In this document: one piece after another, positions 1-64,000 of the stretch
How the letters are laid out: every line of letters begins with the position of its first letter
Position numbering within the stretch: position 1 is the stretch's first letter
NCBI GenBank assembly: GCA_016866215.1
Contig: VGNE01000002.1
Span: 1-64,000 of the forward strand
Direction of reading: 5' to 3'
DNA from: Chloroflexota bacterium
GTDB taxonomy: Bacteria; Chloroflexota; Anaerolineae; Anaerolineales; Villigracilaceae
DNA: 64,000 nucleotides
The notes under the pieces: model-generated
The model's database searches: none
Seen by the model: the letters and a program-made list of their open reading frames with translations, nothing else
Told to the model about the DNA's origin: nothing
Position numbers and translations under genes: made by a program

Positions 1-396
1 ACCGTCAAAAACCCAAATCTTATCTTCTGTATCCTTGAATGTTATGGTTTGACCGTTTATTTCAAGCGTTTCTGGGTTTACAGTAAACTCCTGCCCATTG
101 TGGGTAAAAGTCATTGTGCCGTCTGGGTAAACTAATATATCTGGAACAATCGTCATACCCTGCTCGGTTTGCATTTCAATTTGTCCATCGGCGTTTAGGG
201 TGTAAGTCTCCCCGCCTGCGGCGATTTGGGATTGAAGTTCAGCGAACTGCGGGTGCAGGGTCGGCGTGGGGATGGGGGTCGCCGTAGGAGGTGAGGAAGT
301 GACGGTCACTTGTGCGGAGTGAGTGACAATCGCTTGCGGCTGTTGAACAGAACAAGCGGCAAGGAAACCAAAAAGGAATATGGAAATCTTTTTCAT
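1..396 (-). CDS. putative lipoprotein, partial (runs off window start)
   Basis: Reverse frame from ATG at ~396 reads MKKISIFLFGFLAACSVQQPQ... (lipobox-like AAC) and stays open to base 1. Confidence 0.6.
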   Translation of the reverse strand, partial: MKKISIFLFGFLAACSVQQPQAIVTHSAQVTVTSSPPTATPIPTPTLHPQFAELQSQIAAGGETYTLNADGQIEMQTEQGMTIVPDILVYPDGTMTFTHNGQEFTVNPETLEINGQTITFKDTEDKIWVFDG

Positions 397-429
397 AACA
401 ACCTCCCAAAACTTAATACCTGATCAATC

Positions 430-795
430 TTAACAGGCAGATTCATCCACAATCGTAATTTTATCCTCCTTGTTGGGAATAATGCACAAGAACTCAAATG
501 GTTCTGCGCCTGTATTTTCATACGAATGGATCGCGCCTTCGGGGATGAAAATAACGTCCCCCGCTTTGACTTGATACGCCTCATCGCCAATCGTTATGGC
601 CGCCTCGCCCTGCAGGACATATTGCTCATGTTCCACCGTGTTGGTGTGACGCGGCATCCCGCCGCCGGGCAGCATGGAGAATTTTCGCAGGGCAAAATTC
701 GGCCCTTCCTGTGATGAGATCAACACTTGAATGGTCGTGTCTTTCCCCGCGGCGACGTTTTTGGCTTTGACTACATTTGAATGTTTTATGGTCAT
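430..795 (-). CDS. cupin domain-containing protein
   Basis: ORF with cupin motif PGGGMPRHTNTVEHEQYVLQGEA...VKAGDVIFIPEGAIHSYEN. Confidence 0.9.
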   Translation of the reverse strand: MTIKHSNVVKAKNVAAGKDTTIQVLISSQEGPNFALRKFSMLPGGGMPRHTNTVEHEQYVLQGEAAITIGDEAYQVKAGDVIFIPEGAIHSYENTGAEPFEFLCIIPNKEDKITIVDESAC

Positions 796-833
796 TGGTT
801 ACCTCTCTACTGTTCGCAGGTCATATTTCATGC

Positions 834-1094
834 TCATCTGTAAACATCCCTTCGATGACGAACACGGATAATTTCAATAATCAATTTGTTTTCGATGATT
901 TCGTAAATGACACGATAATCCCCAACGCGGATGCGATAACTACGTTCCGAACCAACCATTTTCTTGACCCCTGACGGATATGGGTCATTGGATAAATCAG
1001 CAACTGCCGCGATAATCCTTGTGATCATTTGGCGCGGCAGTTTTTGCAATTCCTTATAAGCAGAGCCCTTCCATTCAACCCGATAGGAAACCAT
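834..1094 (-). CDS. RelE/ParE-family toxin
   Basis: 86 aa, YRVEWKGSAYKELQKLP...RIRVGDYRVIYEI motif; overlaps upstream antitoxin ORF. Confidence 0.88.
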   Translation of the reverse strand: MVSYRVEWKGSAYKELQKLPRQMITRIIAAVADLSNDPYPSGVKKMVGSERSYRIRVGDYRVIYEIIENKLIIEIIRVRHRRDVYR

Positions 1095-1281
1095 CGTGCT
1101 TTAACCTTTCCATTACTTCTTCAAAAGGAATGGTTGGCTCTTCACGCCGTTCAGCCATCACAGCAAGGTCTTCCAAATCCTCCAGGAGTTCTTCGAATTC
1201 TTCAATGGGAAGAATAACAGCGGTCTTTTTGCCGTTTTCATCAGTGATAAACTGCGCTTGAAAATTTTGAATTTCAATCAT
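1075..1281 (-). CDS. type II antitoxin, Phd/YefM-like
   Basis: 68 aa acidic ORF overlapping relE-like gene by 20 nt; DENGKKTAVILPIEEFEELLEDLED. Confidence 0.75.
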   Translation of the reverse strand: MIEIQNFQAQFITDENGKKTAVILPIEEFEELLEDLEDLAVMAERREEPTIPFEEVMERLKHDGFLSG

Positions 1282-1302
1282 TTTGTCTCACTTTCATTGG
1301 CA

Positions 1303-1935
1303 TTATAACCCATGCTGGATTGCAATGACTGCCGCTTGCGTTCTATCAGAGACATTTAACTTTTCAAGAATTGCACTGACATGGTTGCGAACTGTCCCCT
1401 CGGATAAATGTAATTGAGCCGCGATCTCGGCATTATTGATGCCTTTCGCAATTAAGCGAAGCACATCCAGTTCACGCCCGGTGAGTTTGTCAGTCAAGAT
1501 GGATGTGGGTTGGGTTTGTTTACTGGCAACCTGATTGAGTAATTTGCCCGCGATGGCAGGGTCAACAAAGGATTTGCCTTCCATTGTCCCGCGGATGGCT
1601 TCGACAATTTTTTGGCGTGAGGTGTCTTTGAGCAAATAACCAGATGCGCCCGCGCGGATGGCGTCGAAGACCCATTCATCGTCGTCGTAGGTGGTAAGGA
1701 CAAGGATTTTAATGTTGGGGAATTTTGCGCGGATCTCGCGCGTGGCTTCGATGCCGTTCATGATCGGCATTTTCAAATCCATCAAAATTAAATCGGGTTG
1801 TTTTTGCGCCGCAAGTTCCACGGCTTCCGCGCCATCTTGCGCAAGGCCGACGACTTGAAAATCCTTCTCAAGGTTGAGAAGCATTTCAAGTCCGTCACGG
1901 ATCACAGCCTGGTCGTCACAGAGGAGGATTTTCAC
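1303..1935 (-). CDS. NarL/LuxR-family response regulator
   Basis: Receiver domain (MKILLCDDQAVIRDGL...DLILMDLKMP) plus LuxR HTH (LTGRELDVLRLIAKGINNAEIAAQLHLSEGTVRNHVS); GTG start. Confidence 0.93.
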   Translation of the reverse strand: MKILLCDDQAVIRDGLEMLLNLEKDFQVVGLAQDGAEAVELAAQKQPDLILMDLKMPIMNGIEATREIRAKFPNIKILVLTTYDDDEWVFDAIRAGASGYLLKDTSRQKIVEAIRGTMEGKSFVDPAIAGKLLNQVASKQTQPTSILTDKLTGRELDVLRLIAKGINNAEIAAQLHLSEGTVRNHVSAILEKLNVSDRTQAAVIAIQHGL

Positions 1936-1938
1936 GAT

Positions 1939-2409
1939 TTAGCGAGAAGGTGATTTAATTCCACGCGTCGCCAATGTTTTTCGCGCGGGCGGCAAAAACT
2001 TCTTTGAAGCGGGATAGGCGCGGCGGACATTCTTTTGCCTGGCTAAATCTTTTCGCGGTTCTTGCAGCAAGACTTCATAGGGAATCCCCAATCCCTTGTT
2101 CAGGGCGCGGATCATCGCCAAACTTAATGGGCGTTTGTGGTTTAGTACCTCGGACACTTTGCCCTGGCTGCCGATATATGAGATGAGGTCTTTGCGGGTT
2201 AATCCCTGTTGTTCCATGCGAAACTTGACGGCTTCCACAGGGTCAGGCATTCCAATGGGAAAAAGTTCCTTTTCATAGACTTCGATCAGCACGGCAAATA
2301 ATTCCAGTTCCTCCTCCTCTGGAGTTCCCGCGCGGGCATTCATTAATGTTTCGAGGTGAGCTAAAGCCATTTCATAATCAACTTTTGTTTTCAGAGTTTT
2401 GGGTTTCAT
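1939..2409 (-). CDS. higA: HigA-type antitoxin (HTH)
   Basis: FRMEQQGLTRKDLISYIGSQGKVSEVLNHKRPLSLAMIRALNKGLGIPYEVLL; ATGA overlap with upstream toxin. Confidence 0.85.
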   Translation of the reverse strand: MKPKTLKTKVDYEMALAHLETLMNARAGTPEEEELELFAVLIEVYEKELFPIGMPDPVEAVKFRMEQQGLTRKDLISYIGSQGKVSEVLNHKRPLSLAMIRALNKGLGIPYEVLLQEPRKDLARQKNVRRAYPASKKFLPPARKTLATRGIKSPSR

Positions 2410-2699
2410 ATTTTCTCCGCGTCTATCCTGTCATATTCCTTGTGTGTGCCTGCAAATCGAATATAGACGACCTGCGTGTTATAGTGAATTTGGACGATCA
2501 AACGATAACGATTCCCTTTTATATTGAATACCACGCGATTGTTGTTCAGAAAGTCAGCCGTGCTGTAACGGGCCTTAATATCGCCTGGAGTTTTCCACTG
2601 GGCATGTTCGGCTTCCTTGAACCACGCTTTCAGCGCATCTTCCGAATCTTTGTGCTTCTCCCAGAACCGGGACAATCTCTGCCTTGTAATAACGCGCAT
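2406..2699 (-). CDS. higB: HigB-type toxin (mRNA interferase)
   Basis: 97 aa; FWEKHKDSEDALKAWFKEAEHAQW...NNNRVVFNIKGNRYRLIVQIHY...YIRFAGTHKEYDRID typical of HigB. Confidence 0.9.
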   Translation of the reverse strand: MRVITRQRLSRFWEKHKDSEDALKAWFKEAEHAQWKTPGDIKARYSTADFLNNNRVVFNIKGNRYRLIVQIHYNTQVVYIRFAGTHKEYDRIDAEKI

Positions 2700-2739
2700 A
2701 TCCCATTTTATCCCATTTTGGGAAATTTACAAGAAACAC

Positions 2740-4107
2740 TCATATCGTCAACACAACCTTCGTGCCTTTTCCTTTTTCACCCTTCGACACGGCTTCGCCA
2801 ATCAGGACAGGGCTTTCAATTTTCAATTTGCCGCCTGCGAGTTCAGCGCGTTCGCGCATACCGATCAAGCCAAAGTGTCCCGACGAAGCGTCAGATTTCA
2901 TGTCAAAACCGATACCATCATCTTGAATGATGAGCGTGGTGTGACTGTTGCTTTCCAAACGCACGCTGAAATTTTTCGCGCGCGAGTGATTGACAATATT
3001 TTCGATGGCTTCCTGCGCGATGCGATAGATGGTCTGCTCCACGTCCGGGCTGAGGGAGGGCATGGGATTTTTAAGATCAAGTGTCAGATTAAGATGGAAG
3101 CGTGCCGCGGCGGATTCAGCGGCGCGTTGGATGGCGAGTCCGAGTCCCATATCTTCCAGCGCGCTGGAGCGCAAGGCTTTGAGCGCGCGGCGGGTTTCAT
3201 CCACACCGATATGAGTCGACTCTAAAGACTTATCAATGAAGTCGCGGGTCTTGTTTGAGTCAATATCAAAGTAAGCCTTGGCGGTTTCTAGCGAGACAGA
3301 GATGGCGGTGAGGGAATGAGCAAGCGTGTCGTGCAGTTCGCGCGCGAGACGATTGCGTTCGCGGCTCACCGTGAGCTGCTCCAGCGTGGAAGCATAGTGC
3401 GTGAGGTTGGCATTCGCCTCGCGCAGCGACTCTCGCTGTTCACGCAGACGCGCAACAAGCAGACTGATGAACACACCCACAGCAATAAAGCTGATCGTGC
3501 GAATAATGGCGATGAAAATAAAAACAAAAATATTGCGCGATTCCGGGGATATAAAATAAATGAGACCCAACTCCAAACCCGTGGTGGCGATGCTATAAAA
3601 AATAACATGGGGCAATTCATATTCCCATGCTACAAGCGCAAGCGCAACAAATAACACAGGCAATTGACGAAGCGCCATCCCCTCGGCATTTGCCAGCGGA
3701 CCATTTGGGAATCGCGGCGTGACCAGCACGTTGATAAAAATGGGCGCGGTTGAAATGGTTAAAAGGAGCAAGGGGTAAAAGGCGCGGCCTAATTTATTTT
3801 GTATCCAATTCCAATGAGTGAAGACAAGAAAGATAAATGCAACCAACCCGTTCGCGATGTAAAAAAGATACACTGGCACAAGCGGGATTCCTGGCGGATT
3901 TGGGTTCGGTTGATTTGGCGGAAGTTGGGGATTGAGAGGCGGCAAAGGCTGGCCCGGCAGGATTTGCGGCAAGGGCACATTTTGCAGGATGGGAAGCCGC
4001 ACCTGTGTGTACAGAACAAAATCCATCACGGCCATTGCGAGCAGGAAACTGATCCAGATCCAGGCGGCGATGCGGAGAATGCGAGTCGAGTCATTCGAGG
4101 AGGTCAT
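2740..4107 (-). CDS. sensor histidine kinase (HisKA_3/NarX-DesK type)
   Basis: RERNRLARELHDTLAHSLTAI H-box and HATPase domain (DDGIGFD...GHFGLIGMRERAELAGG); N-terminal TM segments. Confidence 0.92.
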   Translation of the reverse strand: MTSSNDSTRILRIAAWIWISFLLAMAVMDFVLYTQVRLPILQNVPLPQILPGQPLPPLNPQLPPNQPNPNPPGIPLVPVYLFYIANGLVAFIFLVFTHWNWIQNKLGRAFYPLLLLTISTAPIFINVLVTPRFPNGPLANAEGMALRQLPVLFVALALVAWEYELPHVIFYSIATTGLELGLIYFISPESRNIFVFIFIAIIRTISFIAVGVFISLLVARLREQRESLREANANLTHYASTLEQLTVSRERNRLARELHDTLAHSLTAISVSLETAKAYFDIDSNKTRDFIDKSLESTHIGVDETRRALKALRSSALEDMGLGLAIQRAAESAAARFHLNLTLDLKNPMPSLSPDVEQTIYRIAQEAIENIVNHSRAKNFSVRLESNSHTTLIIQDDGIGFDMKSDASSGHFGLIGMRERAELAGGKLKIESPVLIGEAVSKGEKGKGTKVVLTI

Positions 4108-4310
4108 GAATTTATATTATCACAAACACAATTGTGGAGATTATGTGTGCTGTCATGTTTTATCCACATGACCCATGACAGGTGTCATGCACTTGGATGA
4201 GAAGATGCACGGGTTTATAAAGCAAGTGGTGACTGGCTTCACTCTCGGTTTTTGGCGGGAGAATATAAACTATGGGTAAAGAAAGACGAAGGAAGAAAGA
4301 TAGAAACTCT

Positions 4311-4428
4311 GGTGGTCGAGTAGCCTCGAATGCACTTTGAGGGGCGTATCAAGACCACCCATGACAAGTAAACATTCAATGGGTGGTCTCGATACAGGCT
4401 GGAAGAACACCAGCCTTACTCGACCATC
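4311..4428. repeat. palindromic interspersed repeat, copy A (GGTGGTCGAGTAG...GTATCAAGACCACC ~ GGTGGTCTCGATAC...CTTACTCGACCA)
   Basis: Two facing hairpin-type arms; related copies at 39034 and 40869. Confidence 0.85.
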
Positions 4429-4458
4429 GGTACTGACAACAAAAAAGGAAAAAATAAA

Positions 4459-6600
4459 ATGACAGCAACCCTTCCCTCTCAACCCTCGTTCTTGAAGAAA
4501 AATCTATTCCTCGGCATTACGCCAGCGATCCTGCTGGTGATCGTCATCATGGCATTCACGTTTGGACTGCACATGTACAACATCGAGTCCATTGGCAACG
4601 CGAACGCGTATTACACCGCCGCGGTTGAGTCCATGCTCAAATCGTGGAGTAATTTCTTCTTCGTTGCGGCTGAGCCTGGCGGTTCGGTCACAGTGGATAA
4701 GCCCCCGCTGGGATTGTGGATCGAAGCGGTCTTTGCGTATTTTCTCGGCGTGAGCGGCTTCACTGTTTCACTGCCCAACATCCTCGCGGGAGTTTTTGGA
4801 ATTCCATTGCTTTACATCATGGTCAAAAAATACATGGGCGAACTCGCAGGTCTTGTTGCCGCTTTTGTCATGGCGATCACACCCGTCTTCGTTGCCACCA
4901 ATCGCAACAACACCATGGACGGAATGCTCGTCTTCTTCCTGCTTATGGCGGCGTGGGCATTTATCCAAGCTACTGAGTCAGGAAAATTACACTGGCTTTT
5001 GCTCGGCGCATTTATCGTCGGTCTCGGCTTCAACATCAAAATGATGCAAGCCTTTCTGCCGCTCCCCGCTTTTTACGCGTTGTATTTCTTCGGCTCAAAA
5101 GAAGGCTGGCTTCGTAAAATTGTCAACCTCGGCATCGCCACTGTTTTGCTCGTCGCCGTTTCGCTTTCATGGGCAGTCGTTGTGGATTTGGTTCCCGCAG
5201 ACCAACGCCCATACATTGGCTCAAGCGGCGACAACACGGTCATGGGATTGATCTTCGGACATAACGGGATTTCACGACTCGAAGGCGGTGGCGGCCCAGG
5301 TGGGGGCAGGCCACAAAATGGAACGCCTCCCTCCGCGCCTCAGGCTGGTACAAATCCCAATCAGGGGATTCAGCCTCAAGATGGTCCTCGTCAAGGTCCT
5401 CCACAAGAGGCACTCGATGCTTGTGCCAATTCCACGCAAGGCAACACCTGTTCTTTCACATTGCCAAACGGCAACGCGATTAATGGCTCCTGCGTCACGC
5501 CGCCCAATTCAAGTCAACTGGCTTGCGCGCCGCAAGGGATGATTCCGCAAAATGGGCAAGTCCCTAATGGCGGTCCGGATGGTCAAGGTCCGAACGGTCA
5601 AGGCGGTGGAGCGCCATTCAGTCAGGAGACTGGCTCACCCGGCGTGTTCCGTTTCTTTACTCAACCTTTATCCAAGCAAATGTCCTGGTTGCTGCCCTTC
5701 GCTTTGGTCAGTGTTTTGCTTGTGCTTTTTGGCTCTCGCGTTCAACTGCCGATTGAATCAGGCGTTCACAAAGCCCTCGTCCTCTGGGGCGGATGGCTGC
5801 TGACTTGTGTGGTGTTCTTCAGCATGGTCTCTGGCATCTTCCATTCGTATTACGCCATCATGCTGGCTCCCGCGCTGGGCGCAATGGTTGGAATTGGCTT
5901 CGCCCAGTTATGGTCATGGGGCAAAGATAAAAAATGGATTGGCATTGTGCTGATCGCGGCTGCTGCAATCACGCTTGCCTTCCAGGTTTTCGCATCCTAT
6001 CAATATAATGAGCGATCGTGGTGGATGCTTGGGGCTGGGATCCTCTTCATGGTTGGAGCCCTCTCAATGGTCGTAATGAAGCGCACGGCGTACCTCACGA
6101 TCCTCGCCTCGATGTTGATCATCCCCATGTATTGGACAGTGATGACCGTGGCGTCCGATCAAAATATCAATTTGCCCACTGCGTATTCAGGCGGCAATCA
6201 GCAAGTGGCGCAAGTCGGTGATGATCGCGCCCGCCTGGATGGCGGTGGTTCTAATGTCAATGAAGAATTACTCGCCTACCTTTCCGCAAACACACAGGAT
6301 GTGGAATATCTCGCGGCGGTTCCATCCTCACAACAAGGCTCACAACTAGTCATCGCCGGCGGACGCCCCGTGCTTTACATGGGCGGCTTCGGCGGACAGG
6401 ATGATGTGGTCAGCGCGGAAGATCTGGCCGCGATGGTTGCGAATGGCGAACTGCGTTATGTGTTGTACGGCGGAGAGCGCGGCAACAAAGAGGAGATTGC
6501 CAGTTGGTTGAAAACATCCTGCTCGGTGGTGCTGGATTACAGCCAGACAAGTGCTGGAAATCAACGCGATCAAGGAATGGCACTTTATATGTGCAAGTAA
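4459..6600 (+). CDS. ArnT/PMT-like glycosyltransferase family 39 membrane protein with Gly/Gln-rich, Cys-containing insert
   Basis: 713 aa; YYTAAVESMLKSWSNFFFVAAEPGGSVTVDKPPLGLWIEA typical GT39; multiple TM stretches. Confidence 0.88.
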   Translation: MTATLPSQPSFLKKNLFLGITPAILLVIVIMAFTFGLHMYNIESIGNANAYYTAAVESMLKSWSNFFFVAAEPGGSVTVDKPPLGLWIEAVFAYFLGVSGFTVSLPNILAGVFGIPLLYIMVKKYMGELAGLVAAFVMAITPVFVATNRNNTMDGMLVFFLLMAAWAFIQATESGKLHWLLLGAFIVGLGFNIKMMQAFLPLPAFYALYFFGSKEGWLRKIVNLGIATVLLVAVSLSWAVVVDLVPADQRPYIGSSGDNTVMGLIFGHNGISRLEGGGGPGGGRPQNGTPPSAPQAGTNPNQGIQPQDGPRQGPPQEALDACANSTQGNTCSFTLPNGNAINGSCVTPPNSSQLACAPQGMIPQNGQVPNGGPDGQGPNGQGGGAPFSQETGSPGVFRFFTQPLSKQMSWLLPFALVSVLLVLFGSRVQLPIESGVHKALVLWGGWLLTCVVFFSMVSGIFHSYYAIMLAPALGAMVGIGFAQLWSWGKDKKWIGIVLIAAAAITLAFQVFASYQYNERSWWMLGAGILFMVGALSMVVMKRTAYLTILASMLIIPMYWTVMTVASDQNINLPTAYSGGNQQVAQVGDDRARLDGGGSNVNEELLAYLSANTQDVEYLAAVPSSQQGSQLVIAGGRPVLYMGGFGGQDDVVSAEDLAAMVANGELRYVLYGGERGNKEEIASWLKTSCSVVLDYSQTSAGNQRDQGMALYMCK

Positions 6601-6602
6601 TT

Positions 6603-6624
6603 GTCCATCATCAAGATGATGGAC
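6603..6624. other. 22-bp perfect palindromic hairpin (GTCCATCATCAAGATGATGGAC)
   Basis: Directly after the GT39 stop codon. Confidence 0.7.
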
Positions 6625-6633
6625 TCCAGAATA

Positions 6634-6666
6634 AAACTCCCGCAGCGTAGCCTACGGGAGTTTTTG
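6634..6666 (+). terminator. rho-independent terminator
   Basis: AACTCCCG...CGGGAGTTTTTG hairpin plus T-run. Confidence 0.75.
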
Positions 6667-6796
6667 TATCCATGACGCCTGTCATGGAAGGTCGTGCACA
6701 ATCGCATGGGGTTTCAATAATTTCGATGATTTCACGCACTCATTACATTCTTTTTACATCCGTACAATGAAGGCATCATTACACAAGGAGAAAAGA

Positions 6797-8422
6797 ATGA
6801 AAACCAAGATTGTTTTGATTATGTTCGTGCTGATTCTTTCAGCGTGTGGAATGCCGCTCGAAGCAGGATCAACTATCCCGTCGAATGAGGCGGTGAATTC
6901 GGAGGATAACGTCGCTGCGGTGGATTCTGTTCCAGCGGCGAATCCATCCACGAGTGCAGTATCCACATTTTTGACATATCGCATCGTTGACTCTAATCAA
7001 GCGGCCTGCTACGACAACAACCAGCTTGTTCCCTGCCCCGAGCAGGGTTCAGCGTTTGCTGGGCAGGATGGAAATTATCAAGGTGCAACTGCTTCGTATC
7101 AGGATAACAGTGATGGAACCGTGAGCGATCTGGTGACGGGCTTGATGTGGTCTCAATCGGCGGACTTGAATGGCGATGGGACGATCAATGCCAGCGACAA
7201 GTTGAGCTATACAAATGCCATGAACGGCGCGGATTCGTCCACGCTGGCGGGGTATGACGATTGGCGTTTGCCGACCATCAAGGAGCTTTATTCGCTAATC
7301 CTGTTCGATGGTACGGATGTAAGCGCCTGCCCCGGCGGCTCCTGCTCTGCCACACCGTTCATTGACACGCGCTATTTCGACTATGCCTATGGCGACACCA
7401 GCGCGGGCGAACGTGTGATCGACGCGCAGTTTGCGACCAGCACAAAATATGTCAGCACCACGATGAACGGCGATGAGACTCTATTCGGTGTAAACTTTGC
7501 CGATGGGCGTATCAAAGGTTATGGACTGAGCATGCGCGGCAGCGATAAAACCTTTTTCGTTCTGTATGTGCACGGCGGAAATAATTATGGCGTGAATGCT
7601 TATGGAGATAACGGCAATGGTACCGTGACAGACAATGCTACAGGTTTAACATGGATGCAGGGCGATAGCGGCACAGGCATGAATTGGGAATCTGCTCTGG
7701 CATATTGCGAAGGATATTCAGCGACAGGCTCGGATGATTGGCGTTTGCCTAGCGTGAAGGAGTTGCAAAGCATTTTGGATTATTCCCGCTCGCCCGCCAC
7801 AACCAACTCCCCCGCCATTGACCCGATCTTCGCAAGCACAGCCATCAGATCAGAAGACGGCAGCACAGATTATCCCTTCTATTGGTCGAGCACAACTCAT
7901 GCTTCCTCCAACGGCGGCGCGGACTTTGCAGCGTATGTTTCGTTCGGTTCGGCGTACGGATACATGTCTGGCCCCAATGGCGATACGGCGCAATTGATGG
8001 ATGTCCACGGTGCAGGCGCACAGCGCAGCGACCCGAAGACAGGCAGCGCTTCGGAATATCCAGAAGGACATGGCCCGCAAGGTGATGTAGTGCGCATTGA
8101 TAACTATGTCCGCTGTGTGCGCGGCGGTGAAGCAGCTTATGTTTCCGGCAACACCACCGTAACCACACGCCCCAGCATGAACATTCAGGATGGTGGCACA
8201 TCGGGTCTGCAACCTGGTCAGGGACAGGCAACTCAAAATGCTGGCGGTCCTGGTGCAGATAGACAACCTCCGCAGGAAGCGATCTCTGCCTGTGTAGGTC
8301 TAACACTGGGAACTGCATGCAGTATCAACACCCCAAATGGAATTGTGAACGGGACATGCGGCACACCGCCCAATTCAACGCAGATAGCGTGTATGCCTGC
8401 AGGCGGGGCGCCAAGTCCGTAA
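6797..8422 (+). CDS. DUF1566 (Lcl C-terminal-type) domain lipoprotein
   Basis: Signal MKTKIVLIMFVLILSACG; two YDDWRLPTIKELYSLI / SDDWRLPSVKELQSIL repeats; C-terminal Cys module. Confidence 0.88.
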   Translation: MKTKIVLIMFVLILSACGMPLEAGSTIPSNEAVNSEDNVAAVDSVPAANPSTSAVSTFLTYRIVDSNQAACYDNNQLVPCPEQGSAFAGQDGNYQGATASYQDNSDGTVSDLVTGLMWSQSADLNGDGTINASDKLSYTNAMNGADSSTLAGYDDWRLPTIKELYSLILFDGTDVSACPGGSCSATPFIDTRYFDYAYGDTSAGERVIDAQFATSTKYVSTTMNGDETLFGVNFADGRIKGYGLSMRGSDKTFFVLYVHGGNNYGVNAYGDNGNGTVTDNATGLTWMQGDSGTGMNWESALAYCEGYSATGSDDWRLPSVKELQSILDYSRSPATTNSPAIDPIFASTAIRSEDGSTDYPFYWSSTTHASSNGGADFAAYVSFGSAYGYMSGPNGDTAQLMDVHGAGAQRSDPKTGSASEYPEGHGPQGDVVRIDNYVRCVRGGEAAYVSGNTTVTTRPSMNIQDGGTSGLQPGQGQATQNAGGPGADRQPPQEAISACVGLTLGTACSINTPNGIVNGTCGTPPNSTQIACMPAGGAPSP

Positions 8423-8440
8423 AATAAAGATATGTGGAAA

Positions 8441-8470
8441 AAGCGGCTTGTGAACACAAGCCGCTTTTTT
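8441..8470. terminator. bidirectional terminator between convergent genes
   Basis: AAAAAGCGGCTTGTGAACACAAGCCGCTTTTTT. Confidence 0.9.
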
Positions 8471-8472
8471 AA

Positions 8473-10212
8473 TTACTGAGTTTCTTTTGCTTTTTTGAGC
8501 AAGGCCTCATACACAGACTCGGGAATATCTGTCACTTTATAGATCTGGACATATTCCAGCCCGTTGATGGTAATTACCTTTTCAGGTTCCACTACGCCTT
8601 CCAACTCGCTCAGTATCTTTTTTACTTCAGGCTGCTTTTCACGCACAATTGGATACAAGACCAGATAATCCGATTCGCGGGTTTCTCTTACGATAGTAAT
8701 AAAATCACCATCCAGAACAAAAACACGCTTGAGAACCAAAGTTTCACCTGGAAAAAAGTAGGAGAATGTCCCCAAACCGCTGTAAACATAGACTTGCAAC
8801 TCATGTACATTTGGCTTTTGGGCAAGGTAGTCAGCTGCTTCAGAATATCCCTCTCCATACCCAAACGTAGCAGGCTCCATTGCCAATGGATTTTTGTAGT
8901 TGAAGTAATAAGGAGCGTATGGAAGTCCGATCCCAATTTGAACAAAGATCAAGACGATCAAAATACCAAAAGATACATATGTTCGATGCAACGGTACCCA
9001 AAACTTCTTTGCCTGCATCAATGCATATCCCCAGCCCAATCCGGCAATCACATCAAACGCCACATAGCTGCTGAGAATGTAGTGCTGGGAATCGCGTCCC
9101 TTTGCAAGTGAAAACATTACAATGAATAAACCACCAATTGCAGTCAAATAAACTACTAATGACTTTAATGGCGCCTTTAGTGCGTAATTATCTCTTGAGA
9201 AAAAGGGGAAAATAATAAAAGCCAGCCCAAACCATGTAATCGGAGTAGTAGAGGAAGCCCATGCACCTAGAAAATGTAATATTCCTTCAAACCCGCTTTC
9301 GAAGCCAAAACTGTCGGGTTCCAATTCTTGAGTCACTTCGAGGCGTGCCCCCTGAAACGCATAACTAAAAGCATTTCCATACACCTCTGATAACATTCTC
9401 TGTGGCGCCACCCACATGCCTGGCCAAAGGATGAAATATGCTAAAGCTGCAGATGCAAACCAAATCATAAAGATTTTCAATACATCCAAGATTCTGGCAG
9501 CAACGTTTTTCTCGCTTTGCTTAAACAACTCAACGAACAACATTCCCACCACCACCCCAACTACAACGATAGAAGAGGATTTTGTCAATTGAGACAAGGC
9601 AAACGCCAACCCGGAGAGAATTAGATACAAGGGCTTTCGCTCATGATTAAGGTAAACTTGCATCCCTAGAATGGAGAGCAATACAAACAGGGAAAGCATG
9701 CCCTCAAGATTCATCAGACGCGAATGCCCTAGAAAAAAAGGAGACAAGGAAACCAGTGCGGCAGAAAATAATGCAGTATTGGCATCCACAAGCAGACGTA
9801 GAAGAAAAAAAGCAGTAACGACCAAAACCGCCAACACCCCCGCATGGATGAATCGACTGTAACGGGCTAAATCCAAGGCCTCTTTGCCATTGTTACGCAT
9901 AAATTCTTCAAACTTTGGCTTAAGTGCATCAAAATACCCTTGTCCGAAACCGCGATATTCAGGAAAGTAGAAATGCATCGCAGTCCCCACGATCCACATA
10001 TTTGTCACGCCCGGGTGATATTCATAAATAGTGTTTTCAAACTCGAGATGGGCCAGCGCATAATAGAAATTAGCGCCACGAATCATCCAGCGTGGTTCGT
10101 CCACGTTGATCACCCTGTCATTCTGGATAAGCCATGAAGGCAAAATCAGCGCGAGCAAAAGCAGCACAAGCGCAAATGTATTTCGTTTTGATTGAGTCAT
10201 ATTATTTTTCAT
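8473..10212 (-). CDS. PMT/GT39-like membrane glycosyltransferase (paralog 1)
   Basis: 579 aa; VINVDEPRWMIRGANFYYALAHLEFENTIYEYHPGVTNMWIVG; many TM segments. Confidence 0.8.
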   Translation of the reverse strand: MKNNMTQSKRNTFALVLLLLALILPSWLIQNDRVINVDEPRWMIRGANFYYALAHLEFENTIYEYHPGVTNMWIVGTAMHFYFPEYRGFGQGYFDALKPKFEEFMRNNGKEALDLARYSRFIHAGVLAVLVVTAFFLLRLLVDANTALFSAALVSLSPFFLGHSRLMNLEGMLSLFVLLSILGMQVYLNHERKPLYLILSGLAFALSQLTKSSSIVVVGVVVGMLFVELFKQSEKNVAARILDVLKIFMIWFASAALAYFILWPGMWVAPQRMLSEVYGNAFSYAFQGARLEVTQELEPDSFGFESGFEGILHFLGAWASSTTPITWFGLAFIIFPFFSRDNYALKAPLKSLVVYLTAIGGLFIVMFSLAKGRDSQHYILSSYVAFDVIAGLGWGYALMQAKKFWVPLHRTYVSFGILIVLIFVQIGIGLPYAPYYFNYKNPLAMEPATFGYGEGYSEAADYLAQKPNVHELQVYVYSGLGTFSYFFPGETLVLKRVFVLDGDFITIVRETRESDYLVLYPIVREKQPEVKKILSELEGVVEPEKVITINGLEYVQIYKVTDIPESVYEALLKKAKETQ

Positions 10213-11930
10213 AAATTCTCAAGCGCTTTAATGATCTCAGGCGGAATTGTATCGACCTTATAAATTCGCACATACTCATACCCATCCATCCAAATCACAT
10301 GTAAAGGTTCCAAGGCAGAGAGTACTTCCAGATACACGTCATACTTATCCAATTGAAACTGATTGGCATAGTACACCACTAAATAATCGGACTTGTTCAA
10401 ATTATCCAACAGATCTACGGCATGGTCGCCATCCACATAATAAGGTCGGAAGCTGATGGACTTGCCCGGGTAGAAATAGGAAAAACAACCGCGGCTATAA
10501 TATACAAAAGCGGTTGAATCAGCAGCATTAGGCAATTCAGCTAGATATTTTGCTGCAATCTCTAGGGTCTCCCCATACGGTTTTTGGGGATATTCGTTAT
10601 ACCAGCCCGCTGACTGAAGAATTGGATTTCTGTATGTGAAATAATACGGGAAGAAAGACGTTGCACTCAATATCTGGAAGAGCAGCACAAGGGCTAATCC
10701 GGCATACTGAAGTTTGGGTTTTGAGCTAAAAAAACGATCAGAAATCCAGTGAAATGCCTGAAGCCATCCCAAAGCGGCCAATAGGTTCAATGATATGTAA
10801 CTGGTAAGAATATAGTGCGGAGAATTTCGTCCCTGTGCAAGACCAATTAATAAAATAAAAGCAACGGCATTCGTCAGCAGCAGCGTGAACAAAAGCCTAT
10901 TTTGACGAACCAATTCTCGGTTAAGAGTGAACGGAAGAGCAAACCCCAGCAGAGCTCCCAACCATGTCAAAAGGGTGGTTCGATAAAAAACAACCTTTGC
11001 TACTTCCAAAATATTGGATGGAGCAGTATTCAAACTGAATTGTGAAACATTTAAATCTTCAGTAACCGTAAGCCGCGCACCTTGAAAAGCATAACTAAAT
11101 GCATTTCCATATACTTGATATAACATTTTCCCAGGCGCCACCCACATCCCTGGCCAAAAGACAAAATATGCCACCGCCAGCATTATCAGCCAGAAGATAA
11201 AGGGTTTCGCAGAATTCAGAAATGCCTTTCCCCATCCTAGCGGACGCTCCCAGATCACCTGAGCAATCAATAAAATCCCAATTGCAGCCAACATGGCAAT
11301 GGCAGATGATTTCGATAATTGAGCCAAAGCGGCTGCAACCGCAGAAATCAAAAGAAAGATAAACCTACGGTCTTTCAAAAAGTAAACAGCAAACGCAACC
11401 AATGAAACAAGCACAAAAATCGCGACCATAGCTTCATGCGTTAACATACGCGTCAGCCCAAGATAGTAGGGGTCAAACGAAATGAACACCACTGCAAACA
11501 CAGCGCCAATTTTTGGTAAAAAATATTGAAGCAAAAAATATAAAACCAGAAAAAAAACAAGCACTACCAAAACCTGAATCACTCGCGAATAGGTCAACAG
11601 CACCAGCGGGTCGTATCCTTTGCCATACATAAACGGATCAAGGCGGCCTTTTTCATAATCGAGATAGCCCTGACCAAAGCCGCGGTATTCAGGGAAGTAA
11701 ATCAACATGGCAATGCTGATGATCCACATGGTGGTGACAGCGGGTTGATATTCGTAGACTGTGTTCTCAAACTCCCTCTGCCCAAGCGCATAATAAAAAT
11801 TTGCGCCCTGGCTTAACCAGGACGGTTCGTCGAGTGTGACAAATGAGCCGATCATTGGGATGCGAGGCGCCAGAAATACAACGATCAATACAATGTAAAT
11901 TGCGCTATCGGTTATTTTTTTGCGATTCAT
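10209..11930 (-). CDS. PMT/GT39-like membrane glycosyltransferase (paralog 2)
   Basis: Strong similarity to paralog 1 (LDEPSWLSQGANFYYALGQREFENTVYEYQPAVTTMWIIS); ATGA overlap. Confidence 0.8.
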   Translation of the reverse strand: MNRKKITDSAIYIVLIVVFLAPRIPMIGSFVTLDEPSWLSQGANFYYALGQREFENTVYEYQPAVTTMWIISIAMLIYFPEYRGFGQGYLDYEKGRLDPFMYGKGYDPLVLLTYSRVIQVLVVLVFFLVLYFLLQYFLPKIGAVFAVVFISFDPYYLGLTRMLTHEAMVAIFVLVSLVAFAVYFLKDRRFIFLLISAVAAALAQLSKSSAIAMLAAIGILLIAQVIWERPLGWGKAFLNSAKPFIFWLIMLAVAYFVFWPGMWVAPGKMLYQVYGNAFSYAFQGARLTVTEDLNVSQFSLNTAPSNILEVAKVVFYRTTLLTWLGALLGFALPFTLNRELVRQNRLLFTLLLTNAVAFILLIGLAQGRNSPHYILTSYISLNLLAALGWLQAFHWISDRFFSSKPKLQYAGLALVLLFQILSATSFFPYYFTYRNPILQSAGWYNEYPQKPYGETLEIAAKYLAELPNAADSTAFVYYSRGCFSYFYPGKSISFRPYYVDGDHAVDLLDNLNKSDYLVVYYANQFQLDKYDVYLEVLSALEPLHVIWMDGYEYVRIYKVDTIPPEIIKALENL

Positions 11931-12012
11931 AAAGCGGATTATATCATGGGCATTTTGTGCGGATTTTGAGCATACTCTTGATGGTAAAATCACTACTCAT
12001 CGGATTTTAAAC

Positions 12013-14034
12013 GTGAAAAACATATTCAATAAATTTTTTCAAAAAGAAACCAACTTCGTTCCTGCAATTCTGTTTCTGGTGGTTCTGCTGGCATACGGAT
12101 TGCTTATCCCCTGGATGGGATTTTATTGGGACGACTGGCCCTTTGCCTGGTTTCTGCAGCTTTTCGGGCCGGTTGAATTTATTGAATCGTTTCGTCCATT
12201 TCGCCCGTTTCTCGGGCCGATTTTTCAATTGACCACCACCCTCTTTGGAGGCGATCCTTTTACCTGGCAGGTCATTGGATTAATCACCCGCTTCCTGCTC
12301 TCCCTCGAAGTTTGGTTTGTGTTCCGATTGATCTGGCCCTCTCAAAGGCAGAACTTGATGTGGGTGGTCCTTCTCTTTACCGTTTATCCCGGTTATCAAC
12401 AGCAATGGGTTGCATTGACTCACGTTAATCAGGAATTAATTCCTCTTTTCTTTCTTCTTTCTTCTTTCATTGCAACGGCATGGGCGCTTCGGAATGGACG
12501 TTACGCGAAACGCCTGACAGCTCTTGCCATCATCCTGCAAGCAATGGGACTTTTCTCAACCGAATATTTTTTCGGTCTCGAAATTTTACGCTTCTTCTTC
12601 CTGCTTGCGATTTTCGCCGAAACGATAAAAAATCGAAAAGAATTATTACAAAAAACAGGCTTGCAATGGCTTCCATACTTTATCGTGTGGATACTCAACG
12701 CCGTCTGGATATACGCTTATCATCAATCCGCGGCTTACAGTTCATACGGCATCAGCATTTTATCCGGCACAATACTCTCCCCGCTCGCGCTTGGGAATGA
12801 GATTATCACGACCCTTTCCCTTTCGGGTTTTCAATCGTGGCTGGGAACATTTAATATCTTCGCTGCAATTGATGGGACAGTGACCCAATCAATTGCCTTT
12901 GTAATTCTAATATTTTCAACCTCGGCAATCTTTATTGTGATGAGATTCTCGCAAATTGAAAAAACAGAGGCAAACGCAGATCAGGACGAACATTGGGGTT
13001 TATGGGCTGTGACAATTGGCTTGGCCGCGATCTTCGCAGGCAGACTGCCCTCCTGGGCGGCCGGCTTGCCTCTGAAACTTGAATTCGATTATGACCGTTT
13101 CTTTGTCTCGATCATGCTTGGGGCGAGTCTATTTATCGTTGGGCTGGCAGCTTTGGTGTTAAAGGAAGGAAAGCGCAAGATCGTCATCCTGAGCCTGCTG
13201 GTCGGGATGTCCACCGCTTATCAATTCTCGATTGCCAATACGTATCGGCGTGACTGGGCGAATCAGCGAAACTTCTTCTGGCAGCTCGCCTGGCGCATAC
13301 CTGCAATGGAAGAAAATACGGCTCTGTTAACCTATGAACTACCACTCAAATATGTTTCAGATTTGCAGCTCACCGCGCCATTAAACTGGATTTATGCACC
13401 AGATTTAAGTGACCGTGATCTTCCATATGTCCTGTTCTATCTCAAAACAAGATTCAATTCTGCCTCACTGAAAGCGGATGAGCCAATTCAACTCCAATAC
13501 CGCACGGTCAATTTCAACGGCTCAACCTCGAACAGCGTGGTGATCTATAAAGAAGCGGATGGCTGTCTGCGAGTGCTCGACCCAATCTATGGAAATGCAG
13601 AGACGGTGCCGGGCGCGAATATCTATCTGGTTAATGCCATCTCACTTTCCAATCCTGATCTCATTAAAACAGATAGGACTGATCTTGTTTTGGATGAGAC
13701 TCTTTTTGGCACTGAACCAACCCACGATTGGTGCTATATCTATACAAAGGCCGAACTGGCTCGCCAGCAAACTGATTGGAAACAGGTAGTAAAACTATAC
13801 AACCAGGCACAGAGTGCTGGACTCAGCGCCTCCATGCCAGTTGAAAATTTACCATTCATTGAAGCCTTCGCGTTGACTGGCGATACAGATATGGCCGTTA
13901 AGTTAACCGGGCGCACGATCAAAGGACAGAAACCTTTGTGCCCGGCGCTTTACACCCTTTGGGAACGTATTTCGCAGATACAAGGGGCTTCGGATGACGT
14001 TGAAAATATCCTTCAGGATGGGTGTAAACCATAG
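12013..14034 (+). CDS. polytopic membrane protein, unknown function
   Basis: Long ORF, likely GTG start (VKNIFNKFFQKETNFVPAILF...), many TM segments, C-terminal soluble region. Confidence 0.75.
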   Translation: MKNIFNKFFQKETNFVPAILFLVVLLAYGLLIPWMGFYWDDWPFAWFLQLFGPVEFIESFRPFRPFLGPIFQLTTTLFGGDPFTWQVIGLITRFLLSLEVWFVFRLIWPSQRQNLMWVVLLFTVYPGYQQQWVALTHVNQELIPLFFLLSSFIATAWALRNGRYAKRLTALAIILQAMGLFSTEYFFGLEILRFFFLLAIFAETIKNRKELLQKTGLQWLPYFIVWILNAVWIYAYHQSAAYSSYGISILSGTILSPLALGNEIITTLSLSGFQSWLGTFNIFAAIDGTVTQSIAFVILIFSTSAIFIVMRFSQIEKTEANADQDEHWGLWAVTIGLAAIFAGRLPSWAAGLPLKLEFDYDRFFVSIMLGASLFIVGLAALVLKEGKRKIVILSLLVGMSTAYQFSIANTYRRDWANQRNFFWQLAWRIPAMEENTALLTYELPLKYVSDLQLTAPLNWIYAPDLSDRDLPYVLFYLKTRFNSASLKADEPIQLQYRTVNFNGSTSNSVVIYKEADGCLRVLDPIYGNAETVPGANIYLVNAISLSNPDLIKTDRTDLVLDETLFGTEPTHDWCYIYTKAELARQQTDWKQVVKLYNQAQSAGLSASMPVENLPFIEAFALTGDTDMAVKLTGRTIKGQKPLCPALYTLWERISQIQGASDDVENILQDGCKP

Positions 14035-14331
14035 CTTTTGCTGTAGCTAACATCATTAACCACAAAAATTAGATTGGTATAGATTTTCACGGATAAATTC
14101 AAAAAAGCTGTCGCGCTTACAAGTAAATTGCTAAATAACCCAGGTTTTTTAAGGATTCCGCCCACCTTATTTCAGAACATGCGTGCTATAATGCAAATAC
14201 AGGGTAGCAAATTGCCCCAATCTGTGAAAGAGATCAGGGCATTTTGCAATAAGGTATGAAAACGTAATATCTTCTACGATGAAGAAAATTATACACGATT
14301 CATACCCCTTGTAAAAGGAGTGTGAAAACTG

Positions 14332-14523
14332 ATGTCAATACCTAAAATCCAAAGACCTGGGCAAGTTGCTCCAACATCGGGGCAGTATGCAGTTGTTGGT
14401 CCAAAAGGCGGAAACACGGGAACAGAAGTTACCGTTGTTAAAGGCAAACCCTTGCCTCCAACACCCAAGTCAGGCCAAACTTTCGTTTTGGTTGACAAGA
14501 CGAAGCACAAAGGTGGTAAGTAA
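14332..14523 (+). CDS. small protein, YjzC-like
   Basis: 63 aa; PGQVAPTSGQYAVVGPKGG.TGTEVTVVKGKPLPPTPKSGQTFVLVDKTKH; preceded by AAAAGGAG. Confidence 0.7.
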   Translation: MSIPKIQRPGQVAPTSGQYAVVGPKGGNTGTEVTVVKGKPLPPTPKSGQTFVLVDKTKHKGGK

Positions 14524-14636
14524 CAAAAGGCTTACCGAGTAAAAAGATGGACATCTCTTTATTGAGGTGTCCATCCTCCACTTACAATGCATGAAGAATT
14601 ATTGTTTTTTGCTAAATTGGAAGATATACTTGACTC

Positions 14637-17237
14637 ATGCAACTCTACAAAGCGCTTTCAATGCACGTTACGGCATGGCGGGAGGATGGATACAAGCACG
14701 ATGAGTTTCCCGCAGTTGCAGAAATTTTAGAATGGACACATCAGCCTGATGTGCCTGCTTTCCGTTTGCGTGCGCCACAATTGAGGGCATTGGAAACGTA
14801 TTGGTATTTACGCTTGGTGGAAAAGACGCCGCACGTCTTTGATTTATATACTCATCTTTTCCCGAAAGTAACAGAACGCATGACCGCATTGGGGATGAAT
14901 CATGCAGATTTGCGCGAGATGGTGATTGATACAAGTTTTGAAAGATTGATTCAAAAAGCAAGAACAGATGATGACTTCGTTAGTAAATATGATTTAGAAA
15001 CTTTGCGCGAAACGCTGACTCTGGATTACCCAAGTTACATCCTTGCACTGGCAATGGGCGCGGGGAAAACGGTTTTGATCGGTGCAATTTTTGCGACTGA
15101 ATTTGCAATGGCTCAGGAATATCCTGATAATGGTTTTGTAGAAAACGCCCTTGTTTTTGCCCCCGGCAAAACGATCATTGAAAGTTTGCGCGAATTGGCT
15201 GAAATGCGTTATGAAGCCGTGTTACCGCCGCGCATGTATAAATCATTTGCCGCGACTTTGAAATTAACTTTCACACGCGATGGTGACCCTGACATTCCCG
15301 TGATACGCGGGAGTTCGTGGAATGTAATTGTCACCAACACAGAGAAAATCCGCATTCAAAAAGAGGCTATTCGCAAGAGCGATATGCCAACTCTGTTTGG
15401 AAGTGAAAAAGAAGATGAAGCAAAAGCGGAAGTTGCTAATTTACGCTTGCAAGCCATTGCGAGTTTGCCAAAACTGGCTATCTTCTCGGATGAGGCGCAC
15501 CATACCTATGGTCAGGCAATGGATGCGGATTTGAAGAAAGTCCGCAAGACGGTGGACTATCTGCATAATCCACATTCAGAATCAGGCAAACGTGAAGCGC
15601 ATGAAACTCAACTGGTTTGCGTGGTGAACACCACAGGCACGCCGTTCTTCCAAAAACAACCTTTGCGTGATGTGGTGATCTGGTATGGACTTTCCGAAGG
15701 CATCCGCGACGGCATTTTGAAGGAATTGGCTGGCAATATTTACGGAATTGATTTTCAGGGGAACGAAAAGGAATATCTGTCGTTTGTGATCGAAGACTTT
15801 TTCAAAACCTACCGAAATACAACCTTGCCAGATAGCACGCCCGCAAAGCTGGCGATCTTCTTCCCACAAACAGGTGATGTGGCTGAATTGCGTCCCATTA
15901 TTGAAACAACCCTGACAAAAATTGGACTTTCACCCACATTAATTCTGGAACATCACACCAAGAAGGAAAGCAAAGCGGACTTCGACCGCTTCAAATCAAA
16001 GGACTCGCCGCATCGCGTCGCCCTTTTGGTTGATCGCGGTGTGGAAGGTTGGAACGTGCCCGCTTTATTTGCCTGCGCGCTGGCAAGGCAATTGAAAAGC
16101 AGTAACAACTTTGTTTTGCAAGCCGCTTCGCGTTGTTTGCGTCAGGTGGCAGGCAATGATACCAAAGCGCGGATTTACCTTTCACTTGAAAATAAAAATG
16201 TGCTTGACCGTCAATTACAAGAGACTTACGGCGAGACGTTTGCTGGATTGCTCGGTGGAGAATCTCACAGCAGACGCGACTTCATTACTTTACGCAAAGT
16301 GGACTTGCCGCCCTTAGTCGTCCGCAAAGTCGTTCGCAGTGTACAACGCATTGAAAAAGAAAACAAACCTATCCAATTGACTCGTCCCGCCATCGGAGCA
16401 ATGCGCGGCACAGTGACAGCCTACACTCCCAGTGAAATGGGAAAATTGCTCGCGCTAAAAGAAGTCTCTCAACTCTATGATGTGGATACCTTCGACCTGT
16501 ACACCACCGCGCAGGATTTGGCGCGCAATTATCGTTTGGAAGCCTTCGACCTCTTGAGTGAATTACGCCGCATGTATTCTGAAGGCATTATCCCTGTATC
16601 ACATTATGCCGAACTTGCAGGGCAAATTGAAAAACAGACTTCACAATATGAAACCGTTGAAGAGACCGTTGAAGTAGCTCTGGCATTGGTAAAGAAAGAA
16701 GGTTTTGAGAAAATCACAGACGAACAAGGCAACGAGACATACACGGCAGAAATTTCTTACCCGATTGACCGCGAACATTTGCTTGTTCATTATGAAGAGT
16801 GGCAGAAACGCACAGGTAATTTCGGTTTTCATTACTCACCTTATAACTTTGACTCCAAGCCCGAATTGAATTTCTTTGAGACCTTGCTCCAGATGTTAAA
16901 CCAGAAGCCAGATGAAGTGGAAGATATTTATTTCACAGGCGCGTTGACCGATACCAAGAAGACCGATTTCTTCATCGAGTATCGCGGGGTGGATGGACGC
17001 ATGCACAACTACACGCCCGATTTCGTCATTCGCAGGAAAGATGGCAAGTGTTTGATCGTGGAAATCAAAAGCGAGCGCGAGCGAGAAAATGAAATTGACG
17101 GTGAGAACGGCGCAAAAGCGATAGCCACGCGCAAATGGGAAAGTTTAAATCCCGACAAGTTGAAGTATCAAATGGTTTTTGTAAAACAGGATTCTGTAAG
17201 CAATGAAGACATCGAAGAAGCCCGCAAATTCATCTAA
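14637..17237 (+). CDS. res: Type III restriction endonuclease (Res) subunit, DEAD/DEAH helicase + PD-(D/E)XK nuclease
   Basis: MGAGKTVLIGAIFATEF (Walker A), FSDEAHHTYG, NTTGTPFF, C-terminal YTPDFVIRRKDGKCLIVEIKSE. Confidence 0.9.
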   Translation: MQLYKALSMHVTAWREDGYKHDEFPAVAEILEWTHQPDVPAFRLRAPQLRALETYWYLRLVEKTPHVFDLYTHLFPKVTERMTALGMNHADLREMVIDTSFERLIQKARTDDDFVSKYDLETLRETLTLDYPSYILALAMGAGKTVLIGAIFATEFAMAQEYPDNGFVENALVFAPGKTIIESLRELAEMRYEAVLPPRMYKSFAATLKLTFTRDGDPDIPVIRGSSWNVIVTNTEKIRIQKEAIRKSDMPTLFGSEKEDEAKAEVANLRLQAIASLPKLAIFSDEAHHTYGQAMDADLKKVRKTVDYLHNPHSESGKREAHETQLVCVVNTTGTPFFQKQPLRDVVIWYGLSEGIRDGILKELAGNIYGIDFQGNEKEYLSFVIEDFFKTYRNTTLPDSTPAKLAIFFPQTGDVAELRPIIETTLTKIGLSPTLILEHHTKKESKADFDRFKSKDSPHRVALLVDRGVEGWNVPALFACALARQLKSSNNFVLQAASRCLRQVAGNDTKARIYLSLENKNVLDRQLQETYGETFAGLLGGESHSRRDFITLRKVDLPPLVVRKVVRSVQRIEKENKPIQLTRPAIGAMRGTVTAYTPSEMGKLLALKEVSQLYDVDTFDLYTTAQDLARNYRLEAFDLLSELRRMYSEGIIPVSHYAELAGQIEKQTSQYETVEETVEVALALVKKEGFEKITDEQGNETYTAEISYPIDREHLLVHYEEWQKRTGNFGFHYSPYNFDSKPELNFFETLLQMLNQKPDEVEDIYFTGALTDTKKTDFFIEYRGVDGRMHNYTPDFVIRRKDGKCLIVEIKSERERENEIDGENGAKAIATRKWESLNPDKLKYQMVFVKQDSVSNEDIEEARKFI

Positions 17238-18054
17238 AACAAATCAACCTTTTCTCCGCCATCGTTTTTTAGATGAAGCAGGCGATACAACCTTTTATGG
17301 AAAAGGACATACTCCTATCATTGGCGTCCAAAATGGCGTCTCGTTAAGTTTTATCCTGGGTATGGTGAAATTTCGTTCGCCATTAGAGCCAATCCGTCAG
17401 GAAATTCGACGCTTGCAGGAATCGGTTGCAAATGACTCATATTTCAGAGAGGTGTGGAGCATTCAGAAAAAGAAAGCTGAACCTGGCGGGTATTATTTTC
17501 ACGCTACAGATGATCCCGATTCGGCGCGAAAAGTTTTGTTTGATTACATCAAAACCCTTGATTTGAGCTTTGAAGCGGTGGTTGGCAGAAAAATTCCCGC
17601 TATTTTTACGCGCAAGCACCATAGCCGAGAATCCGAGTTCTATGCTGACCTTCTTTCCCATCTGCTCAAGAATAAACTCCAAAGCGGCGGCGATTTAATT
17701 CTTGATATTGCCCAGCGCGGTAAAGTTACCCGTAATGTTGTGTTCGAAGAGGCGTTGGATAAAGCCACTGCGCGCTTTCTTAAACGCAAAACGCCTGACC
17801 AGATAAAAACACGTATCGCTTTCAATGTTCAATACCCGCGCACAGAACCCTTGCTTAACGTTACTGATTATATATGTTGGGCTGTTCAAAGAGTCTTTGA
17901 AAAGGGCGAGACGCGTTACTATAATTTCGTTGTGGATAAGGTGTCACTAGTGGTTGACCTGTACGATAGCAGTCACTATGCAAACAACGAGAATTATTAC
18001 ACCGACCGCAGGCCGCTGACCCCTTTAAATAAAATCAGCCCACCTTCGTACTAG
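17203..18054 (+). CDS. DUF3800 domain-containing protein
   Basis: RFLDEAGDTTFYG motif and overall DUF3800-like layout; starts inside the 3' end of res. Confidence 0.82.
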   Translation: MKTSKKPANSSKTNQPFLRHRFLDEAGDTTFYGKGHTPIIGVQNGVSLSFILGMVKFRSPLEPIRQEIRRLQESVANDSYFREVWSIQKKKAEPGGYYFHATDDPDSARKVLFDYIKTLDLSFEAVVGRKIPAIFTRKHHSRESEFYADLLSHLLKNKLQSGGDLILDIAQRGKVTRNVVFEEALDKATARFLKRKTPDQIKTRIAFNVQYPRTEPLLNVTDYICWAVQRVFEKGETRYYNFVVDKVSLVVDLYDSSHYANNENYYTDRRPLTPLNKISPPSY

Positions 18055-18111
18055 GAGGATACCCTCCAACGACATGGAGTCGGCGTTCATACGATGCAGG
18101 CTGACTACATT
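18002..18111. repeat. structured direct repeat, copy 1 (two inner hairpins closed by TCGTA/TACGA)
   Basis: CCGACCGCAGGCCGCTGACCCC...TTCGTACTAGGAGGATACCCTCCAACGACATGGAGTCGGCGTTCATACGATGCAGGC, near-identical to 19219-19318. Confidence 0.92.
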
Positions 18112-18219
18112 ATAGCCGCTATAATACGAATGTCAACAGTCAAAAATTCAAAATTCATGCCAAACCCATCTTTAATCCAGACTTCCGAAGTCTTTGGCGT
18201 GGACAGGAAACCGTGAATT

Positions 18220-19170
18220 ATGAAAGCTACAAAGAAACCCGCAAGTTTATCTAACAATCCAAAGGTGGTTAGCGTCAAGCTCTCCGCAAATATTAAGGGT
18301 TTCCAGAAACGCTGGAATGCAAGCTGGGATGAAGCCGCAGTATTCTCTCAATTTAAAAATCGCTTGCTATTCTTAATTGATAAATATCTTTCTCATATTC
18401 TTATTGATAAAAGTTCGCTGAACCAATACGCATATTATTCTGGCTTATCTGCTCCTTATTCTGCAACAGGTAAAGATTTTCTATTGGAGTTCAGTCTCAA
18501 CCAAGAAGGACTGCGTAGCACAATTGTATACAAGACTATTTCGGATTCTGTTACACCGATGCAGTTAGCATGGCATTTACAAAATCTGTTTTTAGTCTTG
18601 AGTGCCGTTCCTCAATCAAAACGGACATCTGAGGTTGAATTTAGGTTATTTTCCTTTTTTAATGAGTTCAATGATTTGTTGGATGCCTCTCCCTCTGTAC
18701 AAATCAGAATTTCTAAAACTAAGAAAGGTGTTACTGTCTATCCAGGAGGAGCTAAATTGTTGGATGACAGGTTAGTAAACGACAATCTCACAGGTCTACA
18801 AGATTATCCTGAGTCGCTTAAGGCATTTGAACAAGCACTATCCATTTATCTAAGCGGCGATAAACCAAAATTCCGAAATCTTATTGACAACCTTCGCGTT
18901 GCGATTGAACAACTTCTTCGCAAAGTATTGAATAAGCCAAAAAACCTGGAAAATCTGTCGAAAGAATTAGATGATTGGCTGGAAAAACACGGAACACATA
19001 AACAAGTTAGAAATCTTTATGGACAATTATTGCATATCTTTACTACTTTACAAAATGATGTTGCCAAACATGGTGACGTAGAACTATTACCAGATGAAAT
19101 TGAGTATCTTATTTATCTAACAGGAACATTTATGCGCTTGATTATTCAGTTGCGCAGGAGTGAAGCATGA
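18220..19170 (+). CDS. uncharacterised protein, possible HEPN-like C-terminal domain
   Basis: 316 aa; C-terminus helical with NLYGQLLHIFTTLQNDVAKHGDVELLPDEIEYLIYLTGTFMRLI reminiscent of Abi/HEPN C-terminal domains. Confidence 0.6.
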   Translation: MKATKKPASLSNNPKVVSVKLSANIKGFQKRWNASWDEAAVFSQFKNRLLFLIDKYLSHILIDKSSLNQYAYYSGLSAPYSATGKDFLLEFSLNQEGLRSTIVYKTISDSVTPMQLAWHLQNLFLVLSAVPQSKRTSEVEFRLFSFFNEFNDLLDASPSVQIRISKTKKGVTVYPGGAKLLDDRLVNDNLTGLQDYPESLKAFEQALSIYLSGDKPKFRNLIDNLRVAIEQLLRKVLNKPKNLENLSKELDDWLEKHGTHKQVRNLYGQLLHIFTTLQNDVAKHGDVELLPDEIEYLIYLTGTFMRLIIQLRRSEA

Positions 19171-19271
19171 CTCCGAAGAAGCCCGCAAGTTCATCTAAAA
19201 CTGAAAGACCTACTTACGCCGACCGCAAGCCGCTGATCCCATTAAATAAAATCAGCCCACCTTCGTACTAG
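19167..19271 (+). CDS. 34-aa mini-ORF MTPKKPASSSKTERPTYADRKPLIPLNKISPPSY
   Basis: ATGA overlap with upstream gene; N- and C-termini match the two ends of the DUF3800 protein. Confidence 0.6.
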   Translation: MTPKKPASSSKTERPTYADRKPLIPLNKISPPSY

Positions 19272-19318
19272 GAGGATACCCTCCAACGACATGGAGTCGG
19301 CGTTCATACGAGGCAGGC
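19219..19318. repeat. structured direct repeat, copy 2
   Basis: Same element as 18002-18111; both inner stems and the closing stem conserved. Confidence 0.92.
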
Positions 19319-19422
19319 AATTATTATTATATTCTTTATGTCGTGAATGTCAACTGCTAAAAATTCAAAATTCATATCAGATTGTGGATATTTCCCCTTT
19401 ATATTAATAGGAAATTCAGCCC

Positions 19423-21546
19423 ATGAAAACCGCCAAAAAGCCTAAAACTTCTTCCAAAACACAAAAAACTGCCAAATCCCCTAAAGTTGCAAAGCCAACC
19501 AGGGCTGTTTCTGCCGCAAGCGCGAAGTATGTTGCCTCAGGTTTGAAACCGAAGAATGAAACCCGCGTGGAGATCAAACCCGCCAAAGGCCGCCCAATGT
19601 TAACCTGGGTGGGTAAGAAACCTTTGCGCCATGCGATTGCCTACCCTGCCCAACTCGTAGAGTCTTTCAACGTGCAATCGTCAATCAAAAATCGTAAATC
19701 CGAAATCTGGACGGACTGGCCTAAAGATATCCCGCAAACAGGACTGCTATTTCACGGTGATAACAAAGAAGTGCTGGCTCATTTGCTCGCCAACGGCTTT
19801 CGTGGAAAAGTGAAACTGATTTACATTGACCCGCCCTTCGACAGCGGCGCAGATTATGTGCGGAAGGTAAGTCTACGTAGCAGTAATGGTACTTCATTGT
19901 TTGACAGTGAAAGTTATACCCTGGGCGAGCAAGTCCAGTACACAGATATTTGGGCAAATGATAATTATTTACAGTTTGTATATGAGAGACTTAGTCTGAT
20001 CAAGGAACTTCTTGATGAGGATGGCACGTTTTGGCTACATTGCGATTATCGCCAAAGCCATTACTTGAAATGCCTCTGTGATGAAGTCTTCAATCGAAAT
20101 AATTTTGTTACCGAAATAGTATGGAAAAGGTCAATGCCACGCGGGAACGTTCAACATGGACTTAGCGTTGCAAATGATAGCGTCTTGGTTTACAGCAAAG
20201 GCATTGAACCGAAGTGGCATCCTCCCTTGTTGCCATATTCTGATGAGTACATGGCAAGGTTTACAAACAAAGATAAAAATGGTCGACACTATGTTCTCGA
20301 TAGTTTAATAAGTCCTAATCCAGACCGTCCCAACTTAGATTATGTTTGGAATGGGGTAAGAAAAGTGTGGCGAGTGACAAAAGATAAGATGGCGGAATAT
20401 GAAAAGCAAGGTCGTCTTGAATATACATCCAATCGTATTGCAAGATTTAAAAGATACATGGATGAATTAAAGGGACGTCCTTTAACCACAATTTGGGATG
20501 ATATCTTTCCTGTCAACTCGCAAGCAGATGAAAGAGAAGATTATCCAACTCAAAAGCCTGAAGCATTGCTTGAGAGAATTATTGCAACTGGGACTGATGG
20601 TGGTGATATTGTGCTTGATTGTTTCCTCGGCTCAGGCACAACCGCCGTCATTGCTCAAAAACTCGGTCGCCGCTGGATTGGCGCGGATATCAATAAAGGC
20701 GCAATTCAAACCACAGCAAAACGTTTGCAAAGTGTAATACAAGAACGAGTTGAAAGTGCCAAAAGCAAAACACAAACCCTGCCTGGCTTAGAAGACGAAG
20801 AGACACCTTCTCCTGCACAGTTAGGCTTTGCAGTCTATCGTGTTAACGATTACGATCTGCAAATCCAGCACAACGAAGCCTTCAATCTGGCAGTTGAGCA
20901 TCTCGGCATGGCACGCACCAAAACCGATGCCTTCTTTGATGGCACGCTTGGGAAGAAACTGGTCAAGATCGTGCCGTTCAATCATCCCGTCACCCCGCTG
21001 GATTTGGAAGAAGTGAGGAGGGAACTCAATAACCGTCCCGATGAAGAAAGGGATATTGTCTTGGTTGGCTTGGGCAAGGAAGTTGCAATTGAAGCATGGC
21101 TGGACGAATGTAACAAACTCCGCAAGCAAGGCAATATCCCCAATAAGATCGAAGTCATTGAACTGCGCTCCGATCCCAAATACGGCGGCTTCTTCACGCA
21201 CGAACCTGCGAAGGCAAAGGCCTCTTTCAAGCGAACTGATAAAGGCGTTGAAATCACGATTGACGACTTTATCTCCCCTACCATCCTCGAACGACTGAAA
21301 CAACAGAACAAGCATAATCCGCTCTTCCAACCGCAGGTCAACGATTGGCGCTCCATGGTGGATAGCGTGATAATCGATTCCGCTTTTGACGGAAAGGTTT
21401 TCAATATCACGCTGGCGGATATCCCTGAGAAGAAGAAAGATCTCGTGGATGGGAAGTATGTCGTGGAAGCCAAAAAGGGCGCGACGATTGCAGTCAAGGT
21501 CACGGATATGTTGGGAGAGGAAGTATTGGTTATAAAGAGTTCTTAA
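19423..21546 (+). CDS. mod: Type III site-specific DNA-methyltransferase (Mod) subunit
   Basis: IYIDPPFDSGADY (DPPF-type), DCFLGSGTTAVIAQKLGRRWIGADI (SAM motif); basic Lys-rich N-terminal extension. Confidence 0.92.
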   Translation: MKTAKKPKTSSKTQKTAKSPKVAKPTRAVSAASAKYVASGLKPKNETRVEIKPAKGRPMLTWVGKKPLRHAIAYPAQLVESFNVQSSIKNRKSEIWTDWPKDIPQTGLLFHGDNKEVLAHLLANGFRGKVKLIYIDPPFDSGADYVRKVSLRSSNGTSLFDSESYTLGEQVQYTDIWANDNYLQFVYERLSLIKELLDEDGTFWLHCDYRQSHYLKCLCDEVFNRNNFVTEIVWKRSMPRGNVQHGLSVANDSVLVYSKGIEPKWHPPLLPYSDEYMARFTNKDKNGRHYVLDSLISPNPDRPNLDYVWNGVRKVWRVTKDKMAEYEKQGRLEYTSNRIARFKRYMDELKGRPLTTIWDDIFPVNSQADEREDYPTQKPEALLERIIATGTDGGDIVLDCFLGSGTTAVIAQKLGRRWIGADINKGAIQTTAKRLQSVIQERVESAKSKTQTLPGLEDEETPSPAQLGFAVYRVNDYDLQIQHNEAFNLAVEHLGMARTKTDAFFDGTLGKKLVKIVPFNHPVTPLDLEEVRRELNNRPDEERDIVLVGLGKEVAIEAWLDECNKLRKQGNIPNKIEVIELRSDPKYGGFFTHEPAKAKASFKRTDKGVEITIDDFISPTILERLKQQNKHNPLFQPQVNDWRSMVDSVIIDSAFDGKVFNITLADIPEKKKDLVDGKYVVEAKKGATIAVKVTDMLGEEVLVIKSS

Positions 21547-21576
21547 ACAACAGACCACTGCAATACAAAAAATTCC

Positions 21577-21613
21577 CAAGCCATCGCTCTCAAACGACGG
21601 CTTGTTTTTTTTA
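21577..21613 (+). terminator. rho-independent terminator downstream of mod
   Basis: AAGCCATCG...CGACGGCTTG followed by T-run. Confidence 0.75.
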
Positions 21614-21683
21614 CCCAAATCCCAAATCCCGATTCCCCGCGAAGCGTATCGAATCCCGACCGCTCTTGGTATAATTCGCCCCT

Positions 21684-23021
21684 ATGAAATATCACATCTG
21701 GACCGAAGGATGCCAAATGAACGTTGCCGACTCGCAGCGGGTTGGCTCTTCATTGGAGCATCTTGGCTACACCCTTACCGAAACCATCGAAGAAGCGGAC
21801 GTTATCGTTTTAAACACCTGTGTCGTGCGCCAATCCGCGGAGGATAAAGCCATGGGGCGTGTCACTTCGCTTGCGCCGCTTAAGAAGAAGAATCCCAATC
21901 TTGTCATCAACCTGATGGGTTGCATGGTTGGCGTACGCGGCGCAGAAAAATTGCGCGAAAAACTTCCCTTCGTGGATGTCTTCTCTCCGCCCTCTGACCC
22001 TGGTCCATTGATTTCGCATCTTACGCAGGGCGAAGTTCAGTCACTGGAAGATGCAGAAACCACGCGCCGTTTCCTGATGATGGACGAGGAACTGATTCTC
22101 CCCGTGGCAGAGCAGGGCAAACTCGTCAGCGCGCATGTGCCGATCGTGTATGGTTGTTCACATGCCTGCACCTTCTGCATCATCCCATCCAAACGCGGCG
22201 GTGAGCGTTCACGTCTTGTCGGTGATATTGTGTCAGAAGTCCGCTCGCTTGCAAAACAAGGCGTAAAAGAAGTGACCTTGCTCGGTCAGATCGTGGATCG
22301 TTACGGCAAGGATATTCCCGATGGTCCCAACCTCGCGGCGCTCTTACGCGTCCTGCATGAAGTGGACAGCATTGAGCGCATCCGCTTTTTAACTTCGCAT
22401 CCCAATTATTTTGATGATGATCTCATTCAAGCCATCGCCGAACTTCCGCGCGTGATGCCGCATATCGAGCTCCCCATTCAAGCGGGCGATGACGAAGTGC
22501 TTGCGAACATGAAGCGCGGATACACTCAACAGCAATATCGCGACCTCGTGGCAAAGATCCGCTCTCAAATCCCTGACTGTTCCATCGCGACCGACATCAT
22601 CGTCGGATTCCCCGGCGAGACAGAGGAACAATTCATGGAAACCTACCGCGTCCTCTCCGACCTGAAACTGGATGTGGCCCATCTGGCACGCTACTCGCTG
22701 AGAGAGGGAACCGTCGCGGCACGCCGCATGGATGATAATGTTCCAGAAGAAAATAAACTCCGCCGCCTGCACATCCTTGACGATCTACAAGAGCAGATTC
22801 TCGGCGAGATCAACAAAAAATATCTCGGCGAAACTGTGGAGGTCTTGTTCGAAGATCAAGTCAAAGGCCGCTGGCGCGGACGAACTCCCACTAATAAAAT
22901 CATCTTCGTTGAATCCGAAGATGATTTGCGCGGCAAACTTATCCCCGTCACCGTCACATGGACAGGACCTTGGTCCATGCAGGCGGTATTGATGAAACAA
23001 CCCGAATTGATTTCGATCTAA
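21684..23021 (+). CDS. miaB: tRNA-2-methylthio-N6-dimethylallyladenosine synthase MiaB
   Basis: EGCQMNVADSQRV; radical SAM CSHACTFCIIPSKRG; C-terminal TRAM region. Confidence 0.93.
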   Translation: MKYHIWTEGCQMNVADSQRVGSSLEHLGYTLTETIEEADVIVLNTCVVRQSAEDKAMGRVTSLAPLKKKNPNLVINLMGCMVGVRGAEKLREKLPFVDVFSPPSDPGPLISHLTQGEVQSLEDAETTRRFLMMDEELILPVAEQGKLVSAHVPIVYGCSHACTFCIIPSKRGGERSRLVGDIVSEVRSLAKQGVKEVTLLGQIVDRYGKDIPDGPNLAALLRVLHEVDSIERIRFLTSHPNYFDDDLIQAIAELPRVMPHIELPIQAGDDEVLANMKRGYTQQQYRDLVAKIRSQIPDCSIATDIIVGFPGETEEQFMETYRVLSDLKLDVAHLARYSLREGTVAARRMDDNVPEENKLRRLHILDDLQEQILGEINKKYLGETVEVLFEDQVKGRWRGRTPTNKIIFVESEDDLRGKLIPVTVTWTGPWSMQAVLMKQPELISI

Positions 23022-23030
23022 TTTCGTATG

Positions 23031-23055
23031 GGTGATCCTTGTGGTCGCCCTTTTT
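23031..23055 (+). terminator. rho-independent terminator
   Basis: GGGTGATCCTTGTGGTCGCCCTTTTTT (with G-U pairs). Confidence 0.7.
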
Positions 23056-23086
23056 TATTTGGGGTTTATAATTTCACCATAACCTT

Positions 23087-24004
23087 ATGTCCCTCCATGA
23101 ACTCTTCACCACCTTCGCAAACAACCTGCTCCCCATTTTGCTGATCGCAGCAACAGGCTACATTCTCGGTAAAACTCTCACTGTCGACTCGCGCACTATT
23201 GGGCGCATCGTCTTTTATATCTTCAGCCCCCTGCTGGTTTTCAATTTGATGGTCACAAGCCAGTTGAATTTTGGACAAGCCATCACTACCGTCAAGTTCA
23301 CTGCTGCCGTAATTGCCATCATGGGTGTGCTTGCCTTCATCTTCGGCAAAATCTTTCAACTGGAACGCCCACAATTATTAGCCGTTATTCTCACCGTTGC
23401 ATTTGGCAACACAGGCAACTATGGACTGCCTTTGGTCAAATTTGCGTTTGGGGATGAGGCGCTGGCAGTCGCATCCATTTTTTATGTGACTACCACCATC
23501 CTTTTCAACACCGTTGGGGTAATCATCGCCTCGCTTGGACATTCAGGCCTGAAATCCGCTATACTGGGAGTGTTCAAATTGCCGATTGTTTACGGCGTGA
23601 TACTGGCTTTATTAGTCAAGACCACGGGATTCCAGATTCCCGTTCCGCTTTCACGTACAATTGAGATTGCCGCGAACGGCGCGATCCCGCTGATGATCAT
23701 TTTGCTGGGATTGGAATTGACGAAGATCGAATGGTCACATAGCTTTCGCGCATTGGGCGTGGGTGTGCTAACAAAATTGATCCTTGGTCCCATTGTTGGA
23801 CTCCTGCTCGCCAGTTTATTCGGACTGCAGGGACACAGCCATCAGGGAAGTGTGATTGAAGCGGCCATGCCCGCTGCAGTGGCTAACACAGTGATTGCCA
23901 CCGAATATAAACTGGAGCCGTCGCTGGTCACGGCCATTGTTTTTCTCGGCACGATCTTGAGTCCGCTGACACTTACGCCATTGATCGTATTTTTATCGAG
24001 GTAA
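23087..24004 (+). CDS. AEC-family transporter (auxin efflux carrier-like)
   Basis: FGNTGNYGLPLVKFAFG and ~10 TM layout. Confidence 0.88.
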   Translation: MSLHELFTTFANNLLPILLIAATGYILGKTLTVDSRTIGRIVFYIFSPLLVFNLMVTSQLNFGQAITTVKFTAAVIAIMGVLAFIFGKIFQLERPQLLAVILTVAFGNTGNYGLPLVKFAFGDEALAVASIFYVTTTILFNTVGVIIASLGHSGLKSAILGVFKLPIVYGVILALLVKTTGFQIPVPLSRTIEIAANGAIPLMIILLGLELTKIEWSHSFRALGVGVLTKLILGPIVGLLLASLFGLQGHSHQGSVIEAAMPAAVANTVIATEYKLEPSLVTAIVFLGTILSPLTLTPLIVFLSR

Positions 24005-24008
24005 TGCA

Positions 24009-25238
24009 GTGTTCAATCCATGCAATTTTTTTTTGAAATTCGTTGCGATCATGCTAACGCTTGGATTAAGTTCAATGGGCACGCACCAGGTAAGGGGTCA
24101 GGGTGGAATCGAGGTGGAGAATCCAAACATGGTAATCAACTTCGGGCGGACGATCACATTTCAAGCGAAGATCAAAACCCCAATCCCCATCCAGCAGGTA
24201 TCCCTGCTCTTTCGAGGACTCAACGAAGATGTAACGCGTGTTGAAACTGTACAAGTGGCGCAGGACGGCTCGGTGAGTTTCACGTATGACACTTCGCTGA
24301 ATGTTTTTCCGCCCTTCAGTTGGATCGTGTTTTGGTTTCAAGCCACATTGAATGACAACAACACCTACACAAGCGCGCCAATCCAATTTCAATACAAGGA
24401 TGACCGCTTTCCCTGGCGGAATATCACCCGGGCAAATGTAACGGTGAATTGGTACGCAGGCGATGATGAATTTGGAGCGGCCGCATTGGATGCCGCCGGC
24501 GCGGGCTTGTTCGCCATGAATGAGATTATCCCGATCTCACTCAGCGACCCAATCCATATTTATATTTACTCAAACATCACCGACCTGCAGAATACATTAC
24601 TGCTGGGCGGCGAGGAGTGGGTGGGCGGGCACGCCAACCCCGAACTAGGTGTATTGCTGGTAGCAGTCTCGCCCGGCGCTAGTCAATCGCTCGAGATGGA
24701 AACAAAGATACCGCACGAACTTGCGCACATCATGTTATACCGTTCCCTTGGCGAAAAATATGAAGTCCAACCCGCCTGGCTGATCGAAGGAATCGCTTCG
24801 ATGGTGGAGCTGTATCCAAACCCGGATTATGCCCGCGCGCTGGACATTGCGAGCAAAAATAATTCATTACTTGCATTTGACGACTTGTGCGCCTCCTTCC
24901 CCGCCGACGCAGGCTCAGCCTATCTGGCCTATGCCCAATCCCAATCATTCGTCGCTTACATCCGCAATTCCTTTGGCACCTCCGGGTTGGGCAGGTTGAC
25001 TAATTCCTACAGCGATGGGTTTAACTGCGAACTAGGAGCCATCAATGCGCTCGGGGGTCCGCTCAGCCAATTGGATACACGCTGGCGTGAAAGTGTGTTG
25101 GGACAAAATAATACAGGCGTTGCCATGCGAAATCTTGCGCCTTTAATACTACTGATGGCATTGGTATTGGTTGTGCCGATCTGGGGCACTATCAACATGC
25201 TGCTGCAAAGGAAAAAAGATGGAATCCAACCCAAATGA
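24009..25238 (+). CDS. MA-type (gluzincin-like) membrane peptidase
   Basis: PHELAHIMLYRSLGEKYEVQPAWLIEGIASMVE zinc motif; C-terminal TM. Confidence 0.8.
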   Translation: MFNPCNFFLKFVAIMLTLGLSSMGTHQVRGQGGIEVENPNMVINFGRTITFQAKIKTPIPIQQVSLLFRGLNEDVTRVETVQVAQDGSVSFTYDTSLNVFPPFSWIVFWFQATLNDNNTYTSAPIQFQYKDDRFPWRNITRANVTVNWYAGDDEFGAAALDAAGAGLFAMNEIIPISLSDPIHIYIYSNITDLQNTLLLGGEEWVGGHANPELGVLLVAVSPGASQSLEMETKIPHELAHIMLYRSLGEKYEVQPAWLIEGIASMVELYPNPDYARALDIASKNNSLLAFDDLCASFPADAGSAYLAYAQSQSFVAYIRNSFGTSGLGRLTNSYSDGFNCELGAINALGGPLSQLDTRWRESVLGQNNTGVAMRNLAPLILLMALVLVVPIWGTINMLLQRKKDGIQPK

Positions 25239-25518
25239 ACAAATCCGTGCGCATATCTGGGTAAAGGGTCGCGTGCAAAATGTAGGCTTTCGTGCGTATG
25301 TGGAATACAAAGCCTTGCATATCGGCGTCCTCGGCTGGGTACGCAATATTGGGCAGGATACAGTGGAAACTGTTGCCGAAGGGACGCGCATTCAAATTGA
25401 TGAATTTATTGAGATGGTCAAGCAAGGTCCAGGCGCTTCACACGTGGACGAAACGCGCATAGAGTACGAACCCACCACAGGTCAGCTGGAAGCATTTGTT
25501 GTGAAGAGAAGCTTGTAA
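25219..25518 (+). CDS. acyP: acylphosphatase
   Basis: AHIWVKGRVQNVGFRAYVEYKALHIGVLGWVRN signature. Confidence 0.95.
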   Translation: MESNPNEQIRAHIWVKGRVQNVGFRAYVEYKALHIGVLGWVRNIGQDTVETVAEGTRIQIDEFIEMVKQGPGASHVDETRIEYEPTTGQLEAFVVKRSL

Positions 25519-25569
25519 TTTCACCACAGATAAGTAGTTGAATCCTGTCAAAAAAATCAAGCGGCAGTC

Positions 25570-26667
25570 TTATTCTGCGACAGGCATGAAGTTATGATGA
25601 CTGGTTGGATGATATTCGATCTTTTCATCACATTCGCATGGGTCGGTATGAACGACAACTTCCACTAACGAGGGTATTTTGTGAAACAGGTTGTGGCGTA
25701 CCTCTTCGGCAATGAAGTGACTCTGCAGGGTGGTCTGCTGGCAATTCACAGTGATGTGCATTTCGCCATATAGACGATGTCCCAGCCAGCGTATGGCTGT
25801 ACTGTGAACATCCATTACCCCGGGAATGTGGGAAGCTGTGTGCTTGAATTCCGCATGGATTTCAGGGTCAACTGCATCCATCATGCGATGCCACATATCC
25901 TGCGCGGATTTCCAGACGATGCCAAGGATCGCGGCTCCAATTCCCAGGCCGACAATTGGGTCGAACAACGGAAAGCCAAGCCATACCCCGATTGCCCCTG
26001 CCAGCACTGCCAGTGATGTGAACCCATCGGTACGGGCGTGATACCCATCCGCGACCAGCGCGGCGGAGCCGATCTCTTTTCCAACGCGGATTCTGAAAAC
26101 AGCCACAAGTTCATTTCCAAGAAAGCCGATGACGGCCGCCGCCGCAACCCAGCTGAGATGGTTGATCGGCTGTGGATTGATGATCTTCAGAATGGACTGA
26201 TAAATCGCAACACCCGCACTGAAAGCGATCATCAACACAATGATCACACCGGCGATATCCTCGGCGCGTCCGTAACCATAGGTGTAACGACGGTTGCGCG
26301 CGCGGCGCGAGAGCCAGAAGGCCAGTCCGAGCGGGATGGCGGTCAGCGCATCGGAGAAGTTGTGGATGGTATCCGCCAATAGCGCGACGCTTCCACTGAT
26401 CGCCACAATGAACACCTGGAAGATCGCGGTGACAAGCAGTCCCGCCAGTGAAATTTTCAAAGCCCAGATGCCGCGATCGGTAGCGAGATTGGGATCGAGA
26501 GCGGCTTGTTGATGTCCGTGACTGTGCGGCATGAATAAATGCTTCAGCCACGCAATCACCTTATTATTTGAGTACGAATGTTCATGCCCATGGTTGTGAT
26601 CATGATTATGGTCATGGTCTTGATGGTGTTCGCGCTCTCTATGCTCGTGTTCGTCATTGTGTTTCAT
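25570..26667 (-). CDS. cation diffusion facilitator (CDF) transporter with His-rich N-terminus
   Basis: MKHNDEHEHREREHHQDHDHNHDHNHGHEHS; LLADTIHNFSDALTAIPLGLAFWLSRR. Confidence 0.93.
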   Translation of the reverse strand: MKHNDEHEHREREHHQDHDHNHDHNHGHEHSYSNNKVIAWLKHLFMPHSHGHQQAALDPNLATDRGIWALKISLAGLLVTAIFQVFIVAISGSVALLADTIHNFSDALTAIPLGLAFWLSRRARNRRYTYGYGRAEDIAGVIIVLMIAFSAGVAIYQSILKIINPQPINHLSWVAAAAVIGFLGNELVAVFRIRVGKEIGSAALVADGYHARTDGFTSLAVLAGAIGVWLGFPLFDPIVGLGIGAAILGIVWKSAQDMWHRMMDAVDPEIHAEFKHTASHIPGVMDVHSTAIRWLGHRLYGEMHITVNCQQTTLQSHFIAEEVRHNLFHKIPSLVEVVVHTDPCECDEKIEYHPTSHHNFMPVAE

Positions 26668-26725
26668 AAGATTCTCCAGTACTTTATTATTAGGATTTGG
26701 GCGCTTCGGAGCGCGGAAATTTTGC

Positions 26726-27433
26726 TTATACAAACCCCAACCCGCGCTCTTTCAACGAAACCCATTTCCCCTGACCGATCACCAAATGGTCGAGCACATC
26801 CACATCCAATAATTTTCCCGCCTGTACTATGACGCGCGTCACAGCCACATCATCAGGGCTGGGTGTGGGGTCGCCGCTTGGGTGGTTATGCACTACGATG
26901 ATCGCCGAGGCATTCGTGCGGATCGCATCCTTGAATAATTCACCCACCCTCACTTGCGAAGAATTAACCGAGCCTCTATATACTTCCAATATCTCCAGCA
27001 CCCGATTCCTTCGATCCAGCAGAATGACCCGCAAGTGTTCCTGCTCCAGGGCAGACATTTCATACTGCACAAGCGAGGCCGCATCGGCGGGGCTGTTAAT
27101 GGCAGGTCGCTCTTCAGGCGATTCAAGTGTCAGCCTTCTGCCTAACTCAATAGCGGCCTTGATCTGCGCCGCTTTGGCTTCACCAATTCCATGTTGTTCT
27201 GTTAATTCTTTAATGGGAGCGCGATGCAAACCCATTAACCCGCCAAATTTTTGTAATAAGCGTTGACCCACTTCTACTGCATTTTCGCCCTGCACACCCA
27301 CACGCAATAAAATGGCGATCAACTCCGCATTGGTCAATGCCTGCGGACCAATCGAAGCCAGCCTCTCACGCGGGCGGTCCGATTCATGCAGGTCTGCAAT
27401 TCGATAGGTTGGCTTGGAATTGGATTCTGTCAC
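26726..27433 (-). CDS. radC: DNA repair protein RadC (JAB/MPN)
   Basis: [25 protein letters not shown] motif; [27 protein letters not shown]. Confidence 0.95.
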
Positions 27434-27497
27434 AGTTCTCCTCCAGCTACTGGGTTGGCTTATTTTACAACCTTTTTCCTGCCCGGTACTTCATCCC

Positions 27498-27938
27498 CTA
27501 TAACTGCTTCACAAAATGCACCAGCCGCTCCGCTTCGATATATCCAAGTTTTAAATGTGCGCGGATACCCGCTTCGTTATCCAGCCAGGTATCCGAAGCC
27601 ATCTCAGTACAACCTTTCCCACGCGCCCAATCCTCCGCCGCCTGACATAATGCGCCCGCCACTCCTTTTCCACGAATTTCTGGATACACAAACCATCCTT
27701 CGATATAACCAACCGGACCGGTTTCACACCCTTCCCCATATTCTCTTAAACGCGCCTCAAGCATTCCAACCGGCTTGCCATCCACCAGCGCGAAGAAGAC
27801 CGCATCCTGATCGCTAGCAAGTATGTCAACCATATCAAAATTCAGATATTCATCCGGCGCGTCGGGCCAAATCTCCTTTCGCATCTTGAACCATTCAGGG
27901 TTGTCTGCCGGTGTAATCCGGCGAATGACTATTTTCAT
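27498..27938 (-). CDS. GNAT N-acetyltransferase, aminoglycoside 6'-N-acetyltransferase (AAC(6')-I)-like
   Basis: MRKEIWPDAPDEY...DILAS...LREYGEGCETGPVGYIEGWFVYPEIRGKGVAGAL...WARGKGCTEMASDTW...HLKLGYIEAERLVHFVKQL. Confidence 0.8.
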   Translation of the reverse strand: MKIVIRRITPADNPEWFKMRKEIWPDAPDEYLNFDMVDILASDQDAVFFALVDGKPVGMLEARLREYGEGCETGPVGYIEGWFVYPEIRGKGVAGALCQAAEDWARGKGCTEMASDTWLDNEAGIRAHLKLGYIEAERLVHFVKQL

Positions 27939-28080
27939 CTCTCTCCTGATCTTTTAAGGCGCGGAATCCAACGTGGGACAGTTTTCAAATAATATTCGTA
28001 AGACCTGCCAAATTTCTTTTTCAAAGTGGGTTCTTCATAAAGCAGAACAAATAGATGAAATGCAATGAAAAAAATTTCAT
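27935..28080 (-). pseudogene. C-terminal remnant of an isoprenylcysteine carboxyl methyltransferase (ICMT)-family protein
   Basis: Reverse frame reads ...IFFIAFHLFVLLYEEPTLKKKFGRSYEYYLKTVPRWIPRLKRSGER*; its stop overlaps the GNAT start (ATGA). Confidence 0.75.
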
Positions 28081-29813
28081 GCGCCGCGCTTCCCCAACCA
28101 ATTCAGCAACTTCCTTGTAGACCAGGTATTGATCACATCCTTCGGCTCCAGCCACGCGCGGCGCGCAATGGCCACGCCATAATGAAGCATATCCAGATCG
28201 CCTTCGGAATGTGCGTCTGTGTTAATGCTGAGCAGCACGCCCAATTCCCTTGCGCGGCGGGCAAAAATATCGTCGAGATCGAGGCGGGAAGGGTGGGCGT
28301 TGATCTCCATTGCCACGCCGGACACTGAGGCAGCCTGCAAAATAGCTTCCATATCCAGATCTGCCCCTTCCCGGTCTGGAAATTCACGACCAGTTGGATG
28401 ACCAATAATATCCACATGTGGGTTTCCGACGGCCTTCAACAATCGGGGCGTGATCTTCTCACGCGGCTGACGCAAACTGGAATGAAGCGAGGCTACTACA
28501 ATATCAAGCGTGGCCAGAAATTCATCGGGATAATCCAGCGTTCCGTCGGCTTTGATCTCCACTTCGGTCGAATGCAGAACCAGGATGTCATCGCCCAGTT
28601 GTTTTTGAATCTTTTTGATTTCAGCGACTTGCTTTTTATGGTCTTCCATTTTCATTCCATTCGCAACGCCCAGCCCTGCAGAATGATCGGTAAATGCAAT
28701 GACTTTTATGCCTCGTCTTGCAGCGGCGCGCGCCATATCCAGCATGCTCAACTTGCCATCGCTCCATGTGGAATGAGTTTGTAAATTGGATTTAATATCC
28801 TTGACCTCGATCAATTTCGGAAGTTTATTTGCCTTGGCCGCCTGCACCTCGCCGCGGTCTTCGCGCAACTCAGGCGCTATCCACGGCAGACCTAAAGTTT
28901 TATAAACTTCTTCTTCCGTGGCGCAAAGAATTTCACCTTTACCACTCACCTTGGTCAGCGCATGTTCGGATAAAGATAAACCTTTATCCAATGCGATTTG
29001 ACGAAGCGCAACATTATGATCTTTTGAACCCGTTGCATATTGCAGCGCCGTGCCGAACTTTTCGGGCGGATGCACCCATACTTGCGCGCGCACCCCATCC
29101 GTAAATTCGAGGCTGGCCTTCATTTCGCCTTTTCCTAAAACGCGGCTGACCCCTCTAAGATTGACAAAGGCTTCCATGACAGCCACTGCGTGTGAATCTT
29201 TGGCCGCAACTAAAATATCGAGATCGCCGACCGTGGAACGCATCCTTCTCAGACTGCCGGCTGGTTCTGCCGCGACGACTCCTTTCACGCCTTTGAGGAC
29301 TGCAATGATCTCCTGCGCCCGCGGATAGGCGCGCCCAAGCGGGAGTCTGCCGGACCTGCGAGCGAGGGATGCAATCCCTTCCAGGATGGCACTCTCGGAC
29401 TTGGCGCCCATGCCCGGCAATCCGCGCAACTGTCCGTTTTTCGCGGCAGTTTCCAGTTCAGATAGAGACGTGATGTTTAAGGTCTTCCAAATGAGCGCAA
29501 TCTTCTTCGGACCCAGCCCGGGCACTTGCAGCCAGCCTGCCAAACTTTCGGGAATTTCCTCTTTTAGTTTCTCAAGAAATTCGAGTTTGCCTGTCCGCAG
29601 TAACTCGTCAATTTTTTCGGCGATGGCTTTGCCTACACCGGGGATCTCACGCAGTTTTCCCTCTTTCCAAAACTCACTGGCTTCGCGGCCGAGGCTGATC
29701 AAGTTTTCAGCTGCCTTGCGATAGGCGAGAATGACGTAAATGACCTCGCCTTTGATCTCACAAAGATTTCCAATAAGATTAAATGTATCTGCAAGTTGAC
29801 GGTTGTTCATCAT
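28077..29813 (-). CDS. polX: DNA polymerase/3'-5' exonuclease PolX
   Basis: GRREASEFWKEGKLREIPGVGKAIAEKI; PAGSLRRMRSTVGDLDILV; C-terminal PHP domain (LQTHSTWSDGK...EINAHPSRLDL). Confidence 0.95.
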   Translation of the reverse strand: MMNNRQLADTFNLIGNLCEIKGEVIYVILAYRKAAENLISLGREASEFWKEGKLREIPGVGKAIAEKIDELLRTGKLEFLEKLKEEIPESLAGWLQVPGLGPKKIALIWKTLNITSLSELETAAKNGQLRGLPGMGAKSESAILEGIASLARRSGRLPLGRAYPRAQEIIAVLKGVKGVVAAEPAGSLRRMRSTVGDLDILVAAKDSHAVAVMEAFVNLRGVSRVLGKGEMKASLEFTDGVRAQVWVHPPEKFGTALQYATGSKDHNVALRQIALDKGLSLSEHALTKVSGKGEILCATEEEVYKTLGLPWIAPELREDRGEVQAAKANKLPKLIEVKDIKSNLQTHSTWSDGKLSMLDMARAAARRGIKVIAFTDHSAGLGVANGMKMEDHKKQVAEIKKIQKQLGDDILVLHSTEVEIKADGTLDYPDEFLATLDIVVASLHSSLRQPREKITPRLLKAVGNPHVDIIGHPTGREFPDREGADLDMEAILQAASVSGVAMEINAHPSRLDLDDIFARRARELGVLLSINTDAHSEGDLDMLHYGVAIARRAWLEPKDVINTWSTRKLLNWLGKRGA

Positions 29814-30003
29814 AACGGTAATCCTTCAAGAATATGCGGGATATACACTCCAACCTGATAAGATCAAGACATCCGGCAACAAATTAATTGACCTCCCACA
29901 TAAGTTATTCGAAGGATAGGTTTGCCACCGGTCAAAGCATGTATTTTCGGCAGGCAACAAGCCTGACCTATTTGGCAGCCCCTTTTATTGACGATGCCAG
30001 TTA

Positions 30004-30675
30004 TTACTCAAACAATACGATCTTATATCCTAATGCATTGAAAAATCTGAGCAAATAGGCCTCAGCATTTCTTTGCGCCTGAACAAGGATACCATCATCC
30101 AATGCGACACTCATGATCCTGTCCTGTCCCACGCCAAGCGATTGAATCACATAGTTCGGGTCAATATCCACAAAGATGCCTTCCTGAACAGTATAGACTT
30201 CCATTTGATTTGTATCCAAAGTTACCGCCAGGATTTCCGCAGGCGGCAGATTTACATACAGAACGCCATCTTGGAGGCGCATGTCGCTGGGCTGGATTTT
30301 CTCCATATCAATCCCCGCGATTACCGATCCATGAATTTGCAAGAGCAACTTGGTACCAAAGAGGTACGTAGAGAGCGGGTGTTCCTGGTTAACTTCATGC
30401 GACACAACTTGTGAAACGCTGTATTGTATGGTCTCCAAACGAGCCAGCGCACGAATTTCATTGATATAGGTGACGGGGTCGGGTATGATCGTGGGCGTAG
30501 GATTCATCATCTGCGAAACCTGGGTTTGCAAAGCCTCATTGGCCTGGTTGATCTGTTGGAAGGGAGCCGTTGCCGCCGCCGCACTCTCGCGTACGGTCTG
30601 TACAATAAAATACACGCCAGCCGCCAAGACCGCCAATATCAGAATGGACAAGATCGTGTTGAATGTGTTTTTCAT
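30004..30675 (-). CDS. DUF4230 domain-containing protein
   Basis: Single N-terminal TM plus INEIRALARLETIQYSVSQVV...LLQIHGSVIAGIDMEKI. Confidence 0.82.
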   Translation of the reverse strand: MKNTFNTILSILILAVLAAGVYFIVQTVRESAAAATAPFQQINQANEALQTQVSQMMNPTPTIIPDPVTYINEIRALARLETIQYSVSQVVSHEVNQEHPLSTYLFGTKLLLQIHGSVIAGIDMEKIQPSDMRLQDGVLYVNLPPAEILAVTLDTNQMEVYTVQEGIFVDIDPNYVIQSLGVGQDRIMSVALDDGILVQAQRNAEAYLLRFFNALGYKIVLFE

Positions 30676-30799
30676 TTTCGTCCTTTCTACTCTTGTTGCA
30701 TAAATTACAAAATTCAGGTTTATTTATTTGTGCTGGATTTTGTAAATCTTGTCTTATTATAGCAACATCAGTATGATTGCGCGCAACCAGTATTGAAAG

Positions 30800-31807
30800 A
30801 TGAAAAAAATCCTGCTCGTACTCTCCCTTGCTGTTTTTGGATGTTCACTCCCTGTGACTTTGGGGACACCCACGCCGATTCCAACCCTCACCCCTGCGGG
30901 GACTCCCTCCCCCATACAGACGCCTCTCGCCACGCCCGAGCCTGGCACTGAACAAAATCCGTTGATCCTCGCCCTGGCCCCCTCCACGCATCCCACCGAC
31001 GAAACCATCGCGGCGGGAGAGTTGATTGCGGCATTTCTTGAATCGCGTACAGGCTATAGGGTTGTCTCGGTTGCGTCTTCCTCCGAGCAGAGTCTGGTGG
31101 AGGCTTTCGCAAAGGGCAACGCACATATCGGAGCGCTCTCGCCATTCGCCTACCTGCTAGCGCGTGAAAACGACTCGGTTACTGCCCTGCTGGCGAGCGT
31201 GCGTGACGGTGGAGCATTCTACGGCGCGCAGATCATCGCCAACCGCGAAAAAGAATTCACATCTTATTATGATGAAGCTCGCAGTGAAAATACAACCGAC
31301 GCCGCCACTGCCTTGAATCAATTTGAAGAGAAAAAAGCCTGCTGGAGTGATGAAGACTCGCCGTCAGGGTATGTGGTGCCGTTCGGATTGCTGAATCAGG
31401 CTGGGGTCCAGATAAGAAGCGGGGCATTCCTCGCAGGTCAGCCAAGCGTTGTGCGTGCCGTCTATGCGGATGACATCTGCGATTTTGGCGCAACCTACAT
31501 TGACGCGCGCGATTCGCCGGCGCTCGAAGCGGATTATGGCGATGTGATGGACCGGGTGATCGTCATTTGGCGCATCCCCAATATTATTCCGTATGAAAAT
31601 ATTTCGATGGCTAATTCACTGCCGATTGAAATGCGCCGAATGATCCAGCGCGCATTCATTGACCTGATGCTCACTTCCGAAGGCGAAGCCGCCATGCAAG
31701 CCGTTTACGGCATGGATGAATTGCAGGTCGTGGAAGATGCCGCGTATGCGGATTTCGCTTCCTATGTGAAGTCTTCGCGGCTGGATTTGTTGAGTCTGAT
31801 CAAATAG
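30800..31807 (+). CDS. phosphate/phosphonate (PhnD-like) substrate-binding lipoprotein
   Basis: Lipobox AVFGCS; LILALAPSTHPTDETIAAGELIAAFLESRTGYRV...GNAHIGALSPFAYLLA. Confidence 0.88.
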   Translation: MKKILLVLSLAVFGCSLPVTLGTPTPIPTLTPAGTPSPIQTPLATPEPGTEQNPLILALAPSTHPTDETIAAGELIAAFLESRTGYRVVSVASSSEQSLVEAFAKGNAHIGALSPFAYLLARENDSVTALLASVRDGGAFYGAQIIANREKEFTSYYDEARSENTTDAATALNQFEEKKACWSDEDSPSGYVVPFGLLNQAGVQIRSGAFLAGQPSVVRAVYADDICDFGATYIDARDSPALEADYGDVMDRVIVIWRIPNIIPYENISMANSLPIEMRRMIQRAFIDLMLTSEGEAAMQAVYGMDELQVVEDAAYADFASYVKSSRLDLLSLIK

Positions 31808-31810
31808 ATG

Positions 31811-32620
31811 TTATTTGAAAAACATTCCCCAAACTGCCAACATGCCAAAAATAATAAGTACAACGCCAAGACTCGTAATGATCTCACGTGGTTCGCGTTG
31901 ATCGCTTAAAGTCATTTCGGGAGGGAGGCCAGTCACCATCCAACGCGCGCCTGCGAACCAGGTAAAGATCAACCCGCCGAGCAAACCGCCAATATGTCCC
32001 CAATTATCAATGCCGGGCGACAAGCCAATGAATAAATTAATCGCAATAATGAAAACCGTGTTGCCAATGGCCTGGCGCGCCTGATTGCCAAACAATTCAC
32101 GGTTTTGATAAAAGAAGATCACCTGCGCCCCGATCAGCCCAAACACAGCCGTGGAGGCGCCGACCGAATATCCGTTTTCACCGGTCAGGAGGAAGGAAAA
32201 AACATTCCCGGCAAATGCGCCGAGGAAATACAAAAGCGCAAACCTGACATGCCCAAATTGCCTCTCCATAAACGTGCCAATGGACAACAAAGCATACATG
32301 TTAAAGAAAATATGGGCAGGCGAACCGTGCAGGAAAACAGGTGTGATAAAGCGCCATAATTCCCCCGCGCGGATGGCGGTATTGAAACGCGCGCCATAGA
32401 TCTCAAGCCAGTCTATTTGATAGACGGCATATCCCCAGATCGCCACGCTGGCCAATTGCAAAAGATAAACCATTACAGTAAAGCCGATCAGGGCATACGT
32501 GACTGTCGGCGCGAGGGATGGCAGAGCGATGCGAACTGATTGGGTTGGAGGAGCAGGCTCGGGCATGCGCGAAGCGAGAGGCGAAGCCCCCGGTGGGGAT
32601 GATATCGGGGGTTGATTCAT
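31811..32620 (-). CDS. rhomboid-family intramembrane serine protease
   Basis: HGSPAHIFFNMYALLSIG; SVGASTAVFGLIG (GxS); NWGHIGGLLGG. Confidence 0.94.
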   Translation of the reverse strand: MNQPPISSPPGASPLASRMPEPAPPTQSVRIALPSLAPTVTYALIGFTVMVYLLQLASVAIWGYAVYQIDWLEIYGARFNTAIRAGELWRFITPVFLHGSPAHIFFNMYALLSIGTFMERQFGHVRFALLYFLGAFAGNVFSFLLTGENGYSVGASTAVFGLIGAQVIFFYQNRELFGNQARQAIGNTVFIIAINLFIGLSPGIDNWGHIGGLLGGLIFTWFAGARWMVTGLPPEMTLSDQREPREIITSLGVVLIIFGMLAVWGMFFK

Positions 32621-33234
32621 AATGTCACCTTGCGATGATGCACACGTAAATGTTCCGCTGAAATAATCGCATATACCTTTCCCACGGTATCATCCAGATG
32701 AAAATCCTGATTGACGATCACATAATCGAAGGCTTCAATCCGCGATAACTCCTTGCGCGCCGTGGCAATCCGCAGGGATAAAGAGTCAGCCGTTTCGGTC
32801 TTGCGCTCGCGCAAACGGTGTTCCAACTCATCTTCATTTTCACAGGTAATAAAGATCAACAAAGCCTCGGGGGCAAGTTTACGAACACTTTCCGCGCCTT
32901 GCACATCGAGGCGCATGACTACATCCTTGCCGCTTGCAAGCGCCTCCCGCACCTGCGCCATCGGAATGCCTTTGTAATCGCCGTACACCATTGCATATTC
33001 GATCAATTCATTCTCTTCGATCATGCGCGCAAATTCAGCCTTCGAAACAAACCAGTAATCCTTGCCGTCGATTTCGTTCTCACGTTTTTCACGTGTGGTG
33101 GCGGTCACAACAAAGTGAAATGGGAATCCGCGATCCATCATACGCTGGACGATTGAATCTTTTCCAACACCGGATGGGCCGGATATAACGATTAACAACG
33201 GTTGGGATTTGCGGAGTTCGAATGTTTTGGACAT
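32617..33234 (-). CDS. gmk: guanylate kinase
   Basis: LIVISGPSGVGKDSIVQRM; TTREKRENEIDGKDYWFVSKAEF. Confidence 0.95.
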   Translation of the reverse strand: MSKTFELRKSQPLLIVISGPSGVGKDSIVQRMMDRGFPFHFVVTATTREKRENEIDGKDYWFVSKAEFARMIEENELIEYAMVYGDYKGIPMAQVREALASGKDVVMRLDVQGAESVRKLAPEALLIFITCENEDELEHRLRERKTETADSLSLRIATARKELSRIEAFDYVIVNQDFHLDDTVGKVYAIISAEHLRVHHRKVTL

Positions 33235-33335
33235 TCATCTATTTTACCAAAAAGGAACGGCTGAGTTCTACTTCCGATTTGCATCACGGTATATGTTACT
33301 TTCCGATAGGCAAAAAAGCCTATCGGAGGAGCAAC

Positions 33336-34534
33336 ATGATGAGCCTGAAAAGCAAGCGCGAGTTGTTGGAAGTTGTGCGACCACGATACCTGAAAGCGAG
33401 CAAGGTTGAAAAGCAAAAGATGCTGGACGAGTTTACGTCTGCGACTGGCTATCATCGCAAACATGCGATCCGTGTGCTAAAAAACCAAGTTCAAGTTCAA
33501 AACCACCTTAAAGGGAAAACCAAAACCTACCAAACCATCTATCGTGGCGAAGTGGTGCGGGCGCTTGAGCAGATCTGGGAGATCTACGGACACCTCTGTT
33601 CCAAACGTTTGCAACCATTCTTACCAGAAGCCATTAAAGCGCTGGAGCGTTGTCAGGAAATCCAACTTTCCAAAGACACAAAAGAACTGCTCTCCCTGGC
33701 ACCGCCCGCCAGGGCAGGTGTGAAAATCAGTTCAGCCAGTATAGATCGCTGCTTGTGTCCTGTTCGAATCAAGACGCGGCACGGCTTGAGCACCACCAAA
33801 CCTGGCAGCCTGCTTAAAAAGTCAATTCCAGTACGCACCTTTACCGAATGGAGCGAAGAACAACCTGGCTTTATGGAAATTGACCTTGTCGCACACTGCG
33901 GAGATAGCACAGCAGGGCAATTTTTGAACACCTTGACCTGTACCGACGTGTGTACAGGTTGGGCCGATATAACGGGGCTGCCACGTCGTTCGCAAGAAGC
34001 AGTTTCTGAAGCCATACACCTCATGCGCCAAAGACTGCCCTTTCCTTTGCTCGGCATTGATTCGGACAATGGCAGTGAATTCATCAATGATTTGTTGTAC
34101 CGCTACTGCCTGGATGAGAAGATCACTTTTACCCGTTCTCGTCCATACAAGAAAAACGATCAGGCGCATGTCGAGCAAAAGAATTGGTCCGTCATACGGC
34201 ATACCGTTGGTTATGACCGCTGGGAAACAGAGCAGGAACTTGCTCTCCTTGAAAGTATTTATGACGATTTACGGCTCTACATCAATTTCTTTCAACCGTC
34301 TTTCAAATTGATGGCTAAAGCCTGTACTGAGCCTGTCGAAGTGAACGCATTGGCAACAAGACCATCAAACGGTATGATACAGCCAGGACCCCTTACCAGC
34401 GTGTACTCGAACGCAAAGATATTTCTTTGGAGGCCAAAGCACGGCTCATGAACTTGTATATCCAACTTAATCCTGCTGATCTTCGCCGCCGGATTGATCA
34501 GAAAACTGCCCAACTTTGGAAAATTTCTCGGTAA
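33336..34534 (+). pseudogene. IS transposase (integrase core), frameshifted near C-terminus
   Basis: FMEIDLVAHCG...GIDSDNGSEFIN...KKNDQAHVEQKNW; frame +1 after 34345 restores RIGNKTIKRYDTARTPYQRVLERKDIS...LWKISR*. Confidence 0.85.
34320..34345. repeat. short dispersed repeat GCCTGTACTGAGCCTGTCGAAGTG inserted in transposase
   Basis: Matches interrupted copy at 48540-48588 (reverse orientation). Confidence 0.8.
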
Positions 34535-34651
34535 CATTTTCTTGTGATGCAACGTTATCGTCATAGTAACATTTTATCTTGATGCATTACGCGCGTGCAT
34601 AGACCGCAGACGATAGACTGCTATAGTCAGTCGGTTGTATTCATTAAACTT

Positions 34652-35566
34652 CTATTCCAAGTAGTCACACCAACCCTCATACTTCTTTATCTTGCCGCGA
34701 ATCGCATCATGATACACATTCTGGATCTCGCGCGTTATCCTGCCAGATTTTCCATCGCCGATCTTACGGAAATCAATTTCACTCAAGCCGATGCACTCAG
34801 CGGCAGTACCGCACACAAAGACTTCGTCCGCGATGTAGAGCTGGTCGCGTGAAATCGGCTGTTCCAAAATCCTGTATCCCAAATCCTGCGCAATCGTATG
34901 AATGGAATGACGTGTAATCCCTTCCAATACCGGCGCAGTGGAGGGCGTGATAATTTTGCCATGACGCACGACAAAAAGATTCTCGCCCGTGCATTCCGCA
35001 ATATATCCCTGCGGATCAAGCATGATTGCTTCTTCAAATCCCAAACGCTGCGACTCGGTCTTGGCAAGAATACTGTTGGCATAATTACCCGATATCTTGG
35101 CTTTGGTCATCATCACGTTCGGGTGATGGCGTGTGAAAGATGAAATATTCGCGCGAATGCCTTTTTCCAACGCTTCATCGCCAAGATAATTGTTCCACTC
35201 CCACACGGCAATCGCGAGGCTGGGCTTGCCACTGTCCACATTCAAATTCCAGCCGCCACCATCCAGATACATTAACGGGCGAATATAGCAATCCTTAAAC
35301 CCGTTGACTCGCACGGTTTCCCTGATCGCCTCACTGACCTGATCCACTGTCCACGGAAATTCGCGGAAGCCCAACACTCGCGCCGAGTCAAGCAGACGTT
35401 CGATGTGTTCCTTCAAGCGAAAGACCGCAGGTCCCTTGTCTGTGTTGTATGCGCGAATGCCTTCGAACACCGCCGCGCCGTAATGCAGCGCGGGCGTCAG
35501 CATATGAATGGTGGCTTTCTCGAACGGTACCATTTCGCCGTTCATCCAGATGAATTTCGATTCCAT
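34652..35566 (-). CDS. ilvE: branched-chain amino acid aminotransferase
   Basis: FIWMNGEMVPFEKATIHMLTPALHYGAAVFEGIRAY; YIAECTGENLFVV. Confidence 0.95.
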   Translation of the reverse strand: MESKFIWMNGEMVPFEKATIHMLTPALHYGAAVFEGIRAYNTDKGPAVFRLKEHIERLLDSARVLGFREFPWTVDQVSEAIRETVRVNGFKDCYIRPLMYLDGGGWNLNVDSGKPSLAIAVWEWNNYLGDEALEKGIRANISSFTRHHPNVMMTKAKISGNYANSILAKTESQRLGFEEAIMLDPQGYIAECTGENLFVVRHGKIITPSTAPVLEGITRHSIHTIAQDLGYRILEQPISRDQLYIADEVFVCGTAAECIGLSEIDFRKIGDGKSGRITREIQNVYHDAIRGKIKKYEGWCDYLE

Positions 35567-35594
35567 GCCCATGATAATTTCTCCTTTTTAATTT

Positions 35595-35641
35595 GGAGTG
35601 CGGGAGCAAGCTCCCGCACCGACAGCTTGCTGTCGGACTCC
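35595..35641. repeat. nested palindromic repeat (GGAGT[GTGCGGGAG..CTCCCGCAC][CCGACAG..CTGTCGG]ACTCC)
   Basis: Two hairpins enclosed by an outer stem, between leuB and ilvE. Confidence 0.85.
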
Positions 35642-35646
35642 AGAGT

Positions 35647-36705
35647 TTAGATTCTTTTGATAATTTCATCCGCCATCTGGCGGGTCGTTAACTTGCCACC
35701 GATGTCTGTAGTGCGTGCACCAGCGGTAATTGTTTGTTCAACAGCCTTTTCAATCACGACGGCTTCCGCTTCAAGTTTCAACGAATGGCGAAGCAACATT
35801 GCCGTTGAAAGGATCGTACCAATTGGATTTGCGATTCCCTTGCCTGCAATATCTGGCGCTGACCCGTGGATCGGTTCAAACAACCCGACAGTTGATTCGC
35901 CCAAACTGGCAGAGGGCAGCATCCCCATTGACCCTGCCAAGATCGAGGCCTCGTCCGTGAGAATATCGCCGAACATATTCTCCGTGACGACTACATCCAT
36001 CCAGGCGGGATCAGTGATCAGCCGCATGGATGTAGTATCCACGAGCATGTGCTCGAGTTCCACATCTTTATTTTCCGCGCCAACTTCGGTTGCGATCTGA
36101 CGCCACAAACGAGATGACTCTAAAACATTGGCTTTATCCACCGAAGTCACTTTTTTCCTGCGGCCTTTCGCCAGCTTGAACGCAAGTTCCATCACGCGCT
36201 TAATTTCGTAATCATAATATTCAAGGGTATCCACAGCGCGCTCACGGCCATCTTTGATGTCGCGCCCCTTGGGCCAGCCGAAGTATAGTCCGCCAGTAAG
36301 TTCGCGCACGACGAGAATATCCACGCCTTGCAATTTCTCAGGCTTGAGCGGTGACCACTCCATCAGCGCAGGATGTACTTTGACAGGGCGTAAATTTGCG
36401 AATACGCCGAGACCTTTTCGCAAGGCGAGCAGTCCACGCTCGGGGCGGTCTTTCGCGGCAGGGTCATCCCATTTGGGTCCGCCCACCGCGCCAAGCAAAA
36501 CCGCATCCGCAGACTGGCAATCGGCGAGGGTTTCATCGGTCAACGATGAGTTGTATTTATCAATCGAACAACCGCCCATCAGGCGTTCTGTGAAATTGAA
36601 TGTGTGATTATATTTGCTGGCGATGAAGTCCAGCACGCGCACGGCTTCAGCGACCACTTCGGGTCCAATGCCGTCGCCGGGGAGGAGGGTTATTTTGAAT
36701 GTCAT
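35647..36705 (-). CDS. leuB: 3-isopropylmalate dehydrogenase
   Basis: [44 protein letters not shown]. Confidence 0.96.
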
Positions 36706-36789
36706 TATTCTCCGATTTACGATTTCGTGTTGCGTGTTGCGTAACTTGTGTACGTGTCTACCTGTTTCCGTGTCTACTTGTCCACGCCC

Positions 36790-38346
36790 TCAATGCGCCA
36801 CCATCAGCCCATATTCCATTGAATCGGCCAACGCGCGCCAGGAGGCTTCGATGATATTTGTGCTTGCGCCGACAGTGCTCCAGCGGCCTGTGCTGTTGCG
36901 CGTGTCGATCAATACGCGGGTGATGGCTTCGGTACCATGGTCGGAATCGAGGATGCGGACTTTGTAATCGGATAGATAGAATTTAGCAATCTGCGGGTAA
37001 TAACCGGCCAAAGCCTTTCGCAATGCGTTATCCAGCGCATTGACGGGACCATTGCCCTCGGCGGCAGTGTGAAGCACTTCGCCTTGCACGCGGACTTTGA
37101 CCATCGCTTCAGCGAAGATACCGCGCATGTCACGGTGCTCGACGTTGACAAAAAAATCAATCAGTTCAAACGGAGGTTTATAGCCGTATTCCTGTCGCTT
37201 CAACATCATGGCCACGGATGCTTCGGCAGCTTCGAAGGAGAAACCGCGCGATTCAAGTTCCTTGATGTCATTGAGCACGCCAACGACTTCTTCACCTTCC
37301 ACTTCCACGCCGTGTTCTTCGGCTTTGCTTAATAAATTACCGCGACCTGAAAGATCAGAGACAACCACGCGCATTTTATTGCCGATCTTTTCCGGCTCGA
37401 TGTGTTGATACGATTGCGGCGAACGTCTCATCGCGGCGACGTGCACGCCGCCTTTATGCGCGAATGCAGATTTACCAACAAACGGCAAATGTTCATCGGG
37501 CGTGAGGTTGGCTACCTCCGCCACGAAATGCGAGAGTTCATATAAATGTTCCAGCTTTCCTGCGGGCAAACATTGATAGCCCATTTTGAGTTCAAGATCA
37601 GCCATGATGGAAATTAAGTTGGCATTGCCGCAGCGTTCACCCACGCCATTGATCGTGCCTTGCACTTGAATTGCGCCCTCGCGAATCGCCGTCAACGAGT
37701 TGACCACGGCACACTCGCCGTCGTTATGGGTGTGGATCCCGAATGGGGTTTTTATGACCAGTTTGAGGTTGCGAATGATGCGTTCCACTTCCCAGGGCAA
37801 TGTCCCGCCGTTGGTATCGCATAAAATGACTGTTTCCGCGCCGCCGCGAATCGCCGCGCGTAAAGTTTCGAGCGCGTAGGATGAATCCGCTTTGTAGCCG
37901 TCGAAGAAATGTTCGGCGTCATAGATGACACGCTTATTGTTTGATTTGAGATAAGCGACAGACTGCTCGATGATGCGAAGGTTATCTTCAGGCGTTGTTT
38001 GTAAAACTTCCTTAACGTGCAACGTCCACGTTTTTCCAAAGATGGTGCAGACAGGCGTGTTGGAATCAAGCAGGGCTTTGATGTTGGCGTCATCTTCGGG
38101 TCCGCCTTTGACACGACATGTTGAACCAAACGCAGCAATCAGCGCATTCTTCCACTGCATATCGCGGGCACGTTCGAAAAACTCAACATCCTTTGGATTT
38201 GAGCCAGGCCAGCCGCCTTCGATGAGGGCTACGCCGATGTCATCGAGTTTTTGCGCGATGCGGATTTTGTCATTGCTCGAAAGCGTAAAGCCTTCGGATT
38301 GAGTCCCATCGCGCAGGGTGGTGTCGTAGATTTGGATTTGGGTCAT
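36790..38346 (-). CDS. cimA: (R)-citramalate synthase
   Basis: MTQIQIYDTTLRDGTQSEGFTLSSNDKIRIAQKLDDIGV.LIEGGWPGSNPKD; HMGL-like plus LeuA allosteric domain. Confidence 0.93.
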   Translation of the reverse strand: MTQIQIYDTTLRDGTQSEGFTLSSNDKIRIAQKLDDIGVALIEGGWPGSNPKDVEFFERARDMQWKNALIAAFGSTCRVKGGPEDDANIKALLDSNTPVCTIFGKTWTLHVKEVLQTTPEDNLRIIEQSVAYLKSNNKRVIYDAEHFFDGYKADSSYALETLRAAIRGGAETVILCDTNGGTLPWEVERIIRNLKLVIKTPFGIHTHNDGECAVVNSLTAIREGAIQVQGTINGVGERCGNANLISIMADLELKMGYQCLPAGKLEHLYELSHFVAEVANLTPDEHLPFVGKSAFAHKGGVHVAAMRRSPQSYQHIEPEKIGNKMRVVVSDLSGRGNLLSKAEEHGVEVEGEEVVGVLNDIKELESRGFSFEAAEASVAMMLKRQEYGYKPPFELIDFFVNVEHRDMRGIFAEAMVKVRVQGEVLHTAAEGNGPVNALDNALRKALAGYYPQIAKFYLSDYKVRILDSDHGTEAITRVLIDTRNSTGRWSTVGASTNIIEASWRALADSMEYGLMVAH

Positions 38347-38406
38347 ATATTACCTGTTGCGTATTTCGTGGTGCGTGTTGCGTAAAAAAACGGAACACGC
38401 TACACG

Positions 38407-38991
38407 CTACACATTGGATGCCTCAAACTCTGCAATCTGTTTCTCGAAACCCAAGATGTAGCCGAGTTCGTCCACGCCATTTAGTAAACACGTTTTGTTA
38501 AATGGATCAATCGGGAAAGTGACGGAACCTCCAGGGTAGGATAATGTTTGGGTCGCAAGGTCAACTGTCAGTTCGGCGCGAGGCGCTTCTTCCACAAGGT
38601 CAAAAAGCATTTTGTGAGTCGCGTCATCCACAATGATCGGGATGAGTCCATTCTTCAAAGAGTTGTTGCGGAAGATGTCTGCGAAGGATGTGGAAATGAC
38701 GGCGCGGAAGCCGTAACTGGTGAGCGCCCACGGGGCATGTTCGCGGCTCGAACCGCACCCGAAGTTGTCTCCTGCTAAAAGAATTTGACAGCCCTTTGAC
38801 TCGGGCTTATTGATGATGAAATCTGTTTTGATGGATTTGTCATCGTTATAGCGCCAGTTGAAAAAGAGCGCGTCGGCAAGATTGTTCTTATCTGTGACTT
38901 TCAAGAACTGCGCGGGGATGATCTGATCCGTGTCAATGTCGTTGACGGGCAGAGGCATGACGCGGGAGGTGAGGGTGGTGAAATTTGCCAT
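38407..38991 (-). CDS. leuD: 3-isopropylmalate dehydratase small subunit
   Basis: DNFGCGSSREHAPWALTSYGFRAVIS. Confidence 0.95.
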   Translation of the reverse strand: MANFTTLTSRVMPLPVNDIDTDQIIPAQFLKVTDKNNLADALFFNWRYNDDKSIKTDFIINKPESKGCQILLAGDNFGCGSSREHAPWALTSYGFRAVISTSFADIFRNNSLKNGLIPIIVDDATHKMLFDLVEEAPRAELTVDLATQTLSYPGGSVTFPIDPFNKTCLLNGVDELGYILGFEKQIAEFEASNV

Positions 38992-39033
38992 AGTTGATTT
39001 CCGATTTTTGATTTACGATTGATGATTACTCCG

Positions 39034-39158
39034 CTGGTTGAGTAGCCCCGAATGCTCTGTGAGGGGCGTATCGAAACCAGCAATGATAGGTAAACTTTAA
39101 ATTTCGAGATGTGGTCTCGATACGTGTCTCGCTATCGCTCGACACTACTCGACCACCA
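39034..39158. repeat. palindromic interspersed repeat, copy B
   Basis: CTGGTTGAGTAG...GTATCGAAACCAG ... GTGGTCTCGATACG...CTACTCGACCACC. Confidence 0.88.
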
Positions 39159-39173
39159 TCATGAATTTAAATT

Positions 39174-40574
39174 TTAGACAACAGTACGCGGGTCCGTGAC
39201 GACTCCATTGATCGCTGTTGCCGCCGCAGTGACGGGGCTGGCTAAAAACGTGCGTCCGCCTTTGCCTTGCCTTCCTTCAAAATTGCGATTGCTGGTTGAG
39301 ACAGCATATTGACCTGGAGTTAATTGATCGGGATTCATCGCGATACACATGCTGCACCCTGCTTCGCGCCATTCACCGCCTGCTTCTTTGAAAATTTTAT
39401 CCAAGCCTTCCTGCTCGGCTTGCTTTTTAACATCTTGAGAACCAGGCACCACCATGAGACGTAAGCTATCCGCAACTTTGCGTCCCTTCAGCATTGCAGC
39501 GGCAAGACGTAAATCAGAGATACGTGAGTTGGTGCAACTGCCGATGAAAACCACATCCACTTTTTTGCCAAGCAGGGATTGACCAGGCTGTAAGCCCATG
39601 TAAGCCAATGCTTTTTCGAAGGCGGCTTTTTGTGATGGTTCAGTAAATGATTCAGTGGTGGGGACTCGATCTGTGATCTTCATGCCCATGCCAGGATTTG
39701 TGCCGTAGGTGATCATCGGTTCAAGTTCAGAAGCGTTGAGCATAATGGACTTGTCGTACGTCGCGCCTTCATCACTTGGCAATGTTTTCCAATACGCAAC
39801 GGCTTTGTCCCAGTCTGCGCCTTGTGGGGCGAACTCGCGTCCCTTGAGATATTCAAAGGTCACTTCATCGGGCGCGATCATGCCTGCGCGCGCGCCGCCT
39901 TCAATGGACATGTTGCAGATGGTCATGCGCTGTTCCATGGTCAAGCCGCGGATGGCTTCACCTGTGAACTCAAAGACGTGACCTGTTCCGCCGCCCACGC
40001 CGATTCTGGCAATGAGCGCGAGGATGATGTCTTTAGCTGAAACGCCATTTGCAAGTATGCCAATGACTCGAACTTCGTATGTCTTGGCTTTCCTTTGCAG
40101 CAAGCATTGAGTCGCAAGCACATGCTCCACTTCGGATGTGCCGATACCGAAAGCCAATGCGCCAAACGCGCCATGCGTAGCGGTGTGACTATCGCCGCAG
40201 ACGATGGTCATGCCTGGCTGGGTGCGTCCGAGTTCGGGGCCAATCACGTGGACAATGCCGCGGTGGGGACTGGTCATGCCATGCAAGGTGATCCCGAATT
40301 CAGCGGCGTTGGTTTCCATTTGCTTGATCTGCGCGGCGGCCATTGCGTCTGCAATGGGAACATCTATCGGCGTGGTTGGAATCGAATGATCCATCGTGGC
40401 GAGAGTTTTATCGGGGCGGCGGACTTTTAATCCGCGCTGACGCAGGCCCGTGAAAGCTTGCGGTGAGGTGACTTCGTGCACGAGGTGCAAGTCAATGTAG
40501 AGGACAGCTGGGGATTCAGGTTGTTCTGCGACAACGTGTAAGTCCCAGATTTTTTGGAAGAGAGTTTTGGGCAT
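39174..40574 (-). CDS. leuC: 3-isopropylmalate dehydratase large subunit
   Basis: [45 protein letters not shown]. Confidence 0.96.
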
Positions 40575-40677
40575 AGGGTTATCAGTGAGTAGTAATCAGT
40601 GAACAGTTATCAGTTTTAAAGACGTGTTGCGTGTTGCGTGTTCCGTGCCTACCTGTCTACTTGTTTACCTGTTTTCG

Positions 40678-40839
40678 TTACTCGCTTTCAGCAGAGTCGT
40701 CTGCATCGGTAATGGGAGCAGGTTCGGGCGCGGAAAAGAATCCGCTTGTATCCCAGCCAGATGGGATGGTTTGCGGTTCGGGAAAAGGGTTGTAGGCTGA
40801 GGTCTGGACAGTGTCCTGATTTTCATCTTGAGTGGTCAT
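40678..40839 (-). CDS. 53-aa acidic Pro-rich small protein between leuA and leuC
   Basis: MTTQDENQDTVQTSAYNPFPEPQTIPSGWDTSGFFSAPEPAPITDADDSAESE*; good SD (AAAAGGAGAAATTGAC-ATG). Confidence 0.65.
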   Translation of the reverse strand: MTTQDENQDTVQTSAYNPFPEPQTIPSGWDTSGFFSAPEPAPITDADDSAESE

Positions 40840-40868
40840 GTCAATTTCTCCTTTTTATAAATACTCCG

Positions 40869-40991
40869 TTGGTTGAGTAGGGCGAGTGTTCTTCTCACCC
40901 GTATCGAAACCAACAAGTTATCAAAATACTTTTCATTCACTGGTGGTTTCGATACGCCCTGCGATGAACAAGCAGGGCTACTCAACCACCG
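40869..40991. repeat. palindromic interspersed repeat, copy C
   Basis: TTGGTTGAGTAG...GTATCGAAACCAA ... TGGTGGTTTCGATACG...CTACTCAACCACC. Confidence 0.88.
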
Positions 40992-41001
40992 AGTTCCATA
41001 T

Positions 41002-42642
41002 TTATCCAAGCATCACTCCGAAATCGTTCTGGACTTTTTCAGTCCCTTCGGTTTGCGCGATGATTAATTTGTTGACGGCATTGATATAAGCCTTGGCGCT
41101 GGCGACAATGATGTCCATATCTGCGCCGTGACCGCCGTAAACGCGCGAGTATTCAACTTCGCTTTGCGCGTCCATGGTTGATTTTCCGTTATCGCTTTGA
41201 ATGCGGACAGTGACTTCACCGAGCGCGTCAATGCCCGATGTGATGGCGTGGATGTTGAATTCAAGCAAGGTGCATGGAACGTTGATGATCGAATCAATCG
41301 CCTTGTACGTTGCATCCACCGGACCTGTGCCGATCGCGGCGACGGTGTGAATGATTCCATCGGGTCCGCGCAAACGGACAGTGGCTGTGGGCATGCCCAT
41401 CGTGCCGCATGAAACTTGCATACCGCTCAACAAATACACATCGCGCGGACGATAAAACTCATCGGCAATGAGGGCTTCGAGATCAAGGTCGGTGACGGTC
41501 TTCTTGCGGTCAGCGAGCTCCTTGAAACGCGCGAAGGCTTTATCGAGTTCAACTTCATCGAGCGAGTGACCCATCTCAGCGAGACGCGAACGCAGCGCAT
41601 GGCGGCCCGAATGTTTACCCAACACAAGTTTGGATTGATTAACGCCGACATCTTCGGGGCGCATGATCTCATACGTGGTCTGGTGCTTCAACATTCCATC
41701 CTGATGAATGCCCGCTTCATGCGCGAAAGCATTTGAACCCACGATGGCTTTATTCGGCTGGACAATTATGCCCGTGTAATTGCTGACTATCTTGCTAATG
41801 CGCGAAATTTGGGTCGTCTCAATTCCCGTTTCAAGATTGAAAACCGGCTTGCGAGTCTTCAATGTCATCACAACTTCTTCGAGCGATGTATTGCCCGCGC
41901 GTTCGCCGATTCCATTAACCGTCACTTCAGCCTGACGTGCGCCCGCTTGAATGCCCGCCAATGTATTCGCAGTTGCGAGTCCAAGATCGTCATGGCAATG
42001 CACAGAGATCGTGATGCCATCGTGCATGCCTGGTGTGTTCCTGATAATGCCGTCAATCAATTTATAAAATTCATCGGGCGTAGTGTAACCCACCGTATCG
42101 GGAATATTCAACGTGGTTGCGCCAGCCTTGATGGCTTCGCCCAAAACCACATACAAAAATTCCGGGTCAGAGCGCCCCGCATCTTCGGGCGAGAACTCAA
42201 CATCCGCGCACAAAGTCCGCGCGTATGCAACCATTTCCGCAACACGCTGCACAACATCTTCGGGATCCATTTTCAATTTGTGCTTCATGTGAATTTCAGA
42301 AGTCGCAAGGAAAGTATGGATGCGCGGTTTCTGCGCCTCTTTGACGGCTTCCCACGCCTTATCAATATCGGATTTATTCGCGCGCGCCAATCCCGTGATG
42401 ATGGGGACTCGCATTTCTTTATCCGCGCCGACAGTTGGCTGCCCAACTTCGACAGCAATTCGTCTGACGGCTTCCAAATCGTCTGGCGAGGCGGCAGGGA
42501 ATCCCGCTTCGATAATATCCACGCCGAGGCGCGCGAGATGATGCGCCAATTCCAACTTCTCAGCAGAAGTCATCGTCGCGCCAGGGGACTGTTCCCCGTC
42601 GCGTAGGGTGGTGTCGAATATTTTTACATAATTATTTGGCAT
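41002..42642 (-). CDS. leuA: 2-isopropylmalate synthase
   Basis: [44 protein letters not shown]. Confidence 0.95.
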
Positions 42643-42867
42643 AGAATTCTCCGTTCGGAGTAGACAGGTACACATGTAAACACGTAGGCAGGTGATACTT
42701 GCTTCGGCAAAAGAATCTTGCGCCCTGTTACCCGCACAATGATGGTATCGCGCGTATGCGGGTTGTCTTGCGCCCTGTTGCCCGCACGGGGATGAATCCC
42801 CGTGCTATTTTTACGAAGCCCCGTAAACGGGACTCGAACCTGTTTACCTGTCTACTTGTTTCCTTGT

Positions 42868-43926
42868 CTACTTTTCTTTCTTCCAATTCTCAGGTCGCAA
42901 CGATCTAACTGCCGCGCCTGCGCGCCACATTTCAGAATCACGAATTGCAGCAAGTTCTACTTCGAGTTTCGCACGATAATCAGGCTGGCTGTTGGCTTCA
43001 AGAGTAATACGGGCTTCGTTGCCAGTGACCACGGATTCATAGAGCGCGTCAAACACGGGAGCCACCGCATCGCGGAAGCGTGGATGCCAATCCAATGCGC
43101 CGCGTTGAGCAGTGGTGGAGCAGTTGGCGTACATGAAGTCCATGCCGTTTTCACCGACGAGGCGAATCAAGGATTGCGTGAGTTCTTCGACAGTTTCGTT
43201 GAAGGCTTCGGATGGAGAATGTCCATGCTTGCGGAGTACGTTGTATTGCGCTTCCATCACACCAGACAATGCACCGATGAGAACGCCGCGTTCACCTGTC
43301 AGGTCGCTGTACACTTCGTTCTTGAAAGTTGTCGGGAACAAGTAGCCAGCGCCGATGGCAATACCCAAAGCAATCGCGCGTTCATTTGCGCGCCCCGTGT
43401 GATCCTGGTGGACGGTGTAACTGGCGTTGATTCCGCTGCCCGCCAAAAAGTTGCGGCGGACACTTGTGCCAGAACCCTTCGGCGCGACGAGAGCCACATC
43501 CACGTGCGGAGGAGGAATCACACCCGTATCATCTTTGAATGTGACAGAGAATCCATGCGAGAAATACAGCATGTCACCTTCGTTCAAACATTCCACGAGC
43601 TTCGACCACTGCGAGCGTTGACCTGCGTCAGATAATAAATATTGAACGACAGTTCCCTTTTCTGCAGCTTCTTCAACATTGAATAATGTCTTGCCTGGAA
43701 CCCAGCCGTCTGCAACAGCCTTATCCCAATTTTTCGTACCTTCGCGCTGACCGACGATCACGTTGATCCCGTTGTCGCGCATATTCATCGCCTGCGCAGG
43801 ACCCTGCACGCCGTAGCCAAGCACTGCCACAACTTCATTCTTCAAAACTTCACGCGCCTTCTCAAGCGGAAATTCGTCGCGTGTTACCACATCTTCAACT
43901 GTGCCGCCAAAATTGATCTTTGCCAT
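42868..43926 (-). CDS. ilvC: ketol-acid reductoisomerase
   Basis: VAVLGYGVQGPAQAMNMRDNGINVIVGQREG; full KARI layout. Confidence 0.94.
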   Translation of the reverse strand: MAKINFGGTVEDVVTRDEFPLEKAREVLKNEVVAVLGYGVQGPAQAMNMRDNGINVIVGQREGTKNWDKAVADGWVPGKTLFNVEEAAEKGTVVQYLLSDAGQRSQWSKLVECLNEGDMLYFSHGFSVTFKDDTGVIPPPHVDVALVAPKGSGTSVRRNFLAGSGINASYTVHQDHTGRANERAIALGIAIGAGYLFPTTFKNEVYSDLTGERGVLIGALSGVMEAQYNVLRKHGHSPSEAFNETVEELTQSLIRLVGENGMDFMYANCSTTAQRGALDWHPRFRDAVAPVFDALYESVVTGNEARITLEANSQPDYRAKLEVELAAIRDSEMWRAGAAVRSLRPENWKKEK

Positions 43927-44052
43927 GATTGCTGTTCTCCTTAAAAGTTTTTTGTGTGTTGCGTGTTGCGTGTTGCGTGAGCATAATCAAGGGAACGGAA
44001 CACGCAACACGTTTTTTTTCATCCTTCATCCTTCCTCATTCATCCTTGCTCT

Positions 44053-44613
44053 TCACGGCGCCATCTCTGCCAACTCTTCCAAATCCTCATACCGATTGCC
44101 CGTTACCCCAGGCACACGGCGGACTCCATCATTCACACCGCGAGTCATCGCCACCTGACCGGTACGCACCATTTCCACAATCCCCAGTGGACGTAACAAC
44201 TCGATCATGCCTTCGATCTTATCCTCCGTGCCAGTGATCTCGACGATAACCGAATCAGCCGCCACATCCACGATATGGGCGCGGAATATTTCAGCGAGAC
44301 CATTAACTTCAGCGCGTTTTTCGGGTCCGACCTTTATTTTGATCAGAGCCAGGTCACGGGTCACCGAAGGTTGACGCGTCACGTCCTGCACGTCAATCAC
44401 GTTGACCAGTTTATATAGATTCGCTTCGATCTTGTGCGCGTCCATATCGCCGTTGGGACAATCCACCACCACGGTCATGCGCGAAACTTCAGGGTCTTCC
44501 GTCCGCCCCACTGCGAGCGACTCAATATTGAAATTGCGGCGGCGAAACAGAGAAGCGACGCGGTTCAATACACCAGGTCTATTTTCTACTAATGCAATGA
44601 AAGTGTAGTTCAT
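44053..44613 (-). CDS. ilvN: acetolactate synthase small subunit
   Basis: MNYTFIALVENRPGVLNRVASLFRRRNFNIESLAVG ACT domain. Confidence 0.95.
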   Translation of the reverse strand: MNYTFIALVENRPGVLNRVASLFRRRNFNIESLAVGRTEDPEVSRMTVVVDCPNGDMDAHKIEANLYKLVNVIDVQDVTRQPSVTRDLALIKIKVGPEKRAEVNGLAEIFRAHIVDVAADSVIVEITGTEDKIEGMIELLRPLGIVEMVRTGQVAMTRGVNDGVRRVPGVTGNRYEDLEELAEMAP

Positions 44614-44628
44614 TCTTACTCCTTGTAT

Positions 44629-44715
44629 CGTCATTGCGAGGGCGCTAGCCCGAAGCAATCCCCAACACGTTGAAGGAGATTGCTTCGTCGGGAAGAGCAT
44701 CCTCCTCGCAACGAC
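44629..44715. repeat. palindromic repeat (GTCATTGCGAGG...GAAGCAATC / GATTGCTTC...CCTCGCAACGAC)
   Basis: Two facing arms in the ilvB-ilvN spacer. Confidence 0.85.
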
Positions 44716-44719
44716 ATGA

Positions 44720-46402
44720 TTATCTTGCAGGCCTCTGTAACATCTGATCCAAGGCCGCGCCTGCGGGAACCATCGGGTAGACGGCTTCCTCCTGCTCCAC
44801 GCGGAATTCGATCACGGTGGGACCTTGAATACTGCGCGCCCAGGCAATCGCTTCATCCACTTCTTCGCGCTTGGTCACGCGCCTTGCTGGGACACCGTGC
44901 GCTTCGGCGAGTTTCACAAAATCTGGCGAGAGCATGTTCACGGCAGAGTAACGCTTCTCGAAGAAGAACTCCTGCCACTGACGCACCATGCCGAGAAAAC
45001 TGTTATTCATGATCGCCACTTTTACATTCGCGCCTTCCTGCACGGCAGTCGTCAACTCTGCGGCAGTCATCTGGAAACCGCCGTCGCCCGCCACAGCCCA
45101 TACTTCCTGAGTCTTGTCTGCGAACCACGCGCCAATCGCGGCGGGCAAACCAAAGCCCATCGTCCCCGCGCCGCCCGAAGTCAGCCAGCGATTCGGTTTA
45201 TCCAGTTGATAATATTGCGCTGTCCACATCTGGTGTTGACCGACATCCGTCGTCACAATCGCGCCGCCGCCTGTGGCTTTCCAAATATCGGCGATGAGAT
45301 GAGGCACATACAACTTGCCATCATCTTCCCAATTCATAATGCTGCGCGTATCGGCTTCCGATTTCCATTCGTTGATCTGCTTCTTCCATTCTTCGTGATC
45401 GTATTCATCCACCATTGGAATCAGGTCACTCAACACCGTTTTCAAATCACCCACGAGCGGAACATCCACAGACACGTTTTTATGCACTTCCGACGGATCA
45501 ATTTCAATATGGATTTTCTTCGCGTGCGGCGCGTAGGTTTTCAACGTGCCAGTCACGCGGTCATCGAAGCGCATTCCAAAAGCAAGGATCAAATCCGAAT
45601 TTTGAATCGCCATGTTGGTGTGGACTTCACCGTGCATACCCATCATCCCCAAACTTAATTCATGCGAAGCGGGGAACGCGCCGAGTCCGAGCAAGGTGCT
45701 TGCCACGGGCGTTTGAGTCTTCACCGCGAATTGCATGAGCGCTTCCTCGGCTTTGGACATCAACACGCCATGTCCGCACAAAATGATCGGACGCTGCGCT
45801 TTCTCGATCAACTTGACCGCGCGCTCCAGTGAATCCTTCGGCGCATGATCCACAGGTTGATAACCTGGTAGTTTCACAGTTTCAGGATAAATAAATTCAG
45901 TCTGTTCCACCTGCGCGTTTTTGCAAATATCAATCAACACAGGACCAGGTCTGCCGCTGCGCGCAATGGTTAATGCCTCGCGCACAACTTCGGCAATTTC
46001 ATCGGCGCGCGTCACAAGGTAATTATGTTTTGTGATCGGCAATGTAATACCCGTCACATCCACTTCCTGAAACGCATCGCCGCCGATCAGGTGCGCGGCG
46101 ACCTGTCCCGTAACAAAAACTACCGGCACAGAATCCATCATCGCCGTGGCAATGCCCGTCACCAAATTCGTCGCGCCAGGTCCCGATGTCCCCATCGCCA
46201 TCCCCACCTTGCCCGAAGCGCGCGCGTACCCATCCGCCATGTGCGCCCCGCCCTGCTCATGCCGCACCAACACATGATGGATGGGATAACTCAACATCGC
46301 ATCATAGATCGGCATATTCGCCCCGCCAGGGTAGCCGAAGACCACCTCCACGCCTTCGCGCACCACACACTCCCACATAATTTCCGCGCCAGTTTTTTTC
46401 AT
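44720..46402 (-). CDS. ilvB: acetolactate synthase large subunit
   Basis: GAEIMWECVVREGVEVVFGYPGGANMPIYDAM; GDGGFQMTAAELTTAVQEGANVKVAIMNN TPP motif. Confidence 0.96.
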   Translation of the reverse strand: MKKTGAEIMWECVVREGVEVVFGYPGGANMPIYDAMLSYPIHHVLVRHEQGGAHMADGYARASGKVGMAMGTSGPGATNLVTGIATAMMDSVPVVFVTGQVAAHLIGGDAFQEVDVTGITLPITKHNYLVTRADEIAEVVREALTIARSGRPGPVLIDICKNAQVEQTEFIYPETVKLPGYQPVDHAPKDSLERAVKLIEKAQRPIILCGHGVLMSKAEEALMQFAVKTQTPVASTLLGLGAFPASHELSLGMMGMHGEVHTNMAIQNSDLILAFGMRFDDRVTGTLKTYAPHAKKIHIEIDPSEVHKNVSVDVPLVGDLKTVLSDLIPMVDEYDHEEWKKQINEWKSEADTRSIMNWEDDGKLYVPHLIADIWKATGGGAIVTTDVGQHQMWTAQYYQLDKPNRWLTSGGAGTMGFGLPAAIGAWFADKTQEVWAVAGDGGFQMTAAELTTAVQEGANVKVAIMNNSFLGMVRQWQEFFFEKRYSAVNMLSPDFVKLAEAHGVPARRVTKREEVDEAIAWARSIQGPTVIEFRVEQEEAVYPMVPAGAALDQMLQRPAR

Positions 46403-46432
46403 TCGCTCTCCTTCATCCGTTTTTAAATCCGT

Positions 46433-48112
46433 TCATCCGTTCATATCCGTTGTCAACACTGCGCCCGTATCCGCGCTCGTCACAAAATACGAATAACGTT
46501 TCAACCATTTGGACGTGGTTGTGGATTTGAACAGAGGCAGCGCACTCAGCCGACTTTGAATCTCCGCGCCACTCAACTTAACGTTGAGGCTGCGTGCCAC
46601 CAAATCAATTTGGACTACATCCCCAGCCTTGATCGCCCCAATCGGACCACCCGCAGCAGCTTCCGGCGACACATGCCCAATGCACGCCCCGCGAGTCCCG
46701 CCGCTAAAACGTCCATCGGTGATGAGCGCGACTTTATCGCCGAGTCCCTGCCCCATAATTGCGGCAGTCGGCGACAGCATCTCCTGCATCCCAGGTCCGC
46801 CCTTGGGGCCTTCATAGCGCACAACAACACAATCGCCCGCTTTCACTTTTCCAGCGAGAATTCCAGCCATCGCTTCATCTTGTGATTCAAAGATAACCGC
46901 AGGACCTTCAAACTTCATCATGGACTCACTCACGCCGCCCGCTTTCACAACCGATCCTTTGGGAGCGAGATTGCCAAACAAAATAGATAAGCCGCCGCGC
47001 TTGGAATAAGCATTCTCATATTTATGAATAACTTCTTCATCTTTGATATCGCAGCCTTGAATCGATTCCCCCAAGGTCTTGCCAGTTACAGTTATGCGGT
47101 CAAAATGCAACATGCCAGTTCCCCGTTGGACTTCGTTCAAGATGGCAGGGATTCCGCCCGCGCGATGGACATCTTCCATGTGCCATTTGCCCGCTGGACT
47201 CACTTTGCAGATATGAGGCACTTTATCGGCGACTGAATTGATTCGGCTCAGCGGATAGTCCACGTTCGCTTCGTTTGCCAACGCCAAAGTGTGAAGCACC
47301 GTATTCGATGAACCGCCCATCGCCATGTCCAGTGCGAACGCGTCGTCTATCGCATCGGCGGTGACAATGTCACGCGGCTTGATATCGCGTTCGATCAAGG
47401 TCATCACTTGCGCGGCGGCTTGCCTTGCCAAATCTTCGCGCTCAGGAGTCTTCGCTAAGGCAGAGCCGTTATAAGGTAATGCCAGACCGAGCACTTCCAT
47501 CAAACAGTTCATCGAGTTGGCGGTGAACATACCAGAGCATGATCCGCACGAAGGACAGGCAAATTTTTCAAGAATAGATAATCGCTTTTCATCAATTTTC
47601 CCCGCTGAAAATGCGCCGACGCCTTCAAAGACGGAGATCAAGTCAATCGTCTCGCCATCGGGAGTCATGCCCGCTTTCATTGCTCCACCTGAAACAAAAA
47701 TGGTCGGCACGTTGACGCGCATCGCAGCCAGCAACATGCCAGGCACGATCTTGTCGCAGTTGGGGATGCAGACCATGGCGTCAAATCTATGAGCTTCGAT
47801 CATGGTCTCGACGCAGTCAGCAATCAGTTCACGAGAGGGAAGCGAATACTTCATCCCCGCATGACCCATCGCGATACCATCATCCACGCCGATGGTGTTG
47901 AATTCAAACGGCACACCACCCGCCGCGCGGACAGCGTCCTTTACCAGTTTGCCAAACTCCTGCAAATGCACATGCCCGGGGACAACATCCACATAAGAAT
48001 TAACAATGGCGACAAATGGCTTGTTGAAATCATCGTCCTGCAAACCTGTGGCGCGTAACAATGCACGGTGCGGCGCTTTTTCATAACCCTTTTTTACTGT
48101 GTCTGAACGCAT
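46433..48112 (-). CDS. ilvD: dihydroxy-acid dehydratase
   Basis: [67 protein letters not shown]. Confidence 0.95.
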
Positions 48113-48216
48113 GTTGCTCCTTTGATGGCTGACCATAGACCATGGACGGTAGACGATGGATGGTGGTTGGGTTACGGTCGGTGGTCTATCGTCCACCGTC
48201 AGTTCTTAATTGATAT

Positions 48217-48248
48217 AAAAAAAGAGCCGCCCGTGGTTAGGGCGGCTC
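48217..48248 (-). terminator. rho-independent (attenuator) terminator upstream of ilvD
   Basis: Minus strand GAGCCGCCC-TAACCAC-GGGCGGCTC-TTTTTTT (9-bp stem, 7 T). Confidence 0.9.
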
Positions 48249-48270
48249 TTCGTACTACTTACGCAGTGAT

Positions 48271-48375
48271 TTACTTTACTCTCACCGTTGCCATCCTAAC
48301 CGAAAATTGATCCTTAATAATAAGGACCGCAAGGACGACGACAATAAGGGAGAGGCTGAACAAAGATATATTCAT
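48271..48375 (-). CDS. ilv operon leader peptide (predicted)
   Basis: MNISLFSLSLIVVVLAVLIIKDQFSVRMATVRVK*; 16 of 34 residues Ile/Leu/Val with an 11/13 run; lies between promoter and terminator. Confidence 0.82.
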   Translation of the reverse strand: MNISLFSLSLIVVVLAVLIIKDQFSVRMATVRVK

Positions 48376-48389
48376 GGGCTGTAGGTATT

Positions 48390-48424
48390 TCGCCCGATTA
48401 TAGGCAGAATTTGAAATAAGTCAA
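48390..48424 (-). promoter_or_regulatory. consensus sigma70-type promoter for the ilv-leu operon
   Basis: Minus strand TTGACT-16 bp-TATAAT, predicted start ~15 nt before the leader ATG. Confidence 0.8.
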
Positions 48425-48539
48425 GGGAATTTGTGATTCTCATGATGTCATTGCGAGTATATTCATAGTGGGAATTGCTGAATGGATTGCGTTGGATGTG
48501 TGCACGCAAAACATGTCAGAGGATAGTTCCCTGCGCTGT

Positions 48540-48588
48540 CACTTCGACAGGGTTTCGACAAGCTCAACCTACCAGCTCAGTACAAGCC
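48540..48588. repeat. nested short repeats (CACTTCGACAGG|GTTTCGACAAGCTCAACCTACCAG|CTCAGTACAAGCC)
   Basis: Outer unit matches the reverse complement of the transposase insert, interrupted by a related unit. Confidence 0.7.
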
Positions 48589-48717
48589 TCGGCACAGGAT
48601 TTACTCGATGAACGCCGCCGACAGGGTGCTTCGCGAAGGACGGCGGCTTGAGCCTATTTACCAACATACTTTGAGCGCCCCCAGTTGGATTCGGTTAAGT
48701 ATAACAACCTGACAAAA

Positions 48718-49311
48718 TCAATACTTCAGATATATATACTTCTTCCTCGGATTGATCCCCACCCTCCCTTCGAAATAGCTCTTGATCGCTTTTATGTCTG
48801 CATCCATATTTTCTGTTGGGTGAAATACCTGTCCAACATGCACGGTTTTCTTTGCGCCATCCACAACCGCCATCACTACGGGAATCCCTGCTTTTTTGGC
48901 GATGTGATAAAAGCCCATCTTCCATTCACTGACATAATGCCGCGTGCCTTCGGGGGTGATGGTCAAAATGAATTTGTCTGATTTTTCGCAGGCATCCACC
49001 ATTTGATCAACGAGTCCTTGCGACTTTTTACGGTCCACGGGAATGCCGCCGCACCAATAGAAGAACCAGCCGATCGGGCTGCGGAACAACTCCGCTTTGC
49101 CCATAAAGCCGACGTTGGCCCGCAGGTGGAAGATGATGCCGAGGAACAGTACGAAATCCCAGTTGGAGGTGTGCGGCGCGCCGATCAATATATATTTTGG
49201 CAGGTCGGGCAATTTTCCCTCCACACGCCAACCGACCATGCGCAGAATCAAATTTGCCATCACGCGTAGAAATATGCTGAGAATGGGAGTGTTGAAAATA
49301 GTGGTCTTCAA
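48718..49311 (-). CDS. lysophospholipid acyltransferase-family protein
   Basis: YILIGAPHTSNWDFVLFLGIIFHLRANVGFMGKAELFRSPIGWFFYWCGGIPVDRK. Confidence 0.9.
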   Translation of the reverse strand: MKTTIFNTPILSIFLRVMANLILRMVGWRVEGKLPDLPKYILIGAPHTSNWDFVLFLGIIFHLRANVGFMGKAELFRSPIGWFFYWCGGIPVDRKKSQGLVDQMVDACEKSDKFILTITPEGTRHYVSEWKMGFYHIAKKAGIPVVMAVVDGAKKTVHVGQVFHPTENMDADIKAIKSYFEGRVGINPRKKYIYLKY

Positions 49312-49376
49312 TTTTTTGTCCTCAACTTATTTAACCCTCAAATTTCGTTTGCGTCTCTCAAATTGGAGCGCGGATT

Positions 49377-49448
49377 GGGGATTGCGGACTATTGACTTCG
49401 ACACGGTGAGCGAGAGACGAACCGTCAGCACAAGCGTCCGCAATCCCC
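49377..49448. repeat. 13-bp perfect inverted repeat (GGGGATTGCGGAC/GTCCGCAATCCCC) around a ~46-bp insert
   Basis: Read directly; insert contains TTCGACACGGTGAGCGAGAGACGAACCGTC. Confidence 0.8.
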
Positions 49449-49482
49449 TTAAACTTGAGACAATCTGTGGTTAAATACCTGC

Positions 49483-50340
49483 ATGGCTTTGAAATCATAC
49501 CTCCGCGCTATTATTTATGAAACAGAAAAACAGATACAAAGTGTCCGCTTTGCATCTGTGCCCAGCCCGCAAAATGACTGGCCAATTCTACTCGGCATTT
49601 CCTTTCCCAAAAGCGGCACGCATCTGCTCGACCAAATTCTACTCGGCTTTTCAAAAGTCGCGCCATTCTCAAAACGACTGCATTCTTTTTATGCCGAGTA
49701 CGAAGGCGAAAGTGGGCTCAAACGCAGTTCTGATCAAGCGCTCGCCTGGCTTGATGTGCTCCGTCCGCGTGATGTGGCTTCAGCGCACCTCTTTGCACGG
49801 CCGGATGCTATCAAGCGTGTGTGCTCGCCTGCCTTCACCCCCTATTTTATTTATCGCGATCCGCGCGATGTGGTCGTCTCTCATGTTTTTTACGTCACCC
49901 AAATGGAAACGCGTCACGTGCATCACGCTTATTATCTGTCGCTTCCCGATTTCAATGCGCGGCTCAATGTCAGTATTTTGGGGCTTCCTGATTCCGATGC
50001 GGAATTTCCAGATATTGCAGGGCGCTTCGCACCTTATCTTGATTGGCTCGATCATCCTGAAGTAATGGCGATTCATTTTGAGGATTTGATATTGGACCGC
50101 GCCGCCGCATTGACCCGCATCATGTGCCATTTTCTCGCCCGCATTCCGCTTCCTACGAACCGACAGTTGATTCTAAATTCCCTCGAAACGTCCATCAACC
50201 CGAAAAAGTCCCCGACCTTCCGCTCAGGCAAGACAGGCGAATGGAGGAAATATTTCACCGATGAACACAAGAAAATATTCAAGGATGTGGCGGGGGATTT
50301 GTTGGTGAGGCTGGGGTATGAGAAGGAAAACGATTGGTAG
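49483..50340 (+). CDS. sulfotransferase-domain protein
   Basis: LLGISFPKSGTHLLDQILLG (PAPS loop); FIYRDPRDVVVSHVFYVT. Confidence 0.85.
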   Translation: MALKSYLRAIIYETEKQIQSVRFASVPSPQNDWPILLGISFPKSGTHLLDQILLGFSKVAPFSKRLHSFYAEYEGESGLKRSSDQALAWLDVLRPRDVASAHLFARPDAIKRVCSPAFTPYFIYRDPRDVVVSHVFYVTQMETRHVHHAYYLSLPDFNARLNVSILGLPDSDAEFPDIAGRFAPYLDWLDHPEVMAIHFEDLILDRAAALTRIMCHFLARIPLPTNRQLILNSLETSINPKKSPTFRSGKTGEWRKYFTDEHKKIFKDVAGDLLVRLGYEKENDW

Positions 50341-50412
50341 ATAGGTAAACAGGTACACAGGTAAACAAGATCCGTGTCTACGTGTCTACGTATTTACCTG
50401 TATACTTCCCCC

Positions 50413-51348
50413 ATGGACTGCACCATTATCATCCGTGCCTATAACGAAGAAAAGCATCTTGGGCGTTTACTCGAGGGGATTCGTCAGCAGACTCTCAAAG
50501 ATGTGGAAGTGATTCTTGTTGATTCAGGTTCAACCGATTCAACCGCCTCGATTGCCGAGGCGTTTGGAGCTCAGATATTGAACATCCGCCCCGAGGAATT
50601 CACTTTCGGACGCTCGCTCAACAAAGGGATCAAAGAAGCGAAGGGCGAGTTTATTGTCATCGCCAGCGCGCATGTCTATCCCGTCTATCCCGACTGGCTG
50701 GAGACTTTGCTTCGTCCATTTCAAGATTATAGTATTGCATTAACTTATGGCAAGCAACGCGCACCTGAATTTGCAAAATATTCCGAGCAACAAATTTTTC
50801 ATCAGTGGTATCCCAATACAGGCAAGCTAAAACAAGCCACCGCGTTTTGCAATAATGCCAATGCCGCGATCCGAAAAAGTTTGTGGGAGAAAAATAATTA
50901 CGACGAAGCATTGACAGGATTGGAGGATTTGGCGTGGGCAAAGTGGGCCAAAGAGCAGGGACATGCTATTGCGTATGTTGCCGAGGCGGAGGTCATCCAC
51001 GCGCATCATGAAACTCCGCGCGGTGTATTCAATCGTTATCGCCGTGAAGCCATGGCCTATAAAAAAATATATCCTGAATCACATTTTAATGTGTATGATT
51101 TTTTGCGTCTGACTACAACAAATATTTTGAGTGACCTGTGGCATGCCGCGCGTGAACGTGTGTTGTGGAAAAACATCACTTCGATCTTCTGGTTTCGCTT
51201 TATGCAATTTCACGGCACGCGCCTGGGACACCGCGAGACGAGCCTCGTCACCCCGCAGCTGCGCGAGACTTTTTATTATGCCAGGGAGAGGAAACCGAAA
51301 GATGGCGTGAAAAGGGACATCGAACCGATAAGCTATGACGGGGAATAA
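50413..51348 (+). CDS. glycosyltransferase family 2
   Basis: MDCTIIIRAYNEEKHLGRLLEGIRQQTLKDVEVILVDSGSTDSTASIAEAFGA. Confidence 0.93.
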   Translation: MDCTIIIRAYNEEKHLGRLLEGIRQQTLKDVEVILVDSGSTDSTASIAEAFGAQILNIRPEEFTFGRSLNKGIKEAKGEFIVIASAHVYPVYPDWLETLLRPFQDYSIALTYGKQRAPEFAKYSEQQIFHQWYPNTGKLKQATAFCNNANAAIRKSLWEKNNYDEALTGLEDLAWAKWAKEQGHAIAYVAEAEVIHAHHETPRGVFNRYRREAMAYKKIYPESHFNVYDFLRLTTTNILSDLWHAARERVLWKNITSIFWFRFMQFHGTRLGHRETSLVTPQLRETFYYARERKPKDGVKRDIEPISYDGE

Positions 51349-51378
51349 GTTGTTAATTTCCCTTCGTTAACCAGGGTT

Positions 51379-52359
51379 CTAACGTTTTTCAATTAACTTG
51401 AAACGCGTAAACACCCAGGGCGCGCCGCCCGTCACCCACCAACCCACCAAGGCATAACGAACAAAGCGCAAGGAATAAACAAGGAGTCCATCGCCGCGCG
51501 GGAAAATTTCGCCCAGTCCCATCCAAAGGATGAGGACGCCGATCAAGCCGATGACGTAACGAAGAGCGCGCATCCAGACCGGTCCCGAGGCCTGATACCC
51601 GCCCAGGGACACGATCCACGCGAGGCCAAATGTCAGCCCGAAGAAGGTCCCTGCTGAGGTGAAGATCCCGTTCGGGTCAATCGGAGCAGGCTCCACGCTC
51701 CCGCCGCGAAGCGCGTTTTCCATCCACTCAAGAGGGAGTTGATAGCCGCTCCTCAATGAAACCACAGCCCATCCCATTGCAACGAAAACCATCGAAACCA
51801 GAAATACAATCAAGGTTTGTTGTCCGAATGTTTTATTCGCAAGCCATGCGGCCACTGGATCCCAAAAACGGATAAATGCCCACAAGATCACTGCGCCGAA
51901 CAGCCAGCCAATGAACACGTCATGCGGGAAATGAGAGCCGAGGTAAATGCGTGAAAAACCGATCAGGAAAATAAGCAGGAGGGCAACAACCCACACCCAA
52001 ACCTGGCGGCGGGATGCGGCAATGATTCCCCAAACGCTCATGGCATTTTGGGCGTGACCAGAGGGAATGCCGAATGACGTTTCCGCCCACAGTGCGCGGA
52101 CGTGTGAACTGGCCCAATAGGGGCGCGGTCCTGCAAAGAGCAATTTACTCATGTAGTTAAACATATTGCTGGTGACGAGGATAAATCCCACCCGCACGCC
52201 AATCACTGAGTCGATGCTCCAGTAGATTAAAGGCAGAACGAGGAAAAAGAAATCCTCCGTGCCGAGGTAGCTAAAGAAACGCATGGGGGCGATTAACCAA
52301 TCCCCCGCACTTTGCATGGCAATCACAAAGGCAATGCCACTATCAATCAAGGTCTGCAT
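51379..52359 (-). CDS. PAP2-family phosphatase
   Basis: GPRPYW...FGIPSGHAQNAMSVWG...RIYLGSHFPHDVFIGWLFG. Confidence 0.92.
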   Translation of the reverse strand: MQTLIDSGIAFVIAMQSAGDWLIAPMRFFSYLGTEDFFFLVLPLIYWSIDSVIGVRVGFILVTSNMFNYMSKLLFAGPRPYWASSHVRALWAETSFGIPSGHAQNAMSVWGIIAASRRQVWVWVVALLLIFLIGFSRIYLGSHFPHDVFIGWLFGAVILWAFIRFWDPVAAWLANKTFGQQTLIVFLVSMVFVAMGWAVVSLRSGYQLPLEWMENALRGGSVEPAPIDPNGIFTSAGTFFGLTFGLAWIVSLGGYQASGPVWMRALRYVIGLIGVLILWMGLGEIFPRGDGLLVYSLRFVRYALVGWWVTGGAPWVFTRFKLIEKR

Positions 52360-52428
52360 AGGTCCTCCAATGGATTTTTAATCGTATTGCGATTGACGAG
52401 GATACTGCCTTCATTGTACACTCAAAGG

Positions 52429-54762
52429 ATGGAAAAATCATCTGCGCGCTGGTGGGATCTTCCCTCCGCTATTTTTTTATTTCTAGCAATCCTGTTCTCA
52501 GCATGGCGCTTGCAATCCACCGGCTGGACAGATGGGCTTGAACACGTCCGCAATGTGGCTTTGCTGGGATTGATCATCGGGTTGGCGCTGGGGCAAAGTA
52601 GTTATCAAAGGCGCGGGATTGTGCTTTTATCCATCGGGTATATGCTGGTCGTTTTCTGCTGGCAATGGCTCGGATTTATGGAATTTACAGAAGAGCAGAA
52701 CTATTTAGGGGATAAACTTTTAATCCTGGTCAGCAGATTATTGCTGGGATTGAGCGAATTCGCTTCAAATAGACCTGTCAAAGATCCGCTGTTTTTTGTA
52801 GCTCTTCTTTGCATCCCTTTCTGGTTCACAAGTCTATTCAGCGGATATCAATTGACCCGCCATGCCAATGGGCTTGCCGCTGTTTTACCGAGCGGATTCC
52901 TGATGTTCGTCATTTACCTTATCCACTACACCGCCAAAGATTACAGCTGGCTGTTCGGCGCTTATCTATTCATGACACTGCTCCTGCTCGGACGTCAAAA
53001 ATATCTGGCCGATCGGAAAAATTGGAGGGAAAAACGTGTGCAGATTTCCGCAGAAAGCGGCCTGGATTTCAATAACACCATCATGATCAGCGCGGCAGTT
53101 TTGATCATTCTGGTGTGGGTGCTTCCAGGTACTCTGCCATTTAACCCGCAGGCAAGGAAAGCATGGCAGAGAATATCGAGGGACTGGTCCTCAAAAGATG
53201 AACGCCTTGAAAACATGTTTGCATCAGTAAAGAAAGAAAACCAGCCATCTAAAGATTACTATCGAAATGAATTACCGCTTGGCACACGAATCTCACTAAG
53301 CGAGTCTGTGGCTTTCCTTGTTTATGCGCCATCCGCTGCCCGTAATTTCCCGCGGCTATACTGGCGCGGACGTGTTTATGACCACTTTGAAGAAGGCCGT
53401 TGGTCAACTGCTGATGTGGAAGGTAAAAACTATAAACCACAAGACGGCGATTTTGAGATCCCGGATACGGAGAACCGCGAAAAAATAAATTTCACGTATA
53501 ACGTTTACATTAAAGGACAGACCATCCTTTACACTGCGGCGCAGCCCACTTGGGTAAGTCATCCAGCGAATATCGCCCACACCAAAATCCCTGCTAAAAA
53601 AGAGGAAGGGGAGGAAGTTATGGATATTGTGACACTACAAGCGTCGCCTTATCTGGAAGCGGGAGAGTCGTATCACTCCACTGCCCTGCTTGCCAACCCA
53701 ACCATCCCTGAATTGCAGGAAACCGGGCAGGAGTATCCCGAATGGGTCACGGAAAAATACCTGCAATTACCTGCAGATTTCTCCCCGCGTATCCAGGCGC
53801 TTGCATTGGAAATTACCACTGCTTACCACAACCCCTACGATAAAGCTGCCGCGATCACGAACTATCTGCGCTCGGAAATCGAGTACGCCCCATCCGTCTC
53901 CTTTCCAGAAGGTACTGTTGACAGACTGGAGTATTTTTTATTTGAGGGCAAACAAGGCTTTTGTAATTATTACGCCAGCGCCGAAGTATTAATGCTTCGC
54001 TCTGTCGGCGTGCCGGCGCGGCTGGCAGTTGGTTTTGCGCAAGGAGAACCGAACTTACAAAGAACTTTTTACACCGTACGCGAACGTGACGCGCACGCCT
54101 GGCCTGAAGTATATTTCCCGGGGTATGGCTGGATCGAATTTGAGCCGACTGGAAACCAAGCTCCCATAGAACGTTCGCTCGAACGAGAAGAACAGCCTGA
54201 TGTCAGTCTCGACCCGGCCATCAACCCGGCGAATCCAGAAGAGCTGGCACAGGAGGAACCTGAATCCGTTCCGCCCATCGAACGACAGGATAGCTTCCCA
54301 TCGCGCGCGCAGATCGTCCAACTCAGTCTTTTTGGCGGAATATCTCTGCTGATCATCGTTGGATTCTTTCTTAAGCGACGCTACGCGCCAAATATGCAAA
54401 CAGCGCTAATCCTAAAGAACATGGCTGAGCGAAGTGGCTGGGGAACCCCGGCGTGGTTGATTAGATGGATACACTGGACAACGCTGACTCCCATTGAAAG
54501 ATATTTTCATAGCATCAATGCCAGCCTGCAGTGGCTGGGAAAACCTCAACCGCTTCACATCACAGCCGCAGAACGCACTGCCATTTTAATGGAGCTCCTT
54601 CCCTCCGCCTCGCCATCCATCGAAATTTTGCGGGATGAACATCAATCCGCCCTGTTCAGCCCGCGCGAAGGGAATGCACTAATTGCGCGCCGTGCGGCAT
54701 GGACGATCATTTATCAAGCCATAACAAGACGTATTAAGATCTTCGTCTTGGGATACAATTAG
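52429..54762 (+). CDS. transglutaminase-like (TgpA-type) membrane protein
   Basis: FEGKQGFCNYYASAEVLMLRSVGVPARLAVGFAQGE...RDAHAWPEVYFPGYGWIEFEPTG. Confidence 0.92.
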   Translation: MEKSSARWWDLPSAIFLFLAILFSAWRLQSTGWTDGLEHVRNVALLGLIIGLALGQSSYQRRGIVLLSIGYMLVVFCWQWLGFMEFTEEQNYLGDKLLILVSRLLLGLSEFASNRPVKDPLFFVALLCIPFWFTSLFSGYQLTRHANGLAAVLPSGFLMFVIYLIHYTAKDYSWLFGAYLFMTLLLLGRQKYLADRKNWREKRVQISAESGLDFNNTIMISAAVLIILVWVLPGTLPFNPQARKAWQRISRDWSSKDERLENMFASVKKENQPSKDYYRNELPLGTRISLSESVAFLVYAPSAARNFPRLYWRGRVYDHFEEGRWSTADVEGKNYKPQDGDFEIPDTENREKINFTYNVYIKGQTILYTAAQPTWVSHPANIAHTKIPAKKEEGEEVMDIVTLQASPYLEAGESYHSTALLANPTIPELQETGQEYPEWVTEKYLQLPADFSPRIQALALEITTAYHNPYDKAAAITNYLRSEIEYAPSVSFPEGTVDRLEYFLFEGKQGFCNYYASAEVLMLRSVGVPARLAVGFAQGEPNLQRTFYTVRERDAHAWPEVYFPGYGWIEFEPTGNQAPIERSLEREEQPDVSLDPAINPANPEELAQEEPESVPPIERQDSFPSRAQIVQLSLFGGISLLIIVGFFLKRRYAPNMQTALILKNMAERSGWGTPAWLIRWIHWTTLTPIERYFHSINASLQWLGKPQPLHITAAERTAILMELLPSASPSIEILRDEHQSALFSPREGNALIARRAAWTIIYQAITRRIKIFVLGYN

Positions 54763-54778
54763 CCAAATTAGCAGGAAT

Positions 54779-55014
54779 TACAGAAAATCCTCGGTTTGAT
54801 CGGTACCGAAAAAAGACTGGAATACACCGCGATCAGCGACAGTGTCAACACTGCTAAACGCATCCAGGAGAATTCGGACAAGAACCAGATTCTGATCAGT
54901 AAAGTTGCGTATGAACGGGTCAAGAAACAAGTGGAAGCCAAATCCTACGCCGAAATGAAATTGAAAGGCAAGGAACATCCGCTTGAGGTGTTTGAGGTGC
55001 TGGGGATGAAGTGA
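54779..55014 (+). pseudogene. C-terminal remnant of a class III adenylate/guanylate cyclase domain
   Basis: QKILGLIGTEKRLEYTAISDSVNTAKRIQENSDKNQILISKVAYERVKKQVEAKSYAEMKLKGKEHPLEVFEVLGMK; no N-terminal catalytic half. Confidence 0.8.
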
Positions 55015-55061
55015 GAAGGGGAAAGAGGGTAAGTTGTGATGGGCAATAAGTAATTGGGAGA

Positions 55062-56168
55062 TTACCAATTACCATCCCCCACCCTCTCTACAAACCTCAC
55101 CAAACTTTCCAAACCTTTCATTACTGGATCAATATCAATAAATTCATTCGTTGTATGTGCGCCGCCTCCGGTTGTAATCCCCATGACGACAGCGGGAATA
55201 TTTCGGCTCAATGGAATATTCGCGTCGGTTGAGCCTGTTGTAAGGGTTACATCTACAACCTGTTCTTGCGAACACTTAATTGCTAATTGCACGAATTCAT
55301 GCTTTTCCGAAATTCCACCCGCAGGTCTTTCACCGATGGCCTCCGCCATGATCTTCACACCTGCGCGGCTTGCATGAGTGATCAACTCTTCCACTTGATG
55401 CACCAGCCTCGCCAGCGTTTTTGGATCTTCCGAGCGCAGGTCTACTTCACATTTTGCGTCCGAGGCCAGCACATTGACACCCGTGCCTCCGCCAATCGTG
55501 CCAACGTTCAACGTTGTGCGAGGTTCGCGCGGCAATCGGATCGCGGTCAATTTTGTGATCAATGAGACAAGTTCATGGACCGCCGAAGGCTGGCCATAAT
55601 CAGACCATGAATGTCCGCCCGCAGTTTTTGCAGTAATGCGATACCTCTTCACGCCAATTGCGCGATGATAGACATGCCCAAACGCAAGCCCTTCCAGCAC
55701 GAGGTAACCAAGCACATGAGTACCAAACCGTTCCACCACAGCCCGCATCCCTCGCAGGTCACCGAGACCCTCCTCCCCAACATTTGCCACAAACCAGACG
55801 TCATTTTGTAACGTGATTTTCCTCTCACGCAAGGAACAGATGATTCCAAACAACGCAGCGACGCCGAGTGAATTATCGCCGATGCCCGGTGCGACGATTT
55901 TTTTCGCTTCCTTCTTAATCTGCAAGTTGACAGTGGCAGGAAAGACGGTATCCAAATGAGCAGATACGATCAAAGCCTTCGTCTTCTTCTGTTTCCCCGG
56001 CAATCGCGCGAAGACATTTCCCAATGAATCCACCGAAACATCCTTAAGTTTTTCTTTGATAAAAAGTTCGCGCACAAATTCACCCCGCTCTCCCTCCGCA
56101 AAGGTTGGCGCGGGGATTTGCTGTATTTGGATGGCAAGGTCAATGATTTGGGTTGGAAGATTATTCAT
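55062..56168 (-). CDS. M20/M28-type zinc metallopeptidase
   Basis: ALIVSAHLDTVFP; GIGDNSLGVAALFGI; NVGEEGLGDLRG. Confidence 0.9.
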   Translation of the reverse strand: MNNLPTQIIDLAIQIQQIPAPTFAEGERGEFVRELFIKEKLKDVSVDSLGNVFARLPGKQKKTKALIVSAHLDTVFPATVNLQIKKEAKKIVAPGIGDNSLGVAALFGIICSLRERKITLQNDVWFVANVGEEGLGDLRGMRAVVERFGTHVLGYLVLEGLAFGHVYHRAIGVKRYRITAKTAGGHSWSDYGQPSAVHELVSLITKLTAIRLPREPRTTLNVGTIGGGTGVNVLASDAKCEVDLRSEDPKTLARLVHQVEELITHASRAGVKIMAEAIGERPAGGISEKHEFVQLAIKCSQEQVVDVTLTTGSTDANIPLSRNIPAVVMGITTGGGAHTTNEFIDIDPVMKGLESLVRFVERVGDGNW

Positions 56169-56285
56169 GGGTTAAGTATACAGGCTGGTAAACAAGTAGA
56201 CAGGTAAACAGGTAAACAAGTAATGCGCGTTGAACGTTGAAAGTTGAAAGTTCCACTTCATCATTCACCCTTCATCATTCATCCT

Positions 56286-57305
56286 TTATATCTCCCGCGC
56301 CATTTCTTGTAATGTATGCAAACGCGCTTCAGCCAGTCCGGGCAGAACTTCCAGCGGATAAAATGGGCCGCTGCCTTCGATTTTCAATGAAGCAGAAACA
56401 CTTCCATGTATTGCCGCCATGAGAGGGTCGTTTGTCTTCTGAAAGCCGGCCAGGTAGCCGCCGCAAAACGCATCTCCTGCGCCGGTCGGGTCTGCCAGGC
56501 GCGAAGAGTAGGCAGGAACTTCGTAACGATGATTTCCTGCGGCATCAAATACCAATTGACCGAGAGCGCCGCGTTTTATGACAATGATCTGCGGCCCATA
56601 CTGACTGACCTGCTGCGCCATCTCCCACAAGTCATTGGTCTCACCCCAAAAGAGCGCACGCACTTCATCTTCTGAGGGTTGAAAGACAGTAACCCCTTGC
56701 AATACCAATCGCAGGTCGCGCCAAAAGCTGGTGGTCATATAGCCGGGAGCAGGGTCCAGGCTGACGGTCTGATTTGAGCCGCCTTTAAAGAGGTTGACCA
56801 TCTGGCTCTGGCTGACAAAGTCAAAGGGGCAGAGATGCACATGGCGGACATCCCGAAAATATTTTGGCACATCCAGCGCGGCGGGAGAGGCGGCATCTGG
56901 TTCGCGCGGGTCTTTGCGCGCTTCATCTACAGGGAGATAGCCAAGCAAGGCTTTTGGAAAAGGCAATTGGCGGCGCGCAAAATGAGTAACTGCATTGGAT
57001 TGACTACGCTCATTTGAATCCGTATAGGCAATGAAACTACGCAAATCAATGTTTTGTGATCCATGCAGTGTGATAATGCCGCGAATATCAAAACCGCGTT
57101 TTTCGAGGTCACGCAGCCAGGCCTGTGGATAGTCCTCACTGACACGCCCAAGCAAACCTGCATTCGCGTTCGCGTCCCAAACCGCAAGCCCGCCTGCGGC
57201 ATACAGCAAATTGCCCCCGGGCGAATCCAGGAGCGGGTTCCCCAATGGCGGCAGGATATATTCGCGGGTAAGCTTACCGGCGATGACAAATGTTGGACTC
57301 GTCAT
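56286..57305 (-). CDS. PfkB-family carbohydrate kinase
   Basis: IIVIKRGALGQLVFDAAGNHRYEVPAYSSRLADPTGAGDAFCGGYLAG. Confidence 0.92.
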   Translation of the reverse strand: MTSPTFVIAGKLTREYILPPLGNPLLDSPGGNLLYAAGGLAVWDANANAGLLGRVSEDYPQAWLRDLEKRGFDIRGIITLHGSQNIDLRSFIAYTDSNERSQSNAVTHFARRQLPFPKALLGYLPVDEARKDPREPDAASPAALDVPKYFRDVRHVHLCPFDFVSQSQMVNLFKGGSNQTVSLDPAPGYMTTSFWRDLRLVLQGVTVFQPSEDEVRALFWGETNDLWEMAQQVSQYGPQIIVIKRGALGQLVFDAAGNHRYEVPAYSSRLADPTGAGDAFCGGYLAGFQKTNDPLMAAIHGSVSASLKIEGSGPFYPLEVLPGLAEARLHTLQEMAREI

Positions 57306-57378
57306 TTTCCCAAGTATATAAGGTGACAGTCACTTTGCCCACTCCGCTTCGTTTTGGTATGCTCGGCAGTAGTGACCC

Positions 57379-57927
57379 TCACCTTTTTCTCATCCAGGCC
57401 GGTTTTTGCGCGGCAACCTTTTGATAAATGGAACAATCTTCTTGATGAGCACCCGGCAAATAACCCGTAGATATGAGAAACTCATTGACAATCTCACTGC
57501 CAGTGAAGACGAAGGTTTTCTTGAAAATTTTTGACCAACCATCTTTTGTTAATGGGTGATTCGCGTCCAGCCAGCCTTTGAAGGAGCCATATTCTTTTCT
57601 GAGTTCGAGTATCGTCTGCGCGTTGACAATGGCCGCATTAACCTTTAGGCGGTTGCGAATAATACCCGCATCTTCCAGCAAACAAGCGCGGTCTTTCTCA
57701 CTATACCTTGCGATCTTCTCGATCTTGAAATCGTCGTAGGCTTTATGAAAATTATCCGCCTTCTTCAGGATCGTTATCCATGAAAGCCCGGCCTGGTTGA
57801 TCTCAAGAATAAGGCGTTCGAATAATTCATCGTCATCTTTTAACGGAAAGCCATATTGGGAATCGTGATAGTTTTTATTAAAGGTGTCTTCCGGGTGGGA
57901 ATTGCAGTAATCGCAGTAAGAGGTCAT
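57379..57927 (-). CDS. tag: DNA-3-methyladenine glycosylase I
   Basis: DDDELFERLILEINQAGLSWITILKKADNFHKAYDDFKIEKIARY. Confidence 0.93.
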   Translation of the reverse strand: MTSYCDYCNSHPEDTFNKNYHDSQYGFPLKDDDELFERLILEINQAGLSWITILKKADNFHKAYDDFKIEKIARYSEKDRACLLEDAGIIRNRLKVNAAIVNAQTILELRKEYGSFKGWLDANHPLTKDGWSKIFKKTFVFTGSEIVNEFLISTGYLPGAHQEDCSIYQKVAAQKPAWMRKR

Positions 57928-58008
57928 GATGCAATTTTACTATGGTTGAGTAAAGACAAAAGTCGTCATACCTGAATTCGAGGCACAACTACTCAGAGCG
58001 GTTGGAAG

Positions 58009-58149
58009 GTCTCTGCCTTCCTGGTGGAGCAAGTCTACGCCAAAGGACTCAAAATTACCAAGGAGGTGATGGAAAGTTTGAATCTTGAACGACATGGTAC
58101 TTGCCCAAATTGGAACTACACCATTCGCTCGCGCTTTTCTTCTGCTTGA
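58009..58149 (+). pseudogene. C-terminal remnant of an ISAzo13-like transposase
   Basis: VSAFLVEQVYAKGLKITKEVMESLNLERHGTCPNWNYTIRSRFSSA*. Confidence 0.6.
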
Positions 58150-58550
58150 GATCGATTGTTAAAGTACGGAAGTTATTTTTGCACAACTACTAAGCGAAAC
58201 GGAGCGAATTCACCGCTTCGATAACCTGTGCGGGTATCGGTGGATGAATTGCGATAATTCATCTGGAATTACGTCAAGTTCGAAAAAGACAAATCGTAAC
58301 AAGAGCCATTGCTGAATTATAACAATCACAAAACTATTGTTTTTCATCGCCAGCGTTGTATAATAATATTGTACCGTTTTCCGCACTTCAAACAACCAGG
58401 AGGGTTTTATGAAAACCTTACAAAGGCTGGCTCAAACGCGCATCATCGCACCAACAATAGTCATCAGGGAAGTTACAAAGCGGCCGAAGAATTTCTGCCG
58501 ATGTCGAATCACTACTATCAACAGTGCGGCACTTGAAAGGAGTTGATTAC

Positions 58551-59615
58551 ATGAAACTAAATCACATTTTCAAGTTACTTTGCATGCTGGTCATGCTATC
58601 ATTGCTCAGTGCGTGCGGATCAGAATCATCCGCAGGCACTTCCGTGTGGATTGACGTGCCAGTCAACGGGCTGGTTTTCCCGTCCGTGCAAGCGATCGAG
58701 ATCGAGGGACACGCCGCTTCGTCGGCGGGTGTCAGCCGCGTCGAGATCTGGATCAACGGCGCGCTGCTGACCACGATCAACGACCCGCCCACAGAAGGCG
58801 AACTGGCGAGTTTCCACGCCGAATGGACGCCCTCCGCGCCCGGCGAATACACTCTCCAGGCGATAGCCTTTGGCGCGGACGGGGCGGCCAGCGCGCCGGA
58901 TTCGGCGCGCGTCACGTTTGGGGACGTGGTGGTCACCCTGGTCATTTCGGTGACGCCAGTGGTCACTGATACGCCCACCCCGGTCATTTCGGTGACGCCG
59001 GTGGTCACTGATACGCCTACCATTCCGATTCCCGGCGCAGTCATTCAGTTTTGGGCCGAGCCAGCCGAAATCGAGGCGGGAGCGTGTACCGATATCCGCT
59101 GGCATGTCGAAAATGTGAGTCGAGTCGTCTTCGGCGGAATTGATCAGCCTTTCGATTGGTCGTACCGCGATTGCCTGTGCGCCAGTCAACGCTACACACT
59201 GACCGTTGTTCACCTTAACGACTCCGAGGAAAGACGCACGGTGGATATTGCCGTGAGTGGGTCTTGTGTTACGCCCACCTCACCGCCTCCGCAGGATACA
59301 ACACCTCCGCCCGCCCCGGTGCCTGCTGTGCCTGCCAATGGTTTGACGATTTCCTGCAAGGCATCGCAAAGTTTGGTCTGGCTGCCGGTGGATGATCCCA
59401 GCGGCATCGCTGAGTATCGCGTGGAGATTCAGCGACATTCCGGCGATAACAACTGGCAGGCCGCGCCGGGTGGTTCGATCAGCCTGGCGGATAAAACCAC
59501 GAGCGTGCCTGTCGAATGCGGCTGGTATTACCGCTGGCGCGTGCGCGCCGTGGACGGGGCAGGGAACGTTGGCGGATGGTCCGGCTGGTCGCAGTTCGCG
59601 ATCACGCTGAGTTGA
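58551..59615 (+). CDS. lipoprotein with Ig-like/fibronectin-like domains
   Basis: MKLNHIFKLLCMLVMLSLLSACGS lipobox; Ig-like and FN3-like segments. Confidence 0.85.
   Translation: MKLNHIFKLLCMLVMLSLLSACGSESSAGTSVWIDVPVNGLVFPSVQAIEIEGHAASSAGVSRVEIWINGALLTTINDPPTEGELASFHAEWTPSAPGEYTLQAIAFGADGAASAPDSARVTFGDVVVTLVISVTPVVTDTPTPVISVTPVVTDTPTIPIPGAVIQFWAEPAEIEAGACTDIRWHVENVSRVVFGGIDQPFDWSYRDCLCASQRYTLTVVHLNDSEERRTVDIAVSGSCVTPTSPPPQDTTPPPAPVPAVPANGLTISCKASQSLVWLPVDDPSGIAEYRVEIQRHSGDNNWQAAPGGSISLADKTTSVPVECGWYYRWRVRAVDGAGNVGGWSGWSQFAITLS
58941..59021 (+). repeat. 42-bp in-frame tandem repeat (VISVTPVVTDTPTP x2)
   Basis: GTCATTTCGGTGACGCCRGTGGTCACTGATACGCCYACC duplicated. Confidence 0.9.
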
Positions 59616-59625
59616 GGAGGCGGAG

Positions 59626-62600
59626 ATGAAGAACAAAGGTTGTTCGCGTTGGGTATTTCTGTTGGGAATAATGGTGCTCGCCGCCGCATGTGTTCTCGTG
59701 ATCTCATTGGTGTACTTTCAAGCGCGCGCCCGCGCTTTTAATTCCAGGCCGCTGGTGTTGATTCACTCGCCGGTCAATCACGAACAGGCGCGCATCGGCG
59801 ACGGGATCATCGTTCATGCTACGGCGCGCGCGGGTAACGGCCTGCGCCGCATGGAGTTGTGGGTGAACGATACCTTTGTGGATGCGCGCGAAGTGACCGA
59901 CGGAAGCGCACCGACCATGCTGGTCTTTTCCGGGAGTTGGGTGGCGGGCGCAGCGGGGAATCACGTCCTGATCGTGCGCGCTATCGCCGCCGACGGGACC
60001 GAGGGACAGTCCTCTGTCATGGTCGAGGCGCTCGTGCAGGAAGCCGCCGACTCGGGCATCCACGTTGTCGAGGAGGACGAGACGCTCGAGACGATTGCCG
60101 AGGAACACGGGACAACACCCGAGGAACTGGCCGCGGCCAACCCATACCTTGGTCCGGGCGGCCCCGCACCGGGCGATGAACTGGTCGTCCCGGACGATGA
60201 AGCGCCTCCCGCCGAGGGCGGCGCGCCGGAAGAGGAGGGCGGCGAGCCTCCCATTCCCGAAGACGATCCGCCCGGCGCACCGGAATCCGCCTTTGAATTG
60301 TTTTACCTTGTCCCCTTCGAAGCGTTGGATATTGGCGCGGGCGAACCGACCGGGTTGCGTGTGGAGTTCCTCAGCGCTGGGACCGGCGAGATCTACGAAG
60401 GCCTGCATTGCTACATCGGATTGGGCGACCAATCTCCGCGTTGGTACCCCGATGAAGATAACGACCAGATTACGGACGAATCCTTTGTATTGGATGACAC
60501 GGATCATTGGTCTCTCGGAACGCATCTCTCCGGTGAGGACGCACCTGTAATCTACTGGCCGCGCAACCGTGACTTGCCGCTCGATATTTCGTGTGTAGGC
60601 ATTGCCGGCGGCGGCACGGACGCCCTTGACCTCGGCCGCTGGGAGGGCGCCATCCCTCCCGAACGATGGACAGGCATGCTCCTGGCTGAAGGCGCGACCG
60701 GGCCGGACGGTTCTTTCCTGGTGGAATTCCGCATCACGCGCACGGACGGCGGAGGCAGCGGCGTCCCGCTTTGGCTCGACCCCGACATGACACCGCCGAC
60801 GGACATCCGACTGGACGACCGCCGCATTTCCCTGCGCTGGGACTACATCCCGCGCGCCGACGAGGAACCAATTGACGGCTTCCGCGTTTACCTGAACGGC
60901 AGCCTGCAATGGGTGGAGACTGCCGACTCTCGCGAAAGCATGCTGCCTTACGAATGGTTCAACCCGCCCTGTGGGACGACGTATACCTTTGCCGTCACGG
61001 CCTATCGCTTCGGCTTGCCCGACGGTCCGGAGTCGTTTCCCGCCGTCGCCATCTTGGAACAACCGGCGGAGGATTGCACGCGCGAAGTATTGATTACCTT
61101 CCTGGCGCTGGAGACCTTCGACCTGGGCGGGGATGGACGTTACGAAGACCGTCACGGCGATGTGGGTCCCGCGTACGGATCCTTCTATGCCAACGAACAG
61201 CAGATCACCTTCGGTGTCGGCACTCTCGCCGACGGCGGAGCCGCCGTCGGCTCTTTGGATCTGGCAAACGGCTTCCGTCACAACACAACCTACGATCTCG
61301 GCGATCTCTCCGCAGACCCGAGCTGGGGCTTCAACGGCATGCCCGCGCTCGTGGCCGCCATCCCCGAAGGAGGCACATTCGAATTCGGCTTCCGCATCAT
61401 GGACGAGGATTCGGGCCGTTGCAACGACTCGGACGATCCCGGCTGCGACGACTTGATCTGCGAAGGGCTGTCCATGATCTACGACGAGGACAGCATCGGC
61501 GGCGATCTCGACCAGCACCACGAAGGTTCACTCACCTCCGAGGACGGCCGCTGCCGCGTTACCTATCAATGGGGGCCGGCGGCTGGCAGTCCGGTCGGGC
61601 CCGGCGTGGAGGGCTGGGAACCGCTGCCGTGGATCAGCCTCGAGGATTTCGTGGTCAACGAAGATACCGGGCGGGTACAACTACACGTCCGCAACACCGG
61701 CACGGCAACCTGGCCTTGGCGCGACCTGACCATCGAACTGCAAAGCCGCGAGGGCCTTTCGCTTGGCGTTTACACCTGGCCAGCCTTCGTCCTCGAAGCC
61801 GGACAGCGCACGATGCTGGAACATTCCGACATGCGCCTCAGCGCGCCCTTCGACGCCTGCGTGCTGATTGATCCTTTCGACGATGTGCTCGAAGAGTTGG
61901 AGCGTTCCGGCGCGTTGTTCCATAACCCCATCTGTCCGCAGGTCCCCGACCTAGTCATCACCGAGGTACGCTATATTCCGGGCGGTGGCTTCGGGCAGGT
62001 GTCCGTCACCATCCGAAACGTGGGCGAAGGCAGGCTGGAAAACCGCGTCATTTCCATTCAAACCTCCCTGCCGGACGGCGCGCCGCTCTACATCGGCGGC
62101 TCCTATCCCAACATCACACTGGGACGCTTCGAAAGCATCACCCTGAACTTTGGCGGCGTGAGCGAATCCGTCCGCGAGCAGATGCGGGCGGGCTACTTGG
62201 TTACCGTCAATCCGGAGGCGACCATTTTTGAGAGCAATGCCGACAACAATACTTATTCTGTGCGCGGCGCAACTCGTTTGTGGCTCTCGTGGGTCTGGAT
62301 AGAAGCGCCTTACCACTACAGGAACACGGTTGAATATTACTTCCACGCACATGTTGTTTCCGCCGATACGCGCCGCCAGGTTGCGGACTGGAACGTGTCG
62401 CAGGACATTGACTGGGGTTCGTGTTTCGATCCGTACAATTGCGTGCGAGCGTTCGACGACAATGAGTATGACACGTACTGGTTCGATATCTTTGGCGACG
62501 AACTGCTGGAAATCACGGCCTCCGTTTTTGACGGCGCGTTCATCATTAGCGACGGCTCGGGAATCTACAGGCCGGAAGATGGCTGGGGCGCGGGTCCGCT

Positions 62601-62733
62601 GGGTCCGCATGGAAATTGTGAATACCTCGGCCCAGGCGATAATCCAGGGTCGCATACGTGGATATTCGATTATTACGAAGGTGAGACATGGAACATCACT
62701 TTCCATATCTGCCGCGAAGACGCTGTACCTTAA
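59626..62733 (+). CDS. large membrane-anchored extracellular protein with LysM, FN3-like and CARDB-like domains
   Basis: N-terminal TM; IHVVEEDETLETIAEEHGTTPEELAAANPYLGPGGPAPGDELVVPD (LysM); PDLVITEVRYIPGGGFGQVSVTIRNVGEG (CARDB). Confidence 0.82.
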   Translation: MKNKGCSRWVFLLGIMVLAAACVLVISLVYFQARARAFNSRPLVLIHSPVNHEQARIGDGIIVHATARAGNGLRRMELWVNDTFVDAREVTDGSAPTMLVFSGSWVAGAAGNHVLIVRAIAADGTEGQSSVMVEALVQEAADSGIHVVEEDETLETIAEEHGTTPEELAAANPYLGPGGPAPGDELVVPDDEAPPAEGGAPEEEGGEPPIPEDDPPGAPESAFELFYLVPFEALDIGAGEPTGLRVEFLSAGTGEIYEGLHCYIGLGDQSPRWYPDEDNDQITDESFVLDDTDHWSLGTHLSGEDAPVIYWPRNRDLPLDISCVGIAGGGTDALDLGRWEGAIPPERWTGMLLAEGATGPDGSFLVEFRITRTDGGGSGVPLWLDPDMTPPTDIRLDDRRISLRWDYIPRADEEPIDGFRVYLNGSLQWVETADSRESMLPYEWFNPPCGTTYTFAVTAYRFGLPDGPESFPAVAILEQPAEDCTREVLITFLALETFDLGGDGRYEDRHGDVGPAYGSFYANEQQITFGVGTLADGGAAVGSLDLANGFRHNTTYDLGDLSADPSWGFNGMPALVAAIPEGGTFEFGFRIMDEDSGRCNDSDDPGCDDLICEGLSMIYDEDSIGGDLDQHHEGSLTSEDGRCRVTYQWGPAAGSPVGPGVEGWEPLPWISLEDFVVNEDTGRVQLHVRNTGTATWPWRDLTIELQSREGLSLGVYTWPAFVLEAGQRTMLEHSDMRLSAPFDACVLIDPFDDVLEELERSGALFHNPICPQVPDLVITEVRYIPGGGFGQVSVTIRNVGEGRLENRVISIQTSLPDGAPLYIGGSYPNITLGRFESITLNFGGVSESVREQMRAGYLVTVNPEATIFESNADNNTYSVRGATRLWLSWVWIEAPYHYRNTVEYYFHAHVVSADTRRQVADWNVSQDIDWGSCFDPYNCVRAFDDNEYDTYWFDIFGDELLEITASVFDGAFIISDGSGIYRPEDGWGAGPLGPHGNCEYLGPGDNPGSHTWIFDYYEGETWNITFHICREDAVP

Positions 62734-64000
62734 CGGCGCTGGCGCTCGCGGTGGGCATCCTCGCCTGCACGCTTGGACAAACGCCCCCGACTCAACCGCC
62801 CGCCAGCCCGGGCGCTCGAACTGAACCCGGGACAGGCGCGACCGCCCCGGCCGAATCCCAGCCCCGTCCGCTTCCGCCCGCATACGCGTCCGGCGATGTG
62901 GTGAATCCAGTCGACCTCGAATACCTCGGCGCCTTCCGCCTGCCCGGCGGTAACGACCGTCCGCAGACCTTCGCCTATGGCGGAAACGCCATGACTTTCA
63001 ACCCCGACGGCGACCCCGCCGGACCCGACGACGGATTCCCCGGCTCGCTCTTCGTCATGGGACACGACCGCATGCCCTACGGCGATTTGCCGGATGGCAA
63101 TCAGGTGGCCGAGATCAACATCCCTGTTCCGGTTGCATCGCGAGATTTGGGCGGCCTCAACACCACCGATTTCCTTCAGGGATTTAACGACATCGCGCGC
63201 GGCCAGTTTGCCGGGCTGGACGAGATTCCCCGCGTTGGCTTGCAATACCTCAACCGTCCCGAGACCGGACCGAAAATCCACATTGCCTGGGGACAGCATT
63301 TTCAAGAGTCGCCCTCCGCTTCGCATGCGTGGTTCGACCCAACATTGTCTCAATCTCAAATGCAGGGCGCGTGGTTCATCGGCGACCAGGACCTGTACAG
63401 CGTGAACGGCTACCTGTTCGAGATCCCCGTGCTGTGGGCCGATGTCTTCGGTGGAAAATATCTCGCCACCGGCCGCGCCCGGGACGGCGGCTGGAGCGGC
63501 ATGGGTCCGGCCTTGTTCGCTTACACTCCTTGGCAGGCGGACGGGTCGCCTCCGCCAGACGGCACACATTTGCAGGAAACCGTTCTCCTGCTCTATGAAA
63601 ACTCGTACAACACCACCGACATCATCCACGCGATGAGCGGCTACCAGCATCCCGACGAATGGGAAGGCGGGGCGTGGATCAGCGCGCCCTCGGGCAGGCA
63701 GGCCGTGATCTTCGCGGGGACAAAAAGCAACAGTGAAAAATACTGGTACGGCTACCTCAATCCTGCCGGGCCACAATACGCCTGCGTGGATACGCAGATC
63801 ACCGACTTCCCCACCTGTCGCATGGCAGATGGATCGATCTGCCCGCAACAGGATTTCGAAGGATGCTGTGACGAAGCATCCGGCAGATGCGCTTCGCTGC
63901 GCGGCTGGTGGACGACACAGTGGAACTCGCAGTTTATCTTCTACGATCCCGCCGACTTGGCGCGTGTCGCCGCAGGCGAACTCGCCTCATGGGAACCTCA
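62688..64000 (+). CDS. lipoprotein, partial (runs off window end)
   Basis: MEHHFPYLPRRRCTLTALALAVGILACTLGQTPPTQPP... open to 64000; overlaps the previous gene by 46 nt; absent from the ORF track because it is open-ended. Confidence 0.8.
   Translation, partial: MEHHFPYLPRRRCTLTALALAVGILACTLGQTPPTQPPASPGARTEPGTGATAPAESQPRPLPPAYASGDVVNPVDLEYLGAFRLPGGNDRPQTFAYGGNAMTFNPDGDPAGPDDGFPGSLFVMGHDRMPYGDLPDGNQVAEINIPVPVASRDLGGLNTTDFLQGFNDIARGQFAGLDEIPRVGLQYLNRPETGPKIHIAWGQHFQESPSASHAWFDPTLSQSQMQGAWFIGDQDLYSVNGYLFEIPVLWADVFGGKYLATGRARDGGWSGMGPALFAYTPWQADGSPPPDGTHLQETVLLLYENSYNTTDIIHAMSGYQHPDEWEGGAWISAPSGRQAVIFAGTKSNSEKYWYGYLNPAGPQYACVDTQITDFPTCRMADGSICPQQDFEGCCDEASGRCASLRGWWTTQWNSQFIFYDPADLARVAAGELASWEP

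Follow-up and report, generated by a model that had tools for sequence, protein, structure and literature searches.

Most documented cases of leader-peptide attenuation come from Proteobacteria, Actinobacteria and some Firmicutes. In the enterobacterial ilvGMEDA and ilvBN operons a leader ORF rich in codons for branched-chain amino acids (BCAA) and a terminator with a U tract precede the first ilv gene, and the leader transcript forms mutually exclusive protector, antiterminator and terminator hairpins. These proteobacterial attenuators were treated by Vitreschak et al. 2004, going by the citation in PMC10272879. The element described here, which is located upstream of ilvD in a 64,000-nucleotide stretch of DNA (the window), has the same BCAA-rich ORF, terminator and set of alternative hairpins, of which the 1:2 protector is predicted. 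Unlike the enterobacterial systems it precedes a ten-gene ilv and leu operon headed by ilvD, its leader ORF lies near the 5' end of the transcript without a Shine-Dalgarno sequence, an additional covarying hairpin is found inside the control codons, and no sequence family link is detectable (no Rfam match).

The actinobacterial ilvBNC leaders and the Corynebacterium ilvB-II motif are alike in that an I/L/V-rich leader ORF, a terminator and an antiterminator are found before ilvB (PMC1262725, PMC10272879), but they consist of a 15-17-codon uORF and a two-stem motif, whereas the leader ORFs here span ~30-40 codons in another architecture and another phylum. The title of reference 16 in PMC10272879 reports that the Corynebacterium glutamicum leader is formed with no ribosome binding site, a further resemblance to the present leader. 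The ilvB-OMG motif, for which attenuation is proposed, likewise combines a BCAA-rich uORF with ilvB in several phyla (PMC10272879); it has only 41 representatives and encodes Thr in addition to BCAA, and no Rfam 15 family matches the element here. Leader-peptide attenuation of BCAA synthesis genes also occurs in the ilv operon of Staphylococcus aureus (PMC5794164), a member of another phylum in which a leucine-rich peptide is combined with CodY, whereas all three BCAA are mixed in the peptide described here. Salmonella mgtCBR has two short leader ORFs in series (PMC3641672), as some relatives of the window do, but its genes do not serve the synthesis of an amino acid; the window has a single attenuator. 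A literature search found no report of such an element from Chloroflexota, although the survey of Lopatovskaya et al. 2010 (cited in PMC4833913 and PMC10272879) may contain predictions, and PMC4833913 counted leader genes in this phylum and judged the data too noisy. The kind of mechanism is known from other bacteria; the phylum and the gene arrangement are new.

Anatomy of the leader and its operon

The promoter of the leader (Table 1) has a 16-nt spacer, matches the consensus at 11 of 12 positions and is the sole strong promoter-like site between positions 47500 and 49500. An earlier note on this DNA had identified both hexamers and, about 15 nt past the promoter, the ATG of a 34-codon ORF on the minus strand. 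Promoter and ORF are both present (ATG at 48375, stop at 48271), and the distance of ~15 nt applies to the expected start site, as the ATG lies 21 nt after the -10 box. The ORF translates as MNISLFSLSLIVVVLAVLIIKDQFSVRMATVRVK followed by a stop codon, and the count of 11 branched-chain residues (I/L/V) among residues 8-20 is correct. The promoter block from CTTGAC to GCCTATAATCGGGCGAAAT shows almost no variation across the family. The segment TATAATCGGGCGAAAT (minus strand 48386-48402 and relatives) is also almost invariant in the family and includes a GC-rich CGGGCG discriminator. Discriminators of this type are linked elsewhere to stringent control. In five relatives (L008, L009, L017, L026 and L027) a palindrome, CCGAATCGGAAA, recurs 5' of the -35 box, and AATGTAATCGTT is also found 5' of the promoter in several of these loci; the palindrome, which is absent from the window, is possibly a regulator site.

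The terminator hairpin consists of GAAGAGCCGCCC-TAACCAC-GGGCGGCTCTTT and U7 and ends ~105 nt before ilvD. The earlier note had described it as a 9-bp GC hairpin with seven T; the seven T are found at 48223-48217, while the stem has 12 bp of which 8 are G-C. The note had also pointed out that GGTTAGG (48301-48295) in the leader ORF is complementary to CCTAACC (48241-48235) within the terminator hairpin. Both sequences are present and complementary, and because TAACCAC forms the terminator loop, CCTAACC spans the loop and the top of the stem. The antiterminator is larger than first noted, with 11 of 12 positions paired and one mismatch (GGUUAGG-A-UGGC/GCCG-C-CCUAACC), and its arms correspond to leader nt 75-86 and nt 130-141. 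It excludes the terminator, since the 11-pair 2:3 helix shares region 3.

The ten ilv and leu genes that follow on the same strand each score above the NCBIfam cutoff and make up a complete BCAA pathway. As the earlier note had it, the element stands just upstream of ilvD, which heads this ten-gene operon behind the terminator, and the ilvD start is ATG 48112 (AAAGGAG-N4-ATG) and not the mechanical GTG 48196. The gap between terminator and ilvD (48125-48216 in the window; L003-L054) contains differing hairpin-forming repeats in different relatives, as if it tolerated insertions. Directly behind ilvE, on the opposite strand, lies an integrase-core (rve) transposase-like gene (33222-34451, plus strand).

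Table 1. Positions of the leader elements and of the ilv and leu genes in the window
Feature	Position	Strand	Remark
-35 hexamer TTGACT	48419..48424	-	CTTGAC kept in nearly all family relatives
-10 hexamer TATAAT, then CGGGCGAAAT	48397..48402	-	GCCTATAATCGGGCGAAAT close to invariant in family
Leader-peptide ORF, 34 codons and TAA	48271..48375	-	No Shine-Dalgarno sequence; expected 5' UTR ~15 nt
Control codons 8-20 (LSLIVVVLAVLII)	48316..48354	-	Conserved as I/L/V (see text)
Region 1, 5' arm of protector hairpin 1:2	48329..48348	-	MFE structure; without covariation support
Nested leader hairpin GGTCCTTATTATTAAGGATC	48309..48328	-	12 double-sided compensatory cells in the family alignment, 0/500 shuffles
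Region 2 GGTTAGGATGGC, antiterminator 5' arm, also 3' side of hairpin 1:2	48290..48301	-	Covariation
Region 3 GCCGCCCTAACC, antiterminator 3' arm, overlaps terminator 5' arm and loop	48235..48246	-	Covariation
Intrinsic terminator (regions 3:4), 12-bp stem, 7-nt loop, U7	48217..48251	-	Sequence and covariation
ilvD, first structural gene	46433..48112	-	TIGR00110 above cutoff; Shine-Dalgarno AAAGGAG 48123-48117
ilvB	44720..46402	-	TIGR00118
ilvH/ilvN, small subunit	44053..44700	-	TIGR00119; true start probably internal
ilvC	42868..43926	-	TIGR00465
leuA	41002..42675	-	TIGR00973
leuC	39174..40574	-	TIGR00170
leuD	38407..38991	-	TIGR00171
cimA (citramalate synthase)	36790..38346	-	TIGR00977
leuB	35647..36705	-	TIGR00169
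ilvE	34652..35572	-	TIGR01122

Conservation, covariation and control codons

The folding of the 175-nt leader has a z of -5.5, and none of 200 shuffles was as low. Of the strong terminators in the 64 kb window, just three lie behind a short ATG ORF, and the best stretch of 13 residues contains 11 I/L/V in the leader ORF compared to 5 in the next best of the three; 12 order-2 Markov windows contained no case of a terminator behind a short ATG ORF. The duplex between regions 2 and 3 of the window is by itself only moderate against shuffled leaders (z = -2.2), and the case therefore rests on comparative data. RNAalifold on the family alignment predicts the terminator only, which is expected because the 2:3 and 3:4 helices are mutually exclusive.

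All 29 other loci from the first ilvD search (ilvD 91-95% identical) have kept the promoter, the ORF, the antiterminator and the terminator, while on either side, 5' of the promoter and between terminator and ilvD, the sequence varies freely among them. The element is also retained before ilvD in other genera of the family (ilvD 73-90% identical) and in most of the examined members of other families in the order. Of 110 upstream regions put through a simple scan, 14 yielded no attenuator, and some of these are misses of the scanner (e.g. L062) or contig ends. In four relatives (L071, L106, L107 and L111) the same attenuator precedes a different ilvD paralogue (~42% identical), and therefore the switch stayed and the gene was exchanged.

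Covariation was assessed in a family alignment of 60 sequences (A1) and an order alignment of 58 sequences (A2). In A1 the antiterminator has 97% of its cells paired and 12 double-sided compensatory cells, a number reached in 0 of 500 shuffles, and control partners slid along the alignment gave at most 5 compensatory cells and at most 51% pairing. In A2 there are 53 such cells (0/500 shuffles; slid controls at most 17). The terminator has 23 double-sided compensatory cells in A1 and 62 in A2 (0/500 shuffles for the latter), while the long 1:2 stem shows no covariation beyond shuffles in A1 although this helix is part of the MFE structure. The arms occur as GGUUAGG/CCUAACC, GGUUGGG/CCCAACC, GGUUGGA/UCCGACC, UUUGGGCAG/CUGCCCAAA and GUUUGAGGCGGC/GCCGCCUCAAAC with region 4 following, and the changes are three-way because region 3 pairs with both regions 2 and 4. 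Changes in the terminator loop that turn an antiterminator U-A into a U-G pair are tolerated in L012 and L027. The earlier note had proposed that upstream regions of related ilvD genes be compared, and what it anticipated there, a BCAA-rich short ORF with a terminator and covarying GGTTAGG/CCTAACC arms, is what the relatives have; the mutually exclusive antiterminator that it considered plausible is borne out by compensatory changes in both 2:3 and 3:4.

In 65 aligned leaders of the family, I/L/V make up 89-100% of the residues at each control position, one A/S/V position and the S excepted. I, L and V replace one another at single positions (e.g. 28 L, 25 V and 10 I), and F, M, W and G hardly occur. 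Read from the alignment, this restricted exchange is what a BCAA-tRNA sensor would need, unlike a generic membrane helix. The conserved control codons CTT, ATT and GTC are not obviously rare.

The geometry of the leader was modelled by folding it up to region 3 while the footprint of a ribosome was masked codon by codon, which describes equilibrium and not kinetics. For the window, the probability of the 2:3 helix is 0.95-0.99 with the A site at codons 6-20 and 0.00 at codons 21-33, and it is 0.01 for ribosome-free RNA, in which region 2 is held upstream. The switch point stays within codons 18-21 over 16 choices of footprint, and the BCAA run ends at codon 20. Across 103 leaders, 69% of the codons permissive for the antiterminator are I/L/V compared to 33% elsewhere. 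In the window sequence 2:3 can also form while a ribosome sits on the stop codon (0.57-0.99 depending on the footprint), so that termination in the fed state would depend on timely release or refolding. The free RNA of two relatives already favours 2:3, and for L088 the model fails.

Proposed mechanism and competing explanations

The element is best read as a classical ribosome-mediated transcription attenuator through which the availability of charged Ile-, Leu- and Val-tRNA controls ilvDBHC-leuACD-cimA-leuB-ilvE, a reading to which we assign a probability of about 0.93. It is proposed that transcription starts at the sigma-70-type promoter and that a ribosome joins the mRNA very near its 5' end. 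When BCAA-tRNA is short, the ribosome would wait among codons 8-20 and cover region 1, which would leave region 2 (GGUUAGGAUGGC) available to pair with region 3 (GCCGCCCUAACC) as soon as the latter is transcribed; with 2:3 in place the terminator could not form and the operon would be read. When BCAA are plentiful or the leader is untranslated, region 2 would either be traversed or be sequestered by the 1:2 hairpin, which would leave region 3 to pair with region 4, and transcription would end at the U tract before ilvD. What the sequences themselves show is the anatomy, its conservation, the compensatory changes in 2:3 and 3:4, selection of I, L or V at the control codons and a position before BCAA genes; translation of the leader, stalling of the ribosome, termination with its BCAA response, and what hairpin 1:2 does are inferred. 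The nested hairpin GGTCCTTATTATTAAGGATC is possibly an RNA polymerase pause hairpin. Regulation by attenuation is very probably real here, and the attenuator interpretation of the earlier note is supported.

The ORF might instead encode a functional small membrane protein, with the hairpin an ordinary terminator and ilvD expressed by read-through or from another promoter. The peptide, hydrophobic with a C-terminus that is basic, is conserved across the family. This explanation is nevertheless very improbable, as the control positions swap I, L and V and hardly ever take up F, M, W or G, residues suited to a membrane helix, the last part of the ORF is under constraint as an antiterminator arm whose changes are matched in region 3, and the second unit of L096 reads the same nucleotides in another frame. 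Moreover the ORF nearly always adjoins BCAA genes, the peptide is without a Pfam match, and there is no other strong promoter before ilvD.

A ligand-binding RNA (T-box, ppGpp or other riboswitch) that controls the terminator while the ORF is incidental is less probable again. T-boxes and riboswitches also use terminator/antiterminator pairs and the leader is highly structured, but searches of the window and of ten relatives brought no Rfam family above its threshold, the T-box covariance model gave no match at E<=10, and no Rfam match was obtained at gathering; the best sub-threshold matches are unrelated sRNAs or matches to the terminator. With a 5' UTR of ~15 nt the transcript before the switch is nearly all coding, and its conserved codons distinguish it from such RNAs. 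Least credible of all is that the hairpin terminates the upstream acyltransferase gene (48718-49311), which is on the same strand as the leader and lies 467 nt upstream of the hairpin, and that the rest is coincidence. The conserved promoter and ORF lie between the two. What precedes the element varies from relative to relative, yet its place before ilvD or ilvB is kept, and changes in the antiterminator are accompanied by covarying changes in the terminator arm. This candidate is contradicted by the conservation pattern.

Distribution and tandem attenuators

An exact search for GGTTRGGAYGGC-N34-64-GCCGCCCYAACC returned 52 matches in 84,980 species genomes, of which 49 are in Chloroflexota. 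All 49 Chloroflexota loci have the terminator, 47 have the leader ORF (L192 and L202 end at contig or stretch edges) and all but two have a recognisable ilvD directly downstream; the remaining three matches (Sphingomonas, Opitutia and Rhodoferax) have neither ORF nor terminator. These 49 loci were picked by the RNA motif and not by the ORF, and therefore lend the ORF independent support. The named relatives bearing the motif are mostly Anaerolineales MAGs, one of them Candidatus Villigracilaceae, in agreement with the probable Chloroflexota host named by the earlier note.

A covariance model of the attenuator finds a single convincing copy in its own genome (140 bits, the next match scoring 25.5) and none besides. 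Within the class, 154 of 297 genomes have a match at E <= 0.001; in the phylum 36 of 350 genomes do so at 1e-4, and five of these are outside the class. Of 60 inspected class and phylum loci, mostly outside the order, 57 precede ilvB, ilvD, ilvE, leuC or cimA (tblastn) and a 58th (L260) precedes the gene for an acetolactate-synthase-like TPP enzyme. Of the two left, L237 is a short contig end and L256 stands before a rubrerythrin gene. Sensing of charged tRNA through ribosome stalling very probably controls BCAA synthesis in Chloroflexota too, and the conserved, covarying and widespread element can serve directly as a model for annotating many MAGs.

Two complete leader ORF/terminator units are arranged in series before ilvD in L039:289-625, L047:299-625, L048:315-647 and L057:333-676, and likewise in L061 and L063. 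The second ORF of these tandem loci mostly has a Shine-Dalgarno-like AGGAA or similar, while the first has none. The second unit of L051 has decayed, and the covariance model also picks up closely spaced pairs in two other genomes of the class (G473 and G370). The window contains one unit only. It stands at even odds that the elements of Anaerolineae and a few other Chloroflexota are one ancient, homologous family of leader attenuators that serves as the main BCAA RNA switch, reaches transport and a few unexpected genes, and occurs in one clade as two complete units in series, the first leader close to the 5' end and lacking a Shine-Dalgarno sequence, the second provided with one. If this is true, two attenuators in series would constitute a two-stage and steeper starvation switch. 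Single, tandem and decayed copies provide a natural comparative set for attenuator evolution.

Besides the rubrerythrin locus, matches to the attenuator model that precede genes outside the core pathway are found at L137, before a gene for a periplasmic amino-acid-binding-type protein, and at L141, before one for a SPASM radical-SAM protein; the gene at L145 seems to be the same as that at L141.
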